Positions 1 to 43,029 of a stretch of 43,029 nucleotides of DNA are shown here, one piece after another. A model generated the notes under the pieces. That model saw only the letters and a list, made by a program, of their open reading frames with translations, had not been told where the DNA came from and did no database searches. The stretch is from Halobacteriales archaeon QS_1_69_70 (GTDB lineage: Archaea > Halobacteriota > Halobacteria > Halobacteriales > Haloarculaceae): positions 1 to 43,029 of the forward strand of contig PXRI01000020.1 of NCBI GenBank assembly GCA_003021005.1, in the 5' to 3' direction. How positions within the stretch are numbered: the stretch's first letter is position 1; every line of letters begins with the position of its first letter. Position numbers and translations under genes: made by a program.

Positions 1-155
1 GTCCACTCGTAGTCGCGCCGCTTGGCGGACTTGCCGAAGCCGCAGGCCGCACAGACCTTCTTCGTCGAGTGGTAGGATTTCTCGCCGCACCGACGACACC
101 TGACGTGTGTCGTCTTGTTCTTCTTGCCCTGGCTCGGGGTCCCGGCACCGGTCAT
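1..155 (-). CDS. rpl37e: 50S ribosomal protein L37e (C-terminus beyond window)
   Basis: This is a small zinc-binding protein of the large ribosomal subunit. The visible 51 residues start with [10 protein letters not shown] and carry two CxxC pairs (C20/C23 and C35/C38) in a very basic context, as in archaeal and eukaryotic L37e. The family is only slightly longer, so just a few C-terminal residues lie outside the window. Its ATG overlaps the TGA of the upstream LSm gene by four bases (ATGA), which implies a co-transcribed, translationally coupled pair. The LSm-L37e order is common in archaea. Identification is firm; only the 3' end is missing. Confidence 0.95.
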
Positions 156-337
156 GGCTGTATCGAGACGACGTTGTCGCCGCGGATAATCGTTACGTTG
201 TCGCCCCCCTCCAGGACCAGGTTCATGTGCTGGTCGTAGCCGCCCAGGACGCCGTCGTACGTCTCACCGCCTTTCAGCGTGACGCTGACTTCCGATCCCA
301 GGGTCGCTTCGAGTACGTCGAGAGGTCGGTCGGTCAT
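152..337 (-). CDS. lsm: LSm (Sm-like) RNA-binding protein
   Basis: This is an archaeal Sm-like protein, a family that forms heptameric rings binding U-rich RNA. The 61-residue product starts [10 protein letters not shown]. It shows the Sm1 region ([20 protein letters not shown], with HMNLVLE following) and the Sm2 signature [10 protein letters not shown] at the C-terminus. I chose the start at 337 because homologues begin with this sequence; a longer upstream reading gives unrelated low-complexity residues. The gene overlaps the L37e start by four bases. At 61 residues it is short for the family, with a compact loop 4, but it contains the whole fold. Confidence 0.93.
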
Positions 338-443
338 GTGGACGGCCGCTCCCGCCGGCGGCATAAACGCACCGGCACGCCGGCAGGCGACGACGCCCCG
401 CCACTCTCGGCACCAATAAGTGGCCGTCCCCCGAACCACCGGT

Positions 444-707
444 ATGGTCGAGATAACCGTACTGGAGGTCCACCTCGAGGACTCGGAGCTGACCGCCACC
501 GGCCCGACGCCCTTCGGCTCGGGCGAGAAGACCGTCGCGGCCGGCGGCGAGTCATCCGACCCTGAGGGCGGGTCCAGGCCCGGAACGGCGCTCGGGGCCC
601 TCCTCGGACTCGCAGTCCTGGTCGTCGTCGCCTACCTGGCCAGGCGCCGGGGCCTCGACGGCGACTTCCTGGAGGACCTGGCCGAGAAGGTCGACGTCGC
701 GTCCTGA
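444..707 (+). CDS. small single-pass membrane protein, haloarchaeal, function unknown
   Basis: The product is 87 residues. It has a hydrophilic N-terminal half beginning MVEITVLEVHLED, one hydrophobic segment at about residues 50-67 (ALGALLGLAVLVVVAYLA), a basic RRR stop-transfer patch and an acidic C-terminal tail. This suggests one membrane helix. A GTG at 420 would add eight residues, but the ATG at 444 gives a more natural start. It diverges from the LSm/L37e pair. I do not recognise a family with known function. Confidence 0.7.
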   Translation: MVEITVLEVHLEDSELTATGPTPFGSGEKTVAAGGESSDPEGGSRPGTALGALLGLAVLVVVAYLARRRGLDGDFLEDLAEKVDVAS

Positions 708-823
708 TAGCCCGCTGAACCACACTCCCAGCGGAGGGACACGGCCGGGGCCTCCACGGGTCTGCAACCGGGACATCCGTCGGGTCCCGGAACTCCTTTG
801 ACCCGCGGTACGGTACCGGACCT

Positions 824-1768
824 GTGAACCTCCATCGTGCCGTCCGGGCGGTCGCGGACTCCGGCGGCGAGGGGCCGGTCGACTGGACCGCCGCTGGCAC
901 CGCCGCCAGGGCCGGGACCGACGCCGGGGACCTGGCGCTATCGACGGCCGACCGCCGGGCCTACGCCGCCGACGTGGGCGAGGCCCGCGACGCCATCCGC
1001 GAGGCCTCCGGGCTGACGTTCGACGTGCCGGCGACCGTTCAGGTCCAGGACCGCCACCACTGGATCGACGCGAACCTCCCGACGTTCCGGCGACTGCTGG
1101 CGCCCCTCGAGGGCCGGACCGGGCTGGCGCCGTCGTTGACCCGGTCGGCAAACACCGCATCGATGGCCGTGACGTTCGGGTTCCTCGCGAAAAACGTCCT
1201 CGGCCAGTACGACCCGCTACTTTTGGCCGATCGCGACCACCAGCTGTACTTCGTCCACCCGAACATCGAGGCGGTCGCCGGGACGCTCGCCGTCGACCGC
1301 GACCGGTTCCGCCGCTGGATCGCGTTCCACGAGGTCGCCCACGCCGCCGAGTTCGGCGCGGCGCCGTGGCTCGCAGACCGTCTGGAGGAGCTGGTCCGGG
1401 AGGCGGTCGCCGAACTGGCGGCAGGGAGCCTCGACCGCGACGCGCTCCGTGCGCTCGACGTCACGATGACCGCCGTCGAGGGCTACGCCGAACTCCTCAT
1501 GGACGAGGCGTTCGACCGGGAGCACGCCGACCTGCGGGAGCGACTCGACGCGAAGCGCCGCGCGACCGGTCCGATCGCCGCACTCCTCCGGCGGCTCATC
1601 GGCCTGGGGCTGAAACGGCGGCAGTACGAGCGCGGCAAGGCGTTCTTCGACGCTGTCGCCGCCGCCCGCGGCACCGAAGCCGCCGGCGCGGTCTGGGAGC
1701 GCCCGGAGCACCTCCCGTCGGACGCGGAACTGGACGAGCCGGAGCGGTGGCTCGCCAGGGTGTCCTGA
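824..1768 (+). CDS. zinc-dependent metalloprotease-like protein (DUF2342 / F420-associated family)
   Basis: The 314-residue soluble protein carries a HEVAH zincin motif (H169, E170, H173) followed by AAEFGAAPWL. This is the layout of the DUF2342 family, often annotated as zinc-dependent metalloprotease or coenzyme F420 biosynthesis-associated protein. The N-terminal part includes RHHWIDANLPTFRRLLAPLE, typical of the family. A glutamate in the downstream helix (VEGYAELLMDEAF region) is a plausible third zinc ligand. The start is GTG at 824, supported by the conserved N-terminus MNLHRAVRAVADSGG. The substrate is unknown, and the F420 link comes from family naming only. No F420 genes are adjacent. 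Confidence 0.85.
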   Translation: MNLHRAVRAVADSGGEGPVDWTAAGTAARAGTDAGDLALSTADRRAYAADVGEARDAIREASGLTFDVPATVQVQDRHHWIDANLPTFRRLLAPLEGRTGLAPSLTRSANTASMAVTFGFLAKNVLGQYDPLLLADRDHQLYFVHPNIEAVAGTLAVDRDRFRRWIAFHEVAHAAEFGAAPWLADRLEELVREAVAELAAGSLDRDALRALDVTMTAVEGYAELLMDEAFDREHADLRERLDAKRRATGPIAALLRRLIGLGLKRRQYERGKAFFDAVAAARGTEAAGAVWERPEHLPSDAELDEPERWLARVS

Positions 1769-1796
1769 TACTCCCGGACGTACGTGCTTTGAGACG
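1767..1796 (+). repeat. intergenic repeat, copy 1 (GATACTSCCGG family)
   Basis: This 30-base sequence begins GATACTCCCGGACGTACGT and directly follows the stop of the metalloprotease-like gene. It resembles the sequence at 2236-2264 and the inverted sequence at 2319-2346. The shared core is GATACTGCCGG-nTGTACGT then a GAGAC-like tail. The three copies fall in the gaps on either side of one small gene. Function is unknown; a terminator or a dispersed genomic repeat are options. Confidence 0.5.
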
Positions 1797-1922
1797 ATTC
1801 CAAGTAGCTGGCCTCCGCGCCGGTCGAACCCGGCCGAACGGCGTCACGGGACGTCCGGCAGTACGACGCCTCGACTGGCGCCGAACCTCTAAGTGTCCTG
1901 GCCACGTGTGTTCACACGACGC

Positions 1923-2237
1923 ATGGATGACCTGGTCTGGTTCGCCGCCGCGGGAGTCCTGTTCGTCCTGCTCCACGTGGCGGTCGCAGCGTACCTCTAT
2001 CGGACCGCGGCGTACGGCGACCCCGACACCGCGGGGGAGTACCTGCCGGCGCGGGACGCCGACGAGCGGACGGTCTCAAACCGACCGGCCAGCGGGACGG
2101 ACGACCGGGTCCCGTGTCCCAGTTGCGGGGTGCCGAACGATCCCCGCTATCGCTTCTGCCGTCGCTGCGTGGCGGACCTCCAGGCCAGCGTGACCTCCAC
2201 GACGGGCGGCAACGGTCGGAAACGCCTGGGGAGCTGA
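1923..2237 (+). CDS. membrane-anchored zinc-ribbon protein
   Basis: This 104-residue protein has an N-terminal membrane helix at about residues 3-25 (VWFAAAGVLFVLLHVAVAAY) and a polar linker. A C-terminal zinc ribbon follows, with CPSCG and CRRC about 20 residues apart (four cysteines). Such membrane-tethered zinc ribbons are frequent small haloarchaeal proteins without assigned function. ATG 1923 is preferred over an upstream GTG at 1893 because it starts right at the hydrophobic segment and lies about 30 bases after a plausible promoter region. It is flanked by copies of an intergenic repeat. Confidence 0.75.
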   Translation: MDDLVWFAAAGVLFVLLHVAVAAYLYRTAAYGDPDTAGEYLPARDADERTVSNRPASGTDDRVPCPSCGVPNDPRYRFCRRCVADLQASVTSTTGGNGRKRLGS

Positions 2238-2264
2238 TACTGCCGGCTGTACGTATCTGGAGAC
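2236..2264 (+). repeat. intergenic repeat, copy 2 (GATACTSCCGG family)
   Basis: The sequence begins GATACTGCCGGCTGTACGT and overlaps the stop codon of the zinc-ribbon gene. It matches copy 1 (1767-1796) and faces the inverted copy 3 (2319-2346) across about 55 bases, between two convergent genes. A bidirectional terminator or a dispersed element would fit that position. Confidence 0.5.
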
Positions 2265-2318
2265 CACGTGACATTATCCGGTTGGATACCGTCCAGACGC
2301 TCGTCTTCGGGACAGGAC

Positions 2319-2346
2319 GCTTCAGGTAGGTACAGGCGGCAGTATG
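2319..2346 (-). repeat. intergenic repeat, copy 3, inverted
   Basis: Read on the minus strand this is CATACTGCCGCCTGTACCTA followed by CCTGAAGC, clearly related to copies 1 and 2. It sits just before the stop codon of the DUF35 gene, which is transcribed toward it. Confidence 0.5.
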
Positions 2347-2353
2347 ACCCGGT

Positions 2354-2722
2354 TCAGACGGCCTCGAACCGCGGCGCCGGGTTCCCCTGGTCGTCATCCA
2401 GGAAGCCCGCGAGCACCACGTCGTCGCCGATGGTCACGGCCTCGTCGTCCAGCCGCCCCAGGACCCGTGTGTCGCCGAGATCGACCACGGCCACCTGGTA
2501 CCCGCGCTCCTCGACGCCCGCCGGCGGGACCTCGATCGTCGTTTCGGTGTAGACTGTCCCACGGGTCGGCAGGTCGCGGACCGCAAGTGCCCGGGCGCCA
2601 CAGTGGGGACAGGCGGCCGCCGGCGCCCCCACCGTCGCCCCGCAGTCCCGACACGTCGCCCCGAGCAGTCGGCCGTCCCGGACTGCCTCGGCCCACGCGT
2701 CGTGGGTGAACCCCTCGCTCAT
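2354..2722 (-). CDS. Zn-ribbon OB-fold protein (DUF35), thiolase partner
   Basis: This 122-residue protein has an N-terminal rubredoxin-like zinc ribbon (C24, C27, C38, C41; CRDCG and CPHCG) and a C-terminal OB-fold, the DUF35 architecture. In archaea such proteins form complexes with thiolases and channel acetoacetyl-CoA to HMG-CoA synthase. They also occur with SCP2-type thiolases. It overlaps the upstream thiolase stop by four bases, so the two are co-translated and probably form a complex. No HMG-CoA synthase is adjacent, so the exact CoA substrate is open. Confidence 0.88.
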   Translation of the reverse strand: MSEGFTHDAWAEAVRDGRLLGATCRDCGATVGAPAAACPHCGARALAVRDLPTRGTVYTETTIEVPPAGVEERGYQVAVVDLGDTRVLGRLDDEAVTIGDDVVLAGFLDDDQGNPAPRFEAV

Positions 2723-3885
2723 GGCCGGGCCTCCATGACGCTGACGACGGTGGTCGCGGCGTCGCCGCCGAGGTTGTGGGCCACGGCGCGCTCGGCGTCC
2801 GCTATCTGTCGCTCGCCGGCCTCGCCGCGGAGGTGTTCGGCGAGTTCGACGATCTGGGCCGTCCCGGTCGCGCCGATCGGGTGGCCCTTCGCCTTCAGGC
2901 CGCCCGAGGGGTTGATGGGGACGTCGCCGTCCCGGGCGGTCCGACCGTCCGCGGCAGCGACGCCGCCCCGGCCGTCCTCGACCAGGCCGAGCGCCTCGCT
3001 GGCCAGGACCTCGGCGCCGGTGAAGCAGTCGTGGACCTCCGCGAAGTCCATGGCGTCGGCGCGCGCGCCGGCCTGCTCGTACGCCTCCGCGGCGGCGTCC
3101 CGGGCGGCCTGGGTCACGTGCGGCGTTGCCTTGTCAGCGATGGGGACGACGCCCGTGGCCTGGGCGACGCCAGCGACGTCGACCGGCGCGTCGTGGGAGT
3201 CCGCCAGATCGTCGGCGACAACGACGACGGCGCTGGCGCCGTCGGAGAACGGACAGCAGTCCATCAGCCGGAAGGGGTCGGCGACGACCGGACTGTCCAG
3301 TACCTCCTCGACGGAGGTCTCCCGGCCGAAGTGCGCCCGCGGGTTCAGCGCCCCGTTCCCGTGGTTCTTCACGGCGACGTGGGCTAGCTGCTCCTCGGTA
3401 GTGCCATACTCGTGCATGTGGCGCTTCGTCAACAGTGCGAACACGCCGGGGAACGTCAGGCCGGCTGGCTGCTCGTACTGGCGGTGGGAGGCGGAGGCGA
3501 AGATCCGGGTCATCGCGGCGGTGTCCTTCCCCGTCTCCGGCGTGCAGCGCTCGACGCCGCCGACGAGCACCACGTCGTGGATGCCGGCGTCGACCGCCTG
3601 GACGGCGTTCTTGAACGCGTTCGCCGACGTGGCACAGGCGTCTTCGTACCGCTGGACGGGGATGCCGGCGAGGCCGACGTGGGAGGCAGCCGTCGGCCCG
3701 AGATGGGTCTCGTTTTCGGCCTGGCCGCCCATCGCGTTCCCGAAGTACAACGCCTCGACGTCCGTGGTCTCGACCCCGGCGTCCTCGAGCGCCTCGAGGG
3801 CGGCCGCAGCGAACAGTTCCTGGAGCGGCGTATCGTGGACGCCGAACGTCGTCATCCCGGCGCCGACGACAGCGGCTCGTGCCAT
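2719..3885 (-). CDS. thiolase family protein (SCP2/acetyl-CoA acetyltransferase type)
   Basis: The 388-residue protein has a thiolase fold. The nucleophilic cysteine is C84 in YEDACATSANAFKNAV, the histidine-containing motif is EVHDCFTGAE, and the C-terminal motif is NPSGGLKAKGHPIGATG. Archaeal thiolases of this type make or cleave acetoacetyl-CoA or other 3-ketoacyl-CoAs, for mevalonate synthesis or beta-oxidation. The downstream DUF35 partner overlaps its stop. Degradative-looking CoA genes (crotonase, BKACE) lie about 1 kb away but are divergently transcribed. Confidence 0.92.
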   Translation of the reverse strand: MARAAVVGAGMTTFGVHDTPLQELFAAAALEALEDAGVETTDVEALYFGNAMGGQAENETHLGPTAASHVGLAGIPVQRYEDACATSANAFKNAVQAVDAGIHDVVLVGGVERCTPETGKDTAAMTRIFASASHRQYEQPAGLTFPGVFALLTKRHMHEYGTTEEQLAHVAVKNHGNGALNPRAHFGRETSVEEVLDSPVVADPFRLMDCCPFSDGASAVVVVADDLADSHDAPVDVAGVAQATGVVPIADKATPHVTQAARDAAAEAYEQAGARADAMDFAEVHDCFTGAEVLASEALGLVEDGRGGVAAADGRTARDGDVPINPSGGLKAKGHPIGATGTAQIVELAEHLRGEAGERQIADAERAVAHNLGGDAATTVVSVMEARP

Positions 3886-3948
3886 TTAGGGACCTTTTGC
3901 GGTCGAGCGCCTAATAACGCGACCGGTCGCGGTACGCCTCGCCACCGG

Positions 3949-4185
3949 TCACTCCCGGTACTCGCGGTCGGTGGCAGGCGAGACGTCCGCCAGGTCCGGA
4001 AAGAGGAACCAGACCAGGGCGGCGCCGACGACGAGGCCGCCGAGGACCGCCGCGGCGACGACCGGCCAGGCGGCCTCGCCCTGGGAGGTGATGAGGCCGC
4101 CGGAGAGCCCGACCAACAGCACGACGCCGACCTTCAGCCGGGTCATGGTCCGCTCGCGGTCCTCCTGCGAGATGGGGCCCGCCAT
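3949..4185 (-). CDS. small two-helix membrane protein
   Basis: This is a 78-residue protein with a polar N-terminus (MAGPISQEDRERTMTRLK) and two hydrophobic segments at about residues 18-33 and 40-62. The C-terminal tail is acidic. Its ATG overlaps the stop of the upstream NTF2-like gene by one base (TGATG), so the two are coupled. I do not recognise a functional family. Confidence 0.7.
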   Translation of the reverse strand: MAGPISQEDRERTMTRLKVGVVLLVGLSGGLITSQGEAAWPVVAAAVLGGLVVGAALVWFLFPDLADVSPATDREYRE

Positions 4186-4580
4186 CAGCCGGTGTCTCCC
4201 TCGGTGCTGACGTGCATCCCGACGAACCGCCAGTCGGTCCCGAGGTCGGCATCGTCCACACGGCGCTTAAGCGTGCCGCTCCACCGCGTGTCGAACTCGT
4301 AGCGGTGGTCCCGGTCGGTGTCCGTCCAGGCCATGGAGACGTCGTCGGCGAACCACGCGTGGTTGTCGCTCGCCTCGACGACGAGTCGCTCGGAGTCGAC
4401 CACCCAGGCCTCAGTCGTGGCGGTCTGGGCCTCGAGGCCGCTCCGGACCTCCTCGTAGCCGGTGAGGCGCTCGCCGATGCCGAACTTGACCGTGGTCTCC
4501 GCAGGAGCGAAGAAGGGGTACAGGGGCTCGCCGTCGCGGAGCGCGTCGTAGTACGCGCGAACGGTGGCCTCGGCATCCAT
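4185..4580 (-). CDS. SnoaL/NTF2-like fold protein
   Basis: The 131-residue protein begins MDAEATVRAYYDALRDGEPLY, the typical first helix of SnoaL/NTF2-like cone-shaped folds. It continues with alternating strands such as VKFGIGERLTGYEEV and WRFVGMHVS. These domains can be enzymes or small-molecule binders, and nothing here decides between them. The start at 4580 matches the family N-terminus; the longer frame upstream is low-complexity. It is coupled to the small membrane protein downstream. Confidence 0.75.
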   Translation of the reverse strand: MDAEATVRAYYDALRDGEPLYPFFAPAETTVKFGIGERLTGYEEVRSGLEAQTATTEAWVVDSERLVVEASDNHAWFADDVSMAWTDTDRDHRYEFDTRWSGTLKRRVDDADLGTDWRFVGMHVSTEGDTG

Positions 4581-4720
4581 ACGACGGCTTGCGGGCCGAC
4601 CGGACTTACCGGTACTGGAATCGGGCGGGGGGGACGGCGCCGATCGTTGGTGCAGGTGTCGCCCCCGTGGGGGTGGTTCACGCGGACTCGAGAGGGTGAG
4701 CGCCACCGACGCCAACCATC

Positions 4721-4743
4721 AGTAAACTAGTTGTTCGTTTACT
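4721..4743. promoter_or_regulatory. perfect inverted repeat upstream of crotonase gene (putative operator)
   Basis: AGTAAAC at 4721-4727 and GTTTACT at 4737-4743 are perfect reverse complements separated by nine bases. The element is AT-rich in a GC-rich setting and ends 45 bases before the crotonase ATG, where promoter and operator sites are expected. The regulator is unknown; a dimeric TetR- or IclR-like repressor would be typical for CoA-ester genes, but that is inference. Confidence 0.5.
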
Positions 4744-4788
4744 CCCGTCCGAAATCATGATGGGCCGGCCCGCGCATCCTCCGACGGA

Positions 4789-5607
4789 ATGGTCACGAGC
4801 GACGACCTCGGCAACGACGACCTCGCGGTGACGGTGGCCGACGACGACCTCGTCGTGCGTGCCACCATCGACCGCGAGGCGGACCGCAACGCCCTCAACC
4901 AGGAGGTCATCGGCGGCCTGCTCGACGTGTTCGCGTACGCCGACGGCGGCGACGCCCGCGTCGTCGTCATCCGCGGCGCCGGCGGCACGTTCTGTGCGGG
5001 CGGGGACGTCAAGTCGATGGCAAGCGCCGTCGGCCAGGGTTCGCAGGCCTACCGCGAGGGCTTCGCCGGAATGAAGGACCTCGTGTCGGCCGCCGTCGAC
5101 ACCGCCGCGCTCACCGTCGCCGCCGTCGAGGGCTACTGTCTCGCCGGCGGCATGGGGCTGGCGGGCGCCTGCGACGTCGTCATCGCCAGCGACGAGGCGA
5201 CGTTCGGCACCCCGGAGGTCGACATCGGCATCTTCCCCGCCCAGGCCCTGGTCCCGATCATGCGCACGGTCAACGAGAAGCAGGCGTTCAAGTACCTGTT
5301 CACCGGCGAGCACTTCGACGCCGAGACCGCCCACGACATCGGCTTTACCACCGACGTCGTCCCGGCCGACGAGTTCGACGCCGAACTCGACGACCTCCTC
5401 GATGATCTCGTCACGCCGTCGTCGTTCATGATCGAGATCGGTAAGGAGTCGTTCTACAACCAGCGCGAGATGGACTTCGAGGAGGGGCTGGACTACATGC
5501 GTGAGATGGTGACCCTGCTCGCGATGAGCGACGACGCCGAGGCCGGCTTCAACGCCTTCCTCACCGACTCGACGCCCGACTGGAAGGGCCGCCCGGACGA
5601 CGAATGA
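4789..5607 (+). CDS. enoyl-CoA hydratase/isomerase family protein (crotonase)
   Basis: The 272-residue protein has the crotonase fold. Oxyanion-hole segments are GTFCAGGDVKSM and GYCLAGGMGLAGACDVVIAS, and a catalytic-type glutamate lies in FGTPEVDIGIFP. Members hydrate enoyl-CoAs or isomerise, cleave or decarboxylate related CoA esters; the precise reaction cannot be read from the sequence. The downstream BKACE gene (70 bases away, same strand) suggests a shared catabolic role in beta-keto acid/CoA metabolism. An inverted repeat sits in the promoter region. The start at 4789 is the first ATG giving the family N-terminus. Confidence 0.88.
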   Translation: MVTSDDLGNDDLAVTVADDDLVVRATIDREADRNALNQEVIGGLLDVFAYADGGDARVVVIRGAGGTFCAGGDVKSMASAVGQGSQAYREGFAGMKDLVSAAVDTAALTVAAVEGYCLAGGMGLAGACDVVIASDEATFGTPEVDIGIFPAQALVPIMRTVNEKQAFKYLFTGEHFDAETAHDIGFTTDVVPADEFDAELDDLLDDLVTPSSFMIEIGKESFYNQREMDFEEGLDYMREMVTLLAMSDDAEAGFNAFLTDSTPDWKGRPDDE

Positions 5608-5677
5608 CCCACGCGACGAACGGATCACCGCCCAGCACGTCGACGACCGACCGACCCACCGACCATCCGATCAATCC

Positions 5678-6568
5678 ATGACTATAGCCCAGGAATCCGT
5701 CAAAGGCAACGACCCCGAGAAGGCAGTCATCAGCGCGGCGCTCACCGGCGCGCTGACGACCCGCGACCAGTGTGAGGCCATCCCGTACACCCCCGAGGAG
5801 ATCGCCGAGGACGCCGCCGAGGCCCGCGAGAACGGGGCCGCGATCGCCCACATCCACGCCCGCACCGAGAACGGCTCCCCGACGTTCGACGAGGATATCT
5901 ACCAGGCAGTCCACGACGAGGTCCGGGCCCGCACGGACATCCTCGTCAACTTCTCGACCGGTGCGCTGCACGAACCGGTCGAGTCACGCATCGAGTACGT
6001 CGAGGGCGTCCAGCCCGACATCGCGGCGCTGAACATGGGCTCCATGAACTACGCCAAGTACAGCGAGAACCGCGACGACTTCGTCTTCGACATGGTGTTC
6101 GAGAACCCGTTCAACGAGATACGGGACCTCCTGCAGGCAATGAACGACGCCGGCGTCAAACCCGAACTCGAGTGCTTCGACACCGGCCACGTCGGCAACA
6201 TCAGACCGTTCCTCAAATCCGGCGACTTGGAGCCGCCGCTGAACTTTTCGCTCATCATGGGCGTGCTCGGCGGCATCCCGCCGTCGATCGAGAACCTCAC
6301 CCACCAGGTCCGGCAGGTCCCCGACGACGCCAACTGGCAGGTCATCGGCATCTCCAGGGACCAGTGGCAACTCGCCGCCGGCGCCCTGGCGATGGGCGGC
6401 AACATCCGCGTCGGCCTCGAAGACAACTTCTACCTCCCGAACGGGGAGATGTCGACGAACCCCGACCTCGTCGCGAAGGCCACCGACCTCACCCGGAACC
6501 TCGGTCGCGAACCGGCGACGCCGGAGGAGGCAGCCGAGATCATGGAGATCGACGCGACGCACTTCTAA
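5678..6568 (+). CDS. beta-keto acid cleavage enzyme (BKACE, DUF849)
   Basis: The 296-residue protein is a TIM-barrel enzyme of the BKACE family, named for 3-keto-5-aminohexanoate cleavage enzyme. Members condense a beta-keto acid with acetyl-CoA and release acetoacetate and a new CoA ester. The HIHAR motif (H58, H60) supplies metal ligands. Other family features are SAALTGALTTRDQ near the N-terminus, ECFDTGHVGN and GIPPSIENLTHQV. The family covers many beta-keto substrates, and the lysine-fermentation genes of the founding member are absent here. It is probably expressed with the crotonase gene upstream. Confidence 0.92.
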   Translation: MTIAQESVKGNDPEKAVISAALTGALTTRDQCEAIPYTPEEIAEDAAEARENGAAIAHIHARTENGSPTFDEDIYQAVHDEVRARTDILVNFSTGALHEPVESRIEYVEGVQPDIAALNMGSMNYAKYSENRDDFVFDMVFENPFNEIRDLLQAMNDAGVKPELECFDTGHVGNIRPFLKSGDLEPPLNFSLIMGVLGGIPPSIENLTHQVRQVPDDANWQVIGISRDQWQLAAGALAMGGNIRVGLEDNFYLPNGEMSTNPDLVAKATDLTRNLGREPATPEEAAEIMEIDATHF

Positions 6569-6573
6569 ACCCA

Positions 6574-6688
6574 CTTTTTACTCCTTCGGGTGTCCTCGCT
6601 CGCTCCGCTCGCTTCGGGCACCGCTCTCTGCTCACGGCGACTGAGTCGCCGTTCGCACGGTAGGCGGGACCTCCGGAGGAGTAAAAAG
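6574..6688. repeat. 115-base element with 16-base inverted ends
   Basis: CTTTTTACTCCTTCGG (6574-6589) and CCGGAGGAGTAAAAAG (6673-6688) are reverse complements with one mismatch. Between them lie the CGCTCGCT/CGCTTCG-type short repeats common in haloarchaeal intergenic DNA. The element follows the BKACE stop at once and could act as a terminator hairpin or be a small MITE-like element. It contains no gene. A T-run in the left arm would suit termination. Confidence 0.5.
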
Positions 6689-7121
6689 CCATGCGGTCGC
6701 CGCTCACCATCAGGCGGCACTCCCGCTGGTCGTTCCGCCCGCCCGCCGTTCGACGATTCCGAGACGCTCGCTTCGCTCGCGTCTCGCCACGCCTCGCGGC
6801 CGGTGAACCACTCGCGCGCCTGCGGGTGCTCGCGGATGCTCACACTCGAAGTAGGATTGTAGTCTGTATCGGTAGTGGTTGTAACACCTTGACAGAGTTC
6901 GTATCTGGATGTTATTATATGCTGCGAGCTGAATATAGAGGGTGGATGTAGCACGGCGATTACATTCCTCCCGTCCCAGATCTCCTGTATCTGATGTGCT
7001 TTAGAGTTGGCTTACTGGTTGAATTTCTCCTAAGGTATCATTCGAGGTTGACTCCGTCTCAATAAAAAGATTTCACTTCAGTCAACCTAGCACTTATTCC
7101 GGTACGGATTATTTCACAAGT
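6689..7121. other. non-coding transition from GC-rich core to AT-rich island
   Basis: Nothing convincing is coded here. The first 150 bases are GC-rich with short palindromic haloarchaeal repeats. From about 6840 the composition turns AT-rich, marking the left edge of the island that runs to about 16400. No integrase gene, tRNA or obvious direct repeat is seen at this edge. Confidence 0.5.
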
Positions 7122-7544
7122 ATGCTTCGACGCAGTGTTATAAAGCTCAGCTTGGCAGGCTCATCAATTTTAGCGGGTTGCACCCAGGGTAATGAATCAG
7201 ATCCGAATAATGAAAATCCATGTGATGATATAGGTCGTGGACCAGACATATTTATTAGCAATAGAACAGAAAAAGGCATTACAATTTCCATAATAATCAA
7301 CCGAGGGTCAAGAAGTGACAATACAGTTGTATTCAAAGAAGATTATGATATAGGTGGAAAAGATACCCACGAAGTTTACAGAATATTCAAGGAATTTCTG
7401 GAGCGTTAGGAGGAGTCAACTGATACATATATCGCTACTGCAACGTGGGATGACAAAGAAGTGTCTACTATGTTATCAATATTTAATTCATGCAGAATGA
7501 ACACCAATCGAAGACCAGTGGATGGAGCCGCTATCTCTCGATAA
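7122..7544 (+). pseudogene. small Tat lipoprotein gene interrupted by an in-frame TAG
   Basis: The reading frame starts MLRRSVIKLSLAGSSILAGC, a twin-arginine-like signal with an LAGC lipobox (lipidated C20). After 95 codons a TAG occurs at 7407-7409. The same frame then stays open for 44 more codons to TAA at 7542-7544. That extension contains TYIATATWDDKEVSTML, which reads like the final strands of the small Ig-like domain seen in haloarchaeal lipoproteins. The gene therefore looks inactivated by one nonsense change, though the 95-residue product may still be made. Composition is AT-rich, unlike the core. Function is unknown. Confidence 0.55.
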
Positions 7545-7964
7545 TGGTATATCCGGTTTATGGCTGTTCAGCTAGAAATTGTGGCAATCATAATCTTTAA
7601 ATGTTGGTACGGTTTTTGCCCTTTCCCATACGGATTATCCTCGTTAAGCCTTAAACACTGGCCTATAACTGTCTTCTTTAAATACATTTTATGTTATATA
7701 CGCGTCTATTCCATGCAAAGTTATATTATGAGGTCGCATTTAATCGAATATCCGCAGTATTAAGTTACCTTCTGGTGGGTGGTGAAATTATCTAACGATA
7801 CTCAGTTCGCTGAGAAGAAAACGCGACCAACAGGGCGATATCGAACTAATCTTACTAAAGCAAACCAGACAGTCATACATTGTGTCGTTTTAATAGCGGA
7901 AACAAAATTGGCTGGCGAGGGCTACAGCTTCACGGTGGGCACTCATCCTCCCGATAGGCCAGCC
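7545..7964. other. AT-rich stretch without a supported gene
   Basis: Short open frames occur, but none has a family resemblance, ribosome-binding site or coding-like composition. The sequence separates the broken lipoprotein gene from the transposase remnant. It may include the unrecognised end of the insertion sequence. Confidence 0.4.
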
Positions 7965-9038
7965 TTAGCCTGCCCACACGTCGCTCCACCACAGGAACCG
8001 CTGTTTCGGTTCCGCAAACAAGGCTTCAGCCGCCGCCTCATCCAGCTCTTCGAAGAGGTTCCGTGCGCGGTCGATCGATCGTTCCCGTGACTCCAGGCCG
8101 TGTTTGACCGTCCAAAGCGTCATCTGCTGGGCCAAAAACGTAAGCAGGCGTTCCGGCACCTGGAAACGGTGCTCGACCCGAGAGGGCTGGGTGTGCGGAA
8201 ATAGTTCTCGAGCTCGTTGATGGTCCCCGGGAGCCACGGTTCCCGGTGGTAGGCGGTGAACTTGTCGTAGGGCGCCTCGATCGACCGGATCTGCTGCTGG
8301 AGCGGCTCAGGAACCTCCTCGATCTCATCATGCACGGCCTCGAACCGGTCTCTCATCCGGGTATAGTGACCGAGCCCGGCCGACCTGGTGTGATCGGTGA
8401 GCAGGGCACATACCTCCGAACAGATCCGCCGGGCCGCGATCTGCTCCACGGCCGTGAGGTCGTCATCGTCGAGGCTTTCCCAGAGGGCCTCCCGGAGGTT
8501 GCTGGCCTTGTGGAAGCCACACCGGTAATGGAGCGCGCCGAACTCGTCTTCGACGAGCGTGGCGCTGCCGGCGCGGCCGTCGGTCTTCATCGTCAGCAGG
8601 GCCTTGTCCCGGAGGACCGGCTCGATTACGTTTTTGATCGCCACGTTGGTGCTGGTGTCGGTGAGGCCTTCAAGGAACGGTGCTTTCATCAACGCATCGA
8701 ACACGGTGACGCGATACCACCGCTTGCCCGCGATGGTGATCCAGTCCTCGTCGAGCAGGTACACGCCGGAATAGGTAAAGGAGGTCGTTGCCGACGACCG
8801 GCTCCGCTCCGGCCTGGTTGACATCAGGGGACTCTGTGTGGGTCCAGTCGTCGAGGGCGGTGCGGCTGGGCGTCGCACCGTGGCGGGCAGTGCAAAACGT
8901 CCGGTGTTGGTCGAGGGTGGCCGGGTAGATGAGATCAGCCGCTTGCACGTCTCGCCGGAGCTCGTCGGTGTACCGATAGCCGTCCTCAATGAAGGGGAGA
9001 CTCGGGCTGAAGTAGGCGCAGCACTCGTACGCTGGCAT
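7965..9038 (-). pseudogene. DDE-type transposase, degraded by frameshifts
   Basis: Three consecutive minus-strand frames join into one transposase. The first holds ECCAYFSPSLPFIEDGYRYTDELRR and TLDQHRTFC. The second holds VYLLDEDWITIAGKRWYRV, KTDGRAG and TINELENYF, plausible DDE blocks. The third holds QVPERLLTFLAQQMTLWTVKHG to the stop at 7965. Frame changes near 8770-8820 and 8190 break the protein. A further frame upstream (to about 9260) adds a cysteine-bearing stretch RCFLPDPVCPEFSSRRITHNG, probably the N-terminal zinc ribbon. I cannot assign the IS family. Confidence 0.75.
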
Positions 9039-9262
9039 TCGTACTGCTGAATCCGAATCGGACCTGATTGGGCCAGCCCGGCGGGCCGGCGACCCTGTGG
9101 GTTGCGCCTTTCGGTGCCATTGTGCGTGATGCGGCGCGAGCTGAACTCGGGACAGACCGGGTCGGGGAGGAAACAGCGGTTAGCTTCATAAGCGACGGCG
9201 TCTTCGGGAAGAGATGGTGCAGGATCGGAACAGGGTGTTGTGTTGTGACAGCCGCCATGTTC
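7965..9262 (-). mobile_element. insertion sequence remnant
   Basis: These are the limits of recognisable transposase sequence, including the N-terminal zinc-ribbon-like part in a third frame. I looked for terminal inverted repeats in 7880-7964 and 9262-9480 and found none convincing, so the element ends are unknown. With at least two frameshifts and no intact start, the element cannot move on its own. It lies just upstream of the acyl-carrier-protein operon and may mark how that operon arrived. Confidence 0.65.
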
Positions 9263-9545
9263 CCGTTACTGCACCACCGATAGTTTATCCGGCCGACATG
9301 TCAGCCATACGTCTGACGAGCGACTGACGGGTAGGCACCCTGTATTACCCTGACGGCGGGCCGATTTGAGATGATCGTCACACTAGGGTCCACCGACAAA
9401 AACAATTCAATACACCAAGGTATTGGCCCAGGTTGCGCTGATTACTGAGACAACCTGGCGTCGAGTGTTGTTCAAGTAGCAGATGCGTCGGTAATTTTAT
9501 CAGCTACTGAGTTGATAGTGCCGAATATCCACGCTGGGAGTAACC

Positions 9546-9818
9546 ATGGCAAAAGTCCACGACATAGATAAAACCGAAATCGACAATCGGATTGAAAAAG
9601 AGATATCAGATAGGTTGCAAGTTTCGAGGTCGGACTTCGACGATAATACTCCATTTGAGGAACCGCCCTTGAATGCGGAATCATTGGATATCATTGAACT
9701 AGCAGAAACTATCGATATGGAATTAGGAATTTTCATTCCTGATGACCACCTTGAACAGATGGAAACCGTCGGTGATGCAAAGTCTTACATCTACAATGAG
9801 CTCGACATAGCTGAATAG
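9546..9818 (+). CDS. acpP: acyl carrier protein (ACP)
   Basis: The 90-residue acidic protein contains the carrier-protein signature LNAESLDIIELAETIDMELGI followed by FIPDD, with S46 as the phosphopantetheine attachment serine (ESLD in place of the usual DSLD). The C-terminal part, METVGDAKSYI, is the last ACP helix. ACP carries growing acyl chains as thioesters; dedicated ACPs are uncommon in archaea. A purine-rich GGGAG lies eight to twelve bases before the ATG and an AT-rich TATA-like stretch lies at about 9494-9501. It is first in a tight operon with KAS II, AcpS, FabD and FabG. Its TAG stop is three bases before, and in frame with, the KAS II ATG. Confidence 0.93.
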   Translation: MAKVHDIDKTEIDNRIEKEISDRLQVSRSDFDDNTPFEEPPLNAESLDIIELAETIDMELGIFIPDDHLEQMETVGDAKSYIYNELDIAE

Positions 9819-9821
9819 TCA

Positions 9822-11027
9822 ATGCAAGAAGAGGTTGTGGTAACCGGGATAGGTGCTATTACTCCAACTGGTAGAACAGTCGAGAAGACGTGGGATACAA
9901 TTCTGGATGGGGAGGTAGGTATTGACCGTATAAACCAATTTGATCCGGATGATGTAAATCTCCGGTCGAAGATAGACGCTGAGATTACCTTCGATCCAAA
10001 CGACCACGAAAGTGTAGACTCTGCCCGTATGGGGAGATACGCACAAATCGCAGTGATTTCCGCCAAAGAGGCGATTCAAGACGCGGGGTTATCGCTTTCA
10101 CAAATGGAACCCACCAAGATGGGGACTAGTATCGCAAGCGGGATGGGAGGGTTGCCCGAGGCAGACGATATCAACGGTCGTCCTCCAACGAGGACAATGA
10201 TGAAACTACCCCCGAACCTAGCTGCTGGGCATATCAGCATGGAGTTCGGTGCAAAGGGGCCTAACAGGGCCCCGTCAACTGCATGTGCTGCAGGGACGCA
10301 CGCCATCATCGGTGGAGCAGAAGATATTCTGCAAAATCATGCCGATATCATTATTACAGGAGGTACCGAAACGCCGCTAACACCGCTCGGTGTTCAATCC
10401 TTTGACGTGATGAGGGCCCTCAGTACCCGTAATGAAGCTCCTCATAAAGCAAGCAGGCCCTTCGATTCAAATCGCGATGGTTTCGTAATCGGGGAAGGAG
10501 CTGGGGCTATGATTCTCGAATCTCGTTCTCACGCAGAAAAGCGGGATGCAGAAGTTTACGCACGGATCGCTGGCTTCGGTCGAACTGCGGACGCGTATCA
10601 CCCAACCCGTCCAGCTGAAGGAGGCGAGGGACTGCAACGCTGTATGTCACGCGCTATTGCGAGCGCTGAAATGGATCCAGGTGATATTGATCACGTCAAC
10701 GCACACGCGACTAGTACCCCGCGTGGCGATGAGAACGAAGCACAAGCGATCAAAACGATATTCGACGAGATGCCCCCGGTTACCAGCAATAAAGGCCATC
10801 TGGGGCACAGCCTCGGAGCTACCGGCGCCATCGAGGCCGTACTAAGCATCAAATCCCTCCGCGAAGGTAAGCTTCTCCCCACAGCGAATTATAATAACCC
10901 CGATCCGGATTGTGAACTACCGGTAGTAGCCAAACCCCGTAAAGTGGGTATTCAAACAGTCCTCTCGAACTCCGCCGGGTTCGGAGGAACAAACGGATCA
11001 ATTTTATTCATAAAGGAGGAAGGATGA
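9822..11027 (+). CDS. fabF: 3-oxoacyl-ACP synthase II (KAS II)
   Basis: The 401-residue condensing enzyme joins malonyl-ACP to an acyl chain with loss of CO2. The full Cys-His-His triad is visible: C155 in STACAAGTH, H295 in VNAHATSTPRGDENEA, and H329 in NKGHLGHSLGATGA, with the supporting K324. Spacing matches bacterial FabF (140 residues between Cys and the first His). The C-terminal GFGGTNGS motif is present. It differs from the KS domain of type I polyketide synthases in being free-standing. A four-base overlap links it to AcpS. Composition is clearly AT-richer than the flanking core, suggesting acquisition by transfer. Confidence 0.95.
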   Translation: MQEEVVVTGIGAITPTGRTVEKTWDTILDGEVGIDRINQFDPDDVNLRSKIDAEITFDPNDHESVDSARMGRYAQIAVISAKEAIQDAGLSLSQMEPTKMGTSIASGMGGLPEADDINGRPPTRTMMKLPPNLAAGHISMEFGAKGPNRAPSTACAAGTHAIIGGAEDILQNHADIIITGGTETPLTPLGVQSFDVMRALSTRNEAPHKASRPFDSNRDGFVIGEGAGAMILESRSHAEKRDAEVYARIAGFGRTADAYHPTRPAEGGEGLQRCMSRAIASAEMDPGDIDHVNAHATSTPRGDENEAQAIKTIFDEMPPVTSNKGHLGHSLGATGAIEAVLSIKSLREGKLLPTANYNNPDPDCELPVVAKPRKVGIQTVLSNSAGFGGTNGSILFIKEEG

Positions 11028-11482
11028 CGGCTTCAGCGTTCGATTCACGATTCTTGGATTCCCTCCCTCCGGGCGTCCATCTTGGTACAGACGTCGTATC
11101 CATCTCTCGGATACAGAAACTTATCGAAGAGTTCGGCGACTCGTTTCTATCGAGGGCCTTCACCCGAGCCGAACGAGAGTACAGTAGCTCCCAGGGACAC
11201 CCAGCAGAGCATTACGCAAGTCGATGGGCAGCGAAAGAAGCGTTCTTCAAGACCTGTTCGGAACCAACTCCGGGCGTCCCGTTCGACAGTATCGAAGTAC
11301 GGAAAGACGAAGGTATTCCTTCCCTGTGTCTCAGTGGCCCTGCAGCCACCGCTGCTAGGAGGATTATTGGACATACTGATGGGGAACCAGCGACGGCAAT
11401 AAGCCTCTCACACGACAGGAAATCCGACCACGCCATCGCAGTCGTGGCGATATTCGAGAGCTCGACGAACTCCTCACCATGA
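11024..11482 (+). CDS. acpS: holo-ACP synthase (phosphopantetheinyl transferase)
   Basis: AcpS transfers 4'-phosphopantetheine from CoA to the ACP serine. The 152-residue protein shows the magnesium/CoA-binding motifs of the family: GTDVVSISRI (D23), FTRAEREY, RWAAKEAFFK (E72) and AISLSHD. It is about 25 residues longer than bacterial AcpS because of the N-terminus and C-terminus. Overlaps of four bases on both sides (ATGA) place it in the middle of the operon. A dedicated AcpS next to the ACP argues that the ACP is truly activated in this organism. Confidence 0.93.
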   Translation: MTASAFDSRFLDSLPPGVHLGTDVVSISRIQKLIEEFGDSFLSRAFTRAEREYSSSQGHPAEHYASRWAAKEAFFKTCSEPTPGVPFDSIEVRKDEGIPSLCLSGPAATAARRIIGHTDGEPATAISLSHDRKSDHAIAVVAIFESSTNSSP

Positions 11483-12396
11483 AAACCGCGTTCGTATTTC
11501 CAGGACAGGGTAGCCAGGAGCCTGGTATGGGTAAACAGTTCTATCGCCAGTGGGAAGCGACCGAAGCGTGCCTCAAACGATTGAGTGAGGCCGTCGAAAT
11601 CGATCTCGCAGCTCTGTGTTTCGAAGGCGATGCTGAACGGTTACAGTCCACTGAAAACACACAGCCAGCTGTCTTCAGCGTTGGACTCAGCGTCTACGAA
11701 GGCTTACAGCGGCGATTCGATCTCGATCCAGATTACGTTACTGGTCATAGTTTGGGCCACTTCACCGCCTTGACCTCTGCGGATGGTTTACCACCAGAGA
11801 AAGCCGTTCAACTCGTTCGGAGGCGAGGGGAGATCATGGCAGACGTGACTGGTACCGCCGATACCGGAAAGATGGTCGCTGTACTACTAGTAGATCCGGC
11901 TGACGTCGTTGCTGCCTGTGAGGAATTCGAAGACGTTGGGGTAGCCGGGTTCAACGGACCCCGACAAATGGTTATCAGTGGGGGAAAGGAATCGGTCGAC
12001 CGTGTTCAAGCCCGAATCGAGAACAGCAACCGTGCGAGATTCGTCGAATTGGCCGTGGGGGCTCCGTTCCACTCTCCACTGATGCTGGACGCAAAAGATG
12101 CCTTTCGTGAGTACCTAGAAGAGGATTACTTCGACGACCCGTCGATCCCTGTCGTCTCGGACGTTTCCGGGGACCTGTACACGGATGCCATAGTCCCCGA
12201 GTCCGAACTCGTAGAGCAAATCACAGCCCCGGTAAATTGGGTCGGCGTCGTCGAAACGCTACGTGACGTTGGCGTAGAACGGTATATAGAACTTCCACCG
12301 ACCGGTGAAATTGGTGAGATGATCCACCGGATTCATTCGGGGGCCGAGGTGATATCGATCGACAGTCCAAAAGTCGCAGCGGAGGAGTTCGGATGA
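11479..12396 (+). CDS. fabD: malonyl-CoA:ACP S-malonyltransferase
   Basis: This 305-residue acyltransferase loads malonyl units onto ACP. Visible motifs are FPGQGSQ at the N-terminus, the nucleophile S91 in GHSLGHFTAL, R116 in RRRGEIM (binds the malonyl carboxylate) and H198 in GAPFHSPLM. The arginine and GAPFHS pattern fit a malonyl rather than a simple acetyl-type specificity. The length matches bacterial FabD. It overlaps both neighbours by four bases. Malonyl-CoA would have to come from an acetyl/propionyl-CoA carboxylase encoded elsewhere. Confidence 0.94.
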   Translation: MKTAFVFPGQGSQEPGMGKQFYRQWEATEACLKRLSEAVEIDLAALCFEGDAERLQSTENTQPAVFSVGLSVYEGLQRRFDLDPDYVTGHSLGHFTALTSADGLPPEKAVQLVRRRGEIMADVTGTADTGKMVAVLLVDPADVVAACEEFEDVGVAGFNGPRQMVISGGKESVDRVQARIENSNRARFVELAVGAPFHSPLMLDAKDAFREYLEEDYFDDPSIPVVSDVSGDLYTDAIVPESELVEQITAPVNWVGVVETLRDVGVERYIELPPTGEIGEMIHRIHSGAEVISIDSPKVAAEEFG

Positions 12397-13166
12397 GCTC
12401 GAGATTTCGGGGCGAAGACCTCGCAGTAGTCACAGGAGGTACAAAAGGCATCGGCCGAGCTGTGGTAGAGCAGTTGGTGTCCGAAGGCGTTCCCACAGTC
12501 GCGATCTATAAGTCGGACGAGGATCGAGCGAACGAATGCCGATCGGCACTCGGGGACGTGGAACCAGAGACGAGAGTCTATCAGGTCGATGTTTCCGATT
12601 ATAGCGAGGCCGTCGCTGGTTTCAAAACCATCGTCGAGGAGGTGGGTCGACCGAGCATCCTCGTGAACAACGCCGGAATCATGCGTAACCACTTCCTGCG
12701 ACGTCTCGATCCCGAACAGTGGGATGAAGTAATCCAGACGAACCTCTCGGGAACCTTCCATTGCACCCGAGCTGCTTCACGACACATGTTACGAAAGTCA
12801 CGCGGGAGTATCGTCAACGTGAGCAGCGTAGCGGCCCAACGAGGATACGTTGCTCAGGCGAACTACGCGGCGAGTAAATCGGGAGTTATAGGGTTTACAC
12901 GCGCTGCTGCCAGGGAGTTAGGCAACGATTCGCTTCGTGTCAACGCGATAAGTCCCGGGTATACGGATACACCACTGTATCGAAACTCGTTGTCCTCGAG
13001 AACGAAGATTGCGGGAGACGAGCAGGAAGATTTCCGGGACGACATTCCCCTGGATCGTATCGCCGATCCAGCAGAGATCGCTAACGCAATCATCTTTCTC
13101 GCCAGTGACGAAGCTTCGTATGTGAATGGGACGGTGCTTCGCGTCGACGGTGGTCTACTTGCCTGA
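12393..13166 (+). CDS. fabG: 3-oxoacyl-ACP reductase
   Basis: The 257-residue short-chain dehydrogenase has the cofactor motif TGGTKGIG (14-21), NNAG (92-95), and the catalytic set N117, S145, Y158 and K162 (YAASKSG). The C-terminal VDGG is typical of FabG. It would reduce 3-ketoacyl-ACP to 3-hydroxyacyl-ACP with NADPH or NADH. SDR substrate choice cannot be proven from sequence, but its position, overlapping FabD by four bases in an ACP operon, makes the FabG role the simplest reading. Confidence 0.9.
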   Translation: MSSRFRGEDLAVVTGGTKGIGRAVVEQLVSEGVPTVAIYKSDEDRANECRSALGDVEPETRVYQVDVSDYSEAVAGFKTIVEEVGRPSILVNNAGIMRNHFLRRLDPEQWDEVIQTNLSGTFHCTRAASRHMLRKSRGSIVNVSSVAAQRGYVAQANYAASKSGVIGFTRAAARELGNDSLRVNAISPGYTDTPLYRNSLSSRTKIAGDEQEDFRDDIPLDRIADPAEIANAIIFLASDEASYVNGTVLRVDGGLLA

Positions 13167-13238
13167 ATATTGCAACAGAAACGGTTCGGTTCAGGAGGCG
13201 CTCTCCGACGGACGAGACGAAACCACTCCGATAAACAA

Positions 13239-14210
13239 ATGAAAGCGATTATAGTTAAAGGGTATGGCGGGGCGGAAAATCTAGAACTAATCGAGAAACC
13301 GAAACCCGAGCCCTCGGCTGACGAAGTTCGGCTCGCCGTTTACAACGCGGGAGTTAACTTCGCAGACATCGAAAAACGGAAGGGAGCGTATCCAAACGCT
13401 CCAGAGCCTCCGTACACGCCCGGTATCGAGGTAGCGGGAGTGATCGACGCTGTTGGTCGAGATGTGGACCGGGAGCCGGGTGATACGGTTGCGGCAATTG
13501 TAGAAGAAGGGGGCTACGCGGAGTACGTGACCCTCGATCCGGACAATATCCTTGAAATCCCGGAGGGGGTCGACATAGCTGATGCGAGTGCGTTTCCCGT
13601 TAACTTCCTGACTGCTTACAACGCGTTTCACGAATGGGGCCGGGTTGAAGAAGATGAGAGTGTACTCGTCCATGCGGCAGCTGGAGGTGTGGGGTCTGCT
13701 GCTGTCCAATTGGCAGCCCTTATTGATGTGGAGGTATACGCTACTGCAAGCACAGAACGGAAACTAAACTTCGTAGCGGAGTTAGGTGCGGATACTTGTC
13801 TAAATTACGAAACAACTGATGTTGGCCCTACAATCTTGAAAAGTACGTCTGATGAGGGTGTCGACCTTATTCTAGATGGCGTAGGGGGTGATGCATTTTA
13901 TACGAGTCTCGAGCTTCTCGCCGATAGCGGACGAATCGTAACGTATGGGATTGCAAGTGGTAACGTCCCCGTCGTCTCGCCCCCTCGTCTGATATTCGAA
14001 AATCAGTCTCTGATAGGATTTCACCTGGGGCACGCTCTGGACCACGAGAGGAGTAGATTAATGAAATCACTTCCACCTCTCCACGAGGGGTTTGATGAGG
14101 CCGATTTACAGATTTATATCGGAAAACGATTTGATTTAGAAGATGCTGGAAAGGCCCATGATTTCATCGAAAACAGGAAAAGCATTGGTAAAGTGATATT
14201 AGATGTTTGA
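13239..14210 (+). CDS. MDR-superfamily NAD(P)H oxidoreductase, candidate enoyl reductase
   Basis: The 323-residue protein is a zinc-free medium-chain dehydrogenase/reductase of the quinone oxidoreductase group. The cofactor motif is AAAGGVGSAAVQLA (146-159), and the structural and catalytic zinc cysteines of alcohol dehydrogenases are absent. Relatives include quinone reductases, enoyl reductase domains of type I FAS/PKS and mitochondrial MECR. After FabG, in an ACP operon lacking FabI/FabK, an enoyl-thioester reductase role is attractive, but quinone reduction cannot be excluded. It lies 72 bases after fabG, not overlapping, so it may have its own promoter. ATG 13239 matches the family start. 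Confidence 0.8.
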   Translation: MKAIIVKGYGGAENLELIEKPKPEPSADEVRLAVYNAGVNFADIEKRKGAYPNAPEPPYTPGIEVAGVIDAVGRDVDREPGDTVAAIVEEGGYAEYVTLDPDNILEIPEGVDIADASAFPVNFLTAYNAFHEWGRVEEDESVLVHAAAGGVGSAAVQLAALIDVEVYATASTERKLNFVAELGADTCLNYETTDVGPTILKSTSDEGVDLILDGVGGDAFYTSLELLADSGRIVTYGIASGNVPVVSPPRLIFENQSLIGFHLGHALDHERSRLMKSLPPLHEGFDEADLQIYIGKRFDLEDAGKAHDFIENRKSIGKVILDV

Positions 14211-14396
14211 TTTACTCATTGATGTACTAATTATTCAAGATTCCTCCATATGCATATTATCAGGGGGCGTATCATCAATAAGGTCATTCCTGGATCAATA
14301 TTCACCTCCTCGCACGCCTCTGAAGGTGGAGATGCATGTTTTGCCACGTGATGTTAAACAACGCACCTGATGGAGCGATTTAATTGTCAAGCGGGT

Positions 14397-15005
14397 CTAC
14401 TTAATTGCCCTCCTGGGGGTTGGCGACGTTGCGTTTGTTTCGAATCCATTCGATTCGATGTATTCTGGAATATCTAGGGGTAAGTACCGCATGTCGCCCT
14501 CGCCGGTATAGAATGCCGGATCACCACCGACCGGACCTTTGTAGAGATACCCCCCATCACAGCTATGAACCTGGTCGTTCTCACAGCGACCGTCAATATC
14601 AGGAGGGAGAACGCCTACTGCATTGTGGAGTATTTCGTGAACGACTAATGCGTCTCCCGAAACTGGATTGTTCTGGATTATTAGAAAACGGCCAGGGGTT
14701 TCGGCGACCCCGCTCTTGCTTCGTGTCGCCTCATCATCAAATGAAACAATCAACGCGAGCTGATAGATGCCGGCTCTGTCCTTAGTCGAGTTTTCGTAGC
14801 ATGTCTGCTTCAGTTCCGGAAAATTACTACCAGTATAGTTCACCGTTTTGTTTAGGCGAGGGCCCTCATCGATATGGAGCTTGATTCCGGTTGTGCCATC
14901 TGGATTTCTGACCGGCATATCTTCAAACCCTTGTTCCGTCGTATTTAATGCCCCACCTGGCAGTTTCGTGTTGCCTGTATACACGACCTGAATATAGATG
15001 TTCAT
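14397..15005 (-). CDS. zincin-like metalloprotease, possibly extracellular
   Basis: The 202-residue protein has HEILHNAVGVL, a HExxH zincin motif, around residue 125. Pairs of cysteines flank it (CYENSTKD; CENDQVHSC), which suggests an exported, disulphide-containing fold. However, the protein starts MNIYIQVVYTGN without a signal peptide, and upstream codons in the same frame soon reach a stop. The N-terminus may therefore be lost or mis-set, or the protein may be non-classically exported. Composition is AT-rich island type. I cannot place it in a named peptidase family; metzincin-like is a guess. A palindromic AT-rich site lies just upstream. Confidence 0.6.
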   Translation of the reverse strand: MNIYIQVVYTGNTKLPGGALNTTEQGFEDMPVRNPDGTTGIKLHIDEGPRLNKTVNYTGSNFPELKQTCYENSTKDRAGIYQLALIVSFDDEATRSKSGVAETPGRFLIIQNNPVSGDALVVHEILHNAVGVLPPDIDGRCENDQVHSCDGGYLYKGPVGGDPAFYTGEGDMRYLPLDIPEYIESNGFETNATSPTPRRAIK

Positions 15006-15037
15006 CTTGCAGGGGACACCTGATGTTCTGTAACTAC

Positions 15038-15052
15038 ACGTATACTATACGT
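15038..15052. promoter_or_regulatory. palindromic TATA-region site upstream of the zincin-like gene
   Basis: ACGTATA-C-TATACGT is a perfect 7+1+7 palindrome located 33-47 bases upstream of the ATG at 15005, next to or covering where an archaeal BRE/TATA box should be. It could be both promoter and operator. This rests on position and symmetry only. Confidence 0.45.
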
Positions 15053-15198
15053 CTCTATATGTTTTGCAACTATTGAAACATCACTCCCTTCAGAAAATTC
15101 ATTATAATTTCAGCCATTAGTTGGTCTTCGTCAATATCTAAGTCATTACTTATCTTGGAATTAACATTGGCAAAATATTGGTCAGGTCCCCTAAATAT

Positions 15199-15474
15199 TT
15201 ACCATTTAGTATAATATTCTCCTGGTTTAAGTATTATTGATTTTTTATACATAATAGAGCCATTATTATTTTCTATAGCTATTTCTATGTCGTGAGACAA
15301 TTGTCCGGTGTTATTTAAGAATAAATCTGGTGCACTACGGTTGTACCTAGGGTTGCTTTTTATATTTTGTTTACCCATTGCCCTACTGCTAATCATCGTA
15401 GTGACGACTGAGGCACCTGCAAATTTCAACGTTTGCCGCCTACTAACATTATTCCTGGACCCAGCCCTGAATGA
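15199..15474 (-). pseudogene. probable remnant of a small Tat-exported protein
   Basis: From an ATG at 15429 a 76-residue frame runs to the stop at 15199. The same frame is open further upstream and encodes NNVSRRQTLKFAGASVVTTM, a good twin-arginine signal, before reaching no usable ATG, GTG or TTG at the right place. The mature part (LFLNNTGQLSHDIEIAIE and IILKPGEYY) resembles a small beta-sandwich such as the lipoprotein at 7122. The start codon appears lost, so decay or an unrecognised start are both possible. No function can be given. Confidence 0.4.
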
Positions 15475-15730
15475 TTGAGAAAGGATAGTTATATAAAATT
15501 AACGGTGTATAACATTATCGGCAGCCTCTGTCTTTCATCTGGCTGACAGATGCAGTATAAATAAATTCTTGTTCTCCAATTGCTACATATTGAGCGTGTA
15601 TTCAGCGTTTTCGCCCGTAACCGCAACCGACGGTAATAATTAATATCTTAAGTGTGCTACTAAGCCACATGGAGTTCCATAATAAACTGGCAGAACCGAG
15701 CCTCAGAGTCGTAACGAACGGTGAGTCGAG
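15475..15730. other. AT-rich intergenic stretch
   Basis: This is AT-rich sequence upstream of both the Tat-protein remnant (minus) and the membrane-protein pseudogene (plus). No open frame of interest is seen. TATATAA-like runs near 15490 could be the promoter of the minus-strand remnant. Confidence 0.35.
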
Positions 15731-16275
15731 ATGAAACTCGCTGCCCAATTTGCGTTACTTTAGAGTGGGGGATTTTTGCTCACGGGGCTGCTGACGAGGG
15801 TCTGGAAGTATCGTCACATGATAGAAAGCGATGAAGGAACAGCCCCCAACTATGTGAACACCGCTCACCGTGCCACCTTGCTGTATTCGTTTGCGTCGAT
15901 CTTACTGTTTGAACTCGTCTTGCGTGGTCCGTCCCTTAGTCCGTTGAACTACTTGCGGTCGCGGCGCCCGTTGCGTTTTTCACCTCCGCTACTTCGTCCT
16001 AGATCCCCAATGGTCGGGCCAGATTAACCGACAACCAGTTCCGTAGTCCCCCCAAGCCGGGTGTCCTGCGTGCAGCGATGTGGGCCCTCATTGCTGCTGA
16101 AGTCGGTGGGATCGCCATCCTGTTAACCGGATTCGTTTCAACGAGTGTCACCAGTATCGCTCTCACAGCTTTCGGCCTCACCATACTGCTTGGTCTCGTT
16201 GGCCTGCTTGCAACACCGCTTGGCCAAGGATTGTTATCTACCATCCTCAGAGCCGCGGTGAGCGGCGACAGGTAA
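15731..16275 (+). pseudogene. conserved integral membrane protein, decayed
   Basis: The frame begins MKLAAQFALL at 15731 and meets TAG at 15761-15763. It continues with SGGFLLTGLLTRVWKYRHMI, then NYVNTAHRATLLYSFASILLFEL, to about 15950. The sequence then continues through different frames: AVAAPVAFFT, then YFVLDPQWSG, then NQFRSPPKPG and MWALIAAEVGGIAILLTGF, to the stop at 16275. One nonsense codon plus two or three frameshifts make this a clear pseudogene of a four-helix membrane protein. Its composition is intermediate between island and core, and it marks the island's right part. Confidence 0.65.
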
Positions 16276-16439
16276 TGTGTTCCGGGTCATACCACCAAGA
16301 ACGTACTGACCGACTCGCGCATTCTATTCAGCACACCGGTGAAAATGTCTACTGGATCTGATAGAACCGCATCTGGTCAACGTTCCTCGGAAGAACGCGT
16401 CGTTGAGCGTGTGTCGGAATCGAGATCCCGTCCGACCGA

Positions 16440-17249
16440 TCACTGATAAATATCGTCCAGCTCGTCCTCGTAGTGGCGGTGCTCGTCGGCGGGGAACTCG
16501 CCGCGCTCGACGGCGCCGACGTAGCCCTCGATCGCGTCGGCCATCTCGCCGCGGACGTCGCCGAACGACCTGGAGAACGGGGCGGTGTCCTCGGCGAGGC
16601 CGACGACCTCGTCGACGACGAGGACCTGGCCGTCGCAGTGCGGCCCGGCGCCGATGCCGATGGTCGGGATGTCGACGGCGTCGGTCACCGTCTCGCCGAG
16701 GTTGGCCGGGACGTGTTCGAGGACGACGGAGAAGGCGCCGGCGTTCTCGTGCCGTTCGGCGAGGTCGATCGTCCGGCGGGCCGAGTCGGCGTCTGTGCCC
16801 TGCCGGAACAGCCCGGTCTCGTTTTCCCGCTGGGGTGTCAGCCCCAGGTGGGCCTGCACCGGGATGCCGAGGTCCGTCAACCGGTCGGTCAACTCGACGG
16901 TGTGGGGCCCGGACTCGAGTTTCACGGCGTCGGCGTCGGCCTCCTTCAGCATCCGGCCGCAGTGCTCGACGGCGTCGCCGTCGTCGGCGCCGTACGAGAG
17001 GAAGGGCATGTCGGCGATCACGAGGGCGTCGTCGGTGGCGCGGGCGACGGCGGCCGTGTGGCTCGCCATCTCCTCGACCGTCACCGGCAGCGTCGACTCG
17101 TAGCCGAGCCGGAGGTTCCCCACGGAGTCGCCGACGAGGACCATGTCGACCCCGGCAGCGTCGACCAGTTCGGCGGTCGGCGCGTCGTAGGCCGTCAACA
17201 TCGTCAGGGGCTGGGCCCCCGCCTTACCGCGGATGTCCTTTGCGCGCAT
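16440..17249 (-). CDS. panB: 3-methyl-2-oxobutanoate hydroxymethyltransferase
   Basis: PanB transfers a hydroxymethyl group from methylene-tetrahydrofolate to 2-oxoisovalerate, giving ketopantoate for coenzyme A synthesis. The 269-residue protein shows the metal-binding VGDS (D41, S42) and IADMPF (D80), K110-E112 in VKLESG, HLGLTPQ (134-140) and the catalytic-type E178 in VLEHVP. Length and motifs match bacterial and archaeal PanB. It is the first core-like gene after the AT-rich island. CoA is also the donor of the phosphopantetheine arm used by AcpS, but closeness in the genome is not evidence of a link. Confidence 0.96.
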   Translation of the reverse strand: MRAKDIRGKAGAQPLTMLTAYDAPTAELVDAAGVDMVLVGDSVGNLRLGYESTLPVTVEEMASHTAAVARATDDALVIADMPFLSYGADDGDAVEHCGRMLKEADADAVKLESGPHTVELTDRLTDLGIPVQAHLGLTPQRENETGLFRQGTDADSARRTIDLAERHENAGAFSVVLEHVPANLGETVTDAVDIPTIGIGAGPHCDGQVLVVDEVVGLAEDTAPFSRSFGDVRGEMADAIEGYVGAVERGEFPADEHRHYEDELDDIYQ

Positions 17250-17358
17250 GGTCGAGGCTCGGTTCCGTCGGGTTTTAAACGCTGTCGCTTCCGACCGGCC
17301 GCCCTCGCGGGCCGGGGGAACCGTAACCGCTTACCCGACGACCGCCCGAGCCGGTGGC

Positions 17359-17601
17359 ATGCCGGAGCGCGTCGGGTCGACCGACCCCGAGGGCGTCGAC
17401 TACGGGTGGGTGATGCAGACCACCTTCATCGTCACCATCGTCGCGGGTGCGCCCGTAGTCGCCGCCCTCTCGATTTTCGTCCCGCTCCCGACGTGGGACG
17501 CCCGGGCGGCGTTCGCGGTCCGCGTCGGCGCGGTCGTGTGGCTGGCCGCCGGAATCGCTGTTTACGCGTACGCACGGAGCCAGGCCGAGACGTCGAGGTA
17601 G
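17359..17601 (+). CDS. haloarchaeal two-helix membrane protein (DUF5822-like)
   Basis: The 80-residue protein begins MPERVGSTDPEGVDYGWVMQ. It has hydrophobic segments at about residues 21-42 and 52-72, separated by PTWDARAAFAVR. This matches, from memory, a conserved haloarchaeal family called DUF5822 with no known role. It is transcribed convergently with the HAD gene, and the two coding regions overlap by 40 bases at their 3' ends. Confidence 0.75.
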   Translation: MPERVGSTDPEGVDYGWVMQTTFIVTIVAGAPVVAALSIFVPLPTWDARAAFAVRVGAVVWLAAGIAVYAYARSQAETSR

Positions 17602-18101
17602 TCCACGCCGGCCCGTTCGGCCGTCCGGGCGTCCCGGTCGCTGTCGCCGACGAACACGGTGTCGGCCGGGTCAGCGTCGAGCCGGCGGACGGTTTCCAGT
17701 AACGGTTCGGGATCGGGCTTCTCCGTCTCCACGGTGTCCCGCCCGACGACGGTCGCGATCCCGTCGATTGCGTGCTCGGAGAGCGCGATGCGGCAGGCGT
17801 CCTCGCAGTTCAGCGAACAGACGCCCGTCGGCCTCGTGGGGATCGTCCCCGCCGCGGGCAACCGGTTGGCGTTGCGTGCGCCGTCCCGCTCGAAGGCAGC
17901 GATGGTAGACTCCACGGCCGGTCGGACGCCGGCGCGATCGGCTGCCTCGAGCATCGACCAGAGGTCCGTCGGCGGCGCGACGCCGCGGACCTCGAGGGTG
18001 TCGGCGACGGCCTCGGTCACCCGTTCCCAGTCGACCGCGAGGCGGACGAGGGTGCCGTCCAGGTCGAACACGACCGCCCGGTAGTCGAACTCGGCCGTCA
18101 T
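17562..18101 (-). CDS. HAD-superfamily hydrolase (phosphoglycolate phosphatase-like)
   Basis: This 179-residue phosphatase of the haloacid dehalogenase superfamily has motif I VFDLDGT (D13, D15), motif II around TGVCSLN, the motif III lysine in EKPDPEP, and motif IV VFVGDSDRDARTAERAG. A helical cap lies between motifs I and II. Such proteins dephosphorylate phosphoglycolate or other small phosphoesters; the substrate is not determinable here. It sits upstream of acyl-CoA dehydrogenase in reverse order on the same strand, with a gap of about 30 bases. Confidence 0.85.
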   Translation of the reverse strand: MTAEFDYRAVVFDLDGTLVRLAVDWERVTEAVADTLEVRGVAPPTDLWSMLEAADRAGVRPAVESTIAAFERDGARNANRLPAAGTIPTRPTGVCSLNCEDACRIALSEHAIDGIATVVGRDTVETEKPDPEPLLETVRRLDADPADTVFVGDSDRDARTAERAGVDYLDVSAWLRAYA

Positions 18102-18131
18102 CGCCGTGCCCCCGTCCGCGGGCGGGGGTGG

Positions 18132-19259
18132 TCAGTCCAGCAGTTCACGGGCGATGACCGTCTTCTGGATCTGTGTCGTCCCCTCGTAGATGGTCGTGAT
18201 CTTCGCGTCGCGGTAGAGCCGCTCGACGGGGTAGTCCGTCGTGTAGCCGGCTCCGCCGTGGATCTGGACCGACTCGTTCGTGACGTCCATCGCGGCCTCG
18301 CTCGCGACGTACTTCGCCGTGCTGGCGGCCAGCGACGGTGGCCGACCGTCTTCGAGCTGCCGGGCGGCGTCGTAGGTCAAGAGGCGGCCGGCCTGCGTCC
18401 GGGCGTGCATCTCCGCGAGCGTATGCCGGACGGACTGGATGTCGGCGATGGGGCCGCCGAACTGCTCGCGGTCGGTGGCGTACTCGCAGGCCAGCTCGAG
18501 CGCCGACTGGGCGAGGCCGACGGACTGGGCGGCGATGCCGACCCTGCCGCCGGTGAGAATCGACAGCGCCGCCGACAGCCCGCGGCCTTCCTCGGTCAGG
18601 CGGTACGATTCGGGGATGCGGACATCCTCGAAGGTCAGCGTCGTGGTGTCGCTGGCCCGGAGGCCGAGCTTCTCCTCCTTTGTGCCGACCTCGAGGCCCT
18701 CGACGTCCTTCGGGACGACGAACTGCGTGACCGTTTCGGGGTCTTCCCGGTCGGTCTTGGCGAACAGGATGACGACGCCGCTGCGCTCGCCGTTGGTGAT
18801 CCACTGTTTGGTGCCGTCGACGACGTACTCGTCGCCCTCGGGCCGCGCCTCGGTGGACATCTCCGCCGGGTTGGAGCCGGCCTCGGGCTCCGAGAGCGCA
18901 AAGGCCCCGACCGGACGGCCGTCGACCATCTCCGGGAGCCACCGTTCCCGCTGGTCGTCGTCGCCGAACTCCGCGATGCAGGAGGTGGCCAGACAGTGGA
19001 CCGACAGCGCGGTCGCGACGGCCAGCTGACCGTAGGCGACTTCCTCGTTCGCGATGGCGTAGGTCAACCCCTCGACGTCCAGCCCGCCGTAGGCCTCGGG
19101 GACGGTCAGTGACGTCAGCCCGATGTCGGCCAGGCCGTCCCAGACGTCCTCCGGGAAGGTCTCCGTCTCGTCGGCCTCGCGGGCCGTCGGGCGGATCTCC
19201 TCCATCGCGAACTCCCGGACGGTGTCCCGGATGGCCGACTGCTCGGGCGAAAGCTCCAT
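18132..19259 (-). CDS. acyl-CoA dehydrogenase
   Basis: The 375-residue flavoenzyme oxidises acyl-CoA to trans-2-enoyl-CoA and passes electrons to ETF. Visible features are the FAD-binding segment ALSEPEAGSNPAEM, WITNGERSG, DREQFGGPI in the C-terminal helical domain, HGGAGYTTDYPVERLYRDAKI, and the catalytic glutamate E359 in YEGTTQIQ. ATG 19259 (MELSPEQSAIRDTVREF) matches the family N-terminus; an upstream extension in frame is not typical. Short- or branched-chain specificity cannot be settled from sequence. Confidence 0.94.
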   Translation of the reverse strand: MELSPEQSAIRDTVREFAMEEIRPTAREADETETFPEDVWDGLADIGLTSLTVPEAYGGLDVEGLTYAIANEEVAYGQLAVATALSVHCLATSCIAEFGDDDQRERWLPEMVDGRPVGAFALSEPEAGSNPAEMSTEARPEGDEYVVDGTKQWITNGERSGVVILFAKTDREDPETVTQFVVPKDVEGLEVGTKEEKLGLRASDTTTLTFEDVRIPESYRLTEEGRGLSAALSILTGGRVGIAAQSVGLAQSALELACEYATDREQFGGPIADIQSVRHTLAEMHARTQAGRLLTYDAARQLEDGRPPSLAASTAKYVASEAAMDVTNESVQIHGGAGYTTDYPVERLYRDAKITTIYEGTTQIQKTVIARELLD

Positions 19260-19339
19260 GCCGTGGCCTCGACCGCGACCGGCAAAAGTCGTCCGTTCGG
19301 GAGTCCCGGCGTCCGTGACCGTCCTGGATCCACCGACAG

Positions 19340-20569
19340 TCAATCGCCGTCACCGGAGTCGCGGAGGAACGCGACGACGGTCTCGCCGTCGGCGTCCAGG
19401 CCGCCGGCCTGCGCGACGGTCGGTGAGCCGCCGCCTCCGCCCCCGAACTCGGCCGTGATCTCGTCGACGACGTCACCGGCCGCCGGGTCGCCGTCAGTTC
19501 CGACGGCCAGCCGGCCCGCCGGGGAGACCAGGACGAGGACGTCGACCGGATCGGGTCGGTCCCGGACGGCTTCGGCCAATGTGTTGGCGTCAGCGTCGAC
19601 CACGCCAGCTGCCCAGGTCTGTCCGTCCATGGAGTACGCGTCTGCGGCGACCTCGGCGACGGCCGCGTCGACGAGACGGGCCTGCAGGTCGTCCCGCTCT
19701 GCGAGCACCGCCTCGTGCTCGGTCCGGAGGCGCTCGATCTCGGTCGGGAGCGCCTCGACGTTCGTCCCCAGCGCTGCCGCGGCGTCGAGGGCGGACCGCT
19801 TCTCTGCGATCCGGCGTTCGATCCCCGCCGGGCCGACGGCGAACTCGACGCGGGTGAGGCCTTCGCCGGGGTTCGAGCGGGACAGGACCGTCACCGGCCC
19901 GATCTCGCGGGTGTCACGGACGTGGGTCCCGCCGCAGGCGGCGACGTCCCACCCGTCGATTTCGACAACGCGGACGGTGTCGCCGGCGATCCCCTCCTCG
20001 GTCTTCGTGTTGAATGCGACGTCCTCCCGGTCCAGCGCCTCGTCCTTCGGGAGTCGCTGCCAGGTCACCGCACGGCTCTCCCAGACGCAGCGGTTGACAA
20101 GTCGCTCGAGTTCGACCAGCGTCCCGTCGTCGACGTCGGCGCTCGTCGCGAAGTCGACGCGGACCTTCTCCGCCGTGCCCGCGGCGTCGCCGTTCGCTCG
20201 CTGCCCCCGCGGGCCGGCGCCGATCCCGAATCCGCCGTACCCGATGTCGTCGAACAGCCGCCGACCCGCCCCGTAGAGCGCGTGGCTGGCGGTGTGAGCC
20301 CGCCGGCAGTACCGCCGGAAGTCCGGATCCACCGCGGCCTCCACCGTCCGGCCCGTCTCGAGGTCTCCGTCGACCGCGTGGACCACGTCGCCGTCGCGCT
20401 CCTGGACGTCCTGCACCTCGTGGCCGTCGATGGTGCCCCGGTCGGCCGGCTGGCCGCCGCCCTCCGGGTAGAAGTACGTCTTCGAGAGCACGACCTCGCT
20501 TCCGCCGGCCGCGACGGTGGCCTCGAATGCCAGGGTCTCGGGGTCGTCGGGTGCCAGTGAGTCGGCCAT
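19340..20569 (-). CDS. alaX: alanyl-tRNA editing protein AlaX (long form with DHHA1)
   Basis: AlaX hydrolyses Ser-tRNA(Ala) or Gly-tRNA(Ala) formed in error. The 409-residue protein has the AlaRS editing-domain zinc ligands HTASH (H92, H96) and CGGTH (C212, H216), the N-terminal YFYPEGGGQPADRG motif, a coiled-coil stretch at about residues 265-300, and a C-terminal DHHA1 domain with a GGGGGGSP run. This is the long AlaX type. It stands alone between the ACAD and MBF1 genes. Confidence 0.93.
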   Translation of the reverse strand: MADSLAPDDPETLAFEATVAAGGSEVVLSKTYFYPEGGGQPADRGTIDGHEVQDVQERDGDVVHAVDGDLETGRTVEAAVDPDFRRYCRRAHTASHALYGAGRRLFDDIGYGGFGIGAGPRGQRANGDAAGTAEKVRVDFATSADVDDGTLVELERLVNRCVWESRAVTWQRLPKDEALDREDVAFNTKTEEGIAGDTVRVVEIDGWDVAACGGTHVRDTREIGPVTVLSRSNPGEGLTRVEFAVGPAGIERRIAEKRSALDAAAALGTNVEALPTEIERLRTEHEAVLAERDDLQARLVDAAVAEVAADAYSMDGQTWAAGVVDADANTLAEAVRDRPDPVDVLVLVSPAGRLAVGTDGDPAAGDVVDEITAEFGGGGGGSPTVAQAGGLDADGETVVAFLRDSGDGD

Positions 20570-20618
20570 GCCGTCCGGTCGACCGTCGGCGACAAAAAAA
20601 CGGGTCGGAACCGGCCGG

Positions 20619-21137
20619 TCACTCGTCGACGATCTCGACGTCCAACCGCGCTTCTATCGCCTGGACGACGGACCCGCCGACGTTCGCGCGGGCGGCCCGG
20701 CCCTGTTCGATCGCCACCAGGTCCTCCTCGTGGACGTCCAGTTCGGTCGCGAGTTCGTCGGGTTGCAGGCCGGCGTCCTGTCGGGCGGCCGCGACCGCGT
20801 CGCCGTAGCCGCCGACGAGGTACGGCAGCGGGTCGTCCTCGTAGTCCGTCCCCTCCTCCCAGTCCGGATCGACCGATCGGGCGTCGTTCAGTCGGGCCGC
20901 GTTCCGTGCGGCCTCCCTGCGCCGGTCGGCGTCCGTCGAACCGCCGCCCCCGCCGGAGCCGCTGCCGGCGCTTGCTCCCCCGGAGCCGCCGTCCTCCCCG
21001 TGAGTGGCGCACTCGCCGCAGACTTCGAGTGTCGCCCCGGCGACCGTCGCGGTCTCGAGGCTGCGGTCCTCGGCGCCGCAGAGTTCGCAGGCGCCGCTGG
21101 AGTCGCCCCCGACACCGCCGGTCGAGTACTTCGCCAT
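20619..21137 (-). CDS. mbf1: multiprotein bridging factor 1 family transcription factor
   Basis: The 172-residue protein begins MAKYSTGG. It has an N-terminal zinc ribbon (C17, C20, C40, C43), a long Gly/Ser-rich linker (about residues 47-76), a charged segment, and a C-terminal helix-turn-helix at about 120-165 (DAVAAARQDAGLQPDELATEL). This is the archaeal MBF1 layout, linked to transcription and ribosome-associated roles. ATG 21137 is chosen over an in-frame upstream start because MAKYSTGG is the usual family N-terminus. The glycine-rich linker is unusually long. Confidence 0.9.
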   Translation of the reverse strand: MAKYSTGGVGGDSSGACELCGAEDRSLETATVAGATLEVCGECATHGEDGGSGGASAGSGSGGGGGSTDADRRREAARNAARLNDARSVDPDWEEGTDYEDDPLPYLVGGYGDAVAAARQDAGLQPDELATELDVHEEDLVAIEQGRAARANVGGSVVQAIEARLDVEIVDE

Positions 21138-21344
21138 GCCCGCTCCATACGTTGCAGCGTACTTCAACCTCCCGTTCCGAACGGGCGACGGCGGGGTCCT
21201 CGACTAAGCTGGGAAATTGAGTGGCCAGCGGGGCCGGTGGCTCGGTCGCGTGTCATTGGGTATTTGGGCGGATCGTTCAGTGGGTAGGGGCGGCGTGCAA
21301 CAAGCCTGGGACCCCTGGACTTGAGGCTCCTCGGGCAGGGAACG

Positions 21345-21357
21345 GAAAGGGTTAAAT
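21345..21357 (+). promoter_or_regulatory. probable tRNA promoter (BRE/TATA-like)
   Basis: A purine-rich GGAAAGG followed by GTTAAAT stands out in GC-rich DNA about 45 bases before the mature 5' end of the tRNA-Leu gene. It would place transcription start roughly 20 bases upstream of the tRNA, leaving a short leader for RNase P. Confidence 0.45.
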
Positions 21358-21396
21358 CAGAACGCGACGGAGCAGTTCGTGCCGTTCGACGATCGG

Positions 21397-21480
21397 GCGT
21401 GGGTAGCCAAGCTAGGCCAACGGCGCAGCGTTGAGGGCGCTGTCCTGTAGAGGTCCGCCGGTTCGAATCCGGTCCCACGC
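21397..21480 (+). tRNA. tRNA-Leu (anticodon GAG)
   Basis: The cloverleaf is complete. The acceptor stem pairs GCGTGGG (21397-21403) with CCCACGC (21474-21480), followed by A. The D-arm lies in TAGCCAAGCTAGGCCAA. The anticodon stem CAGCG/CGCTG encloses loop TTGAGGG, giving anticodon GAG (Leu, CUC/CUU). A long variable arm marks a class II tRNA, as expected for leucine. The T-arm is CCGGTTCGAATCCGG. No intron is seen and CCA is not encoded. The 3' end is duplicated 123 bases downstream. Confidence 0.93.
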
Positions 21481-21489
21481 ATGTCCTGC
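21458..21489 (+). repeat. direct repeat, tRNA-Leu 3' end (att-like copy 1)
   Basis: These 32 bases cover the T-arm and acceptor 3' strand of tRNA-Leu and the following ATGTCCTGC. They are repeated exactly at 21581-21612. Duplication of a tRNA 3' end is the classical scar of tyrosine-integrase insertion. Confidence 0.75.
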
Positions 21490-21520
21490 CGCGAGCACCG
21501 TCGCGAGCGGCAGGTCTGCA

Positions 21521-21535
21521 GACCGGATTCGAACC
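21521..21535 (-). repeat. inverted partial copy of the tRNA T-arm
   Basis: GACCGGATTCGAACC is the exact reverse complement of GGTTCGAATCCGGTC in the tRNA T-arm. It lies between the two direct copies. It may be debris of repeated insertion/deletion or an arm of an attachment site. Confidence 0.5.
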
Positions 21536-21580
21536 CTGGAAGGAACGCGCAGCGAGCGTAGCGAGCGAGCATTTCTTCCT

Positions 21581-21612
21581 CCGGTTCGAATCCGGTCCCA
21601 CGCATGTCCTGC
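21581..21612 (+). repeat. direct repeat, tRNA-Leu 3' end (att-like copy 2)
   Basis: This is an exact 32-base copy of 21458-21489, offset by 123 bases. Only a short non-coding stretch remains between the copies. That suggests either excision of most of an integrated element or a nested insertion whose cargo lies further right. Confidence 0.75.
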
Positions 21613-21658
21613 TGCTTGAACTACCGCGAACGACAGCGACGATCAACAGACTCGATGA

Positions 21659-21893
21659 TCAGCTCTCCGTCAGCGGCACGCCTACCGACAGGTCCTCCAG
21701 CACGACCGTGCCGGGCGTGCGGACGGAGCTGTGGCCGGGGCCCATGTCCGAGACCGCGGTCAGCATGAGGTGGAACGTTTCGCCGCGGGCGACGGCGACG
21801 GCGACGCAGGGAATTTCGACATTCCGCGCGGGATAGACGACTGCCGTATCCGCGGCCGTCCGGCTGGGACGTCCGTGCGAAGATAGTGCCGAA
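21659..21893 (-). pseudogene. C-terminal gene fragment, function unknown
   Basis: On the minus strand a frame without a start codon encodes ADTAVVYPARNVEIPCVAV, then GETFHLMLTAVSDMGPGHSS and VVLEDLSVGVPLTES before a stop. The regular alternation of hydrophobic residues and GC-rich codon thirds suggest the C-terminal end of a real protein. No start codon is available after an upstream TAG. It is adjacent to the tRNA att-like repeats and is probably debris of an integrated element. I do not recognise the family. Confidence 0.4.
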
Positions 21894-21952
21894 CACTACT
21901 CATCCATCGGCCCACCGGTCTCTCGGGCGTCGGTGGCCGTATACAGTGGGGC

Positions 21953-22087
21953 CTACAGGGACCGCCCGATGCCGATGTTCTTGAGGTAGCCGCCGCAGTG
22001 ACAGAGCCGTCCCTCCGGGTCCTTCTGGCGCTCGCCACAGTCGATGCACTCGTAGAGGGTCTCCCCGTCCGGTTCTTTCCCGCGCAT
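21953..22087 (-). CDS. mini zinc-ribbon protein (rubrerythrin-like domain, haloarchaeal)
   Basis: The 44-residue protein begins MRGKEPDGETLYECIDCGER and contains two CxxC-type pairs (CIDC; CHC) and a C-terminal GYLKNIGI segment. This is the pattern of the very small haloarchaeal 'rubrerythrin-like domain' proteins. The short length is normal for this group. Role unknown; metal binding is likely. The GC-rich codon use fits the core. Confidence 0.7.
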   Translation of the reverse strand: MRGKEPDGETLYECIDCGERQKDPEGRLCHCGGYLKNIGIGRSL

Positions 22088-22209
22088 CCTACAGTATCCT
22101 TGCCGCCCGGTCTTGATAAGTGTTAGTATAGGGCGTCCCTTCTGGACGCCTTTCCGGTTCCCGCCTGATACCACCAACACATATCCACCGCCCGTCCGAA
22201 CCACCGCAC

Positions 22210-22773
22210 ATGCAAACCCGGAGGTGGGCCCGCGAGCACGTCCCGACACTGACGGCGCTGTCGACCGTGGCGGCGCTGGCACTCGTGTTCGGCGCCGCCC
22301 TCCAGATGCTCCCGGTCGCCGCGCTGCCGAGCCCCGAGCCCCTCCTCGCGGCCATCCCCCACGTCAACGCCGCCGTGAGCCTCGCCGCCATCGGCACCAT
22401 CGCGGCCGGCGTCCGGGCGATCCGGCTGGGGAACGTCGGTCGGCACCGCGCGCTGATGCTGTCGAGCGTCGGACTGTTCGCCGTGTTCCTGGCGCTGTAC
22501 CTCTACCGCGTCGCGATCATCGGCCCCACCGAGTTCGCCGGCCCGACCGCGGTCCGCACCTACGTCTACCTCCCGGTGCTTTTCGTCCACGTCGGGCTGG
22601 CCATCGTCTGCGTCCCGTTCGTGTTCTACGCCCTGCTGGTCGCGGGCACCCGGCCGGTCGACGAGATATACGAGTCCCGACACCGCACGGCCGGCCGGGT
22701 CGCAGCATCCCTGTGGCTCGTCTCGTACACGCTGGGGCTGGCCATCTACGCGATGCTGTACCACGTCTTCTGA
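22210..22773 (+). CDS. DUF420 family membrane protein
   Basis: The 187-residue protein has five predicted membrane helices (about residues 14-36, 50-68, 82-103, 118-146 and 160-183). Conserved histidines lie near helix edges (HVNAAVSL, GRHRALM, FVHVGLA, RHRTAG), as in DUF420. DUF420 proteins are found with haem-copper oxidase genes and are suspected in oxidase assembly or haem handling. No oxidase genes are in this window, so the role is inferred from the family only. The start is the first ATG after an intergenic promoter region. Confidence 0.85.
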   Translation: MQTRRWAREHVPTLTALSTVAALALVFGAALQMLPVAALPSPEPLLAAIPHVNAAVSLAAIGTIAAGVRAIRLGNVGRHRALMLSSVGLFAVFLALYLYRVAIIGPTEFAGPTAVRTYVYLPVLFVHVGLAIVCVPFVFYALLVAGTRPVDEIYESRHRTAGRVAASLWLVSYTLGLAIYAMLYHVF

Positions 22774-22783
22774 CGCCGATCGA

Positions 22784-23389
22784 TCAGGCCCTCCGCTCGG
22801 CGACGAGCACCCCGACCTGCTCGTGGACCCGCTCGACGGCGACCAGCGAGAAGCCGGCGGCGGTCAGCGCGTCGGCCAGCACCCCGACGGTGGCCGGGTC
22901 GTCCACCTCGGGACTGTAGAACGGCTCCGCCGGGTCCGGGTCGCCGAAGAACATGACGTCACCGAGGACGAACCGTCGCGGCTCCAGCTCCGCGATCACC
23001 GCGATGGCGTCACGTTTCTCCGCGTCCGACAGGTGGTGCATCGCGAAATTCGAGACGACGACGTCGACCGACGCCTCGACCGCCGGCTCGCGGAACGTGC
23101 CCGGCCCAAACGCGACGTTCTCGACGCCGCGCTCGGCGGCCTTCCGGCGGGCCTCCGCGAGCATCCCGTCGCTGATGTCCCGCCCCACGACCCGGGCCGC
23201 CGCGTCGGCCAGCCGCAGCGCGATCGCGCCCGTGCCGCAGCCGAGATCCAATACGACGTCGTCGCGGGCGGGGTCGGCGTGGTCGACGACGAGCGACACG
23301 CACGTGCGGTACTCGTCGGTCTCCGTATCGTCGTAGTCTGCGGCCTTCTCGTCGAACCGGGCGGCGTGTTCCTCACGGGTCCGCTTCAT
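22784..23389 (-). CDS. class I SAM-dependent methyltransferase
   Basis: The 201-residue protein has the Rossmann-like SAM-binding motif VLDLGCGTGAIALRLADA (about 47-64), an acidic residue after the second strand (VVGRDIS), and the motif FAMHHLSDAEKRDAI. These features fit a small-molecule methyltransferase of the UbiE/type 11 group. The substrate is unknown. Its ATG lies inside the end of the Rpp30 gene (17-base overlap), so the two are translationally linked, an arrangement that may only reflect compactness. Confidence 0.87.
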   Translation of the reverse strand: MKRTREEHAARFDEKAADYDDTETDEYRTCVSLVVDHADPARDDVVLDLGCGTGAIALRLADAAARVVGRDISDGMLAEARRKAAERGVENVAFGPGTFREPAVEASVDVVVSNFAMHHLSDAEKRDAIAVIAELEPRRFVLGDVMFFGDPDPAEPFYSPEVDDPATVGVLADALTAAGFSLVAVERVHEQVGVLVAERRA

Positions 23390-24068
23390 GGTCGTCGATA
23401 CGGACGCCGGGCTCGATAAACGTCTCGGCCTGACGCTCCCGGTTCCGGTCGGCGATGTCGCCCCACGCCGCGAGCCCCGCCTCGACCGTCTCCCGGTCGA
23501 ACCCGACGACCTCGCCGACGGCGTACAGCTCCCGCGGCGCCCGCAGCTGGAGGTGCGAGCGCGCATCGGCGGAGACGACGAACGGCACGTCGTACCGTTC
23601 GACGAGCTCCCGGAGCTTCCGGAGCCCCTGGATCGCCCGCACGCGGGCGCCGCCGTCCGTGCGGAGAACGCGCCCGACGTTGAACTCGACGTGGACGCCG
23701 TTGTCGGCGGCGGCCTTCGCGAGGACGTGGTTGACGTCGCCGTCGGCCATCGGGTGGGCGAGCACGTCGACCGCAGGCTGCTCGACGGCGAACCGGTTGA
23801 GGTCGCCGCCGTGGACGCAGACGACGTCGCGCTTCGAGCGGTAGTTGCCAATGAGGCCGCTGGCCCGGCCGGCGTCGTCGGCCCGGATCTCGATCCCGGC
23901 AACGACGTCGACGCCACAGGCGTCGGCCACCGCCTCCGGGTCGTAGTCGGCCTGTGCGTCCCCGTGGTTCCGCACGACCACCCCGTCGTAGCCGTAGTCG
24001 CCGGCCGTCGAGGCCAGGCGGGCAACCGTCGCCTCGCCGTCGGGGTGTGCGTGGACGCCCTCGTACAT
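23373..24068 (-). CDS. rnp3: ribonuclease P protein component 3 (Rpp30)
   Basis: Rpp30 is a protein subunit of archaeal RNase P, which removes tRNA 5' leaders. The 231-residue TIM-barrel protein begins MYEGVHAHPDGEATVARLAS. It contains VEFNVGRVLRTDGGARVRAI and FVVSADARSHLQLRAPREL, characteristic of the family. The 24068 start agrees with family N-termini; an upstream in-frame ATG adds a proline/arginine-rich stretch that is not expected. The downstream methyltransferase overlaps it by 17 bases. The other usual neighbour, Pop5 (rnp2), is not adjacent here. Confidence 0.92.
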   Translation of the reverse strand: MYEGVHAHPDGEATVARLASTAGDYGYDGVVVRNHGDAQADYDPEAVADACGVDVVAGIEIRADDAGRASGLIGNYRSKRDVVCVHGGDLNRFAVEQPAVDVLAHPMADGDVNHVLAKAAADNGVHVEFNVGRVLRTDGGARVRAIQGLRKLRELVERYDVPFVVSADARSHLQLRAPRELYAVGEVVGFDRETVEAGLAAWGDIADRNRERQAETFIEPGVRIDDHEADP

Positions 24069-24160
24069 GGCTCGGCGTCGTGGCGGCGGCGCCTTTGGTG
24101 TTGGGTCGCCCGGCACCCGAACCGCGGGGGGCCGCCGGTCCAGGTAGCCAGGCGGAACCG

Positions 24161-24745
24161 TCAGCTACTGGACCCGGTGGGCCCGGTGTGGAGCAGCCGC
24201 GGGTAGCCGGCGGCGGCCCCGACGAGAAAGCCCGTGAAGTGTGCGACGAGCGCGACGCCGGGCGCGGCCGTCGCGAGCGTGACGCCGGCGGCCAGCACGC
24301 CGAACAACACTAGCGAGCCGGTCGGACCGACCGGGAGCCACGAGAGCGCGCGGTTCGAGGCGCGGTTGCCAACCACGATGTAACCCATGAGGGCGAAGAT
24401 GGCCCCGCTGCCGCCCAGCACGCCGGCCGGCCCGAACGGGACCGTCGCCACCACCTGCGTCACCCCGGCGACGGCGCCGGTGGCGATGAAAAACGCGTGG
24501 AACCGGACCGGGGTCGTGACGTAGGCGACGAGGGGTCCGACGATCGCCAGCGCGATGGTGTTGGCGACGAGGTGCTGGAGGCTCCCGTGGGCGTAGACGC
24601 TGAGGACGACGGCGGAGGGCGCGTCGGTCAGCGGCCACCGGAGGACGAACACCGAGGTGTCCACCCCGACGCTCCCGCCGAACACCTGGACGGCGAAGAC
24701 GACGAGGAAGGCGGAGGCCGTCGTGAGGGTGGGTGTGTCGTCCAT
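24161..24745 (-). CDS. rhomboid family intramembrane serine protease
   Basis: The 194-residue protein has about six hydrophobic helices. The rhomboid catalytic serine is S113 in GGSGAIFALMG and the catalytic histidine is H169 in LVAHFTGFLVG. The oxyanion-type residues H58 and N62 lie in HLVANT. Rhomboids cut membrane proteins within or near the bilayer; in haloarchaea one is reported to affect S-layer glycoprotein processing and glycosylation. That fits its position two genes from AglB. It follows DUF368 with two bases between the genes, so it shares the operon. Confidence 0.9.
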   Translation of the reverse strand: MDDTPTLTTASAFLVVFAVQVFGGSVGVDTSVFVLRWPLTDAPSAVVLSVYAHGSLQHLVANTIALAIVGPLVAYVTTPVRFHAFFIATGAVAGVTQVVATVPFGPAGVLGGSGAIFALMGYIVVGNRASNRALSWLPVGPTGSLVLFGVLAAGVTLATAAPGVALVAHFTGFLVGAAAGYPRLLHTGPTGSSS

Positions 24746-24747
24746 GG

Positions 24748-25695
24748 CTAGTACTCCAGGTCGTCGGTGTATCTGTCGAGCGCCAGGACGGCCGCCACGC
24801 CGACGGCGGCCGGGACGATCACGAGTAACGCGGTTGTGGGGGTTAGCGCGTCGACGTCCTCTGCGACGAGTTCGAGGGGAAGTCGCAGGGCGCCGACCAT
24901 GAGGCTCACGAGGAAGACGAACGTCGCCTCGCGGTACCGTCGGAGCGCGGCTCTGACGGCGTAGGCGACCGTGAACACGCCGATCACCGCCCCGGCGCCG
25001 AAGGCAGCGAGCGAGGTGAGTGCGTCCGCGAGCGTGGCCCAGTCGCCGCCGTTGGCCCGGAGGAGGCCGTAGGCGACCGCGCCTGGGAGCCCGGTCATGT
25101 AGTTGTAGAGACCGAGAACGAAAAGCAGGAACGAGCCGGAGACGCCCGGCAACACCATCGCGGTGATGGCGACGGCACCGGCCAGAAACAAAAGGAGGAT
25201 CGACGGGTTCTCGATGGGGGAGGCCCCCGAGATGCCGGTCACGACGAACGCGAGGAGGAACCCGGCGGTGGCGACGACCGCGCGGGTCGGCGAGGCGGCG
25301 TCGACGTACCGGTACAGCACGACCGCCGACGCCGCGATGAGCCCGAAGAAGAAGGCGTACGTGGGCGCCGGGTACTCCGTGACGGCGACGTGCATCACCG
25401 TCGCCAGCGCCGCCGCGGCCGACAGGACCCCCGCGCCGAGCACCGAGAGGAACGGGGCGTCCATCCGCAACAGGTCCTCGACGATGGCGGCCCGGCCCTC
25501 GCGGGTGTGTACCGAGGCCAAATGACCGACGGCCCGGGGGTCGACCGACGTGAGCGCGGCGATGAGCCGCTCGTAGACGCCGAGGATGACCGCGATGGTC
25601 CCGCCGGAGACGCCGGGAACGGTGTCGGCGGCGCCCATGCAGGCGCCCTTCAGGTACACCGCCAGCCACCCCCTGGCGCCGGCTGGGTCCGTCAT
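24748..25695 (-). CDS. DUF368 family membrane protein (polyprenyl-phosphate transporter-like)
   Basis: The 315-residue polytopic protein opens with ADTVPGVSGGTIAVILGVYE and repeats MVLPGVSGSFLLFVLG midway, the two-fold PGVSGG repeat that defines DUF368. Recent bacterial work assigned DUF368 (PopT) proteins to recycling of undecaprenyl phosphate across the membrane. In archaea the matching substrate would be dolichyl phosphate. It begins one base before the AglB stop codon (start T at 25695, AglB stop 25696-25698) and precedes the rhomboid gene, so it is very probably co-transcribed with the oligosaccharyltransferase. Confidence 0.9.
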   Translation of the reverse strand: MTDPAGARGWLAVYLKGACMGAADTVPGVSGGTIAVILGVYERLIAALTSVDPRAVGHLASVHTREGRAAIVEDLLRMDAPFLSVLGAGVLSAAAALATVMHVAVTEYPAPTYAFFFGLIAASAVVLYRYVDAASPTRAVVATAGFLLAFVVTGISGASPIENPSILLLFLAGAVAITAMVLPGVSGSFLLFVLGLYNYMTGLPGAVAYGLLRANGGDWATLADALTSLAAFGAGAVIGVFTVAYAVRAALRRYREATFVFLVSLMVGALRLPLELVAEDVDALTPTTALLVIVPAAVGVAAVLALDRYTDDLEY

Positions 25696-28581
25696 TCAGC
25701 GGGCTCGAGCGCCGCGGTGCTGTCGGGTCTCCGTCGCCGTGCCGTTGCCGCCGTCGGTGGAGCCCTCGCCGGAGCCGTCCTCGACGACCTCCTCGTCCGG
25801 CGCCGTCCCGTTGTCCTGGGTTTGATTGGTGTCTACCTGGCCCTCAAGTGTGACCTGCGTTACGGTGTCGTTCTCGCCGACGACCTGCCCTTCAGTCACG
25901 TGGGCCCGCGCGACGTAGATGTTCGACCCGTTCTCCGGAACGGCGGTGAACCCGTACTCGCCGGTCGCCCGGACGGTGGTGTTCGCGTAGCCCGCCTCGG
26001 GCCCGTACTCATCGTAGCCGGTGGTGGAGTACGGCACGACCATCTCGAAGTTCCCCCGGTCGTCGGTCCGGGCATACTGGGTGTAGCTGAACGTCTGGTT
26101 CGTCGTGGGGATCCGCATCTCGACGGTCGCCCGCACCTCCGTGTCGGCGGGCCCGGTGCCCTCGATCCGGGCGCCCTCGACCCGCTCGAACGTCTTGACG
26201 TAGGGGACCGTCGGCCCGTCGGCCCGGACGTTCTCGAACAGTGGCGACTCGTCGAGCCGGGGGCTGTCGGCCGGCTCGCTGGCGTGGACGAGTCGGAAGT
26301 GTTGGAGGGCCGCCACGCGCTCGCCAGGCTGGCCGAAGAGGCCGCCGTGGACCGCGTTGGGGTTGCCCTGGGCGGCCTCGCGGGCCTCCTCGGAGCTGTT
26401 GAACCGGCGGATCGGTGCGTCCTCGGGGTTCACCGGGACCCGCTGGATGCTGTCGAAGCGGCTGACGAACGACGCCGGCCCGCGGGCGCTCCCGTGGAAC
26501 TGGTACAGCCGGACGCGCATGCTCTCGTAGGCGCGCTGGGTGTGGATCCCCCACCGGGGGACGTACCGGCCCTGCTGGAGGTAGTTGCGGTCGGCGAGCG
26601 TGATCCCGACGTCGCTCCGGTTGAGGTCGTGGCGGGACTCGAACACCACCGGGGCGTTGTACTTCGAGGTCCCGACGTACCCGAGCTTGTAGTCGATCAT
26701 GACGTAGCGGGTGCCGGCGCCTTCACCGCTGTCCTCCTCGAGTATCCGGATGGACTCGGACTCGTTGTCCGAAAGGAGGAAGTCGGCCGACTCCGTGGCG
26801 TGCTGCTGGAACGGGTTGGCGACCGGGACCCGTTCGCCGCCGTAGGTGATGTAGTGGCCGTAGTCCCACCACGCGATCACCCCATACTCGCCTGCGTCGT
26901 AGTCGTAGTCGTCCGTCCGTACGTACGTGCCGTAGTACTCGAGGTTCTCGGACCCGTTCCCGCCGTAATCGCCGACCTCCGGCGTCTCCGTCGAGAGGTA
27001 CTCGAGGCTCCCCTGCCAGTCCTGGTACTCGCCCGGCCGCGTCGCCGAATCGGCGGCCGACATCGGGGCGGCCGTGACGACGAACGGCCCGGCGACGACG
27101 AACAGGATGGCGACGACGACCAGGACCTGGTAGGGCTCGACGTTCGTGACGTCCCGGCGGACGTCCTCCAGGTCGATGAACGTGAAGATCCGGCCGACGA
27201 GGAACGCGTTGGTCGCCGCGATGCCGACCACGAGGTAGTAGTCGAACCGCAACTGGGTCATCGTGAACACGACCATCACGGCGGTGAAGACGGCGACGAA
27301 CATCTCCTCGCCGCGCGGCCGCTCGGAGAGCAGGGCGCGGCCGGCGACGACGGCGACCCCGATCATCGCGGTGTAGAAGCCGAGGCCGTAGCTGCTGAAG
27401 AAGAACTGGAGGGGATTGTCGGGCGCCTGGGCCTCGCCGACCGTCGCCTCGGTGTCGGACGAGCCCAGTCCGGCGACCCGTTCGACCTGTCTGACGAAGA
27501 ATTCGAACGTCTCCGGTGCGGCGACGTAGACGACGCCCACGGCGAGCACGCCGACGCCGGTGACGGCGGCGGGGTAGGCCGCCCGGGATAGCTCCCGGTC
27601 GTCCCAGAGCCGCGCCACCCCGGCCATGAAGGCCGCGCCTCCGGCGACGGCAAGTGCCATGAGCAGCTGCAGCAAAGACAGTTCCGTCGTCTCGAGTTCG
27701 AGCGAGGTCAGAAACGGCGCGACGAGGGCGGCGGCGGTGACCATCGCCGCGATGGAGGGGATCGCGACGTGGTCGGGGCTGTGGCCGCGGCCGAACTCCA
27801 CGGAGAGGTGCACGAAGAGGAAGATGGCGTAGATGCCGAGCAAGAAGAGGGCGGGCGGCCACAAGAGCATGGTCAGCGCCAGGGCCACCCCGAGGCCGAC
27901 GCCCCACAGGACGGGCCGCTTCAAGAGGTCGTACTCGCGGGTCTCGACGAACTCGTAGATGGGTTCGTCCCGCTGGGCGACCGAGAGCATCGTCATCCCG
28001 ACGGCGAACACCAGAAGCGTGCCGAGCACCTCCGCGATGTGGTGGTCGTAGACGCCGGCGACGCTGCGGGAGAGGAACTGGCCGGGGGTGAGCGCGAGGA
28101 TGAGGACGCCGATGAGCCCACCGAGCCGTCCGCCGAGCCGCCGGCCGACGTAGTACATCGGCGGCACGCAGAGCACGCCGACGACGGCCGGTGTGAGCAC
28201 CGTCACGAGCGTCACGGTCGAAGCGGAGGGCGACCCGAGGCCGATGACGAGCGCGACGGTCGCGACGACCTGGTCGAAGATGGTCCCGAACTGGCCGACC
28301 TGCGTGCCCGTATCGAAGCCGGTCCAGACCTCGTACGGCATATTGTGCGGGTAGTTCCGGATGACGTACTCGGTCGTCCGGCGGTGGTAGTAGGGGTCGT
28401 TCCCGCGGTACAGCGGCTGGCCACTGTCGCCGATCATCCGGTCGTAGTGACGCACCCGGATCCACAGCATGAACCCCATGAGGGCCGCGAGGACGGGGAT
28501 GTGGTACAGCCGGTACACCGAGTCGAGCTGCGACTCGTAGTCGTCGAGCCGCTCCTCGACCTGGTCCCACCGCTGACTCAT
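25696..28581 (-). CDS. aglB: dolichyl-phosphooligosaccharide-protein glycotransferase AglB
   Basis: AglB is the STT3-type oligosaccharyltransferase that moves dolichol-linked glycans to Asn-X-Ser/Thr on S-layer and other exported proteins. The 961-residue protein has about 13 membrane helices in its first half. The first external loop contains the acidic metal-binding residues (GNDPYYHRRTTEYVIRN), and the WWDYG signature lies near residue 570 (VIAWWDYGHYITYGGERV). A large C-terminal extracellular domain follows, ending in a Thr/Gly-rich acidic tail. ATG 28581 gives MSQRWDQVEERLDDYE; a TATA-like CTTATG lies about 25-30 bases upstream. The DUF368 gene follows directly. Confidence 0.96.
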   Translation of the reverse strand: MSQRWDQVEERLDDYESQLDSVYRLYHIPVLAALMGFMLWIRVRHYDRMIGDSGQPLYRGNDPYYHRRTTEYVIRNYPHNMPYEVWTGFDTGTQVGQFGTIFDQVVATVALVIGLGSPSASTVTLVTVLTPAVVGVLCVPPMYYVGRRLGGRLGGLIGVLILALTPGQFLSRSVAGVYDHHIAEVLGTLLVFAVGMTMLSVAQRDEPIYEFVETREYDLLKRPVLWGVGLGVALALTMLLWPPALFLLGIYAIFLFVHLSVEFGRGHSPDHVAIPSIAAMVTAAALVAPFLTSLELETTELSLLQLLMALAVAGGAAFMAGVARLWDDRELSRAAYPAAVTGVGVLAVGVVYVAAPETFEFFVRQVERVAGLGSSDTEATVGEAQAPDNPLQFFFSSYGLGFYTAMIGVAVVAGRALLSERPRGEEMFVAVFTAVMVVFTMTQLRFDYYLVVGIAATNAFLVGRIFTFIDLEDVRRDVTNVEPYQVLVVVAILFVVAGPFVVTAAPMSAADSATRPGEYQDWQGSLEYLSTETPEVGDYGGNGSENLEYYGTYVRTDDYDYDAGEYGVIAWWDYGHYITYGGERVPVANPFQQHATESADFLLSDNESESIRILEEDSGEGAGTRYVMIDYKLGYVGTSKYNAPVVFESRHDLNRSDVGITLADRNYLQQGRYVPRWGIHTQRAYESMRVRLYQFHGSARGPASFVSRFDSIQRVPVNPEDAPIRRFNSSEEAREAAQGNPNAVHGGLFGQPGERVAALQHFRLVHASEPADSPRLDESPLFENVRADGPTVPYVKTFERVEGARIEGTGPADTEVRATVEMRIPTTNQTFSYTQYARTDDRGNFEMVVPYSTTGYDEYGPEAGYANTTVRATGEYGFTAVPENGSNIYVARAHVTEGQVVGENDTVTQVTLEGQVDTNQTQDNGTAPDEEVVEDGSGEGSTDGGNGTATETRQHRGARAR

Positions 28582-29005
28582 TGCTCCCACCAACTGTCAA
28601 AACGCGCATAAGCCTTTTCAATTGGCGCTCGACGCCGTGTCGTCCTCTGTCCGGCCTGTCGCCGTCGGGCCGTCTCCAATGGGTACACTCCAGGTGGAGG
28701 CGTTCGGTGCGACGGCCGTCTCCACCGGGGTCACTGCCTGCCGGACTGTCACCCACGAGGCCATCTCCAGTCGACGCCGTACACTGAGGCGTCCACTGGG
28801 GCGGCCGTGGCTCGCGGGGCCGTTTCCTCCCGCCGGGCCTGCCGGCTGCCGGTGCGCCGACGACGCTGACCGGGTGGCGTGGGAGCGAGGGTCGGCCACC
28901 GGGCGAGGCCGCTGGACTGTCGGCCGACGTGGTGATCCCGACCGCACTGGCGGACTCACGCGGAAGGCTCGGTCTTTTTACCGAATGCCGACACACGTGT
29001 CGGCA
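28582..29005. other. divergent intergenic region between aglB and aglJ
   Basis: These 424 bases separate divergent genes. At the left end a TATA-like CTTATG (minus strand, about 28605-28612) suits AglB. At the right end TCTTTTTACC (about 28971-28981) suits AglJ. GGCCGTCTCCA occurs twice near 28669 and 28717. The frames open across this region look like low-complexity GC-rich noise, and I see no supported gene. Confidence 0.45.
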
Positions 29006-29941
29006 ATGGCCGACCGTTCGGAGGTCTGTGTGCTCGTGCCGACCCTGGAGGAGGCCGGCACGATCGGCGACGTCGTCGACGGCTTCCGGGCGGCGGGCTT
29101 CGAGCACGTCCTCGTCGTCGACGGCCACTCGACGGACGGGACCCGGGACGTCGCCCGGGACCACGGCGCCCGCGTCATCACCCAGTCCGGGAGCGGGAAG
29201 GGCCAGGCCGTCCGGGAGGGCATAGAGCACGTCGACCGGGAGTACGTCCTGATGGTCGACGGCGACGGCACCTACCAGCCCGGGGACGCTGCGGCGATGC
29301 TGGAGCCGCTGTTCGAGGGCCGGGCCGAGCACGTCATCGGCGACCGGTTCGCCGACATGGAGGCCGGCGCCATGACGCGGCTGAACCGGGTCGGGAACCG
29401 CGCGATAAACCGGCTGTTCACCGCCGTCCACGGCCGTGACCTCCAGGACATCCTCTCCGGCTACCGGGCGTTCACCCGGGCCTCAGTCGAGCGGTTCCAG
29501 CTCGACGCCGAGGGGTTCGGGATCGAGACGGAACTGGCCGTCGAGTGCGTCCGCAGCGGCGTCAGGACGGAGGTGGTACCGGTCCGGTACGAGGGGCGGC
29601 CCGGCGGCTCCGAGACCAACCTCCACCCCCTGAAGGACGGCGGCCGGATCGTCCTCACGCTGTACACGCTCACCAAGACGAACAACCCGATATTCTACTT
29701 CGGATCCGTCGCGGCCGTGGGCCTGCTCGCGGGGGTCGCACTCGGGGCGTACGTGGCCTACGACTACGTCGTCTACGGCATCTCACACGAGGTCATCGCA
29801 CTGCTGGGCGTGTTCGTGATCCTGCTCTCGATGCAGGTGTTCATGTTCGGCGTCCTGTCGGACATCATCGTCTCGGTCAACCGCGAGCAGACCCGCCGCA
29901 TGGAGGAGGTCGCCGACCGCCTGCGGGACGTCGAGGAGTAG
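29006..29941 (+). CDS. aglJ: dolichyl-phosphate glycosyltransferase, AglJ-like (GT2)
   Basis: This GT2-family enzyme would charge dolichyl phosphate with the first sugar of the N-glycan, as AglJ does in Haloferax. The 311-residue protein has the nucleotide-binding start VLVPTLEEAGTIGDVV, VVDGHSTDGT, a DGD metal motif (D85-D87) in MVDGDGTYQPGDA, and the acceptor-loop region LSGYRAFTRASVERF. Two C-terminal membrane helices (about 225-250 and 258-280) follow. The ATG at 29006 lies about 26 bases after a TATA-like TTTTTA, consistent with a leaderless message; an ATG at 28985 would add seven residues. It is divergent from aglB. Gene name rests on family and context. Confidence 0.85.
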   Translation: MADRSEVCVLVPTLEEAGTIGDVVDGFRAAGFEHVLVVDGHSTDGTRDVARDHGARVITQSGSGKGQAVREGIEHVDREYVLMVDGDGTYQPGDAAAMLEPLFEGRAEHVIGDRFADMEAGAMTRLNRVGNRAINRLFTAVHGRDLQDILSGYRAFTRASVERFQLDAEGFGIETELAVECVRSGVRTEVVPVRYEGRPGGSETNLHPLKDGGRIVLTLYTLTKTNNPIFYFGSVAAVGLLAGVALGAYVAYDYVVYGISHEVIALLGVFVILLSMQVFMFGVLSDIIVSVNREQTRRMEEVADRLRDVEE

Positions 29942-30152
29942 GCGTCCACCGGAGCCGCCGGGAGGGGCCGGTGGCAGCGGTCGCGCCGCCGGTGGCCGTG
30001 GGCGGAGTTGCAGTGGCGGTGAAAGACGGGGGATGGCCGACCCTGGTATTAGCTGCGATCGAACGCGTGACGGTCGGCCGGGAATCGGCACGAACGACGG
30101 GGCGATACCGCCCGTGACGGTGGCTGGATGTCGTGTCGCCGGCGGCGTGGAG

Positions 30153-30482
30153 TCAGAAGGGGAGAAGCGACCGGAGTTGGCCGACGATGGAGTCGTTGGC
30201 GCGCTCGCGCTTGGCCTCGAACACCGGGTGGAGGGCGTTCAGCAGGTCCTGCCGGGTCTCGAACTCGTCGGCATGGGTCTCGGCCAGCGCGCTCGACAGG
30301 GCGATCTCGTTGCCGGCGGCGTCGTAAGGGACCGACGGATCGTCGAGTCGGGCGAGAACCTCCGCCCCGGTCGCCGGGAACGTGCCGTCGGTGTCCTCGA
30401 GGTGTTCGTCGAGTGCCGCGATGCCGAAGGCGACGGTCGCGACCTCGTCGTCCCCGTCCCGCTGCGGTGGTCGGATTCCCAT
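30153..30482 (-). CDS. conserved haloarchaeal protein, function unknown
   Basis: The 109-residue acidic soluble protein begins MGIRPPQRDGDDEVATVAFG. It contains FPATGAEVLARLDDPSVPYD, FETRQDLLNALHPVFEAKRE and a C-terminal GQLRSLLPF. It reads as a real, compact haloarchaeal domain, conserved in style, but I cannot attach a function. It is a single gene, with 211 bases of featureless sequence to aglJ and over 500 bases to the next gene. Confidence 0.7.
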   Translation of the reverse strand: MGIRPPQRDGDDEVATVAFGIAALDEHLEDTDGTFPATGAEVLARLDDPSVPYDAAGNEIALSSALAETHADEFETRQDLLNALHPVFEAKRERANDSIVGQLRSLLPF

Positions 30483-30862
30483 CACCCCGGGATTGTGCGC
30501 TCACCACGATAAAGGCTCCCGACTCGTCTCGCCGGTTCCCCGTTGCGTACCGGGCCGCCAAGGACGCCACTGATCGGGGATGATTTGGAGTAGTATATCT
30601 GCGGACGCAAGGCTCAGGCGGCTCGGGTCGGGCGGCTCGCGGTTCGCGGCGCCGCTGGCGCCGCTCGCTCGGAACGAGGCGCTCCCTGCGGTCGCGCCGC
30701 CCGACTCGCGTGTCGTCGCTCCCGCTGGTCACTGCTCGCGGCTCGTTCCACTCGCCGCTCACCTGTCCGAGGCGCTCCCGGTGGTCGCGCCTCGCGCCTC
30801 CCGCTCGCCCGTTCGGCGGCGCTCGCTTCGCTCACGGGTCGCCTCGCTCCCCGTTCGCTCAT

Positions 30863-30900
30863 TCCGAGGCCTCCCTTCGGTCGGCCTCGCGGCTCGCGTG
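30863..30900 (+). repeat. 38-base direct repeat, copy 1
   Basis: It begins TCCGAGGCCTCCCTTCGGTC and ends CGGCTCGCGTG. It is identical to 30938-30975, offset by 75 bases, and preceding bases are also similar (GTTCGCTCAT versus GCTCGCTCAG), so the tandem unit is about 75 bases. Confidence 0.7.
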
Positions 30901-30937
30901 TCGTCGGTCGCTCCGCTCCCTCCTCCCGCTCGCTCAG

Positions 30938-30975
30938 TCCGAGGCCTCCCTTCGGTCGGCCTCGCGGCTCGCGTG
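30938..30975 (+). repeat. 38-base direct repeat, copy 2
   Basis: This is the second identical copy of 30863-30900. It ends 36 bases before the start codon of the ribbon-helix-helix gene, so it lies in or just upstream of its promoter. Confidence 0.7.
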
Positions 30976-31011
30976 CCAACGCCTTTTGCCGCGGCGGGCC
31001 TCGCGTGGACC

Positions 31012-31221
31012 ATGACGGACTACACGACCGTCTCGATCCCGAAGGACCTCGCCGACCGCGTCGAGCAGACCATCGAGGGGACGAGCTTCTCCTCGACGAG
31101 CGACCTCGTGCGGTTCCTCCTGCGCAGCATCGTCATCCAGCACCAGCAGTCGGGGGCGCTGACGGAGGCGGAGTTCGAGGAGATCACGGCCCAGCTCCAG
31201 GACCTCGGCTACCTCGAGTAG
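31012..31221 (+). CDS. ribbon-helix-helix (CopG-type) DNA-binding protein
   Basis: The 69-residue protein has a short N-terminal beta strand (TTVSIPKDLADRVEQ) followed by two helices (SSTSDLVRFLLRSIVIQ), the RHH/CopG/MetJ fold that binds DNA as a dimer. A C-terminal helix (LTEAEFEEITAQLQDLGYLE) may mediate multimerisation. No toxin gene is next to it; its 3' end overlaps the convergent gene on the other strand by 13 bases. It is more likely a stand-alone regulator than an antitoxin. Confidence 0.87.
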   Translation: MTDYTTVSIPKDLADRVEQTIEGTSFSSTSDLVRFLLRSIVIQHQQSGALTEAEFEEITAQLQDLGYLE

Positions 31222-31622
31222 TCATCGAGGCTGCCTTCGGGTGGCGCGACGTCGAGAACGTCGACGGGGACGGTGTCGCCGGACCGGTCGAAGGCGGCCA
31301 CGGAGTCGTCCTCGTAGGGCGGGACGGCGACGAAGACGACCTCGTGGAGATCGTCCCGCTCCGTGAGCGCGAGCTGGCCGTCGGGGTGGGTGACGAACCG
31401 ACCGGCGGCCTCCGGCGTCGAAAGGTCCATCCCGAAGACGGCAGTCACCGAGTCGCCGGTCTCGGGGAGGTAGAGGTCAGTGAAAACGGCAGCCGAGGTC
31501 GGGATGTCGACGTCGAGGTCCGCCGCGGGCGTCACGACCAGCGACACCGTGACGGAGTCGGGGTCCCGGTCGGCGCCGAGTTCGAGCAGCGCCGTCAGGA
31601 GGCCGCGGGTGATGTAGACCAC
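31209..31622 (-). CDS. conserved haloarchaeal protein, function unknown
   Basis: The 137-residue protein starts at GTG 31622 (VYITRGLLTALLELGADRDP). It contains VTVSLVVTPAADLDVDIP, FTDLYLPETGDSVTAVFGMD and LHEVVFVAVPPYEDDSV. The strand-rich pattern and the segment around GMDLSTPEAAGRFVTHPDG suggest a single globular domain. Resemblance to JAB/MPN-like folds is possible but lacks the metal motif. I cannot assign a function. Debris of another frame lies upstream on the same strand. Confidence 0.65.
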   Translation of the reverse strand: MVYITRGLLTALLELGADRDPDSVTVSLVVTPAADLDVDIPTSAAVFTDLYLPETGDSVTAVFGMDLSTPEAAGRFVTHPDGQLALTERDDLHEVVFVAVPPYEDDSVAAFDRSGDTVPVDVLDVAPPEGSLDDYSR

Positions 31623-31626
31623 GCCG

Positions 31627-31960
31627 GTAGTTCGGTCCTCGCCGGCCTAACGCTATCGGTCTCGATCCCACGGAACGGATTCGGCTCGACGGTCCCGCCG
31701 TGGACCCAGCATCGATCGCCACCCCGTAGCGCCTTCGGAACGAGGTAGATGGCGGGGTCGTCACCGACCGACCGGTGAAACTGCGCCCCCTTGCCGGAGG
31801 ACGTCGTCGGCTACGGAACGACGGGGGAGCGACGCTCCGGTCAGTCCGGACCGTGAACGTGCGACTGTCGATCCGGTCGTCTATCCGGACGCCGCCACCG
31901 GGACGCGGTTCGACCGACACCCGCGCCTCCCCGGCACCCGCCGGCTCACCCTCCGCCATG
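31627..31960 (-). pseudogene. degraded coding region, family unknown
   Basis: Two minus-strand segments read like haloarchaeal protein but in different frames. From about 31940 the first is MAEGEPAGAGEARVSVEPRP followed by VRIDDRIDSRTFTVRTDRSV. From about 31770 the second is FHRSVGDDPAIYLVPKALRG, then DRCWVHGGTVEPNPFRGIET. No single frame joins them and stops intervene. A frameshifted or partly deleted gene is the best reading; otherwise this 380-base gap holds nothing recognisable. Confidence 0.35.
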
Positions 31961-32002
31961 TGCGTCATCAACCGTGTCAGGCCCGTAAGCGTATCGCACC
32001 CC

Positions 32003-32665
32003 TCAGCCAGGGGCGACGAATCCCTTGATAGTGTCCAGGTACAGCGGGATCATTCGGCGCCGGGCGCCGTCGACGGCGTCGCGGATCGCCGGCCGGACGT
32101 CCGCGGCGAGGCCCTCGCCGTGGCCGACGCGAAGCCGGTCGGCGGCGTACGAGGTCACCGACTGCGGGGGGAGCGCCCGGCGCATGGGGTGGACCCCGAG
32201 GCGTTCGCCGGGCGCCCTGAAGTACGACGCCGTGCCGAGCGACTCGGGCACCACCAGGGTCCCCCCGTCGAACAGCGCCGCCTCCTGCCAGAACGGGTTG
32301 TCTACCAGCCGCTCGAGCGCGAACTCACCGACGCCGTCTTCGACCCGCTCAACGGGGACGGCCAGGTCCTCCGCGACGCCGCTCATCCAGGCCGGAACGT
32401 AGACCGGCACGTCGTGGCGGCTCGCGACGGCCGCCGCGTCCCGCTCGTGACGGTCCAAAAGCACCACGACGCCGGCGACGTCGCCGTACTCCGCGAGCAG
32501 GTCGTCGAGACCGTCCGCGTCGACCGGGTCGACGACCCACAGACCGTCGGCGCCCGCGACGGCGTGGGAGGCCCGCTGCATGGTCTCCTCGGGGTAGGCG
32601 ATCCAGCCGACGCCGTCCTCGAAGCGGTCTATCTCGGTCAGGTCGGTCTCGCCCGAGCCCTTCAT
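32003..32665 (-). CDS. metallo-beta-lactamase-fold-like protein
   Basis: The 220-residue protein contains GLWVVDPVDADGLDDLLAEY, VVVLLDRHERDAAAVASRHD and VPVYVPAWMSG, then GTLVVPESLGTASYFRAPGE. The order resembles MBL-fold hydrolases, but the classical HxHxDH motif is reduced to DRHERDA, so some metal ligands are missing or changed. It may be a structural relative or a divergent hydrolase. ATG 32665 fits. It is divergent from the VOC gene. Confidence 0.65.
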   Translation of the reverse strand: MKGSGETDLTEIDRFEDGVGWIAYPEETMQRASHAVAGADGLWVVDPVDADGLDDLLAEYGDVAGVVVLLDRHERDAAAVASRHDVPVYVPAWMSGVAEDLAVPVERVEDGVGEFALERLVDNPFWQEAALFDGGTLVVPESLGTASYFRAPGERLGVHPMRRALPPQSVTSYAADRLRVGHGEGLAADVRPAIRDAVDGARRRMIPLYLDTIKGFVAPG

Positions 32666-32760
32666 GGGACCGCGTTCACGCGCCGGGCGCTTAAACCTGG
32701 CAGTCGCGACGTCGGCGGGCGTGCCCGGGCTTTATCTTCAGCCGTGGCGTCGTGTCCCGC

Positions 32761-33456
32761 ATGCTCCGCGGGTGTCGGTGGCTCGCCCTCGAGGTGAAAC
32801 ACGTCTCGCCCGTCGTCGACTTCTACCGGGAGCACCTCGAGACCCCCGTCGCGCGCCGGTCGGATCGTGAGATCGCACTCGACGTCGGTGCGGGCGGCGA
32901 ACTTCGAATCCGGCGGCCCGACGGCGTCCCGCGCGGCGGCCTCCACACCCACTACGCCCTCCAGTGTCCTGCCGACGCCTACGATGCGTGGTACGACCGC
33001 CTGGCCGACGACTTCGACCTCCGGGAGGTCGATTTCGGCGGTATGCGGTCGCTGTACCTGTACGACCCGGCGGGCAACTGCGTCGAGATCGCCGGCGCCG
33101 GCGAGTCCGGGACGGCCGAACCGACGCTGTCGGGCATCTTCGAGGTCGTCCTCGAGGTCGAGGACCTTCCGGCGTCGGAATCGTTCTACACCGACCTGGG
33201 GTTCGAGACGGTCGACCGCGGAGAGGACCGGACGCGGACGCGGCTCACCACCGGCCCGTTCGATGTCGAGCTGTGGGAGCCACACCTCGGGCTCGCGGAG
33301 GCCCGGGGCGGCGTCCACGTCGACGTCGGGCTCGTCGCCGACGACCCCGAGACCGTCGCCGACAGCGTCGCGGCCCGCGCGACGCGGCGCGAGCGGGTCG
33401 AGGGCGACCTCCGCATCCGCGACCCCGACGGCCACTACCTGACGCTCGTCCGCTGA
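32761..33456 (+). CDS. tandem VOC (glyoxalase/dioxygenase-fold) protein
   Basis: The 231-residue protein carries two vicinal-oxygen-chelate modules, about residues 5-118 (LALEVKHVSPVVDFYREHLE to SLYLYDPAGNCVEIAG) and 125-231 (FEVVLEVEDLPASESFYTDLGF to RIRDPDGHYLTLVR). Metal-binding positions are of the H/E type at strand edges (H80-H82 region, E113). The family includes glyoxalases, extradiol dioxygenases and resistance proteins, so the reaction is open. ATG 32761 is preferred; GTG 32752 adds three residues. Confidence 0.85.
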   Translation: MLRGCRWLALEVKHVSPVVDFYREHLETPVARRSDREIALDVGAGGELRIRRPDGVPRGGLHTHYALQCPADAYDAWYDRLADDFDLREVDFGGMRSLYLYDPAGNCVEIAGAGESGTAEPTLSGIFEVVLEVEDLPASESFYTDLGFETVDRGEDRTRTRLTTGPFDVELWEPHLGLAEARGGVHVDVGLVADDPETVADSVAARATRRERVEGDLRIRDPDGHYLTLVR

Positions 33457-33488
33457 CGCCGAACCCGGCCCCGAGCACTCGCGCGCGG

Positions 33489-33779
33489 TCAGTTCAGCCG
33501 GTCGGTGTCGATCGCCCGGCCCGGCGGCGAGACGACGAGGAAGTCCCGGAAGTGCATGAGTTCACCGCCGATCTCGCGGACGTCGCGGGCGAACCCGGCG
33601 GCGAGTTCGTTCAGGTCGCCCTCGACGTTCAACACGAGTACGTCCCCGCCCCTGACGTGGTCGATCCACGCCTCGTCGTCGGTCGAGCCGTCCAGGACGC
33701 CGAGGACGACGTGGCCGTCGCCCTCCGGGTCGTCGAGTTCGCTCTCGGCGGTCTGGAGGTCCAGATCCAGGTCGCTCAT
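33489..33779 (-). CDS. DUF5779-like haloarchaeal protein
   Basis: The 96-residue acidic protein begins MSDLDLDLQTAESELDDPEG. It contains VVLGVLDGSTDDEAWIDHVR, DVLVLNVEGDLNELAAGFAR and a C-terminal FRDFLVVSPPGRAIDTDRL, matching my memory of the conserved haloarchaeal family DUF5779. The fold is likely alpha/beta, the function unknown. ATG 33779 matches the family start; the open frame upstream is noise. Confidence 0.75.
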   Translation of the reverse strand: MSDLDLDLQTAESELDDPEGDGHVVLGVLDGSTDDEAWIDHVRGGDVLVLNVEGDLNELAAGFARDVREIGGELMHFRDFLVVSPPGRAIDTDRLN

Positions 33780-34068
33780 ACCGGCCCCTCCGGCCCCTGG
33801 AGAAAAAGCCTGCCGGCCGGACGGCATCGAGAGCCACCACACGTGGCCACCACACGCCCCGACGGCCGTACTGAAGAGCCTCGCCGGCCCGACGACCGGT
33901 CGAGCCGACCCGCTGACAGCCCCGGCGCATGCCGGCCAGACACCGTCCGCGAGTCCCGCCCATCTCATCCGTCGGACGCTCCCCTTCGGGCCGCCGGGGA
34001 GGTACAGCGCCGCGGTCCGGCCTCCTCACCGGTCACGAGATGTCTCCCGGACGACGCGGGTCGGCAGT

Positions 34069-34332
34069 TCAGTCGTAGACCTGGCTGGTTTCCTCCAGCG
34101 TCTCGACGTCAGCCCGAACCGACCGGGCCTGCGCGGGGTCGAGTGCGACCTGGACCTCGTTACCGTCGGCGTCAGTCGCGACGAGTTTGACCTGGCTGTC
34201 GCCGAACGCCCGAGCGGTCACCTCCGCGACGTCGAACAACTTCGCCTCGGCGGATGTGTCCGGCGCGCCGACGTTCGCGATGCCACCGTCTTTGAACTCC
34301 ACCATGAACGACTCGACGTTCAGATTGAGCAC
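34069..34332 (-). CDS. small conserved haloarchaeal protein, function unknown
   Basis: The 87-residue protein (GTG start at 34332) reads VLNLNVESFMVEFKDGGIAN, then AKLFDVAEVTARAFGDSQVK, then DADGNEVQVALDPAQARSVR. It forms a compact strand-rich domain. An ATG at 34305 would cut off the first strand (LNLNVESF), so the GTG is preferred, but either is possible. It is divergent from the helicase gene, about 110 bases apart. No known function. Confidence 0.6.
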   Translation of the reverse strand: MLNLNVESFMVEFKDGGIANVGAPDTSAEAKLFDVAEVTARAFGDSQVKLVATDADGNEVQVALDPAQARSVRADVETLEETSQVYD

Positions 34333-34444
34333 GGCCGTCGATGGCCCGCCGGGGCGTAAAACACTCACGGGCCGAACGCCGGCGGAGCGGGTCCGGCCGC
34401 GGCGACGCGCGCTGCTTTTGTCCGTGCGCCACGGATTGAGGGTA

Positions 34445-36274
34445 GTGACCGACCCCGGAACCGACGACGACCCGGTCGGCATCGACGAGTTCTACGACGC
34501 CGTCGAGGACCGCGGCCGCCCGGTGGTGACGGCAGGCGAGGTCGCCAGGGTCACCGACTGCTCGCAGGCGGCGGCCGCCGAGGCCCTGGCGACCCTGGCG
34601 GAGGACGGTCGCCTCGAGCGGCTGGCGGTCGAGGCCGACCCCATCGTGTGGTTCCCGAGCGACTACCGCGAGACCGCCCGACGTGAACGGATCTCGGTGT
34701 TCCCGGCCCGGCGGGAGGTCGTCGCCGACCAGCCGACGCAGTTCACCCGCGCCCAGCTCGCGCAGTTCGCACACCTCGAGGACACGAACCGCGAGGGCGC
34801 CTACCGGTACGCCGTCCGCGAGCAGGACGTTTGGCGGGCCCCAGCCGACACCAGGGCCGACCTGCTGCGGACCGTCAGGTCGGCGCTCGGCGGCCGCTAC
34901 GACGCCCTCGAGGAATGGATCGAGGACCAGTGGGCCCGCGCCCACAGGTTCCGACTCCACACCCACGAGGAGGGCTACGTCGTCCTCGAAGCCGAGAGCA
35001 CCGACCTGCTCGGCAACGTGGCCGAGCAACATCTCCCGGAGGGCGTCCTCAGGGCGCGCATCGACGACGACGCGGCGTGGGTCGCCGACGACCGGACCGC
35101 GGAGGTCAAACGCACGCTCTACGAGGCCGGCTACCCGGTCCAGGACCATCGCGACCTCGACACCGGCGACGACCTGCCGGTCGAGTTGACCCTGGAGCTC
35201 CGCCCGTATCAGGCCGACTGGGTCGCCCGGTTCGCCGACGCGAACTCGGGCGTGCTCGTCGGCCCGCCCGGCTCCGGCAAGACCGTCGCCGCCCTGGCCA
35301 TTATGGCCGACATCGAGGGCGAGACCGTCCTCGCTGACACCACGCTCACCGCCGACCAGGTCGGCGAGTACCACGGCGGGAGCAAGGAGATCCGGCCCGT
35401 CACCATCGCCACCTACCGCACGGCGGGGATGGACCGGCACCGTACGCTTTTCGACTCCCGGGAGTGGGGCCTGATCGTCTACGACGAGTGCCAGCGCCTC
35501 CCGGCGCCGGTCAGCCGCCGCAGCGCCGACCTCCAGACCCGCCACCGCCTCGGTCTCAGCGGGTCCCCGATCCGCGAGGATGACAAGGAGCGCCAGATAT
35601 ACACGCTCATCGGGCCGCCGATCGGCACCGACTGGGAGGCCCTGTTCGACGCCGGCTACGTCGCCGAACCGGAGGTCGAACTCCGCTTTCTCCCGTGGGA
35701 TTCGGAGACCCACCGCAACGAGTACGCCGCGAGCGAGGGCCGCGAGAGGCGCCAACTCGCGGCCACGAACCCGGCCAAGATCCCGGAGATCCGGGTGATC
35801 CGGTGGGCCCACCCCGGCGCCAAGACCGTCGTCTTCGTCGAGTACATCGACCACGGCGACGCCATCGCCGAGGCACTCGGCGTCCCGTTCGTCAGCGGCG
35901 AGACGCCGCACGGCAGGCGCAGCCGGCTGTTCGACCGGTTCCGCGCGGGCGACCTCGACGCCCTCGTGGTTTCCCGCGTCGGCGACGAGGGCATCGACCT
36001 CCCCGACGCCGAGGTCGCCATCGACGCCTCGGGCCTCGGCGGCTCACGCCGCCAGGGCGCCCAGCGCGCCGGCCGGACGATGCGTCCGATCGGCAGATCC
36101 CGCATGTACGTCCTCGCCACCCGCGGCAGCCGCGAGGAGGACTTCGCCCGCAAGCGCACCCGCCACCTCGCCGCCCGCGGCGTCCGCGTCCGGGAGGGCG
36201 AGCCAGCCGCATTCGACGGCGGCGACGTCGGCGACCCCACGGCGGCGACGCCGGCGGCCGACCCCGAGGAGTAA
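34445..36274 (+). CDS. rad25: XPB/Rad25-type DNA helicase
   Basis: The 609-residue superfamily 2 helicase has an N-terminal winged-helix-like region (residues 15-60), a middle region, Walker A GPPGSGKT at about 272-280, motif Ia/Ib TIATYRTAG, motif II YDECQRLPAPV, motif III LSGSP followed by the RED motif (PIREDDKERQIYTLIGP), and motif VI QRAGRTMRP. RED and the following IYTLIGP are typical of XPB, the repair/transcription translocase. Motif II reads DECQ where XPB has DEVH. The start is GTG 34445. The C-terminal tail is acidic and may be flexible. Role in DNA repair or transcription is from family knowledge. Confidence 0.9.
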   Translation: MTDPGTDDDPVGIDEFYDAVEDRGRPVVTAGEVARVTDCSQAAAAEALATLAEDGRLERLAVEADPIVWFPSDYRETARRERISVFPARREVVADQPTQFTRAQLAQFAHLEDTNREGAYRYAVREQDVWRAPADTRADLLRTVRSALGGRYDALEEWIEDQWARAHRFRLHTHEEGYVVLEAESTDLLGNVAEQHLPEGVLRARIDDDAAWVADDRTAEVKRTLYEAGYPVQDHRDLDTGDDLPVELTLELRPYQADWVARFADANSGVLVGPPGSGKTVAALAIMADIEGETVLADTTLTADQVGEYHGGSKEIRPVTIATYRTAGMDRHRTLFDSREWGLIVYDECQRLPAPVSRRSADLQTRHRLGLSGSPIREDDKERQIYTLIGPPIGTDWEALFDAGYVAEPEVELRFLPWDSETHRNEYAASEGRERRQLAATNPAKIPEIRVIRWAHPGAKTVVFVEYIDHGDAIAEALGVPFVSGETPHGRRSRLFDRFRAGDLDALVVSRVGDEGIDLPDAEVAIDASGLGGSRRQGAQRAGRTMRPIGRSRMYVLATRGSREEDFARKRTRHLAARGVRVREGEPAAFDGGDVGDPTAATPAADPEE

Positions 36275-36305
36275 CTTCAAACCCGGCCGTCCCGATACCG
36301 CGAGC

Positions 36306-36848
36306 GTGACCGACCGCGGCGACACCCCGGACCGTCACGACCGCCTGCAGCGGCACCCGACACCCGGCCCGGGCAACTCACTCATGGTCTGGACGGACGC
36401 CAAGCACCCGCTCCGCGTCGCGGTCAACTACGCCGTCGTCGTCGCGGCCAGACACTCCCCCAGCCTGCGGCTGAAGAACTGGCTGCTCCGCCGGATCGGG
36501 GTCGACGTCGGCGACGGCGTCGCCTGGGGGTTGGAGTCGACGCCCGACGTCTTCTGGCCGGAACTCGTTACCGTCGGCGACGACGCCATCATCGGCTACG
36601 ACGCGACGCTGCTGTGCCACGAGTTCCTTCAGGAGGAGTACCGCACCGGCGAGGTACGGATCGGCGACCGGGCGATGCTGGGCGCCGGCACGGTCGTCCT
36701 GCCCGGCGTCGAGATCGGCGACGACGCCCAGGTCGCCGCGAACTCGCTCGTGGCCGACGACGTTCCGCCGGGCGAGACGTGGGCCGGCGTACCGGCCGAG
36801 CCAGTTAATAATAACAAGCGGAATGAGGAGGCGTCGGACCCGTCGTAA
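36306..36848 (+). CDS. hexapeptide-repeat acyltransferase
   Basis: The 180-residue protein has an N-terminal helical extension (PTPGPGNSLMVW, SLRLKNWLLRRIGVDVG) and then left-handed beta-helix repeats: VTVGDDAIIGYDATLLCHEF, VRIGDRAMLGAGTVVLPGVE, IGDDAQVAANSLVADDVPPG. It ends with the WAGVPAEPV closing motif of acyltransferases. A histidine (CHEF) is the likely catalytic base. The acceptor, perhaps a sugar or lipid, is unknown. GTG 36306 is preferred because homologues keep the HDRxxxHPTPGPGNS stretch. The tail NNNKRNEE is AT-rich, where the core meets the next islet. Confidence 0.87.
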   Translation: MTDRGDTPDRHDRLQRHPTPGPGNSLMVWTDAKHPLRVAVNYAVVVAARHSPSLRLKNWLLRRIGVDVGDGVAWGLESTPDVFWPELVTVGDDAIIGYDATLLCHEFLQEEYRTGEVRIGDRAMLGAGTVVLPGVEIGDDAQVAANSLVADDVPPGETWAGVPAEPVNNNKRNEEASDPS

Positions 36849-36960
36849 ACGTATTCTGAACCGAAAATTGAGGTTCGTGCTGTCCGCCCGCCGATCGGAT
36901 GATTCATCGTATGAATAGTGCCTTCCCGAGGGGTCGGCCGAATTACTATGAGGAATAAAA

Positions 36961-37152
36961 TCAGTTTGACGCATAATTACTGACGAAAACGTATGCAAGA
37001 TAGAGTAGAAATACCACTATGAGAATAGGAATCGCAGAAATTATGTTCCCTATAAGAAAATAACTGTACAAAATTATCATAATTACTAGTAGCGACAGGC
37101 CTATGCGAGCAACGCTCCCTTCTTCCAGTCTTTTACTGCTCGGAAATACCAT
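36961..37152 (-). CDS. small two-helix membrane protein
   Basis: The 63-residue protein has a short charged N-terminus (MVFPSSKRLEEGSVARIG) and two strongly hydrophobic segments (about 18-34 and 36-58), so it is a hairpin membrane protein. Its ATG overlaps the TAA of the upstream gene by one base (TAATG), so they are translated together. Composition is AT-rich. Function unknown; an accessory or protective partner of the upstream protein is one idea. Confidence 0.6.
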   Translation of the reverse strand: MVFPSSKRLEEGSVARIGLSLLVIMIILYSYFLIGNIISAIPILIVVFLLYLAYVFVSNYASN

Positions 37153-37775
37153 TATAGACCCTCCTCAAGGACTTCCCAATCGCCCATTTCGTCACCTCTA
37201 ACCCGTATTTTTGGCGTATCTTGTTGAAATTTCGAACCTTGGTAGTACGGGAAGTCGAACTCGAACTCTCCTTCTGAGTATACCTCGAATGACTCGTCGC
37301 CGATGTCCTCCCCCTCTCCAATTACACCCTCGTAATACCACCATGTTGTTATATTAGCATGGATATCCCCGTATGCGTAGTAATCCACCCCCCATATATC
37401 ATCGCCGTCATAATTCCAGGCGAAGTGGAGCGTAAAACTGTATATCGGGTAGAAACCCCAAGCTGCGTATTTTGTCCATGTGTAATCTACTCGCTTTCGC
37501 TCGTTGACATCCGGTTCAAATAAAGCACCTTCCGACTCGGTCGAGTATATGTCTTCTTGCCAGGTTTCAGTTGATTCTTCATAAGAAGTCTCGGTTTCAT
37601 CAGTTTCAACAACGGTCTGCACTGAGTTATCTTGGTCATCATTTAATTTGTCCAGTTCATCTTCTCGCTTTGACTGGCTCATGTCATTAATATCACTGAC
37701 GAACTGTTTGGTTTCATCCTCATCATCGGGATCGAAATTCGTGTTTGCAGCAGTAGCTTCTTGACTTACTACCAC
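37152..37775 (-). CDS. acidic, aromatic-rich protein, probably exported
   Basis: The 207-residue protein begins at GTG 37775 with VVSQEATAANTNFD, which looks like the last part of a signal peptide (cleavage after ATAA). Codons upstream stay open a little (KRWNSNKALSGSIV) but have no good start, so the N-terminus may be damaged or misread. A Glu/Asp/Ser/Thr-rich spacer (residues 15-75) follows. The C-terminal domain has many Trp and Tyr residues (WGFYPIYSFTLHFAWNYDGD; ITTWWYYEG) and no cysteine. No family is recognised. It is paired with a small two-helix protein. Confidence 0.55.
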   Translation of the reverse strand: MVVSQEATAANTNFDPDDEDETKQFVSDINDMSQSKREDELDKLNDDQDNSVQTVVETDETETSYEESTETWQEDIYSTESEGALFEPDVNERKRVDYTWTKYAAWGFYPIYSFTLHFAWNYDGDDIWGVDYYAYGDIHANITTWWYYEGVIGEGEDIGDESFEVYSEGEFEFDFPYYQGSKFQQDTPKIRVRGDEMGDWEVLEEGL

Positions 37776-38528
37776 TATAGAGCCGCTAAGTGCTTTGTTG
37801 CTGTTCCAACGCTTTTTATCACATCTCTTCTACTGTCTCGAACCATAACTTAGGTATAGGAATCTTTGTATTAAAGCTTTCGCTTGACAAGAATCCACAC
37901 AGATTCTTGCACGATTGGAGAATTAGGTACGGATAGTGGGTAAATATTACATTATCGACACTTTAAGACAACAATTATACTCACCCCAGTTTAGATACAA
38001 AAAGAAGTCCACCTTCTGAGAGACTATTCAGAAGGCGACTCCCGACCTGTCGACCAACCAGCTCAAAAGACACGTCACAATCGCTACGGCCATAATAAAG
38101 TCAGTAACTATAAGTGATAATAATAGCATAAAAATTCAAATACATCAACCACGTCGGTGGCGCCACCAGACGAGTCGGCCTCGGATACAATTCCGTGGGT
38201 GACTCAGTAAACATCATAGAGTGTGAGGCGGCTATATTTAACAACCGTTTCAAAATTGCCTGCACATCTATCTCCGCCAGGGAAGCATCGCCGTCCACCG
38301 TTACCACAAGCCCGGTGTCGTCAGGCCCTGCAGTGTCTCGCTTGGCATGGCGGACATCGTCCGTGACCTCAACCGTTGTTGCAGGCCGACCACGTCGAGA
38401 ACTCGAGACTTGGCGCCGGGCGCTGACCGAACTGATTATCCTCAAGTTGATTGACGACGTAGCTGTCGAAACCTCCCGAAACTTGGCGTGAAACAAAAAT
38501 GGCCGGGCAAAGCTGCAACTGGCCCCCG
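37776..38528. other. AT-rich region without a confident gene
   Basis: The first 400 bases are AT-rich and non-coding. From about 38180 to 38500 both strands have open frames. On the minus strand VEVTDDVRHAKRDTAGPDDT and VVTVDGDASLAEIDVQAILK look protein-like, and a different frame further upstream gives FDSYVVNQLEDNQFGQRPAP. The frames do not join, so a decayed gene is possible. A perfect inverted repeat lies at 38012-38035. Confidence 0.35.
38012..38035. repeat. perfect inverted repeat (8-base arms)
   Basis: CCTTCTGA and TCAGAAGG flank the eight-base loop GAGACTAT. The hairpin is in non-coding AT-rich DNA, 240 bases upstream of the exported-protein gene's start. It could be a terminator for something to the right or an operator; no T-run follows on either strand. 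Confidence 0.45.
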
Positions 38529-38711
38529 TCAGGGATTCCACTCCCGACGACAGGCCTCCCCGCAGAAGTGCGCCGTCCGCACGCTGTCGTCCTCGATCCA
38601 GGTGACGACCCGGTGGGTGACCTCGTTCACGATCGGGTCACCGCACGCCGCGCAGTTCGGCGCCTCCTCGGCGGTGACGTCCTCGCCGAGGTCCGACGTC
38701 GGGTCGACCAT
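38529..38711 (-). CDS. small zinc-finger protein (DUF7576-like)
   Basis: The 60-residue protein has CAACGDPI and HFCGEACRREW, a four-cysteine treble-clef-like zinc site with a histidine-containing middle (THRVVTWIEDDSVRTAHFC). The acidic N-terminus MVDPTSDLGEDVTAEEA is typical of haloarchaeal mini-proteins. Such proteins have been grouped as DUF7576 (from memory). Function unknown. Confidence 0.75.
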   Translation of the reverse strand: MVDPTSDLGEDVTAEEAPNCAACGDPIVNEVTHRVVTWIEDDSVRTAHFCGEACRREWNP

Positions 38712-38880
38712 CGTGTCCGAACGCTCGGTCGGTGGCCATAAGAACGATTAGGTTCGCACAGGTGATTCGCGAGTCCGCCGGCGTCGCCACCGGCACTGAG
38801 CCATGCATCCGGGGGTGTCGCCCGGGCTACCGGTGTCACGTTGGGGGTTCATTGAGGTCAGGACCCCAGCGTCGCCAGCG

Positions 38881-39744
38881 TTACGACGGCCGCTCGTAGC
38901 TCGGGTCGAACATCTGGGCGGACATCGGCGCCGGGTCCCCCTCGGTGACGTTGTACCGCGAGAAGTCCTCGACGCCCGCCTCGCGGAGCAAGTCCTCGTC
39001 GTAGACGGCGTTGCCGTTGAACGACGTGGGGTCCCGGCGCAGGATCTCCAGGACGGTGTCGCTGACGATCTCCGGCGTCCGCCAGTCGTCCTCCGTGCCC
39101 AGCCCGAAGTACCGCGTGGCGCGAGTATCGATGGCGGTCACCGGCCAAAAGGAGTTGCAGCCGACGCCCTTGCCGCTGAGCTCCGTCGCGAGTGACAACG
39201 TGATGAACGACATCCCCAGCTTGGACCAGGCGTACGGCGCTTCGCCGGGCGCGCGGTCGACGGTCACCGGCGGCGCGTTCGCCAGGAGCCAGGCGTCCTC
39301 GACGTCCGTGAGGTGGTCGATGAAGGCGCGACAGGTGAGGTAGGTCCCGCGGACGTTGACATCGTTCAGCAGGTCGAAGCGGTCGGCCGGAAGGTCCGCG
39401 ACGTTCGCGATCTGGATCGCGCTGGCGTTGTTGACGACGATGCCGACCTCGCCGAAGTGGTCGATCGCTTCCTCGGCGGCCGCCTCGACCGCCTCTGGGT
39501 TGCGGACGTTCAACTGGACCGGCAGCGCCTCGACGCCCAGCTCTTCGCACTCGCGGGCCGTCTGCTCGATGGAGCCCTCCAGATCCTTGTCCTCGCCGTA
39601 CTCGTCGGCCTCGCTGGTCTTCCCGGTCGAGACGATATTACAGCCCTGCTCGGCGAGCGACAGCGCCAGCGCCTTGCCGATGCCCCGCGTGGTCCCCGTG
39701 ATGAAGGCGGTCCGGCCGGAGAGGTCCGGTTTCTCGAGCGTCAT
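38881..39744 (-). CDS. SDR-family oxidoreductase (HSDL2-like)
   Basis: The 287-residue short-chain dehydrogenase has TGTTRGIGKALAL as the cofactor motif, NNASAIQI in place of NNAG, and YAWSK as the Tyr-x-x-x-Lys pair. The arrangement with LLANAPPVTVDRAPGEAPYAW resembles the hydroxysteroid dehydrogenase-like 2 group, where a serine is usual at NxSPP; here the aligned residue seems to be alanine. NAD(P) binding is likely, the substrate unknown. ATG 39744 gives MTLEKPDLSGRTAFITG, the expected start. Confidence 0.87.
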   Translation of the reverse strand: MTLEKPDLSGRTAFITGTTRGIGKALALSLAEQGCNIVSTGKTSEADEYGEDKDLEGSIEQTARECEELGVEALPVQLNVRNPEAVEAAAEEAIDHFGEVGIVVNNASAIQIANVADLPADRFDLLNDVNVRGTYLTCRAFIDHLTDVEDAWLLANAPPVTVDRAPGEAPYAWSKLGMSFITLSLATELSGKGVGCNSFWPVTAIDTRATRYFGLGTEDDWRTPEIVSDTVLEILRRDPTSFNGNAVYDEDLLREAGVEDFSRYNVTEGDPAPMSAQMFDPSYERPS

Positions 39745-39872
39745 GGCCACTCATCCGGCGGCCTCGCCTTAAATCCGGGCTGTCCGGCAACGCTGCGGCG
39801 TCGGGCGACCGCTGTTCTTCGCCGGCCCGGGTCAGCCGCGGTCGGCCCGCCCGCCCCTCCTGGTTCGGATCG

Positions 39873-40938
39873 TCACCGATCCCGAAGCACCGACTCGCCC
39901 GGTTCGGTGGTTGCTCCGGCTGACAACACCACGCCGGGTGCGAGACTCGTGTTCACGCCGGTCTTCGCCCCTGGCCCGGCGACCACGCCGTACTTCCGCC
40001 GGCCCGTCGAGACCCGCTCGCCCTTGACCGTCTGGTTCACGTCGGCGTCGTCGTGCCGGAGGTTCGCCACCTGCGTACCGGCGCCGACGTTCACGTCCGG
40101 GCCGAGCAGGCTGTCGCCCACGTAGGAGACGTGCGGGACGGCGGCGCCGGTCATCAGGACGGAGTTCTTCACTTCACAGCCGTGACCGACGTGAGCACCC
40201 TCGCCGAGCAGCGTCGCGCCGCGGACGTAGGCGTTCGGCCCGACCTCGGCGCCGTCACGGAGCAGCGCCGGTCCCTCGACGACCACGCCCGGCTCGACCG
40301 TCGCACCTGCCTCGACCACCACCGTGCCCCGGAGGTCGGCGTCGCCGCTGACGTCGCCGTCGGTGCGGCCGTCGAGTTCGGCGAGCTTCCACTCGTTCGC
40401 CGCCAGAAGCTCCCACGGGCGGCCGACGCCGAGCCACCGCTCGACTGGCACCGCTCGGACGTCGCGCTCGGCGACGAGCCGCTCGACGACGTCCGTGATC
40501 TCGTACTCGCCCCGCTCGCTCACCTCGACGTCGCCGAACCAGTCGGCCGCCGCCGCGGGGAAGTGGTAGGCGCCGACGTTGACCCGGTCGCTCGGCGGGT
40601 CGGCCGGCTTCTCGACGACGTCGACGATACGGTCGCCGTCGACCGAGAACACGCCGTACGGCCGCGGGTCCTCGACGCGGTACGCCCCCAGGGCAGGCCC
40701 GTCCTCGAGCAGCGAGCGGATGGCGTCTTCGTCGTAGAGGTCGTCGCCGTTCAGGACGACGAAGTCGCAGTCGACGTGTGGGAGGGCCTGCTCGACGGCG
40801 TGGGCGGTCCCCAGTTGTTCGGCCTGGGTGGCGTACTGTACGGGGACGCCACGGTAGGACTCGCCGAAGCTTCGGCACCGTCGCCGTGAGCGGCCGCATC
40901 CGGGTGCCCTCGCCCGCCGCCAGGATCACGGTCTGCAT
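39873..40938 (-). pseudogene. glmU: GlmU-like bifunctional sugar nucleotidyltransferase/acetyltransferase, internal deletion
   Basis: The start at 40938 encodes MQTVILAAGEGTRMRPLTAT followed by VPK, the nucleotidyltransferase motif. At about 40872 the frame changes. The continuation is FGESYRGVPVQYATQAEQLG, VVLNGDDLYDEDAIRSLLED and VVEKPADPPSDRVNVGAYHF, then a left-handed beta-helix with HVSYVGDSLLGPDVNVGAGT to the stop at 39873. Compared with archaeal GlmU-type enzymes, about 45-50 residues between VPK and FGESYRG are missing and the join is out of frame. The gene should make UDP-GlcNAc-type sugar nucleotides. Real deletion and assembly error are both possible. Confidence 0.75.
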
Positions 40939-41095
40939 GCCCGGCGGGTCGGCTGGCAGCGGCAAAAGCGGTCTGGATTCCCTGCCGCCATGTCCCCTGG
41001 TGTGTCCCGGGACAGCGACCGGACTCTACATCAGGACTCGCGTTCCGGCCGACGCTGCCGTCCGTTCTCCCGACCCGGCGCGGAGCCCCCGGCAT

Positions 41096-41115
41096 AACCG
41101 ACCGTCCGGTCGGTT
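41096..41115. promoter_or_regulatory. 20-base perfect palindrome upstream of hsp20
   Basis: AACCGACCG-TC-CGGTCGGTT has nine-base perfect arms. It lies about 90 bases before the Hsp20 ATG and in the gap after the start of the GlmU-like gene (divergent). It could be an operator for either gene or a stable hairpin. Confidence 0.45.
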
Positions 41116-41206
41116 CCGGTCCGTATTCCGGTGGGTGTTACCACGATTAGGAAGATTTTTCACGAACCGCGAACAATCCGTCGAACGCATCCGAGGTGAC
41201 AGACCC

Positions 41207-41584
41207 ATGCTCGAACCGACGAACCCGAGTTCCTGGCGACAGAGCCTCGACGTCCCGAGCCGCCTGTTCGGCGAGGGATACACCGGTAGCGACGACTACG
41301 ACCTCTACGAGGAGGACGACGCGTTCGTCCTCAGCATCGACGCGCCCGGCTTCGACCGCGAGGAGATCGACCTGACCTGGGACCGCGGTGTCCTCAACGT
41401 CGCCGCCGAGCACGTCGACGAGGAGCGGGGCCGCAAGCGGACCTTCCACCGACGGTTCCGGTTCCCGAAGGACGTCGACACCGAGGGCATCGACGCCGCC
41501 TACCGGAACGGCGTCCTCGAAGTGACCCTCCCCATCCAGCAGGACATCGAACTGCGCGGCGAGCCCATCCCGATCGAGGAGTGA
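41207..41584 (+). CDS. hsp20: Hsp20/alpha-crystallin small heat-shock protein
   Basis: The 125-residue chaperone holds unfolding proteins in a refoldable state. It has a short N-terminal arm (MLEPTNPSSWRQSLDVPSRL), the alpha-crystallin domain from about 28 to 113 (YDLYEEDDAFVLSIDAPGFD, FHRRFRFPKDVD, AAYRNGVLEVTLP), and a C-terminal PIPIEE that acts as the I-x-I-type anchor. A GAGGTGA Shine-Dalgarno-like sequence lies about eight bases before the ATG, and GATTAGGAAGATTTTTC around 41142-41160 is the likely promoter region. Confidence 0.92.
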   Translation: MLEPTNPSSWRQSLDVPSRLFGEGYTGSDDYDLYEEDDAFVLSIDAPGFDREEIDLTWDRGVLNVAAEHVDEERGRKRTFHRRFRFPKDVDTEGIDAAYRNGVLEVTLPIQQDIELRGEPIPIEE

Positions 41585-41814
41585 GGGTAGCGGGTCGGCC
41601 CGAACGGCCTCCGGATTTACTGCGGACCGTACCGTCCGGTGTACGATCCGCTGTGGGGCAGCTACCCCCTTCTCGTGTCCGGTCCGTCGAGCCGTAGTTG
41701 AATCCGCTGTTCCGGAATAGCCATTGAACAGCCGGGGAACACCGCCGCTCGCCGGCCGTGACAGACTCCTGAACGGTGAACTTGGGGGATTGGCCGTGCC
41801 GGGGCGGGGCCACT

Positions 41815-41830
41815 TTTAGGTCAGCCTAAA
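41815..41830. promoter_or_regulatory. DtxR-type metal-regulator operator, site 1
   Basis: TTTAGG-TCAG-CCTAAA is a palindrome matching the core of the DtxR/IdeR/SirR class (TTAGG...CCTAA) used for iron- or manganese-dependent repression. It lies 42-57 bases upstream of the LVIVD-protein ATG, in the expected promoter zone. Confidence 0.65.
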
Positions 41831-41841
41831 GGGTAGCGTTT

Positions 41842-41857
41842 TTTAGGCCGCCCTAAA
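41842..41857. promoter_or_regulatory. DtxR-type metal-regulator operator, site 2
   Basis: TTTAGG-CCGC-CCTAAA repeats the same palindrome 27 bases (centre to centre) after site 1 and ends 14 bases before the ATG. Two sites in tandem make a chance match unlikely. Binding here would block transcription initiation. Confidence 0.65.
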
Positions 41858-41871
41858 CAACCGGCCAGTGC

Positions 41872-43029
41872 ATGACCAGAGAGAATGCACGTGACGGTAT
41901 CGAGCAGTCCAGACGGGCGATCCTCAGGGCCAGCGCCGCGCTGCTCGGGGCGGGCGCGGCCGGCACCGCCGCCGGCCGGCCGGACGACCCGATCCGTGGG
42001 GCGGGCGCGCCCTACGACCTCGACGACGGGCCGTTCCGCAACGCCCAGGCGGTCGGCTACCACAGCATCGGCGGCGTGGGCCCGGCGAGCCGATCCGGAC
42101 ACGCCAGCCAGCGCAACGACCACGACCGCAACATCGCCATCGACGTCCACGGGGACCTCGCGGCGGTCAGCTTCCTCCAGTCCGGCGAGGAGGATGGTGG
42201 CCGCAGGCTGGCGATTCTGGACGTCACGGAGTTCGACGACGCCACCTCGGAGACCGAACTGGCCGACGCGGAGTTGCGGGTGCTGGCCATCCACCACACG
42301 GTCAACGTGGAGGCCAACAGCGCCCACGCCGTCCGGTTCTCGGCGGACGGGGAGTACGTCTTCCTGGCGACGGCGGCGTTTCTGCCGTTCACCGACGGCT
42401 ACCACGGCGGGTCGGAGGGCGGCGTCGATCCGGCGGACCCCGAGACGAAGCCGCAGGTGTCGGGCGGCGTCGTGGCGTTCGACGTCTCGGACCCGACCGA
42501 TCCGGCGGCGGTCGACAGCCTGACGGCGCCGTTCACCACCGGGGCCATCGGCCTCGACTACCAGCGCATCGACGGCACGGAGTACGTCTTCGCGACGAAG
42601 GACTTCGGCTTCTTCGCACCCGACAGCGGCGTCTTCGTCCTCCGGTTCGACCGCGAGGCCGACAAACTCTCGGTCCTCAACCGCTGGACCGCGGACGGCA
42701 ACACCGCCCGCGGCGAGGTGGGCACCGACCACGGCGTCTCCTACGTCGCCGACGTCGCCGTCCACGAGGACCCACGGACCGGCCGGCCGACCGCCTACGT
42801 CGCCGACTGGAACCGCGGGATGCGCGTCTTGGACGTCTCCGACCCGACTGACATCGCCCACGTCGGCCAGTTCGACGCCCTCCAGACGAAGGACGCGACG
42901 CCGTTCCCCGGGCTCGTGGAGACGCCCGATGGCGACCGCAAGCGGGTCGCCGTCGCCAACCACGAGGAGTACGACGAGCGGTTCGACCAGCGGGACGACC
43001 GCAACTTCATGAACCCCCACCCGGAGAAG
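41872..43029 (+). CDS. Tat-exported LVIVD/beta-propeller protein (3' end beyond window)
   Basis: The visible 386 residues start MTRENARDGIEQSRRAILRA, a twin-arginine signal (R14-R15) with a hydrophobic stretch ending AAGTAAG. Then come repeated LVIVD-type blades: LAILDVTEFDD, GVVAFDVSDPTDPAAVDSLT, GVFVLRFDREADKLSVLNRW and RGMRVLDVSDPTDIAHVGQF. LVIVD proteins form surface beta-propellers of uncertain role. The frame is open at the window end. Two DtxR-type palindromes just upstream predict repression under metal-replete conditions. Confidence 0.85.
   Translation, partial: MTRENARDGIEQSRRAILRASAALLGAGAAGTAAGRPDDPIRGAGAPYDLDDGPFRNAQAVGYHSIGGVGPASRSGHASQRNDHDRNIAIDVHGDLAAVSFLQSGEEDGGRRLAILDVTEFDDATSETELADAELRVLAIHHTVNVEANSAHAVRFSADGEYVFLATAAFLPFTDGYHGGSEGGVDPADPETKPQVSGGVVAFDVSDPTDPAAVDSLTAPFTTGAIGLDYQRIDGTEYVFATKDFGFFAPDSGVFVLRFDREADKLSVLNRWTADGNTARGEVGTDHGVSYVADVAVHEDPRTGRPTAYVADWNRGMRVLDVSDPTDIAHVGQFDALQTKDATPFPGLVETPDGDRKRVAVANHEEYDERFDQRDDRNFMNPHPEK

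What the first reader, a model, noticed from the sequence alone, without database searches (positions are those of the whole stretch)
9546..14210. Bacterial-type ACP-dependent acyl elongation operon in a haloarchaeon
ACP (S46), KAS II (C155/H295/H329), AcpS (D23/E72), FabD (S91/R116/H198), FabG (S145/Y158/K162) and an MDR enoyl-reductase-like gene are contiguous. ATGA overlaps link four of the genes. Archaea build isoprenoid lipids and usually lack a dedicated ACP/AcpS/malonyl-transferase set. All readable catalytic residues are intact, and composition is AT-richer than the core, so this looks like an acquired but maintained system. The product could be fatty acids, an acyl precursor (for example for lipoate or protein acylation) or a small polyketide.
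Basis: partly seen in the sequence, partly recalled or inferred. Interest (0 to 1): 0.85.

Follow-up and report, generated by a model that had tools for sequence, protein, structure and literature searches.

The report
Haloarchaeal acyl-carrier-protein fatty-chain operon
A salt-loving archaeon carries a compact, intact set of genes for building fatty chains on a carrier protein, a machine thought to be missing from most archaea, and relatives carry the same set next to different finishing enzymes, which gives testable clues to its products.

Summary
ACP, FabF-type ketosynthase (KAS), AcpS, FabD-type malonyl transferase (MAT), FabG and a quinone-reductase-like MDR gene (QOR) lie in a row. Three ATGA overlaps link four genes, and the named catalytic residues are present. 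The contig is haloarchaeal: a low-GC island separates two convergent genes that are neighbours in two genomes of the same genus.

It is not a fresh bacterial import. Full-length KAS is in 16 of 391 Halobacteria genomes, this one included. Nineteen haloarchaeal KAS form one clade apart from 45 bacterial FabF. The five-gene order recurs in 19 of 23 loci, components co-vary, and dN/dS is low in close pairs.

Best reading: a type II acyl-elongation module like mitochondrial FAS. FabA/FabZ is absent (0 of 30 genomes). A MaoC enzyme (30 of 30) probably dehydrates; it adjoins the operon in one relative. Relatives put the module beside an R2lox oxidase (10 of 23 loci), a glycine-cleavage/lipoate block (4) or a LanM lanthipeptide synthetase (2). 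The window's operon has none of these, so its product stays open. No biochemistry exists.

The parts
9546..9818 (+). acyl carrier protein (ACP), Ser46 phosphopantetheine site
   Evidence: NF002148 1e-13, PF00550 over cut-off; PDB ACP 2ehs 6e-9; Ser invariant in 22 of 22 loci
9822..11027 (+). beta-ketoacyl-ACP synthase II (FabF type), C155/H295/K324/H329
   Evidence: NF005589 over cut-off, 3e-129; FabF structure 6okg 2e-97; haloarchaeal clade
11024..11482 (+). holo-ACP synthase AcpS, D23/E72
   Evidence: TIGR00556 over cut-off 5e-21; PF01648; PDB AcpS and fungal FAS chains
11479..12396 (+). malonyl-CoA:ACP transacylase (FabD type), S91/R116/H198
   Evidence: TIGR00128 1e-76, just under cut-off; PF00698; PDB 2cuy 5e-46
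12393..13166 (+). 3-ketoacyl-ACP reductase (FabG type SDR), S145/Y158/K162
   Evidence: TIGR01830 3e-74, NF009466 over cut-off; PF13561
13239..14210 (+). MDR-family reductase of the quinone-reductase/enoyl-reductase group, proposed enoyl reductase
   Evidence: TIGR02824 4e-77, under cut-off; PDB hits include QOR, VAT-1 and polyketide-synthase ER domains; beside the operon in 17 of 23 loci
9493..9500 (+). possible TATA element AATTTTAT ahead of ACP (by eye, untested)
   Evidence: sequence inspection only
6569..16439 (.). low-GC island between convergent BKACE and panB genes that holds the operon
   Evidence: GC 0.43-0.61 in 1.5 kb windows against about 0.70 nearby; the same two genes are 1.3-1.4 kb apart in two genomes of the genus

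Best explanation
A haloarchaeal type II acyl-elongation module. AcpS loads ACP with phosphopantetheine; MAT moves malonyl from CoA to ACP; the single KAS condenses it with an acyl primer; FabG reduces the 3-keto group; a MaoC-type hot-dog dehydratase encoded elsewhere removes water; and the MDR reductase reduces the enoyl bond. The parts list is that of mitochondrial FAS (recalled: one KAS, SDR reductase, MaoC-type dehydratase, MDR-type enoyl reductase) rather than of E. coli FAS. This genome received the module on a low-GC island, most likely from another haloarchaeon. Shown: gene content, intact catalytic residues, a haloarchaeal KAS clade, recurrent order, co-variation of the components, purifying selection in relatives. 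Inferred: each enzyme step, the borrowed dehydratase, the enoyl-reductase role of QOR, the donor, and a medium-chain acyl-ACP product.
For: Families and residues. Order ACP-KAS-AcpS-MAT-FabG in 19 of 23 loci, QOR close by in 17 of 23. Pairwise distances of KAS, AcpS, MAT, FabG, QOR and ACP correlate at r 0.83-0.98, 0 of 2000 shuffles as high for each pair (22 loci at most, L030 left out). dN/dS 0.0-0.46, 25 of 32 values between 0.10 and 0.30, in five close pairs of relatives. Haloarchaeal KAS one clade, SH-aLRT 100, quick tree without bootstrap. FabA/FabZ 0 of 30 genomes (16 KAS+, 14 KAS-), MaoC 30 of 30 with 5 matches in this genome. One relative, G183/L043, has MaoC, FabG, MAT, ACP, KAS, AcpS, QOR, a second MAT and an acyl-CoA carboxylase carboxyltransferase within 11 kb; its MaoC is 54% identical to one in this genome.
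Against: MaoC is next to the operon in only one locus (L043); in L024 one lies about 7.5 kb from ACP, and six MaoC queries found none elsewhere in the 23 loci, the window included. MaoC is as common in non-carriers, so it is not specific. A crotonase-family ORF follows FabG in L045, and the window has a crotonase at 4789-5607 outside the island, so another dehydratase type is possible. QOR-type proteins have many roles; in G053 QOR sits with R2lox and no KAS is found. Six loci lack QOR in the stretch held, and L040 lacks MAT and FabG. In Natrinema sp. SYSU A 869 the KAS and R2lox frames are broken. The window KAS shares only 45-53% identity with relatives, so selection on it could not be measured. 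No expression or biochemical data. FabH initiation was not tested.
Confidence: 0.72

Rival explanations
1. Dedicated octanoyl-ACP supply for lipoate: the module makes C8-ACP that is passed to GcvH and other lipoyl domains for LipA.
For: A gcvT-gcvH-gcvPA-gcvPB-lpdA-glyA block with ilvA lies beside the operon in 4 of 23 loci: Haloterrigena turkmenica, Haloterrigena sp. KLK7, G243 and G369; lipA is seen in the block in 3 of the 4 (the KLK7 stretch ends in lpdA). The three that were treed lie in two parts of the KAS tree. G181, G197, G243 and G369 have 3 lipA matches each. This genome has lipA.
Against: lipA is in 371 of 391 Halobacteria while full-length KAS is in 16, so lipoate does not need the operon. 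Three or more lipA matches also occur in several non-carriers, such as G230, G265 and G366. LipB, which takes octanoyl from ACP, is in 0 of 391. No such gene found in the window island.
Confidence: 0.2
2. Supply of an oxygenated acyl chain: the acyl-ACP or freed acid is oxidised by the neighbouring R2lox-type Mn/Fe oxidase.
For: R2lox-like gene beside the operon in 10 of 23 loci, one broken. The proteins align to R2lox 4hr0/6qk1 and 3ee4; metal ligands and the Val-Tyr pair of the ether cross-link are conserved 9 of 9 (V72, Y162, E167, E202 per PMC6399176 passages, H205 per PMC10867098 passages, E69, E102, H105 recalled). R2lox binds a fatty acid (PMC6399176, passages). The operon-type subfamily (E below 1e-130) is in 9 of 391 genomes, 8 of them carriers. 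G301 pairs R2lox with a second, intact MAT, G053 with QOR.
Against: Not found in the window; this genome has two other R2lox-like matches, the listed one on contig C8 at 3e-90. R2lox-like genes are common in Halobacteria (133 of 391) and are linked to alkane use (PMC10867098, passages). Carriers G124 and G243 have no match.
Confidence: 0.15
3. Secondary-metabolite acyl supply, such as a fatty tail for a ribosomal peptide (lipolanthine-like), or a small polyketide.
For: LanM synthetase (DUF4135 + LANC_like) with a luciferase-like monooxygenase and an ABC transporter beside the operon in G124 and G104, LanMs 34% identical. GNAT genes in the stretches of L025, L035, L037, L039 and L042, and in L029 about 10 kb off. 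Patchy distribution, seven loci on plasmid records.
Against: No LanM, GNAT or ABC match of these kinds in the window. Only 2 of 23 loci have LanM. No chain-length factor: Cys is invariant in all 18 KAS aligned.
Confidence: 0.25
4. Decaying or silent foreign genes without function in this genome.
For: KAS in none of the 10 other genomes of the genus. Extreme codon and GC mismatch with the host. The island's other ORFs that were scanned have no Pfam match at 0.001. One relative carries broken copies.
Against: All six frames and all named catalytic residues intact here.
Confidence: 0.2

Closest known systems
Bacterial type II fatty acid synthase (FabD, FabF, FabG, FabZ, FabI/K/L, ACP, AcpS)
   Same: ACP, AcpS, malonyl transferase, FabF-type KAS and FabG as separate proteins in one operon
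   Different: No FabA/FabZ in 30 genomes, MDR instead of a FabI-type reductase in the operon, AcpS inside the operon, KAS clade separate from 45 bacterial FabF
Mitochondrial FAS (ACP, MCAT, OXSM, SDR reductase, HTD2, MECR); parts recalled
   Same: One KAS, MaoC-type dehydratase available, MDR reductase, small set, lipoate-gene linkage in some relatives
   Different: No LipB; common descent not tested; no MECR entry recognised by name among the 42 PDB sequences matching QOR at 1e-20, where VAT-1 and quinone reductases lead
ACP-independent archaeal fatty acid synthesis (PMC3533463, passages; a 2024 preprint known only as cited in PMC11948995 section 21)
   Same: Fatty acid synthesis in archaea
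   Different: That pathway is proposed to use CoA thioesters and thiolases; this one has ACP, AcpS and MAT
Lipolanthine/goadvionin-type lanthipeptide clusters (PMC10435860, passages; GNAT role recalled)
   Same: Acyl-building genes beside lanthipeptide synthetase genes, in two relatives
   Different: LanM-type (class II, recalled) in archaea rather than the class III-type synthetase of lipolanthines; not in the window
R2-like ligand-binding oxidase (R2lox)
   Same: Metal ligands and cross-link pair conserved in operon-linked proteins of relatives
   Different: Linked to an ACP operon; the Ala171 position is Ala or Gly (alignment)

Membership tests
Type II fatty acid synthase | discrete ACP with a modifiable Ser | tested here: met
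   ACP S46, invariant in 22 of 22; modification itself not testable
Type II fatty acid synthase | malonyl-CoA:ACP transacylase with Ser/Arg/His | tested here: met
   TIGR00128 score just under its cut-off
Type II fatty acid synthase | KAS with Cys-His-His | tested here: met
Type II fatty acid synthase | 3-ketoacyl reductase | tested here: met
Type II fatty acid synthase | 3-hydroxyacyl-ACP dehydratase | tested here: inconclusive
   FabA/FabZ 0 of 30; MaoC 30 of 30 but not in the window, adjacent in L043 only; crotonase in L045
Type II fatty acid synthase | enoyl-ACP reductase | tested here: inconclusive
   MDR protein beside the operon in 17 of 23 loci; substrate unknown
Type II fatty acid synthase | initiating KAS III or other primer source | not tested
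   no search made for FabH
Type II polyketide synthase | KAS paired with a Cys-less chain-length factor | tested here: not met
   Cys invariant in 18 of 18 KAS; one KAS match in this genome
Lipoate octanoyl-ACP pathway | LipB octanoyltransferase | tested here: not met
   0 of 391
Lipoate octanoyl-ACP pathway | LipA lipoyl synthase | tested here: met
   371 of 391, own genome included
Lipolanthine-type cluster (window) | lanthipeptide synthetase beside acyl genes | tested here: not met
   no LanM or GNAT match in the window; LanM only in L039 and L042
R2lox (operon-linked proteins of relatives) | six metal ligands and Val-Tyr cross-link pair | tested here: met
   9 of 9 aligned sequences; three ligand names recalled

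The most novel reading that the evidence does not exclude
Haloarchaea own an old, mobile ACP-based fatty-acyl module with a mitochondria-like parts list. It is plugged into different finishing systems in different lineages: R2lox oxidation, lipoylation of a linked glycine-cleavage system, and lipidation of LanM lanthipeptides. If so, archaea make ACP-bound fatty acyl chains de novo for specialised uses, and the operon would name a substrate source for one R2lox subfamily and predict lipidated archaeal lanthipeptides.
Probability: 0.35. Interest if true: 0.82.

Novelty: new variant of a known kind. Interest (0 to 1): 0.62.

Why it matters
Archaeal lipids are isoprenoid, and the reviewed view is that ACP machinery is missing from most archaea, with a few unrelated species having gained it from bacteria (PMC3533463, passages). 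A recurrent, selected, haloarchaeal ACP operon adds to that picture and changes it for this class. It makes a long-standing question, how haloarchaea obtain fatty acyl groups, directly testable in named carriers such as Haloferax mediterranei and Haloterrigena turkmenica. The gene neighbourhoods of relatives also give concrete substrate guesses for R2lox and a prediction of lipidated archaeal lanthipeptides.

Tried and rejected
Bacterial contamination: rejected. The flanking panB matches 11 of 12 other genomes of the genus at 63-85% identity, and KAS is in the haloarchaeal clade.

Recent import from bacteria: rejected for KAS. The 45 bacterial rows were picked from the 80 loci kept by one capped scan, so a missed sister group is possible. 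The other genes were not treed.

Acyl-ACP thioesterase (PF01643) as terminator: 15 of 30 genomes, no clear excess in carriers (9 of 16 carriers, 6 of 14 non-carriers; none in this genome), dropped.

Enoyl-reductase proof from a catalytic Tyr in QOR: dropped, because recalled relatives with other roles share it; no call made.

Other archaea: the KAS profile hits 3 of 246 genomes of the phylum, one of them outside the class (G487). That locus is organised differently and, read by eye, has nucleotide-sugar genes; taken as a separate acquisition.

Weak KAS matches in G092, G164 and G303 (E about 4e-4) were not counted as carriers.

The literature search is limited to the open PMC library and ten searches. 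In their listings, and in the passages of nine papers that I opened, I saw no description of this operon. Subscription papers, including Dibrova and co-workers 2014 on archaeal fatty acid metabolism (recalled), were not seen.

No structure prediction or fold search was run; sequence evidence was enough for the fold assignments.

They added a MaoC gene in L024, a 54% match of the L043 MaoC in this genome, and the missing AcpS Asp residues.
Full report
Observation. The window is a whole contig (C20) of a 2.45 Mb genome that is 82% complete and 0.08% contaminated. Profile and PDB matches confirm ACP, FabF-type KAS, AcpS, FabD-type MAT, FabG-type SDR and a quinone-reductase/enoyl-reductase-type MDR protein. 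The last gene more likely starts at ATG 13239 than at TTG 13170.

Setting. G+C falls from about 0.70 to 0.43-0.61 over 6.5-16.4 kb. GC3 is 0.45-0.59 in the operon and 0.90-0.95 in four flanking genes. In two genomes of the same genus (L167, L168) the flanking BKACE and panB genes are convergent neighbours 1.3-1.4 kb apart; here they are 9.87 kb apart. In the other 9 of 11 relatives' panB loci BKACE was not within the 1.5 kb or less held. KAS is in none of the 10 other genomes of the genus searched. So this genome gained an island, and the contig itself is haloarchaeal.

Distribution. With the window's KAS as query, 19 of 391 Halobacteria genomes match at E<=0.001. Sixteen, this one included, have full-length matches; three are weak partial matches that I did not count. 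In the plasmid collection, 652 records match; seven of the 20 listed are haloarchaeal, among them Haloferax mediterranei pHME505 and Haloterrigena turkmenica pHTUR01. A phylum-wide draw of 246 genomes gave 3 hits, one outside the class (G487, a different cluster). Two plasmid records have the same replicon lengths as contigs of G181 and G197.

Conserved unit. ACP-KAS-AcpS-MAT-FabG is collinear in 19 of 23 loci. One of the 19 is L030, where the KAS frame is broken and MAT and FabG are annotated as one gene. The exceptions are L026 and L028 (FabG on the divergent side), L040 (no MAT or FabG in the stretch held) and L043 (MAT and FabG divergent). QOR lies beside the operon in 17 of 23, on the ACP side in 15. 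Pairwise protein distances between components correlate at r 0.83-0.98, with 0 of 2000 shuffles as high for any pair (at most 22 loci, without L030). Closely related rows add to this, so it is support, not a probability. dN/dS in five close pairs of relatives is 0.0-0.46, with 25 of 32 values between 0.10 and 0.30. Against the window itself synonymous sites are saturated.

Origin. A quick maximum-likelihood tree of 64 KAS (19 haloarchaeal, 45 bacterial FabF from the 80 loci kept by one capped scan) puts all haloarchaeal rows on one side of a branch with SH-aLRT 100, no bootstrap. The window KAS sits inside on a long branch, with 45-53% identity to the others. One origin in haloarchaea followed by transfer among them is the simplest reading; the ultimate source is open.

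Missing steps. FabA/FabZ (PF07977) is in 0 of 30 genomes tested, 16 carriers and 14 non-carriers. MaoC (PF01575) is in 30 of 30, with five matches in this genome. One relative in the same family as the window's host (G183, L043) has MaoC, FabG, MAT, an SDR, ACP, KAS, AcpS, QOR, a second MAT and an acyl-CoA carboxylase carboxyltransferase together. That is the best single locus for the view that MaoC and QOR complete the cycle. It is one case of 23, and its proteins are among the most distant from the window's. Its MaoC has a 54% identical relative on contig C43 of this genome. With six MaoC queries, the only other MaoC in the 23 loci is in L024, about 7.5 kb from ACP; none is in the window. 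A crotonase-family ORF follows FabG in L045, and the window has a crotonase at 4789-5607 outside the island, so a crotonase is an alternative dehydratase.

Clues to products, all from relatives. (a) An R2lox-like gene lies beside the operon in 10 of 23 loci, one with broken frames; metal ligands and the cross-link pair are conserved in 9 of 9 aligned. The operon-type subfamily, by my cut at E below 1e-130, is in 9 of 391 genomes, 8 of them carriers (Fisher p 9e-12, not corrected for kinship and with the cut chosen after seeing the list). More broadly, R2lox-like matches are in 14 of 16 carriers and 119 of 375 others. (b) A glycine-cleavage and lpdA block lies beside the operon in 4 of 23 loci, with lipA seen in 3 of these. 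But LipB is in 0 of 391 and lipA in 371 of 391. (c) A LanM synthetase, a luciferase-like monooxygenase and an ABC transporter lie beside the operon in G124 and G104. GNAT genes occur in the stretches of L025, L029, L035, L037, L039 and L042. (d) An aldehyde dehydrogenase of the L025/L043 kind lies near it in L025, L035 and L043. The window gave no match to the R2lox, LanM, GNAT or aldehyde dehydrogenase queries; the glycine-cleavage and lipA queries were not run against the window, whose ORFs of 5-20 kb show no such gene by family scan of those tested.

Interpretation. The module most likely builds reduced acyl chains on ACP. The window carries the minimal form, so its product could be a free medium-chain acid, an acyl group for protein or lipoate, or nothing if the genes are silent. 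I hold the core mechanism at 0.72 and no single product above 0.25.

Comparison. A review states that only a few unrelated archaea have ACP, AcpS and MCAT, gained from bacteria, and argues for ACP-independent synthesis (PMC3533463, passages). A 2025 paper reports that low-level fatty acid synthesis was shown by 13C labelling in Haloferax volcanii and Sulfolobus, citing a preprint I did not see (PMC11948995, abstract, passages and section 21). Term searches in two papers on archaeal lanthipeptides found no 'acyl', 'fatty acid' or 'GNAT' (PMC12144867) and no 'acyl carrier', 'fatty acid' or 'acyltransferase' (PMC10105419); both name polyketide clusters as a class. None of the ten literature searches listed a paper that I recognised as describing this operon.

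Noticed in passing
window 8120-9038 (-): Two overlapping minus-strand ORFs that read by eye like pieces of a broken transposase; no Pfam match at 0.001.
   Followed up: partly
window 14397-15005 (-): 202-aa ORF with an HEILH zinc-metallopeptidase-like motif (by eye), no Pfam match, next to the operon's end.
   Followed up: partly
window 7122-7409 (+): 95-aa ORF with a lipobox-like LAGC near its start (by eye), no Pfam match; low-GC part of the island.
   Followed up: partly
window about 37000-38500: Second low-GC dip (0.45) in a contig otherwise near 0.70, possibly another island.
   Followed up: no
L039 6257-18500 and L042 10-8335: LanM-type lanthipeptide synthetase loci with luciferase-like monooxygenases beside the ACP operon; precursor peptides were not looked for.
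   Followed up: partly
L026 10060-10518 and L028 3578-4033: A second, divergent ACP-like ORF and a 73-aa KAS fragment on the opposite strand, perhaps a relic of a duplicated operon.
   Followed up: no
L030 9876-15396: Natrinema sp. SYSU A 869: KAS and R2lox frames broken, and MAT annotated as one gene with FabG.
   Followed up: no
L156 8371-10175 and L157 8532-10300: Operon-type R2lox with QOR alone (G053, no KAS match) and with a second intact MAT (G301), away from any KAS found.
   Followed up: partly
L178 7614-14242: Archaeal genome outside the class with its own ACP/AcpS/two-KAS/MAT/FabG cluster; hot-dog dehydratase-like and nucleotide-sugar ORFs by eye.
   Followed up: no
L024 5867-6760 (-) and 8137-9837: In Haloferax mediterranei a MaoC-domain protein (annotated as CBS domain protein) and a phaC gene lie upstream of the operon, so a polyhydroxyalkanoate neighbourhood adjoins it.
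   Followed up: no
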